Program-made: the position numbers and the translations under genes | Shown here: positions 1-64,000 of the stretch, in pieces | How positions within the stretch are numbered: position 1 is the stretch's first letter | Layout of the letters: each line of letters begins with the position of its first letter | Notes under the pieces: model-generated | Told to the model about the DNA's origin: nothing | Seen by the model: only the letters and a program-made list of their open reading frames with translations | The model's database searches: none | NCBI RefSeq assembly: GCF_963576615.1 | Contig: NC_088717.1 | Span: forward strand, 23,587,344-23,651,343 | DNA length: 64,000 nt | Direction of reading: 5' to 3' | Source: Watersipora subatra | Lineage: Eukaryota; Bryozoa; Gymnolaemata; Cheilostomatida; Watersiporidae

Positions 1-258
1 AGCTGGCCAGTTTTTTTACAGAACCTTGCTTGGTTTTTATGTTTGAAGACAAAACCATAATAAAGAAATACTCTTTCAATTTTTTCGCTTGAGCTGATTG
101 CAACAGAGTTTGATGTCATAACGTTGATGTCATTTATTAAACAGAGTAAAGAGAGAAAACTTTTTTCGTGCCAGTAGGGAGGAAAAAATATTCATCAGAT
201 CATGTTGTCTTAGAGAAAATCACAATTGCTCGAAAAAGCTAAAAGCAGAAAGAAAAAC
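1..258. other. No gene recognised
   Basis: AT-rich sequence without a convincing reading frame. It would lie in the intron downstream of the TMEM185 exon at 1099-1275 on the minus strand. Confidence 0.5.
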
Positions 259-1121
259 TACCTAGCTTCAGGCTTGTAACACCAACATACTCAACTTCAG
301 GCTTGTAACACCAACATACCTAACTTCAGGCTTGTAACACCAACATACCTAGCTTCAGGCTTGTAACACCAACATACCTAACTTCAGGCTTGTAACACCA
401 GCATACCTAACTTCAGGCTTGTAACACCAGCATACCTAACTTCAGGCTTGTAACACCAACATACCTGCTTCAGGCTTGTAACATCAACATACCTAGCTTC
501 AGACTTGTAACACCAACATACCTAATTTCAGGCTTGTAACACCAACATACCTAACTTCAGACTTGTAACACCCACATACCTAACTTCAGGCTTGTAACAC
601 CAACATACCTAACTTCAGGCTTGTAACACCAACATACCTAGCTTCAGGCTTGTAACACCAACATACCTAGCTTCAGGCTTGTAACACCAGCATACCTAAC
701 TTCAGGCTTGTAACACCAGCATACCTAACTTCAGGCTTGTAACACCAACATACCTGCTTCAGGCTTGTAACATCAACATACCTAGCTTCAGACTTGTAAC
801 ACCAACATACCTAATTTCAGGCTTGTAACACCAACATACCTAACTTCAGACTTCTAACACCAACATACCTAACTTCAGACTTGTAACACCAACATACCTA
901 ACTTCAGGCTTGTAACACCAACATACCTAACTTCAGACTTGTAACACCAACATACCTAGCTTCAGACTTGTAACACCAACATACCTGCTTCAGGCTTGTA
1001 ACACCAACATACCTAACTTCAGGCTTGTAACACCAACATACCTGTTTCAGGCTTGTAACATCAACATACCTAGCTTCAGGCTTGTAACACTAACATACCT
1101 AGCTTCAGGCTTGTAACACCA
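259..1121. repeat. ~29-bp minisatellite, about 30 copies, made from a splice-donor region
   Basis: Tandem units of 29 bp (some 27) containing cttcaggcttgtaacacc and ending aacataccta. A block of about ten units recurs about 290 bp later, so the array also grew by larger duplications. Read on the minus strand each unit contains the last ~21 bases of the adjoining TMEM185 exon followed by a donor of the form TAG|GTATGT. The unit nearest the exon is the real exon-intron junction; the rest of the array extends away from the exon into the intron. Confidence 0.95.
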
Positions 1122-1275
1122 GACTCCGATACCAATAACTGAGCCAAATATAATAAGCATTTTCCACAGCCAAAGGGGAAGAAAAACAATCCATATGCTC
1201 CAGCGAATGAGCCCATCCATCCATAAGGACATGAACAGGGAGAAGGTGAGGAGACTCAGATATACTCCCAGCTTC
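1099..1275 (-). CDS. TMEM185: TMEM185-type multi-pass membrane protein, internal exon (partial gene)
   Basis: This minus-strand exon begins after a TGTAG acceptor (intron base 1276) and ends at AG|GTATGT (donor bases 1098-1097). It reads KLGVYLSLLTFSLFMSLWMD and continues with GLIRW, then PLWLWK, then GIGVWCYKPEAR. This matches, as I recall it, the second exon of animal TMEM185A/B, where a transmembrane helix is followed by LDGIIQW, P(I/L)WLWK and GTGVW. The segment holds one full hydrophobic helix and most of a second, as expected for this family of small multi-pass membrane proteins of unknown biochemical role. The exon starts with one base that completes a codon and ends in phase 2. The upstream first exon was not found between 1276 and about 7 kb; later exons lie left of the window. 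The donor sequence is tandemly copied in the minisatellite that follows. Confidence 0.82.
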
Positions 1276-3825
1276 CTACAAATAAACTATGAAGATTACT
1301 TTAACTTCAAGCAAAGGGTTAGACTTATGGTATGTCCAACAGTATGTAGGATATAGTATGTCTAACAGAAGAAATGTTCAATCAGTACACACTAAAATTG
1401 TGACTAACATAAAAAAACTAGGGCAGCTTGCAGCTGCACAGTGTAAAACATGAGACATACAATGCTAGCAGCTAATGTGTTAAGACATCCAAAGACTTCT
1501 ATACAAATGTGAACATACCCTGGATTGACCAGTTGGAACTGCTTTGACAAGTTCATTTCAACTGGGTACTTGATCCTTGCGTGTTCAAGTCATCTCCAAA
1601 TCCTTGTCATTGGTGTTCATCAGCAGAATTTGTTTCTGTTCTCAAGCAGCCATGATCCCAAATATATCTACAAACGCAAATGCCTACGATTGTTGCCACG
1701 GATATAAAAATATAATATTCTACGAATGTAAATCCTAAGCCATTTTTGTGCCCTAGCGCATGGCATATCTTTGACTTGTTACTCTGGTGTACCTTACAGT
1801 CACTCTTCTAAATATTTCATAGGTGAAATGTAGGTCACTAATAGCCTATGGTGAATGCATTAACACCATAATGCAGGTTCAAATTGAAAAATTAAAAAGT
1901 CCTCGACAATTTCTACAGGTTCATCTATCCAGTACAAAATAAACAGATATATAAAAATGAGAGTCAGACCACACGATCATGAGAAGGGCAACAAGAGTGT
2001 TAAGGTCACCTACTCGAGCTTTAAATACCAAACTAAAATTTGCAGTTTGGTTTTAACACAAAAAGAGTAGCAAAATCCACATACAGAGAGCGGCTGTTCT
2101 TACCTAATATAAACAGTTCTGTTCTATTAATATAAACTAAATATGATTTCTGACATTCACCATAAGTTGTACTTATAGTCACACTGGAGTAGTCACAGCA
2201 ATATGTGTGCCTCTGTTAATATTATACGTATAAAATGAACAACATTACACTCTAAGCTTATAAGACGATCAATGAGAAATAATGAACGACATCGTTTAAT
2301 CACTACGTTAAAATTTACATTTACTGATTTTGCAGAAAAACGAACAATGTACATGTATCCCAATATGCACTTACATTGAAGTTATCTTACTTTGCCATAG
2401 CATAATTTGAAAGTATATCAGGAAAAAGTTGAAACTAAACTGGTTTGAAAAAATTTATAAAACTAAAATAGCTGCAAAGGTATCGATTTCAGCATTTATG
2501 AAGGACGAGTGTACAGTTTAAGAGCGTGTTCGAACACCAGATGAGTGCCTTTTGCGTAAAGCTTGTAGCCTTTTTATTATAACAAGAAGACAGAATTATG
2601 AATATGATGACAATTGTATTGCCATAGCAAAGAGACAAGGTTCTATTTCACTACTTTTCACACAAGCACTCACTACAACAGACCAGACAAATACTTATAG
2701 GTTTGCTACGTTTAAGTACCACCTTCTTAAACACTGCTTTTGATTAAATTAGGCTACGTATCAGTATGTAGCAGAGCAGTAGACTATTTTACTCAAAACA
2801 AGAACACTGCCTCTTTTCAAATCAATTGTACCAAGATGAGTTCAATACAGTCGGAGACAGAATGGTGGCAAAAATGCATGATTGTTGTACAGTAGTACTA
2901 ATATTATAAGAATGAAAATGATAGCAGGACGTACTAAGTTTTTCTATTGCAGACTATATAAACTCAGCTAGGTATAATGCAGAGCAATAATAGAGTAATC
3001 AAGGCAGCGCTTTTTGCAAATGGTTTTGATTTTGGTAAAGTAAATAAATAACTGACGCTTGGGAGAAAAGAGAATTGGCATCTATGTGCATCACATAAAA
3101 CTTCCTGAACCGTGAAAAAGTTTTGCTAGCCAATGTAAAAAGGAGCTGTTGACCACTGTGTTCCTAAATTGGGGACAATTTAATAAAATCATCATATCTA
3201 CTAGGGGTTTTATAACAAGTCATTGCAGAGAGCACAAGCCATGAAAACTCATGGGATGCATAGTTGCCGGTTTGGGGAGCTTTTTGCGATAAAAAAGCTG
3301 GAGAATATTTGCATAAAAATTAGAATTATTTTGGTCATGTAACCAATGAATTACAGTGTGTTAAACAATGAACTAAATGTATAGACTAAAATATCTTAAA
3401 TTTATGTATTTACTTTTTATGGATATTCCATTACATCAAACACCATTTCACGTTTGTTCTACAGGTAAACTCCGACGTGGATGCACATACATAGATACAA
3501 AGTTTTAGTAATGTATAACCTCGACTGTATGCACTGTTGGTTTGCGATTTAACGCTTCACTAAATTGGATGGTCAATCATACAGATTATTCAGTGGCAAT
3601 CAATAAAACAGAGTAAGCTAATTGTGAAAATAAAAACCCAATTCATTCTACTGGAACTTATTTGTTATTTGTGATTTTGAACTGTGATTATTTTCATCAA
3701 CAAAAATAGTTCAGCAAAAGAAAGAAGCTGGAGGAGTGATGAAGCCCATAATATGCAATAGCATAGCTAGTCGTGGCGTTGGGCTTGTCGTCATCGGTTT
3801 TATTCACATGTTAAAAGATGCAACC
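1276..3825. other. Intron or intergenic DNA, no gene recognised
   Basis: Only short, compositionally random frames. The first exon of the minus-strand TMEM185 gene should lie to the right of 1275, but no candidate with a proper donor and matching N-terminus was seen. Confidence 0.4.
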
Positions 3826-4500
3826 TGAATTCTCTCTTAAAACTGGCCACTTTCTCTATGCCTTTAATAGACTTAAGGAGTTAGTTCCAAAAAACCCTTT
3901 TTGGAAATTCACCCTGCGATGGCCTGCACGGGAAGAAGATTGTGGGAGATTTAGACAGGAATTTGAGAATCGGGTTTGATATATTGTGCGAGGGATGTAA
4001 TTACAATTAAATTATTGATGGGCTAAAAGTATAATGTGGTATGAATATAGTGAACTGATAGGTAGTATGGATGATGATTTGAAAAGAGGTTTGGTGTGAG
4101 TGAGGCAAGGTTTTTTGTCAATGATCCTTATCATGCGTTTTTGAAGTGTTTTTAAATTTGTAAAATGGGTGGGAGGTGCATTGCCCCATGCCTCAATGCA
4201 ATATGAAAGTTCAGAATTAACCATGGAATTGTATAATAAAAGCAGAGGTTTGCAGGGTAGATATTCAGATGTGCGGTAAATTAAGCCTGATAAGGGTCTC
4301 AGTTTTTTTAGTAAATATTTGATGTGTTATCTCCAAGTGAGATTAAAATCAATGAAAATACCTAAGAATTTAGTGTGATCTGTCTGACAAATTGGTTTGT
4401 TGAAAGTGAAAAAGGGATGAGTGTTAGCTAGATGAAATTTATTTTGGGGATTGCTTTATGTATTTTTAGGATTTATGACGATTCTCAGCAGCTTGCACCT
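3826..4500 (-). mobile_element. LINE fragment, C-terminal part of reverse transcriptase
   Basis: The minus strand encodes the end of a non-LTR reverse transcriptase. In order: a decayed NPKNT segment near 4480, then TKFLGIFIDFNLTW near 4360 (the usual F-L-G-I-x-I-D block), then SELSYCIEAWGNAPPTHF and LQKRMIRII near 4150-4210, then a C-terminal FW..LLKSIKGIE..ASFKREF piece near 3840. There is an in-frame stop after the NLTW block and further frame damage near the C-terminus. The 5' part of the element is absent, the usual 5' truncation. Family is CR1/Jockey-like by general appearance; not resolved further. Confidence 0.82.
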
Positions 4501-4664
4501 TAATAACAATGGCGATAAATTTTTACACAGCAAATCTGCAACCAACAAGAGGTTAATTGTACACAAGCGAGTTAAGCTAATAAAGGTACATAATAGACAC
4601 ATTACCAACATCCATTACTACCTGGAGTTTTCTTTCTTTTACTCATTGAAGTAGGAATAACTTT

Positions 4665-5070
4665 ATGCATCTATATATATATAAATCTCAGTGTCGGTCT
4701 GTGATTAGGTCTGTCCAGCTATTGTTATTTAAATTTTGGAATGAAGAATCCATATTGCAGAAGATTTTATTTCAGAACCTGCCGTTTACCAAGCAATAAA
4801 CTAACCAATTGAGCTACACGAGATGCATTAGGCGATATGAGTGATTATCTATCATAAAATAGCACGCCGACTCTGCATTATGTTACGGCGCAAGGTCTCT
4901 AAAGCTTGCTCTCGTGGCTCTTATTAATAAGTTTAGTAATCCAAATACTAGTTTGCTCAAATTAGCCATTAGAAATGTGCCAGGCTAGTGGTAAGCAACT
5001 ACATTACTTGCCAATGTTTAAAAGCTGTTTCTTAATACTCGCGCAATGCCGGTCATTCCGCTAATACTAA
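4665..5070 (-). mobile_element. SINE family A, near full length, minus strand
   Basis: Read on the minus strand the element has a head near 5065 (variant of cccggcgttgcacgggt), a middle with gcctggcacatt and ggctaatttgagcaa, a tRNA-like part with an A box (tagctcaattgg) and a B-box-like ggttctgaaataaaatc, and a tail gagatttatatatata. The same order of parts occurs at 19065-19487 and 49066-49487. It is tRNA-promoter-bearing and non-coding. Confidence 0.75.
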
Positions 5071-5365
5071 TAATATTACAGTCATAATCTGAAATGTTTA
5101 ATTTTAAGCAACATGGCTGAGAAACATAAGCCACTAGAACTAATACAGTTATGTGAGAGACACTATACCGACATCCACCCTTACCCACGGTGCTCAGCTA
5201 ACCAATTACGATCAGTTTTAATCGGCAACTTGAAGAAATACCTATATTTATACTTTGAAGAAATACCTGTATTAAGTAAACACGATAACTAAAACTTTAG
5301 TATGATTACAGTTCACCAGTCTAACAAGTCATATCTAAGACCGACATTCTAATGTGAGCCAGTAC

Positions 5366-5543
5366 CAGGCCTGCCAACCCAAGAGTGGGGCAATGCTAGA
5401 GATTTGATTTTGGGGCAATTGATGTATCAATGATAGTATATATAAAATTGTGGAAATTGGGGCAAAAATCTCACGCATTCCCATTTTTTCTTTGGGGTGA
5501 TTGCGTGAGTCTCACGCCCAACGCGTGAGAGTTGGCAGGCCTG
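5366..5543. mobile_element. hAT-type MITE, 178 bp
   Basis: Perfect 13-bp terminal inverted repeats CAGGCCTGCCAAC / GTTGGCAGGCCTG. They are flanked by 8-bp direct repeats gccagtac (5358-5365) and gtcagtac (5544-5551), one mismatch. The 8-bp duplication and CAG ends fit the hAT superfamily. No transposase is present. Confidence 0.85.
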
Positions 5544-5551
5544 GTCAGTAC

Positions 5552-7385
5552 AAAAAAATCAGCATTTTGTAAAGAAGTTATTGAAACAAGATGTAAAAAT
5601 AATTACAACAAACCACGCTTATGTATAACATTTTATAGTACGCAGTTTGTTACGCAAAATATTAACAATATGAAAAGTTAAAAATGAAATCCTACATAAC
5701 ATGGAATGACTGATGAAAATCCAAAACAGACAGGAAAGGCATTTCTTTACCTGCTATAAGTTTTGTCGTAGCATGTGTTTGCGACGGTAAAGGCTTAGGC
5801 ACACGTAGTCGAGTTAGAAATTTAACTAGGCGTTTTAGCGAATCAAACCTTGCTCTTGTAAACTTTATTGTCAGCTTAGCTAAAACTTGCTTTTAATTGT
5901 TTCGATTCACGTAGTCGCGGTACCAGAGGCAAAGTATGAAGTTTAAATTCTACTCTATGTTTTAAAGTTGCATTTCACTGAAGCTAGAACAACCATTTTT
6001 TGTTTTGTATGCACTTTGTAGCACTATCTAAGCCAAAGACTTGTATTGGGCGGCTCTCCACTTACAGCACATTATAACTCCCAGATCTTGGTTGAGTTCA
6101 GTCAGTTCACCCTGTTTGTAGTGAATAAAGTATGCTGGGTGTTTGTGTAACAATAGGAGCAAAGTAACAATGTAAGTTTTATAAATAGAGCCTCATTTTT
6201 TGTTCTAGTTAGAAACCCTTTACAGTTTAATGGTGATCCATGTCTGGAAAAATTTGTTTACCATGTCATCAGTATCGCTACACAAAAAAACTCTGTTGTT
6301 CATAGTAAAGCCAATCAATAAGGTACATCAACCTCTGGTGACTTTATTTTTACTCTCAAGTCATCTAGGTTGATGAGAAAATTACTTGATCACTGCAGCT
6401 ATGTAGGCCTATTTGTTTATGACACAAATTGTTGAAATCAGGCTCACACATAGATGTGATATAATTTTCAAGACCATTTCATTAAGCATTGGTGATATAA
6501 TTTGCAAATCGCTCTTACAAACATGTCCTAAGATATACAGTATTGCTACTATAAGATAATTTAAGAAATGGACATGGAAACTCTCCCGAAACTTTTCTTG
6601 GCTTTTAATGATTCAGTTCAATACAGTCACATTAGTATTTCATCAGTCCATCACAGTGATATAATTTCTAAGCTGTAATTTATTATAACTATGTTAGCTG
6701 TATGAATTAGTTGTTGAATTGGGTTTATCATCTCTGACAAGTATGTAATTTATTGATAGTTAGCAATAATAAGCCAAGCATGCAAGGATAATAAGAATTA
6801 GTTATCTAACACACCAAATACTGCATAAGTAAGAAACTTAACTATCAGTCGCTGAATAGTTCAGCAAGCCAAAATCATATAGATGGTATCTTTGTCGAAG
6901 CAAACCAAGAATGAATTTCTAATCAATGTGCCACATGCAGCAGTTAACTTAAAGTTGCTTGATTTCAAACTGTTATTATTGGGTGTTTTTTGAATAAAAA
7001 TTTGCATGTCCTTTCTTTTTCAATGCAACATTTCTGAATCTTTATATGCCAGTACATCTGGTCTTCATGGCTACAACATAATTTTTGGACTAGTCTGTCT
7101 TTCCAGTGCAGTGACAAAATAGATTGGGGGTAAGCACTATTACTAGTACTTTGAACAGTACTATAATTATAGTTGTATTACACAAGTTTTTAATGTTTTT
7201 TCTTTCCAAAAATCACCCAAAGTTTTCTTCTTATGCTGCTAATACTGAAAACCTGGTTCAGCTGGTTTCTGTTTCCTCAAACATACATTATATACTAGCA
7301 TGAATAGTATCCTTACACTTCAGAGAGCTATGAGAGGTTGCCAGGTCTAAAAATTATTTTCACAATTATTCCTGTGTTTGGAAAG
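5552..7385. other. Intergenic DNA, no gene recognised
   Basis: No exon-like frame. If TMEM185 (minus) and RWDD2 (plus) are immediate neighbours they are arranged head to head, and their promoters would lie in or near this stretch. No TATA or CpG island could be singled out. Confidence 0.35.
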
Positions 7386-7572
7386 ATGGCCGATCAGTAC
7401 AGATGTTAGAGTATTGGTCTACCAAGCTGAATGTGCCAGTTCAAATCCTATATGATGCAAATTTTTTTCTCAATATTTAACCGCTTAGATATTGAAAAAA
7501 ATGATTGGATCATATAGGATTTGAAAGAAAAATGGATGGCTGCGGACAGACACGACTTTTATTATGGTAAAG
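7386..7572 (+). mobile_element. SINE family B copy
   Basis: tRNA-like 5' part with gttagagtattggtctacc and B-box-like agttcaaatcctat. A body with tttttctcaatatttaacc follows, then the 3' part ggacagacacgacttttatt and tatggtaaag. The same parts in the same order occur at 13012-13147, 13766-13890 and 20140-20276. Confidence 0.7.
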
Positions 7573-7871
7573 ATTGCATTGGTATTACCCATTGTATTGC
7601 TTTTACATGTTATCAGTTGTAAATTTTATTAGCTTCAAATTCAACCATTTTTACATTTTGACACTCAAGTTTTACATCACGTGTCTCTTTGCTTCAATAT
7701 TTATCTTGCTTCACATTGTATATGTCTCTCTAGTGTTCATTTTGGCAGTTTTGCGTTGCTTCCATTTCGGCTCACATTTCACATGTTTTGCATGTACAAA
7801 ATATCATGTATCGCATATCATTGTATTCAGATATTATTTTGGTTTTACATGCAGTTGAATACTTATTAGCA

Positions 7872-17335
<9,464 letters not shown>

Positions 17336-17429
17336 CAACTACTCTAGCTATATACAGTATATACATTCATAATTATACGTAGTTAGCTATCCTATGTTTA
17401 TGTCAAAAGTAATTATATGACTAAACATA

Positions 17430-17445
17430 AATAAAATCAAATAAA
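17430..17445 (+). promoter_or_regulatory. Poly(A) signals of RWDD2
   Basis: Two AATAAA hexamers (17430-17435 and 17440-17445) about 95 bp after the RWDD2 stop codon. Confidence 0.65.
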
Positions 17446-17490
17446 ATTCAAAGCTACAAAAGAACGCAACACTAATAGTAATTAATGGAG

Positions 17491-18138
17491 TACCGTAAAT
17501 ACCTGCGTATAAGAAAAATACTCGAACACATTTTTTAAGGAGTTGACCTAAAAACCTAGGTGCATTTTATCTATGGATACTTTTATCATAAAAATATGCA
17601 TTTATCATAATATTGAAAATTTATTATAAGAGTTTCAATCTAACAATATTTATCCTCGCGGTCATCATCGGCAGATCGTAGGCATGTCGACTTTCTTCAT
17701 TTTGCCCCCCTTGGTGAAAGTATGCTCACCATTAACCATCCATTCAGCCCATTTCTGTTTGAATGCTGCTTTGAATAGCTTATCCACAACGACATCTATT
17801 GATTACAGAATACTGGTCACGCTGCCAGGGATGAAAACGAGGTCTGTATTGTGCCTCTTCAATTTTGATTTAACATTGTTGGTTGTACGGCATCGGAAGG
17901 CGTCTAACATCAGCACCAATCCCTGTCACCAATCATTTGACATGACGAATTTCGAATGCGGAATGATTTCACGAAAATTTATATAAAGAAACACGGTTTT
18001 TATAAAAATTAATGGAAATTTAGGACTAAAATTAGGATGCATCCTATATACAGTTACACAGTTTTTCCATCGTTTTTGGGGTCAAATATCCACTTTGTCT
18101 GATACATGGTATCGTCCTACACTCGGGTATTTACGGTA
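17491..18138 (-). mobile_element. Deleted pogo/Tigger-type DNA transposon with transposase remnant
   Basis: The ends are inverted repeats taccgtaaatacc / ggtatttacggta; the outermost TA on each side is the expected target duplication. On the minus strand, about 17680-17920 encodes part of a DDE_1 (pogo/CENP-B-like) transposase: LMLDAFRCRT, HNTDLVFIPGSVTSIL, VDKLFKAAFKQKWAEWM. The LxLDAFRxH and TDLxxIPGGxTSxLQPLD blocks are family hallmarks. The Q of SxLQ is a stop codon here and the N-terminal DNA-binding part is missing. The copy is dead and internally deleted to 648 bp. Confidence 0.9.
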
Positions 18139-19060
18139 ATCGTTTGGACTAAAATTTATCCGAAAAGTCAAATTTTTCATCACAAGAAATCTGTTTGGCG
18201 GTGTCGCTTGTCCAGTGTTGCTGTTCAAAGACCATTTAAACAGAAACACCTCAATTCGCACTCGGGCTCAGTTTAATGGAGTGTCAGTCTAATAGGGAAC
18301 TGTTGCGGGTTCAGTCTCCGTATTGGCCAATAGTTTAGTCACCAAATTAACTTGCATATGCGGAATTTTTTGATTGCATGAACTGGCACATTTTTCAAAC
18401 ATTTGCTTTTGTAATATGAAATAAAAATGTTTTTGACATTCATACTGCACTTTTATCATTTAATATTGATTTCAAAGTTACCTCTTATCAATGACGAATC
18501 AGTGAGTCTTTTTAAATGACAAATGAAGCTGATTCTCTATTTTGCCTCTGTCCGGCCACCTGTTCACTTTTTTGTCATAATTGATTTCCCGTTTCTAGGG
18601 TTTCAGTTCACACAGCATTTCTATTCAACTTTACAATCCAGTTGTTCAAGTCCGAATGTTAAGTAGTGACGCCATGTTGTTTTGCATCAATTAGAACAAT
18701 TTTTTGCACTTCCGTTCACGCGATAAAAAGGAGAAAGCGAGTAATTTATTAGCATTTTAGAGATTGACCAAGCGGGACTTTATGCGCCTTCTCAACAATC
18801 AGAAGCGATACTGACTGCTTCTATTTTAATTTTTAAATAAAAATTAAATAAAACTTTGATTTAGAGTTTTGAGAAAAATAAGCTCAATTAAAGCGTCTGA
18901 TTAAAATTTGCTTGCAATTCAGTTATTTAATAGCTTGGTGTTATTAATATTTTTATTATTCTTGGTTTAAAATATTAGCACCCAACAAATAAAAATACAT
19001 AAATAGAAATTACAAAAAACATCAAAAATCAAGAGACTGAAAAAGGCAAAAATAAAATAT
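18139..19060. other. Intergenic, nothing recognised
   Basis: A weak tRNA-like stretch near 18270-18340 (gcgggttcagtctcc) is the only structure noticed. Confidence 0.35.
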
Positions 19061-19064
19061 ATAT

Positions 19065-19487
19065 CAGGAAAAGTGGAATGCCCAGCGTTTGCACGGGTGT
19101 TAAAAATTAGCTTACGAACAGTGATATGTGATAGCAATATACAAGCTCAGCTTATAAACAATACCACTTGCTATTAGCCTGCCACATACCCAATGGCCAA
19201 TTTAAGTAAGCTAGTTATCTACAGTTTTTAATAATACATAGAATGACGTTGCACCGTAAAAAAGAGTGGAAGCATATTTTCATCGACATATATCACCTGA
19301 TGAACCCACCAATCTCGCATAGCTTAATTGGTAAGGCATTTGCCTGGTGAGCGAGAGGTTCCGAGAACAAATCTTCTGCAGTACAGATTCTCCATTCCAA
19401 TATTTCAATACCTATAGCTGGACATACTGGACACACGGATACACAGACAGATACACAGACAGACTTTAAGATTTATATATATAGATA
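19065..19487 (+). mobile_element. SINE family A, near full length
   Basis: Head ggaatgcccagcgtttgcac, middle attagcctgccacatacc and ggccaatttaagtaagctag, tRNA-like part tagcttaattggtaaggc with B box ggttccgagaacaaatc, tail gactttaagatttatatat. Same layout as at 4665-5070 (minus) and 49066-49487. Confidence 0.82.
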
Positions 19488-20139
19488 ACCAATAATAACA
19501 ATTGTAAACTAAAAATATTACCTCAGTTGTTTATTATTGTATTATGGTATATTATAAGTCAAATGTTGTGGTAGCTTGTATTATAGTTAAACAGATAGTC
19601 ATTTTACTTACTCGTAATGAATTATATTATGGCTAACATTTTTCAAAAGTGAAAAATTTATTTGTGAGCAAGTCTGTCTGTTTTATCGCAAAAGAACGCA
19701 AGCTACTGTATACTGGATCACATCGTCTAAAATTTTCTAGTAAAAACAGCTCGACGCTATTCGATGTCTCTATCTAAAACACACCTTATAAGCAGTGGGT
19801 CAACTATTTGTAGCATTTATTTGTAACTGAGTATCATCAGAGGCAATAAGACATTGTTTAACTGGTTCGTATGCATACTGTATGTAATCATATATCAAAC
19901 TTCTGTATACAGATTGTTTGTTAGTACCGAGCTTCCGTGTTACCATGGTAACAAAAGAATGTCCGGTTGATCAATGCGAGTAGCCAATAGATTACAATGT
20001 CATATTGCTATTTCACTATCTTTATGAATCATTTGTACCCTCGGCAGTTTTGAGGGCTGTGAGATATTGTCAGGCGCGCTGATAAAGCAAAAGGAATAAA
20101 CATGTGCTCAATTATTCTCAAACAACGTGACATTCCTAA

Positions 20140-20276
20140 CGCAAGTCGTTAGTGAGTTGGTCTACTCTAAGCAAAGACTTGTGAGTTCCAATCCCATTTA
20201 TAGCAATCTTTTTATCTCAATTTCTAACCATGGCTTTGGACGGACAGACAGACACAGCTCTTATTATAGTAAACAT
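20140..20276 (+). mobile_element. SINE family B copy, best preserved
   Basis: Head cgttagtgagttggtctact, B box gagttccaatcccattt, body tctcaatttctaaccatgg, tail ggacagacagacacagctct then tattatagtaaac. Confidence 0.75.
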
Positions 20277-20692
20277 TATTATTAGTACCCTGGCGGTCTA
20301 GTGTGCCGTGAGAGATCATCATGTGTTATAACAGCTATTACTATAGTATAAATTATTCTTGTTCATGGTGACCTCGGTGTTGCCTAAATTCTTTGATTTC
20401 AGACCATAGTTTTAAGTGAATTAGTGAGTCTCTCCGTTCATAACTTGTTGACCATTGTGAAATTTGGACATTTAGTCGCTCAGGACACAAATTACCATGA
20501 CATTCTCTGACACGCAAAAATCCTACCTACCAAGTATTAGCTAACAGCTGGTGTTGTTTGACTGACGCTTATTTCTTTCTTACCTACAGAATTGACTTTC
20601 AAATTTTCACTGTTCGACTCATAACCCAGTTGTTTTGTATAAATATATTTTAGCTTTCTATTTTTCCTCCTATTTGGTCTCAACACTAATTA
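20277..20692. other. Intergenic, nothing recognised
   Basis: No reading frame, repeat or RNA gene seen. Confidence 0.35.
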
Positions 20693-21354
20693 ATAGGCTC
20701 ATAACAGTGGTGTTCATAACATTGATAGGCTCATAACAGTGGTGTTCATAACATTGATAGGCTCATAACAGTGGTGTCCATAACATTGATAGGCTTCCTT
20801 AGATGGTGTTCATAACATTGATAGGCTTCCTTAGATGGTGTTCATAACATTGATAGGCTTCCTTAGATGGTGTTCATAACATTGATAGGCTTCCTTAGAT
20901 GGTGTTCATAACATTGATAGGCTTCCTTAGATGGTGTTCATAACATTGATAGGCTCATAACAGTGGTGTTCATAACATTGATAGGCTCATAACAGTGGTG
21001 TTCATAACATTGATAGGCTCATAACAGTGGTGTTCATAACATTGATAGGCTCATAACAGTGGTGTCCATAACATTGATAGGCTTCCTTAGATGGTGTTCA
21101 TAACATTGATAGGCTTCCTTAGATGGTGTTCATAACATTGATAGGCTTCCTTAGATGGTGTTCATAACATTGATAGGCTTCCTTAGATGGTGTTCATAAC
21201 ATTGATAGGCTTCCTTAGATGGTGTTCATAACATTGATAGGCTTCCTTAGATGGTGTTCATAACATTGATAGGCTCATAACAGTGGTGTTCATAACATTG
21301 ATAGGCTTCCTTAGATGGTGTTCATAACATTGATAGGCTTCCTTAGATGGTGTT
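20693..21354. repeat. 32-bp minisatellite with two alternating unit types, ~21 copies
   Basis: Units share ataggct and ggtgttcataacattg but carry either cataacagt (A) or tccttagat (B). The order is AAA'BBBBB AAAA'BBBBBB ABB, where A' has gtgtcc. The A' unit always directly precedes a B run, which points to duplication of a whole A..A'B.. block. Confidence 0.95.
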
Positions 21355-21598
21355 GAAGAGATCCAAGTGCATAAAAATTATTTTGTTTGCATATCTTAAC
21401 CTACAGCCTATTTTAAGTTTTGTCCCGAAACTAACACAATTTTCTGACATGGTGCCAGTAATCCATTGATAATTCCCAAGTCGTAGCAATAAAGTAATAA
21501 CAACTGCTGTTTTCTGGTACTTAAGACCCTCTAGCATTATAAAAATCGACACTTTTTTTCAAAATTATAATGTTTGCAATCACACCAAAAGGGAACAT

Positions 21599-21880
21599 TT
21601 ACTGTGATCTTGTCCAATTGTAGCTGAAGGAACTGCACAGGTTTGGAATATTCAGGGAGATGGTGTTCGGGGAAGGTAAAGGGGGTGCTGGAGGCTTCCA
21701 TTCTGATATCGGTCTCCTTCGACAATACCTACATGTAAGTTTATAGCCTCCGTATATGACCTGTGTTCGGTGAGCCACACTGCCGTTTGTTCTTGATCTT
21801 CTGTAGCTTTGATGAATATAAAACTGGTCCAGAATTATCTTCTCGTTTAGTTGTGAACTAAATATGGAATTGTCCTCCAT
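21599..21880 (-). CDS. Unrecognised open frame, possible exon
   Basis: A 93-codon minus-strand frame starts MEDNSIFSSQLNEKIILDQF and contains SYRRSRTNGSVAHRTQ. A possible donor (TGTAG|GTATTG) follows codon ~50, and the remaining part is proline-rich and looks non-coding. I do not recognise it; it could be a 5' exon of an unknown gene or chance. Confidence 0.2.
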   Translation of the reverse strand: MEDNSIFSSQLNEKIILDQFYIHQSYRRSRTNGSVAHRTQVIYGGYKLTCRYCRRRPISEWKPPAPPLPSPNTISLNIPNLCSSFSYNWTRSQ

Positions 21881-21935
21881 GGTCCTATATTAGCTTCTCT
21901 CTAACTAATCTGTACTGAAGCTAATGCAGTACTTA

Positions 21936-22012
21936 GCTTATACTATATAGGTCATACTACATAGGTCATACTATATAGGTCATATTATATAGATCGTATT
22001 GTATAGGTCAAT
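21936..22012. repeat. 16-bp tandem repeat, 5 degraded copies
   Basis: Unit tactatataggtcata. Confidence 0.8.
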
Positions 22013-22253
22013 ATACAAAAAGTTAAAAATACCATATTTCAGGTAAGTAAAAAAGTAACAAATTATATTTTTTAGAAATGTTCAATTGAATAAACTCATT
22101 ACTGTTTACCTATAAATAAGTCATAGTCACCACTCACAAACCCCTTGTATAACTGCCATTTCTAAAGAACAGAGTATGTTCTTTATGGTCTATATGAAAG
22201 TTAAAATCCACATGTAGTTGAGGAGCAGGTTTAATAATATATACTGTATATAC

Positions 22254-23066
22254 CTACCTGCAGTCTTACCAACCTTCTCACATACCTGCAGTCTTATCAA
22301 CCTGCTCACATACCTGCAGTCTTATCAACCTGCTCACCTACCCGCAGTCTTACCAACCTTCTCACATACCTGCAGTCTTATCAGCCTGCTCACCTACCGG
22401 CAGTTTTATTAACCTGCTCACCTACCTGCAGTTTTATCAACCTGCTCACCTACCTTCAGTCTCATCAACCTGCTCACCTACCTGCAGTCTAATCAACCTG
22501 CTCACCTACATGCAGTCTTATCAACCTGCTCACCTACATGCAGTCTTATCAACCTGCTCACCTACCTGCAGTCTTACCAACCTTCTCACATACCTGCAGT
22601 CTTATCAACCTGCTCACCTACCTGCAGTTTTATCAACCTGCTCACCTACCTGCAGTCTCATCAACCTGCTCACCTACCTGCAGTCTTATCAACCTGCTCA
22701 CCTACATGCAGTCTTATCAACCTGCTCACCTACATGCAGTCTTATCAACCTGCTCACCTACATGCAGTCTTATCAACCTGCTCACCTACCTGCAGTCTTA
22801 TCAACCTGCTCACCTACATGCAGTCTTATCAACCTGCTCACCTACATGCAGTCTTATCAACCTGCTCACCTACATGCAGTCTTATCAACCTGCTCACCTA
22901 CATGCAGTCTTATTAATCTACTCACCTACATGCAGTCTTATCAACCTGCTCACCTACATGCAGTCTTATCAACCTGCTCACCTACCTGCAGTTTTACTAA
23001 CCTGCTCACCTACATGCAGTCTTATCAACCTGCTCACCTACATGCAGTCTCACCAACCTGCTCACT
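22254..23066. repeat. 28-bp minisatellite, ~29 copies
   Basis: The unit is made of tacctgcagtcttatcaa plus cctgctcacc. Because 28 is not divisible by 3 and the unit lacks stops on the plus strand, long periodic frames (189 codons) appear in more than one frame. These are by-products, not genes. Confidence 0.96.
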
Positions 23067-23270
23067 TGACCATGATTAAACATAACATAGTTCACACAAT
23101 AAACTAAACTACCGTATGCACAAATGCGCAGTTAAACACTCATTAGCTCTTCATAACGCGACTGCAGTTTGAGCAGACCTCAGACTTTGACGCAAGCTCA
23201 TGAGTGTCATCTAAGGAAGGATGGATCATTAATAGACTGAGATCTGTGTTATACCAGGATCTGTGTTGTA

Positions 23271-23548
23271 CCAGGCGTCAGTAGACTTAGGACTTGTTAA
23301 CTGCAAAGCCTGAGTTCCCTTGATCGGGTATATTGTGTTACCACTCTCACTCAGAATGTAGTCCAGTAGGTTTGCAAGCTTGTTAAAGATTAACTTATTT
23401 AAAATGTTACCAGGCGTCAGTAGACTTAGGACTTGTTAACTGCAAAGCCTGAGTTCCCTTGATCGGGTATATTGTGTTACCACTCTCACTCAGAATGTAG
23501 TCCAGTTGGTTTGCAAGCTTGTTAAAGATTAACTTATTTAAAATGTAT
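23271..23548. repeat. 139-bp tandem duplication, two near-identical copies
   Basis: ccaggcgtcagtagactt begins at 23271 and again at 23410; the copies differ at about one base, so the event is recent. Confidence 0.93.
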
Positions 23549-23580
23549 TAGATTTTATGAGAAACTATCAGCATCTTCCT

Positions 23581-23806
23581 ATCATTTGCAATTGTTTTTG
23601 ATGTTTTTGATGTTTTTGCGTTCAGTTGGCAGAGTTGGGCTTCTGTATTCTGTTGGTCTCTTTGCCGAAGTGCAATTATAGATGTCATCATTGTACTTTC
23701 GCTCAAACCTGACCGTTTTAATCACGATCAAGTTTTGTCGATTTTAATCTTGAAACATTTTTGCAGTCAGAGCACCTCAAACTTTAAAAATAATCGCGAA
23801 TGATAG
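23581..23806. mobile_element. MITE family C copy
   Basis: Inverted ends catttgcaattgtttttgat / aataatcgcgaatg, with shared subterminal gttttaatcacgatcaag and gattttaatcttgaaacatt. A second copy is at 46607-47022. Confidence 0.65.
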
Positions 23807-24740
23807 AAATATAGCGATACTTATGCATAAAATCAACTAAAATTTTATGTAGTTTCATCTTTAAATCCAAAATAACATCTCAACACTTTTAATAATTCAT
23901 AGGACTGTTCGACTCAAACCTAAGGGAATCATCAACAGACTCCATCTTTGGTTTTAGCTAGCTTTACAGTGCTTCTTGCAAAGGATGTGAACATGTTTGT
24001 GATTGGCCTATGTATAGTTCACTGTCTAAACTGCAAAGGTAATAATGGAATTCTTATTTGATTGTAGGAACATGAATGTTCCTACATGTTTGAGATATAC
24101 TTCGGTATTGATGGCTGTATCACTGACCCATGACAGGTTTGAACAAGTGCCTGACACTTCAGTCTCCAAACACAGTCTACTGGCAACCTTACTTTGTGAT
24201 CTTCTGAGAGGTTTACCATGTTTATGCTAGTTCTGCAGGGTTTTTCTGTCTACAGAAGTTTGCTCACTCTTCGTATGACATTTCAAATTATCTTTCGGGG
24301 TGGCTGAGCAACCTTTGGATGTTTCTCAGAATTTTTCTTTATTTGTCTCAAAAGTTGTTTGATTTTAATTTATTTAAAAGTTGTTTAATTTCATAGGCTT
24401 TTAATTGCATGGTTTCGTTAAACCATACGGTATTTTGTGAGATAAGATGATTCTTATTTAAACTACATGTGAGAAAAAAGTCTCTGTCAGTCTAATCTCT
24501 GACTACATGCTGCAGTTTAGACATGTTTCTTTTAACAAAATGTTAGTTTCAAACAGTTATTTGAGCTCCAATATAATGTCTCTTGTTAGTAGTGATGTTA
24601 ACCTTTAGAATTTTTTGGGTTTGATAGCTTTTTTCGTCATTCCACTTTAGGTGCTACGAATGTGTCAATAAATTTCATATAATACTCAATGTAGCTGCCC
24701 ATTTCATGTTTAATTACAGCAATCATGTGAGCAAGTGACA
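23807..24740. other. Intergenic, nothing recognised
   Basis: Contains a 22-bp hairpin (gtaggaacat, ga, atgttcctac) at 24064-24085. There is no convincing exon. Confidence 0.35.
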
Positions 24741-24742
24741 AG

Positions 24743-24748
24743 TTTATT
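24743..24748 (-). promoter_or_regulatory. Candidate poly(A) signal of sulfotransferase-like gene 1
   Basis: AATAAA on the minus strand, about 280 bp after the gene 1 stop codon. The 3' flank between them is conserved in all four paralogues. Confidence 0.4.
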
Positions 24749-25029
24749 AGTAATAATATATGCTTATATGATGAATGTGGATATCTAAAGCAGCATTCTT
24801 CAAAAACTTTAAACAGAAAATGACCCAGTAACAATACATTGCCCAGAAAATTCAGTTTATACATAGCACTTTAAAGTCATCTGCGTAACTATGACAACAA
24901 GACTACCCATCTGTTATTTACCTGCATTACCGCTCATGCGCAAGCATACTAAATGGCTATAGATAAATAGTTCTGCATTATCTAAGAAACCATCTAAGTA
25001 GTCAAACCAATCTCGAATTGGAGCTGCTA

Positions 25030-26255
25030 CTAAAAAGTGTTTGGAAAGCCTAATTCAGAATGTAGTTTAGGGAGACCAAAAGCCTTCAAAATCATCTCAC
25101 ATCGTTTCACCATGTTTTTATCTTTGCTCCACTCTGTACCTCCAGCTTGTTTTCTCGTATCCCAGCTAGCATTAGCAACTCCTGCTTGGCTGTCATAGTC
25201 CAAAACTTTGCAGGCAGTACCCAATAAATCAGAGTTAATGCTGAGATAGTCAAATACTTTGGCTATTGTGGCACGTCTGTTTTCTAACAGCGAGTCATAC
25301 TTAATGGCTTGGATGTTCACACCTGCCTCGACAGCTCGCTTGATCAATGCTGTTTTTGCGGCCCACATAAAACAGTACCATTCCAGCGCAGTCTTCGGTC
25401 GAACTGAGATTATAAGTTTCTTACAGAATTCATGGTCATATCCGTTTGTCCAGCAATTGAGATTTGAAATGTCAAACCAAAACTTGTCATCGTATGGGTC
25501 ATGGTTCAACGAAATTTTCCAAACATAGCGAATGTAACAGCTATTGTTAAATGTCCGATAGAAAGAAGTTATTGACGGAAAACTTTCTCGGTAAGCCGCG
25601 AGCATCTTGTGATGTGGAAAGTAGTTGGCTATTGTTTCAATAAGATATTCCTCGTAAGCCATCGCTTTCCAAAACACTGATCCACCTTTCGGCGCTTGCC
25701 TAATATATAATTTAATGACAGAGACAGCAAGTCGTGTAAATATCGGTGACTTGGAAAAACTCTCAGCGCTAGAATAGCCATGGTCTCCAAAAGCTATACT
25801 GTACATCATGGCCAGAGGTTCAGAGTAAACTGTCCAACCAGGCAAAGAGTTAAATACCTGAACCCATGCAGTAGATCCGCAACGGGTTGTGTGAAACATC
25901 CAAACAACGTTTCGGTCTCCAACATCAATGGAGTCAACGAGTTCATTGAATGCCTTGATAGGGAGAATTATCAGTCGAATTGCATGGTTAGTCTGGGTGA
26001 GAAAGTTCAGAGGGTGCGCTTTAACGTTGAATAAATCACAGTTTAATTCCACAAAAGCAGCTTTCTTCGAATTCACTGAGAATAGATGGATTCTTCTATT
26101 TAGGACAATATCTACAGGAGCAAATCTTTCATGAACTGTGAAATAGGTCTTCGGATTAATAACCATGGCATATGGGTTTTTCCAGACTATTCGAAGTACT
26201 TGTGCTGGATTTTCTGTGTCGGCATTCATGGTCTCAAAGATTCTTTTTGATGTCC
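25030..26255 (-). CDS. Sulfotransferase-like gene 1, catalytic exon 2
   Basis: Predicted PAPS-dependent sulfotransferase of the secretory pathway. The exon begins after a TTTTAG acceptor with GG-ACA-TCA (GTSKRIFETMN) and ends PKLHSELGFPNTF. The first two bases complete the codon left by exon 1 at 38619-38712, giving about 439 residues. Seen in the joined protein: HTTRCGSTAWVQVF at ~153-166 matches the 5'-phosphosulfate-binding loop (RxGST/S). YSEP at ~175-178 matches the (F/Y)xEP block of carbohydrate sulfotransferases. AYRESFPSITSFYR at ~252-265 matches the 3'-phosphate-binding motif (Arg254 and following Ser). The acceptor sugar or protein cannot be told. It is the most diverged of the four paralogues (VINPKTYF where the others have AxTPKTYF; extra Cys in FNNSCYIRY). 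Open without damage. If splicing to exon 1 does not occur, the Met at 26229 would still give a 399-residue soluble form. Confidence 0.85.
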
Positions 26256-26318
26256 CTAAAAGGTTTTAGGTATTTGAGAATAGAATTAAACGAAATACTG
26301 AGCTTTTTTAAATGCTAT

Positions 26319-26600
26319 ATGAATGCCCGGTATTGCAAGGGTAATAAAAAGATAACATATGCAACATTTACTATTATAGCCTTCAAATGATTGTGTTTGT
26401 TTATTTTTGTGTGTCCGGCAAATGCATAAGTAAAATATTTGCAAGCTCGAGGCATAGCTCAGACAGATTGTTGAAAAACATTCATACTTCTTATGCTACA
26501 CATTTGTTCAAGGTTTGAACATATAAACAGTGGGAGGTAATGTAGTTGCCATTGGCTGAGTTTCTTTACCCAATGAGTTCGAGTAACTTGAGCTAGTCTA
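26319..26600 (+). mobile_element. SINE family A relative
   Basis: Head gaatgcccggtattgcaagg, then caacatttactattatagc, tataaacagtgggaggtaat and gtagttgccattggctgag. The right part is found inverted at about 50940-51090 and 57070-57240, in the 3' flanks of genes 3 and 4. No tRNA-like part is evident. Confidence 0.5.
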
Positions 26601-26604
26601 AATA

Positions 26605-26757
26605 TTGATCATAGTAAAATCTGTGTCCGTCTTTTCACCTGGGTGCAACAAAAAAGATTGTGCCTCCCAAAAATTGAACCTATACATTCGAAAGATGAAC
26701 AGATGTGAAGTCAAGCCCAACCCTGCCAAGCCACCCAGCCAGCTAGCCACAGATTGA
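26605..26757 (-). mobile_element. SINE family B copy, minus strand (degraded)
   Basis: On the minus strand a B-box-like ataggttcaattttt is followed by gacggacacagattttacta, matching the family 3' end. Confidence 0.45.
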
Positions 26758-26979
26758 AATAATTCTACTTGTAATCATTATGTTAGCTTAGTAATCTACA
26801 GTTTGATGTACATTGTTTTTGCATAGGTTTTTTGTTCTAAATATTGTTTGCAATGTTGGGTCATTCCTTGCGTTAGGGTGAAACTTGATTGATTTGTTTC
26901 GCTATTTGCTCTTGCATCATTTTTAGTTCATACTTTGTGCTCAGTGTGCAATTTCAGTTCAGTGTATTGGGTTGGTTTT

Positions 26980-29900
26980 TGTTGGGTTCAGAAATATAAG
27001 CACACAAACGATAGTGACTGCTAACAGGTTGTGGACTCAGATCACTATGGATAATAAAGGAGCATCAGTTATTGCTGAATGGATCAAATTATCCAACATG
27101 AAAAATTCAGTGCCAAATGGTATTAATCAGGGATGGTGTGTGAAATATAGTAAATGAACAAGAGAAATCTTCAGCATCAACATACACAAATAGGTGTGCC
27201 AAGATCATGGCTTGTAGCGATAAGGCGTTTGCTACAATATTGTTAAGTGTGGAGCCATCATTACTTGTTTGGTGATTCTATCGATCCAGCTGCGGTGTGA
27301 ACCAAGAGCAGTTTCAAAAGAAAAAGTGGGCCAACAAACTCAAACTCAGAAGGGAGTTGAACTCATTGAATTTGAAAGACGGGAAATCAGTGACCAATCA
27401 TCTTAAAGCCATGATTGAGGTATCTAGTAAGTTAGCTGTAGTCGCAGGACTTATAGAAGAAAAGATACGGTAGTCACCTTGCTAGCAAGCCTAACACAAT
27501 TTTTTGTTTTGGTCCCTACTCTGGAAACTAATGCCGAGGTCGCCAAGAACGAATGGATAGAAAGAGTTCATATGAAAAGCGCAAAATACAAGCTCATGAA
27601 AACAGAGCGTAAGGCAGTAGAGAAAATTTGATGACTGTCCGTCGCAAACAATCGAGTCAGTAAGGTACTCAGTATTACAGCTGTGATGGATTTGATCACA
27701 TAGCTAGATACTGACCAAACAAAGAGGATTGTCGACAGCCATCTCTGAGAGACAAGGGAAAATTAAAAGGGGAAACAACTACCCAAAGTAAACACAGGTA
27801 AAGCAACCTGGTACAGCAGCAATGGAGAGTCAGCTAAATTGAAAGCACAACACACTCTATCAACAACATGTGAGTCAAGCAATGAGTGGCTAGTTGATAG
27901 TGGAGCAGCCTGTCATATGCCATGATGGAAGGATATTCAGCACTTGCCATGAGTTAGAAAGACTAGTGAAAGTTGCTATTGGTGACGGGAGACAGGTGGA
28001 CAGGGATTTGACATTTGGACAGGGAGATGTGACAATCGAAGTCCAGCTGAGAGGAGATAAGTAGAGAAAGCTGCGACTGCATGTTTTGCTAGTCCCCGAT
28101 CTTTTTTACAATCCGTTAAGTGTGACAAAAGGCATCCACAGTAAAGAAGAATGAAGCTGATGGCATTCTGTAACAATAGAGATATGGTCAAATCGAATGG
28201 GATAACATGCCTGCTCTAGCAAAACAAAGGATGGTGAATGATTTTAACTTCAAACCTGAAATAATGGATCATTTTTGTGAGCTATGCTCAAGGAAAACAG
28301 TCAAAAAACAGCTTAAAAGAAAAGTTGGAGATTAAAACTAAATTCCCGTTGGAGTTGGTCCACTCTGATGTCTGTGGCAAGATGGGTGTACCATCACTAG
28401 GAGGATTAGAATATGTTGTCACATTTGTGAATTACTACACACGATACGTCTGGACATATATGATTCACAAGAAAAATTATGTGTTTCAGAGGTTCAAAAA
28501 ATGGAAAGGAAGCTAGTGATAGAGAAGAGAATCGGGGTGAGTGTCAAGACTTTTAGAAGTGACAATGGCAGTAAATATGTGTTGAAGGATTTGGATAACT
28601 ATTTGAGAGCAGAAGTAATCTTACATGAATACATAATCCTTCAGACTTGAGCAAAATGGATTGGCTGAAAGGCTAAACCGCACTTGAGGAGAAATTTTAT
28701 GCATCATGATGTCAGATTCATGGTTACCCAAAGTTGTTTTGTCAGAAAGTTTTGCACCTACCTGCATAATCAGTCTGAAAAGCTGTTGGGTGGGATAACT
28801 CCTTTTGAGGCCTGACCTAGTATGAAGCCAACAGTGGGACATTTGAGATGGTTTGGGTGTGCAGCATATGCACCCATACCAAAAGAAGAATGAGCTAAGG
28901 TAGATAGCAAATCTAAATGAAGGGACTCGTGTGAAGGGGTACAGACTATAACCAGGATAGAAGAAGAGTCTTCTACAGCAAAGATATGAAATTTGATGAA
29001 TCTAGTTTTGGTTATACGGAAGAAAAGTAGTAGGAAACAAATGGGTTTAAAAGGTCAAAAGAGATATTGACAGGAACACTAAAAGATAAAAAGCAAACCT
29101 TGTGGTTCGGAGATTCAAACAGAAGTTTGGACAAAATTGTGGTCAGATATTTAGTCCTGTTGTTAGGTTTGACTTTTTCACAACACTCATGGCAGTAGCT
29201 GCTAAGTATGGGCTGAAACTACAACAGATAGATGTGGCTACTGCCCTTTTTCATATATTTTTAGTAGATGTGTTCTTCAAACGGCTCGATGGTTTTGCTA
29301 AGGAAGGAGAGGTACATCTGATGTTCAGACTAAAGCCCAGTTCCCAAACATAGACCAGTTCTAAATCAATCGCCCAGATGTTGGAATAATGCTTTACACA
29401 AGCGGCTTGCCAGCATGGGATTCAGTCAAACAAATACTGATCATTGTTTTGACATGAAATCAGACAAAAAAGAATCAGTGGACTGGACTTTTTATGTTGA
29501 TGACCTAAATATAGCAGCAAAGGAGGAGTCGCTAATAAGGCATTCAAGGATTAGCTCAGTAAATGCTTTGACATAAAAGACAGGAACAGCTCCACCACTT
29601 TCTTTGAATGAAAATAGTCCGCTATGAGAAGACCAAAGATGCCTTGATTTAGCAAGAGCGCTACAATACTGACATTTTGACCACATACAAAAAAGAGAAC
29701 TGCAAAGCAGCCTCTATTTCAATGGATTTTGGCTACAAACTGAAGCTGGCTTTTGTAGGCGATGTGATTGTGGATCAAGAATCGTTTCAGTATGCGAATG
29801 GACGTTTCTTATATTTGAGCACTGCTTCGAGACCTGATAATGCATATACAGTTGGTTTGCGCAGCTCGATACGCAGGTAAATCTACAAATGAGCACTGGG

Positions 29901-30457
29901 TTTGTCCTGCAATATTGTAAGACAACCATTGAATCCTGATGTATCGAGGCACAGGCTCGAATAAAAAAATCTTAACAGCCTTCTGTTATACAGTCTTAGT
30001 GAGAAGTTTACATCATCAAAAGTCTATGTCTGGCTATGTGCTTATGCTGGGCAATAGAGCAGTGTCATGGAGAAGCAAGAAACAAACCACAGTAGCCCTC
30101 TCCACCGCTGAAGCTAAATATATTGCACACAGTGCCGCCACACGACAAACTAGCTAGATAACTGTTAACTGACATGACCGGTGAGATAAGAGCACTGGAG
30201 TATCACAACCATACATGAAGGCAACCGGAGTGCTATGGTGACAGCCGCCAATTCTGTAAGTCGCAATCGAACCAAACATATGAACATTAAAAATCTTTAT
30301 GTCAGGCAAGCGGTACAGGATAGTGTCATTAAGCTGCGGCACTTTTCTACAAGTGACATGGTTGCTGACATGCTCAACAGAGTCTGTATATATAAAAACA
30401 TTTAGACAGTTGAAAGATGAACTCAGCCTTGTGGCAATTATGTATTAAGAAGGAGTG
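26980..30457 (+). mobile_element. Copia (Ty1) LTR-retrotransposon fossil
   Basis: Parts in the usual Copia order: gag-like region about 27060-27800, protease with WLVDSGAACHM near 27890, GAG-pre-integrase and integrase about 28240-28850, reverse transcriptase about 29100-29560, and RNase H about 29940-30160 (SWRSKKQTTVALSTAEAKY). A purine-rich tract near 30450 marks the 3' end. Clear LTRs were not found. The copy is heavily broken, with well over ten interruptions, and looks old. It sits in the single intron of sulfotransferase-like gene 1, opposite to that gene. Confidence 0.88.
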
Positions 30458-30600
30458 TTAGCAGAGGTAATACCCAGGGGGATATCCAGAGGGAATACCC
30501 AGAATGGGATACCATGAGAGGATACAGTGAGGAAATACCTAGAGAGGATACTTACATGGGGTACTCGGAAGGGGAACCTAGAAGGAGGTACCTTGAGATC
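30457..30600. repeat. 13-bp degenerate minisatellite (cagaggggatacc type), gene 1 intron
   Basis: Degraded tandem copies of a 13-bp unit such as cagagggaatacc. The same array is in the introns of all four sulfotransferase-like genes, so it predates their duplication. Confidence 0.75.
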
Positions 30601-30984
30601 TTCATGTTCCTCCTTATGGGACAAAAGAATGACATGTGGTTCCAAATATGAAATTGTGAAACTTACCCAATACCCAAAAAAGAATTGCAGTGATTTGTGT
30701 ATGATGTATCTGTGCTACCTGAATTGTAGACTGAGTATGCATATGTATCTATAAATCTTAACATGACTGTAGCCAGAGATCATCATCATAATTTTAATGG
30801 CTATATGGCATGCGTGTCTATTATTTTTACTTTGACTGTAGTACTGTCAAAGTACGTCATGTCTGAAAAGTTGGAAACATGACAAATTTTGTGTTGTAAA
30901 TACTTTAAGGTACTTATACACATCTATAAACTATAGCCTAACTAATCTCATTGGTGCCATGCAGTATTAACTATTTGACTAGTT

Positions 30985-31287
30985 AACATACAGACAGAGT
31001 AAATACATAGACACAGTCAACACATTGACATAGTCAACACATAGACACAGTCAACACACAGTCAACACATAGACACAGTCAACATATAGACATAGTCAAC
31101 ATATAGACACAGTCAACACATACACACTGTCAACACATAGACAAAGTCTTCACATAGACACAGTTAACACACAGACACAGTTAACACATGCACACAGTCA
31201 ACCCATACACACAGTCAACACATACACACAGTCAACACATAGACACAGTTAACACACAGACACATTCAACACATAGACACAGACCAA
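30985..31287. repeat. 17-bp minisatellite (acacagtcaacacatag), gene 1 intron, left block
   Basis: Tandem copies with small variants. It continues at 38025 on the far side of the Gypsy fossil, so the element lies inside the array. Confidence 0.92.
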
Positions 31288-31944
31288 GCTCTCTAATCAC
31301 AAAGGTGTCGACTTCAGTGACTGGGCTGCGCCCATAGTCATTGTATCTAAACCATCTGGTATTGTAAGAATCTGTGGCAATTTCAAACAGCTCGAAGTAT
31401 ATCTGTAGACCAGCATCATATGTCACAGCTTTATAATTTAAATGGAAAAATTTTGAGGGGTGTGTATTTTTCGAAGATGGATCGTGCAGATGCATATCTA
31501 AAGCTAGAGCTAGATAAGGCTTCCAAAAACCTGAGTGTCATCAACACTCCATTTGATCTCTCCAGATATGACACTATGTGCTTTGGAGTTGCTTTAAGTC
31601 CAGCACAGTTTCAGAGGAGTATGGATGCTTTGACTCAAGAACTTTCTGGTGTGGCTGCCTATCTCGATGATCTTTTTATAGCTGGAAGCGCAGAGAAAGA
31701 ACATTGGGATAACCTAAAGCGAGTACTAGCAAAACTGCAAGAACATGGTTTTTATGCAAGGCTTGACAAATGTCCATTTTTTCAAAACTTTGTGAAGTAC
31801 TCAAGTCATCTTATTGACAAGCAAGCTAATTGCCCTTCCGCTTCATCTATCGCTGCCCTTAAACTGCTACCTGTACCTCAAAATGTTCAGCAGTTTGAAG
31901 CATTTATTAGAAAAATAATCTACTACGGTCGATTTATTCCTAAC

Positions 31945-34131
31945 ATGGTAGACAAAGCAGCACCACTACTACAGACAATGTATGATATGTCTGGATTGAC
32001 TCATGCCAGCAAGCCTTTATCCAACTTACGAACGGCGTTGCTAGTGCCGCACACCTATCACATTTTCACCAGACTAGAACATTAGTACTTGCAGCTGATG
32101 CATCTTCTTATGGAGTGGGTGCTGTACTCTCATTGCAGGACACTAATGGTGACGATGAAACACCAATAATCTATGCCTCCAAAACTCTCACTGGTTCTCA
32201 GAAAGGATACTCACAGATAGAGTGGGAAGCACTCTCCAATATACATAGTATCAAAAGGTTCCGTCAATTTCTCTACAGAATGAAGTTTATTCTGCTAACA
32301 GATCATGAGCCTTTAGTAAGCATCTTATCTCTAAGCAAAAACATACCATGACTGCTAAACGTTTTTAAAGATGGACACTGATTCTTATAGGTTTCCAGTA
32401 TGACCTAAGGCACAAGCACATATCTAGACATTCTAAAGCTGATGTATTGTTTAAAGATGGACACTGATTCTTATAGGTTTCCAGTATGACCTAAGGCACA
32501 AGCACATATCTAGACATTCTAAAGCTGATGTACTGTTTAAAGATGGACACTGATTCTTATAGGTTTCCAGTATGACCTAAGGCACAAGCACATATCTAGA
32601 CATTCTAAAGCTGATGTATTGTTTAAAGATGGACACTGATTCTTATAGGTTTCCAGTATGACCTAAGGCACAAGCACATATCTAGACATTCTAAAGCTGA
32701 TGTATTGTTTAAAGATGGACACTGATTCTTATAGGTTTCCAGTATGACCTAAGGTACAAGCACATATCTAGACATTCTAAAGCTGATGTACTGTTTAAAG
32801 ATGGACACTGATTTTTATAGGTTTCCAGTATGACCTAAGGCACAAGCACATATCTAGACATTCTAAAGCTGATGTACTGTTTAAAGATGGACACTGATTC
32901 TTATAGGTTTCCAGTATGACCTAAGGCACAAGCACATATCTAGACATTCTAAAGCTGATGTATTGTTTAAAGATGGACACTGATTCTTATAGGTTTCCAG
33001 TATGACCTAAGGTACAAGCACATATCTAGACATTCTAAAGCTGATGTACTGTTTAAAGATGGACACTGATTTTTATAGGTTTCCAGTATGACCTAAGGCA
33101 CAAGCACATATCTAGACATTCTAAAGCTGATGTACTGTTTAAAGATGGACACTGATTCTTATGGGTCTCCAGTATGACCTAAGGCACAAGCACATATCTA
33201 GACATTCTAAAGCTGTTGTATTGTTTAAAGATGGACACTGATTCTTATAGGTTTCCAGTATGACCTAAGGTACAAGCACATATCTAGACATTCTAAAGCT
33301 GATGTACTGTTTAAAGATGGACACTGATTTTTATAGGTTTCCAGTATGACCTAAGGCACAAGCACATATCTAGACATTCTAAAGCTGATGTACTGTTTAA
33401 AGATGGACCCTGTTTCTTATAGGTTTCCAGTATGACCTAAGGTACAAGCACATATCTAGACATTCTAAAGCTGATGTACTGTTTAAAGATGGACACTGAT
33501 TCTTATGGGTCTCCAGTATGACCTAAGGCACAAGCACATATCTAGACATTCTAAAGCTGTTGTATTGTTTAAAGATGGACACTGATTCTTATAGGTTTCC
33601 AGTATGACCTAAGGCACAAGCACATATCTAGACATTCTAAAGCTGATGTATTGTTTAAAGATGGACACTGATTCTTATGGGTTTCCAGTATGACCTAAGG
33701 CACAAGCACATATCTAGACATTCTAAAGCTGATGTACTGTTTAAAGATGGACACTGATTCTTATAGGTTTCCAGTATGACCTAAGGTACAAGCACATATC
33801 TAGACATTCTAAAGCTGATGTACTGTTTAAAGATGGACACTGATTCTTATAGGTTTCCAGTATGACCTAAGGCACAAGCACATATCTAGACATTCTAAAG
33901 CTGATGTATTGTTTAAAGATGGACACTGATTCTTATGGGTTTCCAGTATGACCTAAGGCACAAATCTAGACATTCTAAAGCTGATGTATTGTTTAAAGAT
34001 GGACACTGATTCTTATAGGTTTCCAGTATGACCTAGGGCACAAGCACATATCTAGACATTCTAAAGCTGATGTACTGTTTAAAGATGGACACTGATTCTT
34101 ATGGGTTTCCAGTATGACCTAAGGTACAAGC
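31945..34131. repeat. 2187-bp tandem duplication inside the Gypsy fossil, first copy
   Basis: The segment starting catggtagacaaagcagc at about 31945 (RNase H region plus a full satellite block) starts again at about 34132. The second copy runs to about 36318. The two are almost identical, including the order of satellite variants. Confidence 0.9.
32363..34131. repeat. 86-bp satellite array, first block, ~20 copies
   Basis: The unit includes tttaaagatggacactgatt, tccagtatgacctaaggc and tagacattctaaagctga. It derives from the part of the Gypsy element between RNase H and integrase. Variants (ataggttt/atgggtct, gatg/gttg) occur in a patterned order. Confidence 0.96.
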
Positions 34132-34550
34132 ATGGTAGACAAAGCAGCACCACTACTACAGACAATGTATGATATGTCTGGATTGACTCATGCCAGCAAG
34201 CCTTTATCCAACTTACGAACGGCGTTGCTAGTGCCGCACACCTATCACATTTTCACCAGACTAGAACATTAGTACTTGCAGCTGATGCATCTTCTTATGG
34301 AGTGGGTGCTGTACTCTCATTGCAGGACACTAATGGTGACGATGAAACACCAATAATCAATGCCTCCAAAACTCTCACTGGTTCTCAGAAAGGATACTCA
34401 CAGATAGAGTGGGAAGCACTCTCCAATATACATAGTATCAAAAGGTTCCGTCAATTTCTCTACAGAATGAAGTTTATTCTGCTAACAGATCATGAGCCTT
34501 TAGTAAGCATCTTATCTCTAAGCAAAAACATACCATGACTGCTAAACGTT

Positions 34551-36430
34551 TTTAAAGATGGACACTGATTCTTATAGGTTTCCAGTATGACCTAAGGCAC
34601 AAGCACATATCTAGACATTCTAAAGCTGATGTATTGTTTAAAGATGGACACTGATTCTTATAGGTTTCCAGTATGACCTAAGGCACAAGCACATATCTAG
34701 ACATTCTAAAGCTGATGTACTGTTTAAAGATGGACACTGATTCTTATAGGTTTCCAGTATGACCTAAGGCACAAGCACATATCTAGACATTCTAAAGCTG
34801 ATGTATTGTTTAAAGATGGACACTGATTCTTATAGGTTTCCAGTATGACCTAAGGCACAAGCACATATCTAGACATTCTAAAGCTGATGTATTGTTTAAA
34901 GATGGACACTGATTCTTATAGGTTTCCAGTATGACCTAAGGTACAAGCACATATCTAGACATTCTAAAGCTGATGTACTGTTTAAAGATGGACACTGATT
35001 TTTATAGGTTTCCAGTATGACCTAAGGCACAAGCACATATCTAGACATTCTAAAGCTGATGTACTGTTTAAAGATGGACACTGATTCTTATGGGTCTCCA
35101 GTATGACCTAAGGCACAAGCACATATCTAGACATTCTAAAGCTGTTGTATTGTTTAAAGATGGACACTGATTCTTATAGGTTTCCAGTATGACCTAAGGT
35201 ACAAGCACATATCTAGACATTCTAAAGCTGATGTACTGTTTAAAGATGGACACTGATTTTTATAGGTTTCCAGTATGACCTAAGGCACAAGCACATATCT
35301 AGACATTCTAAAGCTGATGTACTGTTTAAAGATGGACACTGATTCTTATTGGTTTCCAGTATGACCTAAGGTACAAGCACATATCTAGACATTCTAAAGC
35401 TGATGTACTGTTTAAAGATGGACACTGATTCTTATGGGTCTCCAGTATGACCTAAGGCACAAGCACATATCTAGACATTCTAAAGCTGTTGTATTGTTTA
35501 AAGATGGACACTGATTCTTATAGGTTTCCAGTATGACCTAAGGCACAAGCACATATCTAGACATTCTAAAGCTGATGTATTGTTTAAAGATGGACACTGA
35601 TTCTTATGGGTTTCCAGTATGACCTAAGGCACAAGCACATATCTAGACATTCTAAAGCTGATGTACTGTTTAAAGATGGACACTGATTCTTATAGGTTTC
35701 CAGTATGACCTAAGGTACAAGCACATATCTAGACATTCTAAAGCTGATGTACTGTTTAAAGATGGACACTGATTCTTATGGGTTTCCAGTATGACCTAAG
35801 GCACAAATCTAGACATTCTAAAGCTGATGTATTGTTTAAAGATGGACACTGATTCTTATGGGTTTCCAGTATGACCTAAGGCACAAGCACATATCTAGAC
35901 ATTCTAAAGCTGATGTACTGTTTAAAGATGGACACTGATTCTTATGGGTTTCCAGTATGACCTAAGGTACAAGCACATATCTAGACATTCTAAAGCTGAT
36001 GTATTGTTTAAAGATGGACACTGATTCTTATAGGTTTCCAGTATGACCTAAGGCACAAATCTAGACATTCTAAAGCTGATGTATTGTTTAAAGATGGACA
36101 CTGATTCTTATAGGTTTCCAGTATGACCTAAGGTACAAGCACATATCTAGACATTCTAAAGCTGATGTACTGTTTAAAGATGGACACTGATTTTTATAGG
36201 TTTCCAGTATGACCTAAGGCACAAGCACATATCTAGACATTCTAAAGCTGATGTACTGTTTAAAGATGGACACTGATTCTTATAGGTTTCCAGTATGACC
36301 TAAGGCACAAGCACATATCTAGACATTCTAAAGCTGATGTACTGTTTAAAGATGGACACTGATTCTTATGGGTCTCCAGTATGATCTAAGGCACAAGCAC
36401 ATATCTAGACATTCTAAAGCTGATGTATTG
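34551..36430. repeat. 86-bp satellite array, second block, ~22 copies
   Basis: Same unit as the first block. Most of it repeats the first block's variant order as part of the 2187-bp duplication. The last unit runs directly into the normal element sequence at about 36430. Confidence 0.96.
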
Positions 36431-38024
36431 TTTTTGCTTCCATTTGGTTTTCACAACCAGTTTGATTCTGCTGAAAAACTGGAGAACCAAGAAATTTCAC
36501 AAGTGCTGAGAAAAGAAGTAGAAACCCATCCAATAGACTTTATGCTAATCCAGCAGTCCAGTAAACAGAATCCTAAACTGTAAGCTGTCTTCAAATGAAT
36601 TTCAAAAGAACAGCCTATAAACGAACCCAAAAAAGAGAGTTCACCAATTTTGGAAGCACAGAGACTCCCTCACCATACAAGACGGTGTGATGCTTATTCA
36701 GAAAAATGCCAATTGCAGAGTTGTTGTATCTAAGGCACTGCAGTCTGCACACTAGAGACTCTACACACATCTCACTGGAGAGGGATAAAAATAAAGCAAC
36801 TGGCTAGGCATTACATATGGCGGGAGTTCATTAATTCTGACATTGAGGTAATGACAGGATTTTGTGACATCTGTAGACAGCAGGTCCCTCTGCCTCCGCA
36901 GCTCTACACCGTATGGCCTGCATCACTAAAGCCCTGGAGTCGCATTCACTTGGATTTTGCAAGGCCGTTCAGGGGCAAGATGTGGCTTTTGTGCGTGGCC
37001 ACATTTTCAATGTTCGTTATGTCGGAATGATGGACATTGGAAAGACTAGAACTCAGCAAACGATTCATGTTCTCATAGGTATATTTTACTTCCAGGGCCT
37101 ACCAAAAACAATTGTTACAGACAACGGCCCACAATTTGCGTCTAAAAAGTTTGATGAGTCCTTTAGCCAACATTCCATTCAACATATCGCCTCCCCTGCT
37201 TACCATCCATCATCTAATAGCAAAGCTGAGTGGTATGTACAAAAATTCAACAAAGTAGTAGAAAAGAACGGTGTGAGAAGAATTTAGCTAAAGGACAGTG
37301 TACGTTTTTAACTTGGCACCTACCGAATGCTCCCTCACCCAAGCCTTAACTGAAAAACTCTTTCTGAATTGTTGCATGGGCGACAACCAAGATGCCTACT
37401 TTCCTCACTGAATCCAAAAGATAATGTTGCTCATGTATCTAAGATGACCACCACCTCAAACCCTTCACAATTTGTGAGTTTCTTTGGTGTACGCTCGCAA
37501 CTATTTATCTGACCCTAAATGGTATCCAGGCCAAGTTGTTTCTAAAGTAGGTTCTACATCCTTTAAGATTAAATCATTAAGATTTCTACTGACTAAGGAT
37601 TTTGGAAAAGACATCCAAACCAACTTCAAATTCCCATGTCAAAAACTAGCATATCTAGTGCTACTGTTGCACCGGCTGACCTAGATGAAATGCCTTCTGG
37701 TCAGCCTGACAGTGACTTGGTACCTGATGGATGATACCCTCTTTGTGTTAGAAACCTAAGCGATACTAACCCTAAACTCATAACTTGTGTTGGAGGAGTG
37801 TCATGTACTCATATTTAGTTAATTAGTTTGCAATTAGGTCAGTAGCTGTTTTTTCTTCTAGTAGTCATTGTTGACTCATATTTTGTCTTAATTTTTACAC
37901 TTGCACAAGTTTCTGCATACTTTGTCTTGTCAAGTTGAGCTTTTATAGCTAACATGCCAATGAACACAGTAGCCTACATCTTTAAAGTAATTACCAAAGA
38001 TGCCTCTTCACTTGTAAACATACC

Positions 38025-38387
38025 AACAGTCAACATATGGACACAGTCAACACATTGACACAGTCAACACATAGACACAGTCAACATATAGACACAGTCA
38101 ACACATAAACACAGTCAGCACATAGACACAGTCAACACGTACACACAGTCAGCACATAAACACAGTCAACACATAGACACAGTCAACATATAGACACAGT
38201 CAACACATAAACACAGTCAGCACATGGCCAAGTCAACACACAAACACAGTCAACATGTAGACACAGTCAACACATAGACACAGTCAGCACATAAACGCAG
38301 TCAACACATAGACACAGTCAACTTATAGACACGGTCAACACATAGACACAGTCAACACATAGACACAGCCAACACATAGACACAGAA
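38025..38387. repeat. 17-bp minisatellite, gene 1 intron, right block
   Basis: Continuation of the array at 30985-31287 after the Gypsy fossil. Confidence 0.92.
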
Positions 38388-38618
38388 TACCATATCACCT
38401 GTCTAGTCAGCTCTGCAGGGAAGACCATTTGGATTTGACACAAAAGTGAGCTCTGTTAGTTTTTTGTGAACCTCTACTCATCCTATGTCTTACATCAAAT
38501 ACAGTAGGATGACCTATCCAGTTGGAATGACTAGTAATCAGTCATGCTGTGATAGTCTTGGTAGGAGAACAGACAAATATGTATAAGAATCAGTTAGCAG
38601 AAAAATGAATCAACTCAC

Positions 38619-38712
38619 CATTCAATCTCCAGATGATTGCAACTACTGCATTCCAGAAGTATAGTAGCATGTGTGTGCTGTAAAGCAGCAACTGGAAAAC
38701 TCTACTGTGCAT
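38619..38712 (-). CDS. Sulfotransferase-like gene 1, exon 1 (signal anchor)
   Basis: Minus-strand ATG at 38712-38710 followed by 31 codons plus one base, ending at AATG|GTGAGT. It encodes a four-residue N-tail (MHSR) and a ~24-residue hydrophobic segment (VFQLLLYSTHMLLYFW, then AVVAIIW), as in type II Golgi sulfotransferases. The leftover G joins GG of exon 2 to make Gly. The intron to exon 2 would be 12.4 kb. The same exon, length and phase occur for the other three genes. Confidence 0.72.
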
Positions 38713-38827
38713 ATTTGTAGCTGCTGTATTAATGTTTTTGACAGTACAACTACCCACCGGCACTTAGATTATAACTGGTGTGGTGTAGATAACAATTACA
38801 AATTGGTAGAAGAAACAGGTCATCCGT

Positions 38828-38849
38828 GACAAAGGTCAAAGTTGAGATC
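38828..38849. promoter_or_regulatory. Conserved caaaggtcaaag motif upstream of gene 1
   Basis: gacaaaggtcaaagttgag lies 116-137 bp upstream of the exon 1 ATG. The same motif at the same distance is upstream of genes 2 (45666), 3 (53460) and 4 (61401). AGGTCA is a nuclear-receptor half-site, and AGGTCA-A-AGTTGG resembles a weak DR1. Function not shown. Confidence 0.3.
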
Positions 38850-38986
38850 CAGCTATCCATGCAGCCCTTGAGATAACAGACCAAATACGCTCTCATTCTA
38901 TTTACCTTTTAATATAAACAGATCATGCAGCTGATATGCATACAGTCAAACCTCTACCAATGTCTACCTTGGAGTACAACTTTGCT

Positions 38987-39086
38987 AGCAACTAATCCCA
39001 GTAGCAACTAATCCCAGTAGCAACTAATCCCAGTAGCAACTAATCCCAGTAGCAACTAATCCCAGTAGCAACTAATCCCAGTAGCA
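38987..39086. repeat. 16-bp tandem repeat, ~6 copies
   Basis: Unit agcaactaatcccagt, almost perfect. Confidence 0.93.
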
Positions 39087-40720
39087 ATTTGATTCCAATT
39101 TGTAAACAGTGAAAATTTTAAGACATATTTTCTTGAAAAAAAACTAAAAGGCGAAAAAAACATTTTTAAAAAACTACTTGAAACATCAAAAACGTAAAAG
39201 TTAAATAATAAGCAAAGCCTATTTTCATTGATTGTTACTAAATTGACTTTCCACATTTAACTTTGTTTTTCAGTTTTATATAATGTAATTGTTTTACCGC
39301 CTTTCATAAAAATTTGCAAAAAAATTAACATAGGCTATAAGTTTTCAAGGTGTGGAACAAATTGAATGAATCACAGTGTATTCTGGAAAAGATATTTGCT
39401 CCAACAAAGCTAGTTTCAATGCAATTGTAATACTAAAAACTGTTTAGATGGACAATTTCGAGTTGGAATTACTTCTACTTTTTTCTGTTTTGATCCAACA
39501 AAATACTCTCATGCGCTTCACTGATGTATTTCATTTCGATATCTCATTTTCTGTTTGTATCAGTATTGAGAGGTACTAGTATCGAAAGGTACCAGTATCA
39601 TCATGTTCAAACTTTTGACAAATAGCAGTTATAGTAACTTTTTTGATACACACACACTTGTATGCACTCATTGCTATTATTATTTCAATATATTCATGAT
39701 TTTTATTTTGTTAGTTTAGATTAATTGTATCAGTATCTACTAACTTTTAACTGGGATCATACACTATTTTTCCATGATGCGCAGTGCTTCGATGCAGCCC
39801 CTCTGAAGTTGAGGGGATTGTACATTTACATGCTGCGCAGTGGTTTTCAGCAAATTAGCCAGAGAAGAGAAATTGTATAAATCGAATCGCTGGATGGATA
39901 CATGGAATCGATCATGGATACCGAACGTCAGAAAAGGTCTTTTTATGCTTTTGTTGTCATTATACTTTTGTTTACAATACACATTCACAATGTTTTACAG
40001 ACCTTAACACAATTTTTACAAATAATATATTTTTAATAAATAATTATTTACGTAATAAATTATTTAAATGTTATTTTAGAACTTGCCACCTATTTTTCGA
40101 AAAGTGTTGGTATCGATAACAAAGTCCAGGAAAGTAATCACTTCATCATCCTCGTAGGAGCAGACCATAATTAAATTTAAGTGAAAAAATATTGGAAGAA
40201 TAGCAAAAACAAGATAAGCAGGATAACCTTTGTACTAGTTTATGGCGCTCGAAGAATCTGTCTCCACGGCATGAGAGCTATGCGCAGCGACTGCGCAATT
40301 GCTGTTTCCTTGCTGCGAATTTGCACTGGCTTTGCACTTATCAGTGCGCAGTGATTTCAGTGCGAAGACGCCGTTTCCATGATTCGGAGATAGCGCAACT
40401 CCGAAGTACTGCACATCATGGAAACAGTGATTGTAACAAAGCAAACTTTATCTAGCCATTACTTGCTAATTATTTCACGTTTAAACACCATTACAGTTGT
40501 TTTAGTTTTCTATTAATTTATTTGAACTGCACAAACACTTTCCTCATGATATGAAGTTTAAATAATAGTAAATGGGCTCTATGTTGACTAAAAATAAATT
40601 TTCCAGATAAAACTTTTTTTATTACTTGGACAATGCTGAGCACTCACCTAGTATATTGCTAATATTAATAGACAGTGACAGGTTATGTTGGTAATAATAT
40701 TATCTGATGAATACGTGGAT
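39087..40720. other. Between genes 1 and 2; no gene recognised
   Basis: Two short minus-strand frames (39764-39988, 40235-40444) are unrecognised. A GC-richer patch at 40230-40440 has gtttccatgatt and catcatggaaac as inverted motifs and several tgcgca words; it may be a DNA-element remnant. Confidence 0.35.
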
Positions 40721-40970
40721 GTCTAAAGCAGCATTCTTTAAAGACTTTAAACAGAAAATGACTCAGTAACAGTTATACATTGCCCAAAACATTCAGTTTA
40801 TAGATACCCCCATAGATTAGTCTGTGTAACTATGACAACAAGACTACCCAACTGGTATTTACCTGCATTACTGCTCATGCGCAAACATACTAAATGGCTA
40901 TAGATAAATTGATCTGCATTATCTAAGAAACCATCCAAGTTGTCAGACCAATCTCGAATTGGAGCAGCTA

Positions 40971-42193
40971 CTAAAAAGTATTTGGAAAGCTTAATTCAGA
41001 ATGTAGTTTGGGGAGACCGAAAGCCTTCAAAATCATCTCACAGCCTCTCACTATATTTTTGTCTTTGCTCCACTCTGTACCTTCAGCTCGTTTCCTCGTA
41101 TCCCAGCTAATATTAGCTATTCCTGCTTGGCTATCATAGTCCAAAGCTTTACTGGCAATATCCAATAAACCAGAATTGATGCCGAGATAGTCAAACACTT
41201 TGGCTATCGTGGTGCGTCCGTTTTGTAACAGCGAATCGTACTTAATGGTTTGGATGTTCACACCTGCCTCGACAGCTCGCTTGATCAATGTTGCTTTTGC
41301 GGCCCAAAGAAAACAGTACCATTCCAGCGCAGTCTTCGGTTGAACTGAGATTATAACCTTCTTACAAAATTCATGGTCGTACCCGTTTGTCCAGCAATCC
41401 AGATTTGACATGTCAAACCAGAACTTGTCATCATACGGGTCATGGTTCAACCAAATTTCACAAAAGTAGCGGTTGTAATCGTCATTGTTAAATGTTCGAT
41501 AAAAAGAAGTTATTGACGGGAAACTTTCTCGGTAAGCCGCGAGCATCTTGTGGTGTGGAAAGTAGCTGGCTATCGTTTCAATAAGATATTCGTCAGCGAT
41601 TGTGGCTTTCCAAAATACTGATCCACCTTTTGGCGCTTGCCTAATATACAACTTGATGACGGAGACAGCAAGTCGTGTAAATACTGGTGACTTAGAAAAA
41701 CTCTCAGCGCTAGAATAGCCATGGTCTCCAAAAGTTAGAGTGTACCTCATGGGAAAGGGTGCAGAGTAAACTGTCCAACCAGGCAAAGAATTAAATACCT
41801 GAACCCAAGCAGTAGATCCGCAACGGGTCGTGTGAAACATCCAAACAACATTTCGGTCTCCAACATCAATGGAGTCAACGAGATCATTGAATACTTTGAT
41901 GGGGACGACTATCAGTCGAATTGCATGATTATTCTGAGCGTGCCCGCTCAGAGGATGTTCTTTAATGTTGAATAAATCACAGTCTAATTCCATAAAAGTA
42001 GCACTCTTTGAAGTCACAGAGAATAGATGGACTTTTTTATTCAGGACACAATCTACTGGAGCAAATCTTTCATGAACTGTGAAATAGGTCTTGGGAGTAG
42101 CCGGCGCATAAGGATTCTTCCAGATTATCCGAAGTACTTGTGCAGGATTCTCTGTGTCAGAGTTCATGGTTTCAAAGATTCTTTTTGATGTCC
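40971..42193 (-). CDS. Sulfotransferase-like gene 2, catalytic exon 2
   Basis: Paralogue of gene 1 with the same structure: TTTTAG acceptor, GTSKRIFETMN start, end PKLHSELSFPNTF. Exon 1 is at 45444-45537, giving about 438 residues, one fewer than the others because of a one-codon gap at YAPATPKTYF. The 5'-phosphosulfate loop TTRCGSTAW and the 3'-phosphate motif YRESFPSITSFYR are intact. Odd: the block that reads YSEPL in the other three is YSAPF here, so the otherwise conserved acidic residue is Ala. This may alter or weaken catalysis or acceptor choice. The loop before DEYL and the FNNDDYNRYFCEIW region also differ. A longer open frame running to 42365 is only unspliced intron. Confidence 0.85.
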
Positions 42194-42514
42194 CTAAAAC
42201 AGTTTGGCATGTGTACATCAAATTAAACAAAATACTGTGTCTCCTTATAAAGATATTTGCTCTAGTATGTGAGGGACAAATATATGTAATACATGCACAA
42301 ATACATGTAATATTACCTGTATTTGTACTGGTTGAAATATCAATAATGCTATATATCCTTTTCAATAGTGACTATGTGAAAATGCTTGTAATCAAATGTT
42401 GTATGTTGAACTGACCCTAAGTCACAAAATGATACCAACTTTTCGCAGGTATCTACTAAAAAGACTTGAAGCAGTTAAACATTCTTTTGGATTCTTCATT
42501 TATAAAGAAAATAC

Positions 42515-42560
42515 CCGGAGTGGATACCCAGATGAAATACTCAGCAGGGATCTTCGTATT
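42515..42560. repeat. 13-bp degenerate minisatellite, gene 2 intron
   Basis: A short version of the array also found in the introns of genes 1, 3 and 4. Confidence 0.55.
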
Positions 42561-42746
42561 TTTCCTTATAGGATGATGCATGGGTTCTGATTAAGAAATT
42601 GGGAAACTCTCATACCCAAAAAAGAATTGCAGTGATTTTTGTACCGTAAAACCTGCATGTGCAACCCAAAATGCAGACTGGGCATGTATTTTGTATCCTA
42701 GCTTAAATGTAGCCAGAGATTATTACCATAATTCTAATGGCTATCT

Positions 42747-43611
42747 ACGATTCTTATGAGATTATTACAATATTTAATTATAAGAATAATTATTCGATTT
42801 TATAAGATTTAATTATAAGAACTAGAAATTCCCCTGTCATACAGCCCACGACCAAAGTGATATTGGAAAAAAAAGAGTACTGATGGTTGAGAAATGCAAT
42901 ATTAGCAGTCAAATGGCACTGCAGTGCAATAGGATAACTGCAATGATAGCTGTAATGTACTGGGTGTGGGTGTTATTATATACAACAAACAGCAATAATG
43001 AAAGGAAAAGATTATATGTTTATATCTCTCTCACGGCAATAGGAGAAATGCAATATTGGCCAATATTAGAAGTAAAATGCACTGATATTATTAGAATAAC
43101 CAATATTATTAATATAGTAATACAGTAATAATAAAATCCAATGCACAATTTTGTTTACAATTCTAAACGTCGTAGCTAACAATATCAAGAAGTTGTGATA
43201 ATTATATAGATTTTTAAAAAATCTACTTAAAAAGGTGTTTGGTCATGACAAACAGCAACAATGAAAAGAAAATATTATATGTTTACATCTCTCCCCCTGC
43301 AATAGGAGAAGTGCAATATTAGAAGTAAAATGCACTGATATTATTAGAATAACCAATATTATTAATATAGTAATACAGTAAGAATAGAAAACCAATGCAC
43401 AATTTTGTTTACATTTCAAAACGTCATAGCTAACAATATCAAGAAGTTGTGATATTTATATAGATTTTTAGAAAATCTATTTAACAAAACTATTTAGAAA
43501 AAATAATAACAGTAACATACCGCCCATCATCGATGTTGTTAGTGTGACTATAAGACTTCAACAGTCATCCAAACTTATAATTAAATATTGTAATAATCTC
43601 ATAAGAATCGT
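42747..43611. mobile_element. Non-autonomous DNA element with 38-bp inverted ends, gene 2 intron
   Basis: The ends acgattcttatgagattatt... and its complement match over 38 bp (42747-42784 and 43574-43611) without a visible mismatch. Inside is a ~262-bp tandem duplication (about 42984-43245 and 43246-43500). No transposase frame and no clear target duplication. The insertion is absent from the matching position in the introns of genes 1 and 4, where aatggctat / aatgactat continues into shared sequence. Confidence 0.8.
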
Positions 43612-43934
43612 TTGAAAAAATATCATTGTCATTTTCTTTACTTTCACTGCTTTGGACAACAGTTAGAATACCAAAGTACTCAAAAGTTTCGAAAATGTCA
43701 GTTACTTTGAAATCGGTAAAAAAGAAATGATTTCTGTATATCTACGTTAATTACAGAAACCTTCGGTAATTCGACAATGCTATAGACTGGTGAAATGTGC
43801 ACGTTATTTTTTCGTGAAATGTGCATGACTTAATGGTTCTATTTTCTGTCGCTCGGTGCTTCGTTTGTCGGTCTTAATTTTGATAAAAGTAAGGCTTCGC
43901 CAGTTTTAATAAAGATTTTTGGCCGAATTAATCT

Positions 43935-43985
43935 GTTTATTTATATGTGTATATGTGTATATGTGTATATGTATATGTGTTTTGT
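43935..43985. repeat. tatatgtg microsatellite
   Basis: Tandem tatatgtgta-type units in the gene 2 intron. Confidence 0.8.
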
Positions 43986-44195
43986 GTCGTTATTATACTT
44001 TAATGACTCTACAAAAAAATTGTTAAATTTGTTGATGAGATTTCTTGCAAGGGTTTGCGACGTTGTTGATGAATAATTTTTGTAAGTTGTGTGCACACGC
44101 ATTCATCATAAAAACTCTCAAACTTCACTCCGCTCGAATGTTCGTGGAACTATAGCCTAACTAATCTCATTGGTGCCATGCAGTATTAATTATTT

Positions 44196-45136
44196 GACTA
44201 GTCAACACATAGACACAGTTAAGACATAGACACAGTCAACACATAGACACAGTCAACATATAGACACAGTCAACACATAGACACAGTCAACACATAGACA
44301 CTGTCAACACATAGACACAGTCAACACATAGACACAGTCAACGCATAGACACTGTTAACACATAGACACTGTCAACACATAGACACATTCAACAAATAGA
44401 TAGAGTCAACCCATAGACACAGTCAACCCATAGATACAGTCAACACATAGACACAGTCAACACATAGACACAGTCAACACATAGATAGAGTCAACCCATA
44501 GACACAGTCAACACATAGACACAGTCAACACATAGACACTGTTAACACATAGACACTGTCAACACATAGACACATTCAACAAATAGATAGAGTCAACCCA
44601 TAGACACAGTCAACCCATAGATACAGTCAACACATAGACACAGTCAACACATAGACACAGTCAACACATAGATAGAGTCAACCCATAGACACAGTCAACA
44701 CATAGACACAGTCAACACATAGAATCAGTCAACACATGGAAACAGTCAACACATAGACACAGTCAACACATAGACACAGTCAACACATAGAATCAGTCAA
44801 CACATGGAATCAGTCAACGCATAGACACAGTGGACACATAGACGGAGTCAACACACAGACACAGTCAACACATAGACACAGTCAACACATAGACGCAGTC
44901 AACACATAGACATAGTCAACGCATAGACACAGTCAACACAGAGACGCAGTCAAAACATAGAGACATTCAACACATAGGCACAATCAACACATAGACACAG
45001 TCAACACATAGAAACATTCAACATATAAACACAGTCAACACATAGACACAGTCAACACATAGAAACATTCAACATATAAACACAGTCAACAAATAAATAC
45101 AATCAACACATAGACATAGTCAACACATAGCCAGAG
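44196..45136. repeat. 17-bp minisatellite, gene 2 intron, ~55 copies
   Basis: The same acacagtcaacacatag unit as in genes 1 and 4. A variant block (gacactgttaacac ... aaatagatagagtcaaccc) recurs after 187 bp, exactly 11 units, so an 11-unit higher-order repeat exists. Confidence 0.95.
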
Positions 45137-45443
45137 AATGCAATGGCATCAGTCTTGTTTTGATTAGGATACTAAGATCTAGATTACCTTGCTCCAGTGT
45201 GAAAGATAGATATGATAGTACAGTACTAGTACAATACTAAAAGCTGTCCAGATTTGGATTTGACACAAAACTGAGCTCTGTTATTTTCTTGCGGACCCCT
45301 ACTCATCCTAGGTCTTACATCAACTACAGTATGATACACTGTCCAGCTGGAATGACTAGTAATTAGTCATGCTGTGATAGTCTTGGTAGGAGAACAGAAA
45401 AACAGGTACAAGAATCAGTCAGTAGAAAAATGAACCAACTCAC

Positions 45444-45537
45444 CATTCAACCTCCAGATGATTGCAACTACTGCATTCCAGAAGTATAGTAGCGTGTATG
45501 TGCTGTAAAGCAGCAACTGGAAAACTCTACTGTGCAT
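45444..45537 (-). CDS. Sulfotransferase-like gene 2, exon 1 (signal anchor)
   Basis: 94 bp, ATG at 45537-45535, donor AATG|GTGAGT. Differs from gene 1's exon 1 by HM to YT in the hydrophobic segment (LLLYSTYTLLYFW). Same phase and length. The intron is 3.25 kb. Confidence 0.75.
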
Positions 45538-46606
45538 ACTTGTAGCTGCTGTATCGATGCTTTTGACAGTACAACTACCCACCGGCACTTAGGATTAGAA
45601 CTGGTGGGGATAACAATTTTAAAGTACCAGAAGAATAGCGGTAATAGTAGAACCAAGTCATCCGTGACAAAGGTCAAAGTTGGGATCATGCTATCCATGC
45701 ACTAAAGAGAATGAACTCCATACACTGCCTATTCACCATTTAATATAAGCAGCTCAGCCAGCTGATATGCATACAGTCAAACCTTTACCTATGATTATGA
45801 TTGATTATTATTGATTGTAACTAATTCCAGCAACTATTCAATCCTACTTTTACAACATGTGTCATTTGAAACCTTTCAAGACATTACAGCCGCATAAGAA
45901 AAGTTAAAAGGCAGGTAAATATTTAGAAAAAAATTTCCAAAAATGGTAAAAACTTGTAAGTTAAATTGTTTAAAATATAATTCACTTTGCCTCTAATCTT
46001 GAGCATCACCGAGCTTATGCTTTCATTCCCTCGTATTTATTGTGAAGTAATAAAATAAATCTATTTTTATTGATATTTACTAAATTGACTTCCGTCATTT
46101 AATTAGTTTTTACCTTAATATATTACAATCATTTTAATGCCATCTATAAAATTGGAGGATTCGGTAAATACCATGTCATTTGTTTGTGTCAGATAAAGGG
46201 CGACCCCTTAACCTTCTCTCAAGTCAGCTATTGTGTGAGTATATATGGTAGGCTATATATGAAACAGCTCCACAGATGAGCTCGTTGACCATTGTTCTCT
46301 TGTCTTGAGTGTAAAGCATTGACCAGTGACTTTCCCTTTCTTATACACATGTTACCAAACTAGTAAATACAACTAATATATACTATACTCTGGTACAAAT
46401 GAATGGCAGGCTCAAGCTCAGACGCTGTTGCTATAAGTAACAAGTTAGACTATGTAAGATTTGGTAAAGTATGTTTATTATATACAATGTCTTACCTTGG
46501 TAGTTTAACTGATGAGTCCTTCACCCAAGCGCTCATTCTATCGTCACTGCATTAACAACAAACTTGCAAAAGATTTTAGTCGATTTTATAAGAAGGTATA
46601 TATTTC
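45538..46606. other. Upstream region of gene 2; no other gene
   Basis: About 600 bp (to ~46140) is shared with the regions upstream of genes 1 and 3, including gctgatatgcatacagtcaa, and so belongs to the duplicated unit (promoter and 5' UTR would lie here). The remainder is unrecognised. Confidence 0.45.
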
Positions 46607-47022
46607 AATCATTTGCGATTGTTTTTGATGTTTGAAGTGATCTGACTGCTGGAGTGTTTGAAGTGATCTGACTGCTGGAGTGTTTGAAGTGATCTGACTG
46701 CTGGAGTGTTTGAAGTGATCTGACTGCTGGAGTGTTTGAATATTTAAATTGACAAAACTTAATAGTGTTTAAACGCTCAAAAGAAAAACACGTTTGAATT
46801 GATGTCACTAGTATTTACATGTATCATCGTTAATATCGGCTACTGTATTCAAGTTGCAGCATACGCGTCTTTATTTTGTCGGTCTCACTGCAACCATAAA
46901 TTTCATAACCCCACTTTTACTTGATCTGTGCATTTTAACCACGATCATGTTTTGTAGATTTTAATCTTGAAACATTCTGATAGTCAGATCACCTCAAACA
47001 TCGAAAACAATTGCAAATGTTA
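46607..47022. mobile_element. MITE family C copy with expanded subterminal repeat
   Basis: Ends catttgcgattgtttttgat / aaaacaattgcaaatg. The inverted arms continue through gaagtgatctgactg and its complement. In the left arm a 26-bp piece (tttgaagtgatctgactgct plus ggagtg) is repeated four times at 46631-46734, whereas the right arm has one copy. Confidence 0.75.
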
Positions 47023-48334
47023 AAACAATATTTATACCTTCTGATAAAATCTACTACAGGTTTGTGCAAGTTCACCTTTAAGTAATATCTCCGTCTGCAT
47101 TACATCCAGAGTCCTCAACTTCAAGGCAACTATTATTTGTACAGCATGAAAACTAGTTATCCTTGGTATTTCCTGAGAGTACAAGTTTGTATGAACATAG
47201 CAGGAGATAAGCTGGAAACAATCATCAATTATCTACCACCACTGTTGTTAGACTCGCTCTCTTTTCTTCTGAGCCATACAAGTACCCTGGCCTGCAGGAA
47301 CTGAGGCTTCCGTACAATAACTCTTAACGTTATATGTGGTGTTTTCCGCTTTAGGCTCCTTCATTGTTCATTACATGTTTTTATAATTTTCAATTATGTT
47401 CATTCATTATAGAGAAGTATTGATTAGAGTGTTCAAAGATTTTGTCGAAGCGGCAGGTATTCCGAAATACTTTGCAAAATTCTTCAATGTATTTTATTAC
47501 TGGTAGAAACTAAAATTGCACTCCAAAAGCTATCTTCTATTAAGACCAGATTTCTGAGTAGCCTGCACTCATTGCATTGGGAGGATATTTTTATGTGGCC
47601 AAACGTGGGTTTTGACTGCTTAGCTACATTTTGCTTGTTCACTGCTGTTTTTCACATTAGAGAATATTTAGCAAACCTCATCATAACCCATCACGAAGTG
47701 TGCAATCGTCACTACATCTATTACGGTAATACCTACAATTGATGGAATTCTTATCACCTAGCAACACAATTGAGTTAGAGACTAGCAAACATTTTGATTG
47801 GATAAAGACTCCATTGTGCCCAGTGAGTCAGGAAATTGAATAAGAAATCCGTATCAAAGCAACATGATGCTAAAGCGAAAAGAAAACCGCAACATACAAA
47901 CATTGTGCAGTTTGAAATAACCAAGCCTTAGTAAGCAGCTGTATGTCAGTTTCTAAATTAAATTGAATTTGAACAAGCCAACTCTAAAAGGACCAGTAAT
48001 TTTTGTATGTTCAAACTAATTTTCTTAGTTTTATCAATGACATAAAATATTTTTAAATTTACAAGGGGCTTTATTCAGCATATTTCTTTATTATAGTGCC
48101 ATGTTCGGGTTCACAACAACAGAACTCGATCAACAAGCCTCGCCCACATGATGGGCGTAACTAATCCTGCCGGAGGTTTATATCATTGGTTTTATCAAGC
48201 TTTTAAATTTATATAAATCTAATTATTCTGTCAATGTATGTTCTACTAGCCTGTCTTGACAAACTGTTGTTTTTGCGAAGTTGTCCTCCGGCGAGCGGAG
48301 CGAGCAAAACAACAGCTTGTCACAATACGCACGG
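47023..48334. other. Intergenic, nothing recognised
   Basis: No exon-like frame or repeat seen. Confidence 0.35.
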
Positions 48335-48842
48335 CACCTGATGCATCAGCTGCACTGAAAGGGAGTTGTTCTCTTTCGTCTATGTGACTTGGCTGCGTTG
48401 TTATGTCGGTCGCTCCATTGGTAACCGGAACGGATTTAGCCCAAAAATTTATGTGGAAAAAAATGAAATAGACATGTTTAACCGGAGACCAGTCTCTGCG
48501 GTAAACTTTAGTGGAACTTAAGAACTTAGGCAACAACAGTAACTAAACATGTTGTTATTTGCGCGCTCAATCAGTTTTATTTCTATTTTTGTATCAGTCA
48601 GTTTTATTTGTTCTTATGGATTTTATTTTTAATTTATTTTATTCATAGGTTCTACTAAGGGTTACTGCAGAGATAGGTTTCTGGTTAAACATTTTTATCT
48701 TTTTTTTTCTAAATAAATTTTTGGGCTAAATCCGTTATGATTACCAATGGAGCGACTGACATGACATCGCAGACCAGCCGCATAGACGGAAGAGAACAAC
48801 TCCTTTTCAGTGCAGCTGATGCATCAGCTGCAGATGCGTTTG
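48335..48842. mobile_element. Foldback element with ~200-bp inverted arms
   Basis: The left arm 48335-48540 and right arm 48648-48842 are inverted copies. Shared words are ctgatgcatcagctgcactg, gagttgttctctt, cgctccattggtaa and ggatttagcccaaaaattta. The spacer is about 105 bp. The minus-strand frame at 48246-48536 is a by-product. Confidence 0.85.
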
Positions 48843-49065
48843 ACAACAGGATGTGTTATGATTAATAAAGAACTACAACGTTCATCAGACCATCTGTTGA
48901 GCTTTGCTGGAGACTTACAGAGCTTCCAGTACACTCATGCAGTCTCACGCACTCGTCATGCACCTGTTTATTCGCACTTCCCCTACTTTCCTGATCTCAA
49001 CACCATAATAATGACTTATTTTTCAAGCCAGCAACTATATAAATAAATCTTCTCCAATTTTATAC

Positions 49066-49487
49066 AAGCGCTAGCGAAATGCATGGCGTTGCACGGGTAT
49101 TAAAAATCGGCTTATAAAACAGTGGCAGATAATGCAGTTGCCTGCTACTTGCCATTAGCCTGGCACATTGGCAATGGCTAATTTGAGCAAGCTAGTATCC
49201 GTATTGCTGAACTTACTAATAAGAGCCGTGGGAGCAAATAAAAATGATGTTGTGGCGTAGTGCATAGCGATTTTTGTATTTTCACCCACATATCGACATA
49301 TATTACCCCATGAATCCATCAATATCAAGTAGTTCAATGGTTTAGTATATTGTCTGGGTAGTGGGAGGTTCCGAGATCAAATCTTGTGCAATATGAGACC
49401 TTCATTCCAAGATTTTAATAGCAATAGCTGGACCAACAGAATCACACACAAACTTTGAGATTTACATGTATATACTGTATATAGATA
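49066..49487 (+). mobile_element. SINE family A, near full length
   Basis: Head gcatggcgttgcacgggtat, middle ccattagcctggcacattgg and ggctaatttgagcaagctag, tRNA-like part tagttcaatggtttagtat with B box ggttccgagatcaaatc, tail aaactttgagatttaca. Confidence 0.85.
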
Positions 49488-49615
49488 AACAGAAATCTAA
49501 CAAAAAACTTTTGCCATTATGTCATTTGAAAACTATTAATACTTTTTGCACCAGTAATGTATTATCATATTATGGGACTAATATCTTTTCACAAAATATT
49601 AAAATTATCATTTTG

Positions 49616-49990
49616 CAGGGATTGATTTTTGCTAAGGCAAATCTTGTGTCAACCACACCAAATCCAAAAGTCAGCTGTGTAATTGGAAAAACTTGAAAAA
49701 CTTTGGAAAAACTTTGGAACTTTTGGAAATAAGAGCACTTTTGGATTTAATATCAATACTACAAGTATTGTCCTCGAAAGAAATGCATTGACCCTGCACA
49801 CGCAACACCACCCCCCCCCCCCCTAATTGTGGTACAACAGTTGTATTGTATGGGAGCTTGTGCTATTCAAACATACGCCGTGTAGACATTATTTTAGAGC
49901 TTGTGGATTTTCCAAGCACTGATATAATTTCAACACTGACAATTCATAATTATGTCAAATTCAAAGTATTTGATAGTAATTAGCTACTCA
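49616..49990 (+). pseudogene. Decayed coding-like fragment, unrecognised (copy 1)
   Basis: After ttttgcag the frame reads LIFAKANLVSTTPNPKVSCV and then stops. Further on, pieces alignable with the better-preserved copy at 55739-56059 appear (STFGFNIN, VLERNALTLH). A poly-C run at about 49813 interrupts it. The two copies differ mostly by conservative replacements, which hints at a formerly coding exon; the family is unknown. Confidence 0.3.
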
Positions 49991-50515
49991 AATCTATATT
50001 TTAACTCTTTTGTGGCGGAGAAAAACTAATACTTTCAAGAGAATATTTGTTCTAGGATAAAATGTTGCTGACTTTATGAATATTTCCATGTAAGCTAAAA
50101 CTGCATGATGAAATCGCAATTATAAACATATACCTGGCACAGGAAGGGAGAAATCTGATGGCATTTCAATCTTATGTTTGGCTTCTACTCTACATTCAAT
50201 GCACTGAGTTTTCAGATATGGAAGTACTTGGTAGGATTCTTTGATTCATGTAAACATACAAGACTACAAACATATCTTCTTAAAAGGAAGTTGTTTCTAT
50301 GAAGTTGATCATTCAATAAATGAAACTTACCCGGCTAATTTGAATAATGGACACGAAATTCTTGTAAAATTCTAACTGCTGAGAGCAATATTCCTTTTGC
50401 ATCAAAGACTGCATTATAATGTTTATTATGTCATTCTTATCGACTTAGGATAATGTAACAAATAAAATAACCTTAATTTGACTAATGGACAAACAGACGA
50501 GCAAACTATATAATC

Positions 50516-50642
50516 ATGTATGTATGTATGTATGTATGTATGTATGTATGTATGTATGTATGTATGTATGTATGTATGTATGTATGTATGTATGTATGTA
50601 TGTATGTATGTATGTATGTATGTATGTATGTATGTATGTATA
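50516..50642. repeat. (ATGT)n microsatellite, ~31 copies, uninterrupted
   Basis: A pure tetranucleotide run. It is absent from the duplicated flank of gene 4, where the corresponding place near 56640 has different sequence. Confidence 0.97.
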
Positions 50643-51399
50643 ATGACTTCATGCTTGAATTTAGGCTCAAATTAATTAAGGATTCTTTCTATTGGTCACC
50701 CATTTGTGTGATTAAATGATATAATCTACCGTTATACATAAAACTAGGTTTTTATCTTAAACAAATTGTGTCTTTTTGTCGTTCGTAGGTCCAATTAATG
50801 GCAACTGTTTAAAATATGCACCCATGCAGTTTAAAGCGCCGGTGAGAGATCATGATGTGTCATGATGGTATGAAAAATTATTTAATGCACAATAATTCAG
50901 AAACAAAACTAAAGTAAAGATTGAAATATTAACTCAAGTTACTAGCTTAAGTTACTCGAATTCATTGGGTAAAGAAACTTAGCCAATGGCAACTATATTA
51001 TCTGCCTCTGTTTATAAGCTATTTTAAATATTGAGCAAATGTGTACCAGAAGAAGTAAAGAATGCGTTTTAACAATCTGTTTTAGCTATCCGTTGAGCTT
51101 TCAAATATTAGTTATATTAGTGACAGTATTTCTTTATATGATGAGTATGTGGACATCTAAAACAGCATTCTTCAAAGGCTAAACAGAAAATGATTCAGTA
51201 ACAATACACTGCCTAGAACATTCAGTTTATAGGTAGCCCTATAGAGTCATCTGTGTAACTCTGACAGCAAGCCTACTTGTCTATTATTTACCTGCATTAC
51301 TGCTCATGCGCAAACATACCAAGTGGCTATAGATATAATGTTCTGCATTATTTAAGAAACCATCCAAGTTGTCAGACCAATCTCGAATTGGACCAGCTA

Positions 51400-52625
51400 C
51401 TAAAAAGTATTTGGAAAGCTTAATTCAGAATGTAGTTTGGGGAGACCAAAAGCCTTCAAGATCATCTCACATCGTCTCACTAAATTTTTGTCTTCGTTCC
51501 ACTCCGTACCTCCAGCTTGTTTTTTCGTATCCCAGCTAACATTAGCAATTCCTGCCTGACTGTCATAGTCCAATACTCTACTGGCAATATCCAATAAACC
51601 AGAATTAATGCCGAGATAGTCAAACACGTTAGCTAGCGTGGCGCGTCTGTTTTCTAACAGTGAATCGTACTTGATAGTTTGGATGTTCACACCTGCCTCG
51701 ACAGCTCGCTTGAGCAATGATGCTTTTGCTGCCCACAAAAAACAGTACCATTCCACCGCAGTCTTTGGTTGAACTAAGGTTATAACCTTTCTGCAGAATT
51801 CATGATCGTATCCGTTCGTCCAGCCTTCGAGATTCGACATATTAAACCAAAACTCATCATCATATGGGTCGTGATTCAACCAAATTTCACAAAAGTAGCG
51901 GAAGGAACCATAATTGTTGAATGTCCGATAAAAAGAAGTTATTGACGGAAAACTTTCTCGATAAGCTGCGAGCATCTTGTGGTGTGGAAAGCAGTTGGCT
52001 ATCGTTTCTATAAGATATTCTTCGTAAACCGTTGCTTTCCAAAATACTGATCCACCTTTCGGCGCTTGCCTTATATATAATTTAATGACAGATACTGCAA
52101 GTCGTGTAAATACCGGTGACTTAGAAAAACTTTCAGCACTAGAATAGCCATGGTCTCCAAAAGGAATACTGTACATCATGGGCAGAGGTTCAGAGTAAAC
52201 TGTCCAACCAGGCAAAGAATTAAATACCTGAACCCATGCAGTTGATCCGCAACGGGTTGTGTGAAACATCCAAACAACGTTTCGGTCTCCAACATCGATG
52301 GAGTCAACGAGGTCACTGAATGCTTTGATAGGGAGGATTATCAGTCGAATTGCATGGGTGGTTTGGGTGAGAAAGCTCAAAGGGTGCTCTTTAACGTTGA
52401 ATAAATCACAGTCTAACTCCATAAAAGTAGCACTCTTTGAAGTCACAGAGAATAGATGGGTTCTCTTATTTAAGACAATATCTACTGGAGCAAATCTTTC
52501 ATGAACTGTGAAATAGGTCTTCGGAGTAGCAGCAAACGTGTAGGGATTTTTCCAGACTATTCGAAGTATTTGCGCAGGGTGCTCCGTGTGGCAATTCATA
52601 GTTTCAAAGATTCTTTTTGATGTCC
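51400..52625 (-). CDS. Sulfotransferase-like gene 3, catalytic exon 2
   Basis: Paralogue with acceptor TTTCAG, GTSKRIFETMN start and PKLHSELSFPNTF end. Joined to exon 1 at 53239-53332 it gives about 439 residues. The phosphosulfate loop (HTTRCGSTAWVQVF), YSEPL and YRESFPSITSFYR motifs are all intact. It is closest to gene 4: both share YxFAATPKTYF, DDEFWF, AVEWYCFLWAAKASLLKRA and ASRxLD. Differences from gene 4 cluster in SEPLPMMYSIPFGD, WKATVYEEYL and FNNYGSFRYFCEIW. Its intron is only 613 bp and lacks the 17-bp minisatellite and LTR elements of its paralogues, so it is nearest to the ancestral layout. The frame is open beyond the acceptor to 52737, but the conserved splice site argues against that extension. 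Confidence 0.87.
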
Positions 52626-52962
52626 CTGAAACAGTTTGGCATGTGTAGACCAAATTAAATGAAATACAGAGGCTTATAAAATTACTTGCTCTAGCATATG
52701 AGTGTATTAACTGTATTTGTGTTGGTTGAAATCTCACTAATGCTATATCATCATGGTCACGGCAGCATTCTGATATGAAGGATTCCTGTTGCTGGTTTAA
52801 CGCTGACCTTTTCAGTAGTGACTATGTGAAAATGCTTGTTTAATCAAGTTCTCTCTGTTGAACTGGCCATAAGTCACAAAATGTTACCAAATTTTTGCAG
52901 GTATGTTTTAAAGAGACTTGAAGCAGGTAAACATTCTGTTGGATCTTCTATGAAGAGGGTGC

Positions 52963-53035
52963 CCAGAGTGGATACCCAGAAGGGATATTCAGAAGGAATA
53001 CTCAGAGGAATACCTAGAGAAGAATACCTATATAA
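52963..53035. repeat. 13-bp degenerate minisatellite, gene 3 intron
   Basis: About 5-6 degraded cagaagggatatt-type units. Confidence 0.7.
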
Positions 53036-53238
53036 AAGCTGTTCAGATTTTGGTTTGGCACAAAACCGAGCTCTGTTAGTTTCCTTCAGACCACTACTCA
53101 TCCTTTGTCTTACATCAACTACAGTATGATGCACTGTCCAGTTGGAATGACTAGTAATTAGTCATATTGTGATAGTCTTGGTTGGAAAACAAACAAATTC
53201 GTACCAGAGTCAGCTAGTAGGAAAATGAACCAACTCAC

Positions 53239-53332
53239 CATTCAACCTCCAGATGATTGCAACTACTGCATTCCAGAAGTATAGTAGCGTGTGTGTGCTG
53301 TAAAGCAGCAACTGGAAAACTCTACTGCGCAT
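53239..53332 (-). CDS. Sulfotransferase-like gene 3, exon 1 (signal anchor)
   Basis: 94 bp, ATG at 53332-53330, reads MRSRVFQLLLYSTHTLLYFW and on to WRLN plus one base, donor AATG|GTGAGT. Arg replaces His2, making the cytoplasmic N-tail more basic, as expected for a type II anchor. Confidence 0.75.
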
Positions 53333-54088
53333 ACTGGTAGCGGCTGTATCAATGCTTTTGACAGTGCAACTATCCACTGGCACTTAGATTATAACTGCTG
53401 GGGATAACAGCTTTAAAGATATAGAAAAGTACGGGGTATAGAAGAACCAGGTCATCCGTGACAAAGGTCAAAGTTGGGATCATGCTATCTATGCAGCACT
53501 AAAGAAAATGAACTCCATACACTGCCTATTCACCTTTTAAAATAAACAGCTCAGCCAGCTGATATGCATACAGTCAAACCTCTACCTATGATTATGATTG
53601 ATTATTATTGATTGTAACTAATTCCAGCAACTATTCAATCCTACTTTTCCAACATGTGATATTTGAAACCTTTCAAGACATTACAGCCGCATAAGAAAAG
53701 TTAAAAGGCAGGTAAATATTTAGGAAAAAAACATGAAAAAATACAAAAACGATAAAAACATGTATGTTAAATTGTTTTAAATTTGACTCACTTTGCCTTT
53801 AATCTTGAGCATCAACTAGCTTATGCTTTCATTCGCTAATATTTATTGTGAAGTAATAAAATAAATCTATTTTTGTTGATATTTACTAAATTGACTTTCC
53901 ACATTTAATTTACCTTTTAGCTTTATATAATGCAATTCTTTTAATACCATCCATGAGAATTCATGAAGAAATTAATAAAAGTTTTCAAGGTGTGGAACAA
54001 ATGGAGTGTATTTTAATAAGGATATTTGCTCTAACACACAGTAGTTTCAACATTGTATGGTGATCTCCTACCACTTAACTTTATATAC
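53333..54088. other. Upstream region of gene 3; no other gene
   Basis: Shared with the upstream regions of genes 1 and 2 to about 53990. It contains the caaaggtcaaag motif at 53460. Confidence 0.5.
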
Positions 54089-54489
54089 CCTAGGACACTT
54101 ATGTATTTGCCTCATCTAACTTTTGCATTTTCGCGGAGTCATCCTCTCGCGAACTAAACTATCATAACGAACGAGCGAAAACGCGAAATTAAATAGCTTT
54201 GTTCATTGATAGTCCAAGAAACAAATGGCAGCAAGCGATCAAATTGCATTATCAATCTCGGCCACACAATTCTACCTGCGGTTCACAATTACAAACTAGT
54301 CCCAAATTGAAAATATTTTTCTTACTGGTGAACTGAACCTGAGGAATCTAATTATGTTTGTTCCACTGCATTTATTTTCACATCACTATATTTTCGCACT
54401 CACCAGAGCTGCGAAATTAAGTTGCATCGAAATTTTACTCTGTATGCTTCTCACGAAACTAAATACTAGCAAAATATAAGTGTCCTAGG
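54089..54489. mobile_element. MITE, 401 bp, with 14-bp TIRs
   Basis: Ends CCTAGGACACTTAT / ATAAGTGTCCTAGG, flanked by 6-bp direct repeats atatac (54083-54088 and 54490-54495). The interior has no frame. The superfamily is not assigned. Confidence 0.82.
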
Positions 54490-54573
54490 ATATACAAGTT
54501 TGACAGTAGGCCTATATGATTAAAAAAAATACTAGAAACTTGACAAGGTCACAAAACCTTTTGTTTGGTCTAT

Positions 54574-54630
54574 CCAATGATATACAGCCCCCATGGGCTG
54601 TATATCAGCCTTTGGGCTGTATATCATTGG
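54574..54630. repeat. Compound hairpin, three copies of atatacagccc
   Basis: ccaatgatatacagccc, then gggctgtatatcag, then gggctgtatatcattgg. The first pairs with either of the other two. Both flanks carry (gg)tctatcc. Confidence 0.85.
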
Positions 54631-55061
54631 TCTATCCTGTTTTATATATTAACACTAATGACACGCACCATCCACTATAAAAAAGGGTGTTTTGCCCAAC
54701 ACACATTTTAACATATTTGACAGCTGCTTCAGTGGTGTCTCTAAGTGGCTGATATAAGCTAGTATGTTATAGCAAATTGTGAGTCATTTGAGGGTCAATC
54801 TCAATGACAAACACCACCACTATCTGAGTATGTCTTACTATATATACTTGCATGTAAGCCAACCAGTAGAAACGTGACAAAAAATGAAGGATTTGTTACA
54901 AACTCAACCTAATGCAATGGTGTAAAGTTTAGCCTATAACAACAGAATATCAATAATTATCCAAGACACCGATAAGATAACGGTTCTTTATCAAGATTAT
55001 CCTTTATCTTTATCACATGACCTGTATGGATGCTGCCATTTTATGAGGTGATAGTTATATA

Positions 55062-55474
55062 TGGAAGGGTTCAACATGTACAGCTCTAGGGTACATATAG
55101 GGAATATGAAAGGGTCCTACATGTGCAGCTCTAGGGTACATATAGGGAATATGAAAGGGTCCTACATGTGCAGCTCTAGGGTACACATAGGGAATATGTA
55201 AGGGCTCTACATGTACAGCTCTAAGGTACACATAGGGAATATGTAAGAGCTCTACATGTGCAGCTCTAGGGTACACATAGGGAATATGTAAGAGCTCTAC
55301 ATGTGCAGCTCTAGGGTACACATAGGGAATATGAAAGGGTCCTACATGTGCAGCTCTAGGGTACAAATAGGGAATATGAAAGGGTCCTACATGTGCAGCT
55401 CTAGGGTACATATAGGGAATATGAAAGGGTCCTTCATGTGCAGCTCTAGGGTACACATAGGGAATATGAAAGGT
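55062..55474. repeat. 45-bp minisatellite, ~9 copies
   Basis: The unit contains agggtacacatagggaatat and cctacatgtgcagctct. Being 15 codons long and stop-free, it gives a 133-codon periodic frame on the minus strand (YPRAAHVGPFHIP repeats) and a shorter one on the plus strand. There is no supporting exon structure, so it is treated as non-coding. Confidence 0.93.
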
Positions 55475-55477
55475 TTA

Positions 55478-55615
55478 ACTCAATGGTTTAGTATATTGTC
55501 TGAGAAATGGGAGGTTGCGAGATCACATCTTGCGTGATACGGAATCTTTATTCCAAGATTTTAATTGTACTGGACACACAGAATCAAACATAAACTTTGA
55601 GATTTGTATATATAA
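55478..55615 (+). mobile_element. SINE family A, 3' half only
   Basis: Starts in the tRNA-like part (ctcaatggtttagtatattg) and keeps the tail aaactttgagatttgtata. It matches the SINE at 49066-49487 and lies at the same place relative to the duplicated 3' flanks of genes 3 and 4. The insertion therefore predates that duplication, and the head was later replaced by the 45-bp minisatellite. Confidence 0.8.
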
Positions 55616-55738
55616 ATAAACAAGAATCCAACAAAAAACTTTTGTCATTTTAAAACTATTAATACTTTCTGCACCAGTAATGTGTTATCATGTAATGAGA
55701 TTAATAGCTTTTTACAAAATATTAAAATTATCATTTTG

Positions 55739-56059
55739 TAGTGAGGGGTTTTTGCTAAGACAGATTTTGTGTCAGCCACACCAAATCAAAAAGTCAACTG
55801 TGTAATTGGAAAATTTTTTGAAAATAAGAGCACTTTTGGATGTAATATTCATACCTCAGGTATTGTCTTCGAAAAAAATGCATTGACCCTGCATGCGCCC
55901 CACCCGCCTACTTGTGGTACAACAGTTGTATTGTGTGGGAGCTTGTGCTATTTAAACATACGCCGTGTACACATTATTTTAGAGCTTGTGGATTTTCCAA
56001 GTGCTGATATAATTGCGACGTTGGCAACACGTAATTATTTCAAATGCAAAATTATTTGA
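55739..56059 (+). pseudogene. Coding-like fragment, unrecognised (copy 2)
   Basis: Open from about 55745 (VFAKTDFVSATPNQKVNCVI ...) through GCNIHTSGIVFEKNALTLHA and TCGTTVVLCGSLCYLNI to KCKII. It is paralogous to 49616-49990. The alternating hydrophobic pattern suggests beta strands, but no known domain is recognised. Possibly a relic exon carried with the sulfotransferase-like duplication. Confidence 0.3.
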
Positions 56060-57613
56060 TAGTAATTGGTTATTCAAATCTATATTCTAATTCTTTTGCG
56101 GTGGGGAAAAACTAATATTTTCACGAACTTATTTGTTCTAGTATAAAATGTTGCAGAGTTTATGAATGTTTCCATGTAAACTGAAACTGCATAAAATGAA
56201 ATCGCGAATCTATATATTTACTTGGCGCAGGAAAAGAGAAATCTGATGGCATTTTGCTCTTATGTTTGTAAGTATTGTCACTAATCCCTTGATTTAATAA
56301 CAGTTTAGCTTCTACTCAACATTCAATTCACTGAGTTTTCAGATTTGGAAGATCAGTACTTGGTAGGATTCTTTGATTCATGTAAACTTACAAGACTACA
56401 AACATTTCCTCTTCAAAGGAAGTTGTTCCTATGAAGCTGATTATTCAATGAATGGAACATACACGACTAATTTGAATAATGGACATAAAACTCTTGTAAA
56501 ATTTAAACTGCTGTGAGGAATATTCCTTTTGCATCAAAAACTACATTATAATGTTTATTATGTCATTCCTATCGACTTAGGATAATGCAACAAATAAAAT
56601 AACCTTAATTTGACTAATGGACAAACAGACAAGCAAGTTAGGTAATCCTGTATGCGACCACTAAGCATTACTCATTTATCAGAGTGACCTTGACATTGTA
56701 TAGTTCTGAATATGACAAATCAGATGTAATCAATATCTGATGCATCCTGGGATAGCTGAAAGGAGTAACACAAGAATTTCACCAACTTTGCACACTAATG
56801 ACTTCACGCTTGATCTTAGGCTCAAATAAATTATCGATTCGTTTCTATTGGTCACCCATTTGCGTGATTAAACAGTATAATATATTGTTATACATAAAAC
56901 TGAGTTTGTGTCTTGAACAAATTGTGTCTTTTTGTCGTTCGTATGTCCAATTTATTGGGGACTTTTTAAAATATGCACCCATGCAGTTTAGTGCACCGAT
57001 GAGAGATCATGATGTGTCATGATTGTATGCACAATTATTTAATGCGCAATAATTCAGAAACAACTAAAGTAAAGATTTAAACAATAGCTCAAGTTACTAG
57101 CTTAAGTTTTTCAGAAACATTGGGAAAGAAACTTAGCCAATGGCAAAAACACTACCTGCCACTGTTTATAGGCTATGCTAAATATTGAGCAAATGTGTAG
57201 CAGAAGAAGCAAAGGATGTTTTCAACAATATGATTTGGCTTGATCTCTCAAATATTTGAATTATGCATTGGCTAGACACACAGAAATAAACAAGTGACAA
57301 GTTATACATTAGTGATAATATTTGTTTATATAATGAATATGTGGATATCACAAGCAGCATTCTTCAAAGGCTTTAAACGAAAAGAAATCAAAAAGAATCA
57401 AAAATGATTCAGTAACAATACGCTGCCCAGAAAGTTCAGTTTATAGATAGCCCTATAAAGTCACATATGTAACTATGACAACAAGACTACCCATCTGTTA
57501 TTCACCTGCATTACTGCGCATGCGCAAACATACCAAATGGCTATTAGATAAATTGTTTTGCATTATCTAAGAAACTATCTAAATTGTCAACCAATTTTGA
57601 AGTGGAGCTGCTA
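56060..57613. other. 3' flank of gene 4, duplicate of 49990-51399
   Basis: Collinear with the 3' flank of gene 3 (shared acttggtaggattctttgat, ttattatgtcattc.tatcg, tgcacccatgcagttta). The last ~270 bp before each stop codon is conserved in all four genes. No gene is present. Confidence 0.7.
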
Positions 57614-58839
57614 CTAAAAGCTGTTTGGATAGCTTAACTCAGAATGCAGCTTGGGGAGACCAAAAGCGTTCAAGATCATCTCACAGCGTTTCACTACATT
57701 TTTGTCTTTGCTCCACTCTGTGCCTCCACCTTGTTGTCTCGTATCCCAGCTAGCATTAGCAATTCCTGCTTGGCTATCAAAGTCCAAAGCTCTACTGGCA
57801 ATATCCAATAAACCAGAATTGATGCCGAGATAGTCAAACACTTTGGCTAGCGTGGCACGTCTGTTTTGTAACAGCGAATCATACTTAATGGCTTGAATTT
57901 TCACACCTGCCCCGAAGGCTCGCTTGAGCAATGATGCTTTTGCTGCCCACAGAAAGCAGTACCATTCCACCGCAGTCTTCGGTTGAACTGCAATTATAAC
58001 CTTCTTACAGAATTCATGATCGTATCCGTTTGTCCAACCATTGACATTTGACATTTCAAACCAAAACTCATCATCATACGGGTCATGGTTCAACCAAATT
58101 TCACAAAGGTAGCGAATGTAACCGTCATTGTTGAATGTCCGATAAAAAGAAGTTATTGACGGAAAACTTTCTCGATAAGCCGCGAGCATCTTGTGATGTG
58201 GAAAGCAGTTGGTTATCGTTTCTATAAGATATTCTTCAAACATCGCTGCTTTCCAAAACACTGATCCGCCTTTCGGCGCTTGCCTAATATACAATTTAAT
58301 GATAGAGACAGCAAATCGTGTGAATATAGGTGACTTGGAAAAACTCTCAGCACTAGAATAGCCATGGTCTCCAAAAAGAATGCTGTATATCATTGGCAGG
58401 GGTTCTGAGTAAACTGTCCAGCCAGGCAAAGAATTAAATACTTGAACCCAAGCAGTAGATCCGCAACGGGTCGTGTTAAACATCCAAACAACGTTTCGGT
58501 CTCCAACATCAATAGAGTCAACTAGGTCATTGAATGCTTTGATAGGCAGGATTATCAGTCGAATTGCATGGGTGGTTTGGGTGAGAAAGCTCAGAGGATG
58601 CTCTTTAACGTTGAATAAATCACAGTCTAATTCCATAAAAGTAGCACTCTTTGAAGTCAAAGAGAATAGATGGATTCTCTTATTTAGGACAATATCTACT
58701 GGAGCAAATCTTTCATGAACTGTGAAATAGGTCTTCGGAGTAGCAGCAAACGCGTAGGGATTTTTCCACACTATTCGAAGAACTTGCGCAGGATTCTCCG
58801 CGTCGCAATTCATAGTCTCAAAGACTCTTTTTGATGTCC
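57614..58839 (-). CDS. Sulfotransferase-like gene 4, catalytic exon 2
   Basis: Paralogue with acceptor TTTCAG and start GTSKRVFETMN. It ends PKLHSELSYPNSF, the only copy with an altered C-terminus. Exon 1 is at 61179-61272, intron 2.3 kb, total about 439 residues. The phosphosulfate loop is NTTRCGSTAW (Asn for His before it), and YSEPL and YRESFPSITSFYR are intact. Other private changes are FTRFAVSIIKLYI, KRAFGAGVKIQ and WDTRQQGGGTEW. Closest to gene 3. Open throughout. The acceptor substrate is unknown; Golgi localisation is inferred from the exon 1 anchor. Confidence 0.87.
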
Positions 58840-59165
58840 CTGAAACAGTTTTAGATTTGTAGACCAAACTGAATGAACTATAGTCTTTTTATGAAAATAT
58901 ATGCTCTAGCATATGAGTGTATTAACTGTATTTATGCTGGTTGAACTATAACTAATGCTATATCCTGATTAGGTCAACATTTTGATATAGAAGAACTCTT
59001 GTTATGAGTTTAACCTTGACCCTTTTCATTAGTGACTATGTGGAAATGCTTGTTTAAATGCTGTATGTTGAACTGGCCATAAGTCGCAAAATGATACCAA
59101 TTTTTCGCAGGTATCTACTAAAAAGACTTGAAGCAGGTAAACATTTTGTTGGATTCTCTACATGA

Positions 59166-59365
59166 AGAGGATGCCCAGAGTGGATACCCAGAGGGGATAT
59201 GCAGAAGGAATACCCAAAGGGGAATACCCAGAGAGAATACCTAAAGGGATACCCAGTGGGGATACCCAGAGAGAACATCCAGAGGGGATACTCAGAAGAG
59301 TACCCAGAAGGGATAGCCGGAAAAGATACCAAGAAGAAATATCCAAAGCGAATATTCAGTGGGGA
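59166..59365. repeat. 13-bp degenerate minisatellite, gene 4 intron, ~14 copies
   Basis: Units such as cagaggggatatg and cagagagaatacc. Frames through it on both strands are artefacts of the repeat. Confidence 0.85.
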
Positions 59366-59709
59366 TTCATATGTTCTTCTTTATGGGACACAAAGATGTC
59401 ACCTGGGTTCATATGATGAATGTGTAAAACTTTGATACCCAAAAAATAATTGCAGCGATTTTTTCACTACATATCTGTGCTACCCAATATGTAGACTGGG
59501 TATTCATATGTCTCTATAAACACTAACTAAAATGCAGCCAGAGAGCATCATACTAATTGTAATGACTATATAACATACATGTCTACTATTTCCCAAATTA
59601 AAGGTGTGTAACATGACAACCTCAAATGTTTATTATAAATACTTAAGGTACTTATACATATCTATAAACTATAGCCTAACTAATCTCATTGGTGCCATGC
59701 AGTATTAAC

Positions 59710-60100
59710 TATTTGACTAGTTAACATACAGACACAGTCAACACATAGACACAGTCAACACATAGACATAGTCAACACATAGACACAGTCAACATATAGA
59801 CACAGTCAACACATAAACACACTCGGCAATTAAACAAAGTCAGCACATAGATCAAGTCAACACATAGATACAGTCAACACATAGATACAGTCAACACATA
59901 GACACAGTCAACACATAGATACAGTCAACACATAGACACAGTCAACACATAGATACAGTCAACACATAGACACAGTCAACACATAGATACACTCAACACA
60001 TAGACACAGTCAACACATAGACACAGTCAACACATAGACACAGTCAACACATAGACATAGTCAACATATAGACACAGTCAACACATAGACACAGTCAACA
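59710..60100. repeat. 17-bp minisatellite, gene 4 intron, left block
   Basis: acacagtcaacacatag units with frequent gataca variants. Confidence 0.94.
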
Positions 60101-60754
60101 TGTGAAGTTCTTAAAACTTCACTTATAAAAAGCGGCAACAACTGTGCTGATTAGAAGAGAATAAGGCTTCTACTGGTGATGCTTTAGTTGTGTAACTTTA
60201 TTACTATATGTATCTAACATCAGCATCTGCCGTGAAGTCTGTAATAGATGATACTACGATAAAACTACAAGCTAACCTTGATAGAATTAAATGCAATTAC
60301 ATGATATAATGAGCACAATAATAAAACATATGAATAAATGTATGATTTAAGCCAAATAATAACAATAATACTCAAGAAAGTATAGAAATATGCATATGCG
60401 GTTGACTGACCTTTTGCCTCCAATGTCAGGCACATTGTTGAATATAAGCTGAATATAGAGTAATGAAATATGATTGAAACAAAATATTGATATGTTGATT
60501 GCATGAAGGCAAACAGTAAACTAACTAAGAAAGAACAAAAACTGCTGATCTGGTTGTACGGTGTTGTGACATGGTGTTTTCTCTAAATCTTATTGGTGTG
60601 TGTTACATCCAGCCATATTTCTAGACTAATTGAGACCGGACACGCCACGCCACAAAGGTCAGGGGTTGGCTTGACCACCCACTGGCAGCAATAAAAAATG
60701 AGGACAAAGGCATGACGTCTGTGGAGCCATCTCAGGTCAAATATTTCCTTCACA
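60101..60754. mobile_element. Solo LTR (654 bp) inside the 17-bp minisatellite
   Basis: Ends TGTGAAG / CTTCACA, flanked on both sides by caaca (60096-60100 and 60755-60759). The array unit is interrupted exactly at caaca and resumes with it, as expected of a 5-bp target duplication. TATA-like tataaaaag lies near 60126 and aataaa near 60318. No internal retroelement part is present. Family probably Gypsy or another 5-bp-duplicating LTR group. The intact ends and duplication suggest a fairly recent origin. Confidence 0.75.
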
Positions 60755-60957
60755 CAACACATAGACACAGTCAACATATAGACACAGTCAACACATAAAC
60801 ACACTCAGCAATTAAACAAAGTCAGCACATAGATCAAGTCAACACATAGATCCAGTCAACACATAGACACAGTCAACACATAGACACAGTCAACACATAA
60901 ACACAGTCAACACATAGACACAGTCAACACAAAGACACAGTTAACACATAGACACAT
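60755..60957. repeat. 17-bp minisatellite, gene 4 intron, right block
   Basis: Continuation of the array after the solo LTR. Confidence 0.92.
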
Positions 60958-61178
60958 TCTAAATAGCAGTGTAGGGAAGACCATTTTGATTTGACACAAA
61001 ACTGAGCTCTGTTATTGACACAAAACTGAGCCCCTACTCATCCTAGGTCTTACATCAACTACAGTAAGATGCTCTGTCCAGTTGGAATGACTAGTAATAA
61101 GTCATGCTGTGATAGTCTTGGTTGGAGAACAAACAAATATGTACCAGAATCAGTTAGTAGAAAAATGAACCAACTCAC

Positions 61179-61272
61179 CATTCAACCTCCAGATGATTGC
61201 AACTACTGCATTCCAGAAGTATAGTAGCATGTGTGTGCTGTAAAGCAGCAACTGGAAAACTCTACTGTGCAT
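61179..61272 (-). CDS. Sulfotransferase-like gene 4, exon 1 (signal anchor)
   Basis: 94 bp, ATG at 61272-61270, donor AATG|GTGAGT. Encoded anchor identical to that of gene 1 (MHSRVFQLLLYSTHMLLYFW...). Confidence 0.75.
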
Positions 61273-62279
61273 ACTTGTAGCGGCTGTATCAATACTGTTG
61301 ACAGTACAACTATCCACTGGCACTTACGATTATAACTGCTGGGAATAACAATTTTTAAGTACCAGAAGAATACCAGTAATAGGAGAACCAGGTCATCCGT
61401 GACAAAGGTCAAATTTGGGGTCACGCTACTCATGCGGCACTAGAGATAAATGGACTCCATATTCTGTTCATTAATCCCTTTAAAATAAACATCTCAGTCA
61501 GGTGTTATACTACTCTACCTATGATTATGATTGATTATTATTATTGATTGCAACTAATACCAGCAAAAATTAAAATCTGACACAAAACTGTTGCCATTAC
61601 GTCATTTTAAAATTATTAACACTTTCCATACTACTAGGGTGTTTGTAACACATTGTTTCAGATTTGCTACAAACAGTGTTATTGTCTGTCATTAAGCTAA
61701 CAAGCTTAGCTTTTCATTACAAGCATTGATATTATCTATGACTTTGGCTTATATAAACACTTTAGCTTCTAATACTGGTCATTAGTTTGTTAGCGAAACC
61801 ACCTCAAGGGACTACTTGAGAGTGTGCAAGTTTTTTCTATATCTCATCATAAGGAAAATCTGATTTTACAGTAAGTTTTTGCTTTTACTGCATGTGTTTT
61901 GGAGCATGTTCATCATGTAATTTTGCACTTTTATCAATGTCTTTTTACACATGTATTAAGACGGACTTGAATGTTATATTCCGGGAAACAATCTTTACTG
62001 GCCAATTAATTCACACGCAACAACTAGTCTTTATTATATCTTTAACTGGGACACAAGACAGTCTTGCTAGTGTTTTTGCAGATATATCCTAACTATTGTA
62101 TGTGTTATAACCATATGTTCAATTCAATGAATGCATTGCCTGTTTTTTACTAATCTCCCTGTATGTTTTGTTAATATTTGTGCACAATCTTTTTGTATTT
62201 ACATGCATACTTTGCTGTATACAGGGCGCAATAAAATGAATTCAATGAATAAACCAAATCAACTGACAAAAGATCTATC
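61273..62279. other. Upstream of gene 4; no gene recognised
   Basis: The first ~250 bp match the upstream regions of the other three genes, including caaaggtcaaa at 61403. The rest is unrecognised. Confidence 0.45.
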
Positions 62280-62700
62280 CCTTTATATATATATACTAGC
62301 TGTGCCACCCGGCGTTACCCGTGTAATAGAAGAGTCTCTGCACAGAAAATTGATTTGTATTTAACATATAACAACATTTGGCATTATAACTTTCAAACTA
62401 CATATCATGAGAGAAGTGTGTCGTGTAGTTGAAATAAATTAAGAGAGAAATAAAAACAACTGTAAAGGTTTTAAAACTTTGTCAAACAACTGTAATTTTC
62501 AAGCTAGTGGCCTGGCATATTGCCAATGGAAACTCCACTAAGCTAGTTAATAAGGTTAGGCTTCCAATGACAGTAAGCCATCACTTACCATTCTGCATTG
62601 TTGTCGGCATTGATGTCCAGCTCAGCTGTTCTAATAATAGCTATAACCGGATTTCCGACATACAGATATACGGACTTTGAGAAATATATATATAAGATAA
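62280..62700 (+). mobile_element. SINE family A variant
   Basis: Head ctagctgtgccacccggcgt then tacccgtg, middle gctagtggcctggcatattg, tail acggactttgagaaatatat. The tRNA-like part is not evident in this copy. A related head is at 26319. Confidence 0.6.
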
Positions 62701-62760
62701 AGATATAAGATATGTATATATATATATATATATGTATGTATATATATATTTATAAACGTA
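62701..62760. repeat. (TA)n microsatellite
   Basis: Mostly ta dinucleotides with tatgta variants. Confidence 0.85.
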
Positions 62761-62764
62761 TAGG

Positions 62765-62957
62765 ACAGATGGTGTAGTTGGTAAGGTATCTGGACAGTGA
62801 TCATTAGGTCCTCGGTTCAAATTGGAGCAACCGTATGCTTCTTGCGGTCCTTAGATAAGACCATAGATATATATATAGATATATAGATATATATAGGTAT
62901 ATATATATCTATGGACAAGACCCTTGCTTATAAAACCTCTATAACCTTCATGATGAG
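62765..62957 (+). mobile_element. tRNA-derived SINE, third type, with inserted TA hairpin
   Basis: A box tggtgtagttggtaaggt, B box ggttcaaattgg, then cttgcggtccttagataaga. The sequence is interrupted at about 62861-62912 by an atagatatatata hairpin and resumes acaagacccttgcttata. Confidence 0.6.
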
Positions 62958-62959
62958 TG

Positions 62960-64000
62960 CAATAATCAGAACCATGCCGGCTCGGAGGTCCCTCAGTCAA
63001 ACGACGTCCGTGCTGCCTGCAGCTGAACCAGGACAAAGCAATGAAAAATGGGCTACTGGTTCAAAATGGATAAAATGCAATCAGACTGATAACACGGCTC
63101 CCGTGCGGTGCTACTTTATGAGTGAGCCACAAAAGTGGTGTGCCAATTGTTGAAAGATGCGTCAACTGTAGATACACATGCGCCCTGAATTGCCACTAAC
63201 CGCTAAACAACTTGTAGCTCAAATGAGTAACATAATCAAGCGGCACCTCATATAGGAACTTGAGGTAGATCAAATTAAGCAGCAGTTCACCCAAGTAACC
63301 TCGAGACCAACGAGGAATGCATATCAACACACACAGTCACACATACACAATCTTGTGTTGACTCAGCTTGAAAAAAACATGCACTTTGACTTTGAGCCAA
63401 GGATGAAAGATGCCAGATTATGAAAGCATAAAAGCAGGGTAACACTATGGAGAGTTAGCAAGGCTATACCTAAAAAGCTGTTAAAAAACATTAACTTGGC
63501 ACTGGAGTCGATCTCAACATGATCGATCAGTGAGACTAATGCCCTAATCTGCAGCACGGCAACCTTAGAGGAGATGAGTATTAAGCCACTGTCAACAAGG
63601 CTTCAAGCCTTTCCGATGCTTAGTCTTGGCAGATTAGGCTACAAAATAAGATCAAGGACTTGCGCAGCAGAGCTAGTTGACTCAGTGCAAGATCTAAACA
63701 CAGTTTGGAGCATTAAAAAAGACAGGCCACAATGGAAGCTCTAAAATCTGCCAAACAGCAGCTAGTAGCACTCTCAGCACACTGAAGCAGTACACCAAAG
63801 AGTGGGATAGCAAAAGAATGAACAAACTGTTCACCAATAATCCATCTAGAGTGTATTCCCAGTCCAAAGGTGAGCTATGGAGGCCAATGCCAGATCCTCC
63901 CAAATCCAGCTCCTTAAAGTTCTTGAAAAACATCTGGGAAAAAGAGGCTACTAATAACACCACTGCAAAATGGCTGAAGACACTGAAAGAGAGCCACCAA
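62960..64000 (+). mobile_element. LINE, N-terminal part before the reverse transcriptase (runs off the window)
   Basis: Frames on the plus strand match the N-terminal region of a non-LTR element protein: CNQTDNTAPVRCYFMSEPQK near 63080-63130, MRPELPLTAKQLVAQMSNII near 63180, LGRLGYKIRSRT...RPQWKL near 63620-63740, and DSKRMNKLFTNNPSRVYSQS then PMPDPPKSS and FLKNIWEKEATNN near 63800-63960. The layout (W..DN..V..CYF, then QLVAQ, then N.LF..N...Y and FW/FLKxIWE) is familiar from retroelement proteins often annotated as R2-like; the exact clade is uncertain. Several stops and frame shifts separate the pieces, so this copy is dead. The reverse transcriptase would lie right of 64000. Confidence 0.75.

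Follow-up and report, generated by a model that had tools for sequence, protein, structure and literature searches.

In the 64,000 nucleotides of Watersipora subatra analysed here (the window), a TMEM185-type gene on the minus strand carries a minisatellite whose unit straddles the boundary between exon 2 and intron 2, with a donor copy present in each array unit. In the most probable course of events, a 29-bp stretch across this junction underwent tandem duplication and grew into an array of 30 copies, with unit 1 staying the working donor and 29 decoys being tolerated. The features of the locus are as follows (a slash marks the splice junction).

259..1120, minus strand: minisatellite of 30 units (TRF and in-register cutting); unit 1 includes the last nucleotides of exon 2, with units 2-30 located in intron 2
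1120..1092, minus strand: unit 1, the real end of exon 2 (in-register cutting)
1519..1556, minus strand: exon 1, MNLSKQFQLVNPG (phase 2), donor GG/GTATGT; sole passing candidate in a motif scan for a start exon upstream of exon 2
1099..1275, minus strand: exon 2, 177 nt, acceptor TTTATTTGTAG/G, end GAAGCTAG (PF10269 match)
1093..1098, minus strand: donor 1, TAG/GTATGT, putative functional 5' splice site (phase-2 join and equal Pfam spans)
261..1069, minus strand: 29 decoy donors, the G of their GT running from 1069 down to 261 (in-register units)

The exon 2 region alone matches PF10269 (Tmemb_185A) with E=5.7e-7. On the minus strand, its 3' end at window position 1099 reads CTGGTGTTACAAGCCTGAAGCTAG, followed by GTATGTT, and exon 3 is found outside the window (G000:C10:23583844-23584057), beyond an intron 2 of 4384 nt. 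Joined at donor 1, both exons meet in phase 2 with the codon AG/A encoding R, and the resulting product of 130 residues is a match to PF10269 (E=1.3e-24, 87.7 bits versus a curated cut-off of 23.1). Residues 19-129 thereby lie on profile positions 3-113, and these equal spans (111 on 111) leave no net gap through the exon 2-exon 3 junction. Exon 3 had first been located by motif; its assignment is backed by the spliced-protein match as well as by a whole-genome search with the PF10269 profile, in which exons 2 and 3 each score above the cut-off and one further place is found (C2:28883916-28884257). Pfam scans of three 10-kb pieces in three frames, with stops written as X, gave no match, although exon 3 is inside the scanned DNA. 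Moreover, tblastn with a human TMEM185A protein as probe resulted in six blocks in collinear order, all on the minus strand, with E values from 5.6e-17 to 5e-4 and without internal stops, the last of which ends in IEMPD and a stop codon; exons 4-7 would be represented by such blocks. Both marks of the TMEM185 family (PF10269), a profile score above the cut-off and protein parts ordered on one strand, are present, and with its exon blocks open, ordered and ending in a stop the gene looks functional, as judged from the sequence. One copy of the locus was found in a DNA search of the one assembly. The preliminary description had placed the functional donor first in the series, in agreement with the finding that only donor 1 gives a TMEM185-family protein with equal PF10269 spans; from this join to exon 3 we infer that donor 1 is the authentic donor, the first among the repeated ones.

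For the array, TRF reports a period of 29, 29.9 copies and 93% matches (259-1121). When the minus strand is divided in register, unit 1 corresponds to GGTGTTACAAGCCTGAAGCTAG/GTATGTT, that is, 22 exonic plus 7 intronic nt, adding up to 29 bp. Twenty-five units have 29 bp, four have 28 bp (units 3, 5, 13, and 23) and the last one is shorter, staying in register for 25 nt, departing after GGTA and being followed by unique, unrepeated intron. Units 16, 17, and 27 are identical to unit 1 over 29 nt, and every other unit agrees with it at 26 or more of the 29 aligned positions; such a 29-nt identity repeated 30 times is not a matter of chance. As the unit identity spans the exon-intron junction, the array does consist of copies of the 5' splice site of the gene itself, as had been suggested beforehand; the counter-evidence named for this suggestion, a repeat unit not matching the exon end across the junction, is not what is seen, since the match runs through it. 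The approximately 30 tandem donor-bearing units that were said to follow the exon have likewise been found, as 30 copies, but one of these is the exon end itself, leaving 29 decoys. GT occupies the donor position in 30/30 units, and AGGTATG is kept in 28/30, the exceptions being units 29 and 30. Nine of the 29 columns vary, none of them within AGGTATG in units 1-28, and this invariance has to be held against the tolerance proposed above, as it would fit selection on decoys as well as chance (post hoc P=0.05).

Units 10 apart are most alike, with a similarity of 96.9%, while the remaining offsets between 1 and 15 give 92-94%; this indicates that a 10-unit block has itself been duplicated, presumably at a later stage within the array. 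Such a block repeat could also stem from mis-assembly, the copy number then being inflated or collapsed. This explanation is highly improbable, however, considering that the units differ among themselves, that differences exist between the two 10-unit blocks and that other junction arrays (see below) have different units. Close to the array, positions 1-161 of the window are occupied by a dispersed repeat of up to about 160 bp, which recurs at 38 or more other places of the genome at 69-82% identity, in many cases partially.

Splicing from donors 2-30 would add 29 to 837 nt to exon 2. It had been pointed out before that a 29-bp unit shifts the frame, which is correct, and that only three units (87 nt) would keep it, which is not, as the four units of 28 bp result in 11 of the 29 additions being multiples of three. 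Nevertheless, all 29 decoy isoforms are truncated: donor 2 shifts the exon 3 frame into a stop, while from donor 3 onward the added sequence holds an in-frame TGA located in unit 3. Truncated mRNAs with introns still downstream are expected to undergo nonsense-mediated decay. With unit 1 joined to the exon and remaining the working donor, most transcripts would be expected to arise via donor 1. Occasional decoy use would shift the frame or bring in an in-frame stop, and the mRNA would probably be removed by this decay pathway; given that each of the 29 decoys causes truncation, donor 1 would be maintained by selection acting on the protein. The same finding suits a functionally inert array, a neutral minisatellite with decoys that are never recognised, because decoy use would be costly when every decoy isoform is defective, and the exons recognised to date are open and ordered. 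An inert array has a real chance of being the correct explanation, though we rather doubt it, given that most decoys match donor 1 in U1 pairing and four exceed it.

According to ViennaRNA duplexfold, donor 1 and the majority of decoys pair with the U1 5' end at -6.7 kcal/mol, but four decoys with CAG/GTATGT at 1041, 984, 753, and 464, which correspond to the 28-bp units, reach -8.3 kcal/mol. Values of the remaining units are -7.8 (unit 19), -5.6 (units 14, 15, 24, and 25), -5.1 (unit 29) and -6.2 kcal/mol (unit 30). With decoys pairing as well as or better than donor 1, strength fails to explain why donor 1 should win, and its position (first transcribed, shortest exon) or exon definition would have to account for this. 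Folding of 241 nt of RNA over the first units did not reveal any special structure (z=0.15) and offers no reason for a preference either; together with the four superior decoys, this counts against donor 1 as the prevailing site. Recursive splicing via the AG/GT in every unit was also considered and set aside, the units being without a pyrimidine tract before AG by inspection.

The arrangement is known already from a few human genes (CBS, ABCA7, and IFI6). By its coordinates, the 31-bp VNTR of CBS, c.1444_1467+7(16_21), has a unit made of the last 24 exonic and the first 7 intronic nt and present in 16-21 copies (PMC2630376), at the exon 13-intron 13 position (PMC1395315). Hence, it shares with the TMEM185-type array an exon end plus 7 intronic nt per unit, and each CBS unit would, from these coordinates, repeat the donor. 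It differs in unit structure (31 bp as 24+7 versus 29 bp as 22+7) and copy number (16-21 versus 30), as well as in being polymorphic and studied in people. The 25-bp VNTR in intron 18 of ABCA7 likewise begins at the exon's authentic donor and repeats it in its units, the first two nt (GT) being the canonical exon 18 donor (PMC5954066). In contrast to the array described here, it is disease-linked and described from GT on, not from within the exon, and skipping of exon 19 has been measured. Splicing from the donor in the next ABCA7 unit leaves 25 bp in the mRNA and alters the reading frame, apparently in 2 ± 1% of transcripts and constantly across array length (PMC5954066). By analogy, this minor isoform at a similar anatomy would favour a working donor 1 with tolerated decoys. 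On the other hand, in 90% of brain samples from BA10 the canonical isoform is outnumbered by the alternative ones taken together, exon 19 skipping being the commonest of the latter with 45 ± 10% (PMC5954066), so that an array of this kind need not be harmless.

Longer ABCA7 arrays are associated with more exon 19 skipping and lower expression (PMC5954066), and the title of Lievers 2001 ties the 31-bp VNTR of CBS to reduced activity. Both observations would be in line with the TMEM185-type array acting as length-dependent dosage control, where more donor copies result in more intronic U1, more decoy use or exon 3 skipping and, finally, less TMEM185 protein. Truncation by 29 of 29 decoys would fit as well, but one-unit retention in ABCA7 is itself constant across lengths (PMC5954066), and dosage control is an unlikely explanation in our view.

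In human IFI6 (6-16, G1P3), a minisatellite supplies multiple donors; different from the case proposed for the TMEM185-type gene, downstream units are used as donors there, giving three mRNAs (PMC4526556, citing Turri et al. 1995). Minisatellites with a mean unit of 30 bp at exon-intron boundaries have also been described from human segmental duplications, where they alter splicing; these belong to recently duplicated genes, have on average 4 copies and are described as forming novel introns (PMC2812944). For potato, tandem duplication of AGGT is reported as a route to intron gain (PMC4974935). Intronic minisatellites are also present in an earthworm metallothionein gene, but donor repeats are not among the features seen in the excerpt concerned. 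Measured against the donor-spanning VNTRs of CBS, ABCA7, and IFI6, the TMEM185-type array has the boundary position and a unit within about 10-100 bp (30 units of 28-29 bp) and keeps the donor in its units (GT 30/30, AGGTATG 28/30), with the authentic donor being the first of the repeats by homology only. In the open-licence PubMed Central literature, neither an invertebrate case of a junction-spanning VNTR nor a genome-wide account of junction-seeded arrays was found. The junction-spanning VNTRs found in print are all human, and the TMEM185-type array suggests that they are no human peculiarity.

Junction-spanning arrays recur in this genome, and their recurrence within one genome may be the new part. 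Thirteen other donor-motif arrays (three donor words at tandem spacing) were taken from the matches listed, nine for AGGTATGT (C1 to 13.6 Mb) and four for AGGTAAGT (C1 to 4.24 Mb). The edge 5' of the motif was read for all of them and exons were judged by eye. Two arrays begin at the donor of an exon, and one is located at an exon acceptor; no exon was recognised by eye at the 5' edge of the motif in 10/13.

C1:1754785, minus strand: donor array (a), putatively FAM135-like gene; exon end CAAGGCCACCTCTATAG/GTAGGTGG, then units of about 34 bp, TTTCACCTCTACAG/GTAAGTGG
C1:13606128, plus strand: donor array (b), putatively MARF1-like gene; 179-nt exon ending TCATCACACGCTGCAAG/GTATGTTTG, then 47-bp units
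C1:1252365 (exon start), plus strand: acceptor array (c); 39-bp units TTCTGTGTCTATTACAG/CCTGACAACRTACCTCCCTATG leading into the exon

Joined to the next exon, the exon at array (a) reads GHLYSDFASIASDLPYF...HLVICVHGLDG. A weak PF05057 match is obtained with the next exon (E=3.7e-4, 20.5 bits versus a cut-off of 20.3), falling below the cut-off when the gene is cut at HGLDG (E=0.002 joined, 0.0045 for the next exon alone), and the exon at the array itself does not match any Pfam or NCBIfam family; this gene is presumably FAM135-like. Shortly after its next exon, a different, GGTCTCAAGTATCAAGGTTAGACTGTATATTGTATCT-like array with a unit of about 37 bp begins (G000:C1:1753000-1754500, minus strand), so that two consecutive introns of the gene seem to bear arrays. 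In array (b), 51 units were recognised in 2.5 kb, 44 of them with GT, and the array extends beyond C1:13612200, more than 6 kb from the exon. The exon upstream shows a sub-threshold NYN match (PF01936, E=3.2e-4, 21.7 bits versus 24.2), and no Pfam, NCBIfam or PDB match was obtained for the exon at the array; presumably, the gene is MARF1-like. The exon at array (c) matches voltage-gated calcium channel beta subunits in the PDB (E=5.1e-33, residues 2-82 on 14-94). Kinship of the TMEM185-type array with an array on C6 retrieved by DNA search was set aside, as the 26-bp unit of the latter shares only the short word TGTTGGTGTTACA and no exon was seen there by eye.

That 3 of the 13 arrays read are likewise anchored at a junction would be in line with minisatellites arising preferentially at splice junctions in this genome, for instance if bound U1 or a co-transcriptional structure favoured slippage, the TMEM185-type array then being one of many. 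Some anchoring has to be expected, though, from arrays picked by donor word. In a 294-kb sample with tandem repeats set aside, single words occur at similar frequencies (AGGTAAGT 12, its reverse 13, and the shuffle AGTAAGGT 12; AGGTATGT 9 and its reverse 12). As triples at tandem spacing, AGGTAAGT is found 3804 times versus 301 reversed and CAGGTAAGT 443 versus 66, whereas AGGTATGT exceeds its reverse only 1.7-fold (2676 versus 1606). The dinucleotide-preserving shuffle AGTAAGGT, which holds no donor, also exceeds its own reverse by 6.8-fold (1884 versus 277), showing that the reversed word is a poor control and overstates the effect. Counted as arrays among the matches listed, AGGTAAGT yields 4 in 4.24 Mb and its reverse 4 over the 79.35 Mb of C1 (p=0.0004). 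On the same basis, both donor words yield 13 in 17.8 Mb versus 11 in 34.9 Mb for the shuffle, a 2.3-fold higher density (p=0.03) obtained with one shuffled word as control and two of its clusters 5 kb apart taken as one; against the shuffle, each donor word alone gives p=0.07 and p=0.08. The totals mostly reflect large arrays, and for CAGGTAAGT all but five of the matches listed belong to one array. Furthermore, only 3/66 arrays in the 294-kb sample contain at least three AGGTRWGT, two of these three being in the window itself. Donors as hot spots for array birth are suggestive only, and preferred birth at splice junctions is quite unlikely to be what explains the TMEM185-type array. The sample (24 stretches including the window) has about 10.7% of its bases in TRF tandem arrays, the 66 arrays being those with a period of 10-100 and at least four copies; the genome is very minisatellite-rich.

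A donor followed by 29 near-identical ones, four of them with better U1 pairing, represents a natural experiment on the preference of the spliceosome among equal 5' splice sites. Two or more additional exon-bound donor arrays of the same genome, along with one at an acceptor, allow the effects of position, strength and number to be compared in natural rather than engineered sequences. Going further, splice junctions might seed minisatellites repeatedly, with donors and acceptors of many genes being copied, one array exceeding 6 kb, and a natural allelic series of splice-site multiplicity arising in which length tunes gene output. We would give little credence to this scenario; if true, the series would test spliceosome choice among dozens of nearly identical sites.

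Separate from the TMEM185 case, the window holds a second donor-bearing minisatellite.

22252..23065, minus strand: minisatellite of 28-bp units with CTGCAG/GTAGGT (TRF)

Many of its units show CTGCAG/GTAGGT and most units nearest the 5' end (minus strand) CTGCAT/GTAGGT, and no coding exon was recognised adjoining this array. Similar minus-strand peptides at 25669-25782 and 58253-58420 (SAESFSKSPIFTR...KLYIRQAPKGGSVFW) suggest a putatively duplicated gene in the window; the stretch 24900-26250 did not give any Pfam match above cut-off. A 17-bp unit, AGTCAACACATAGACAC and its rotations, forms five separate arrays (30981-31282, 38026-38385, 44200-45130, 59719-60100, and 60755-60956), and a 4-kb array with 47 copies of an 86-bp unit extends over 32364-36433.
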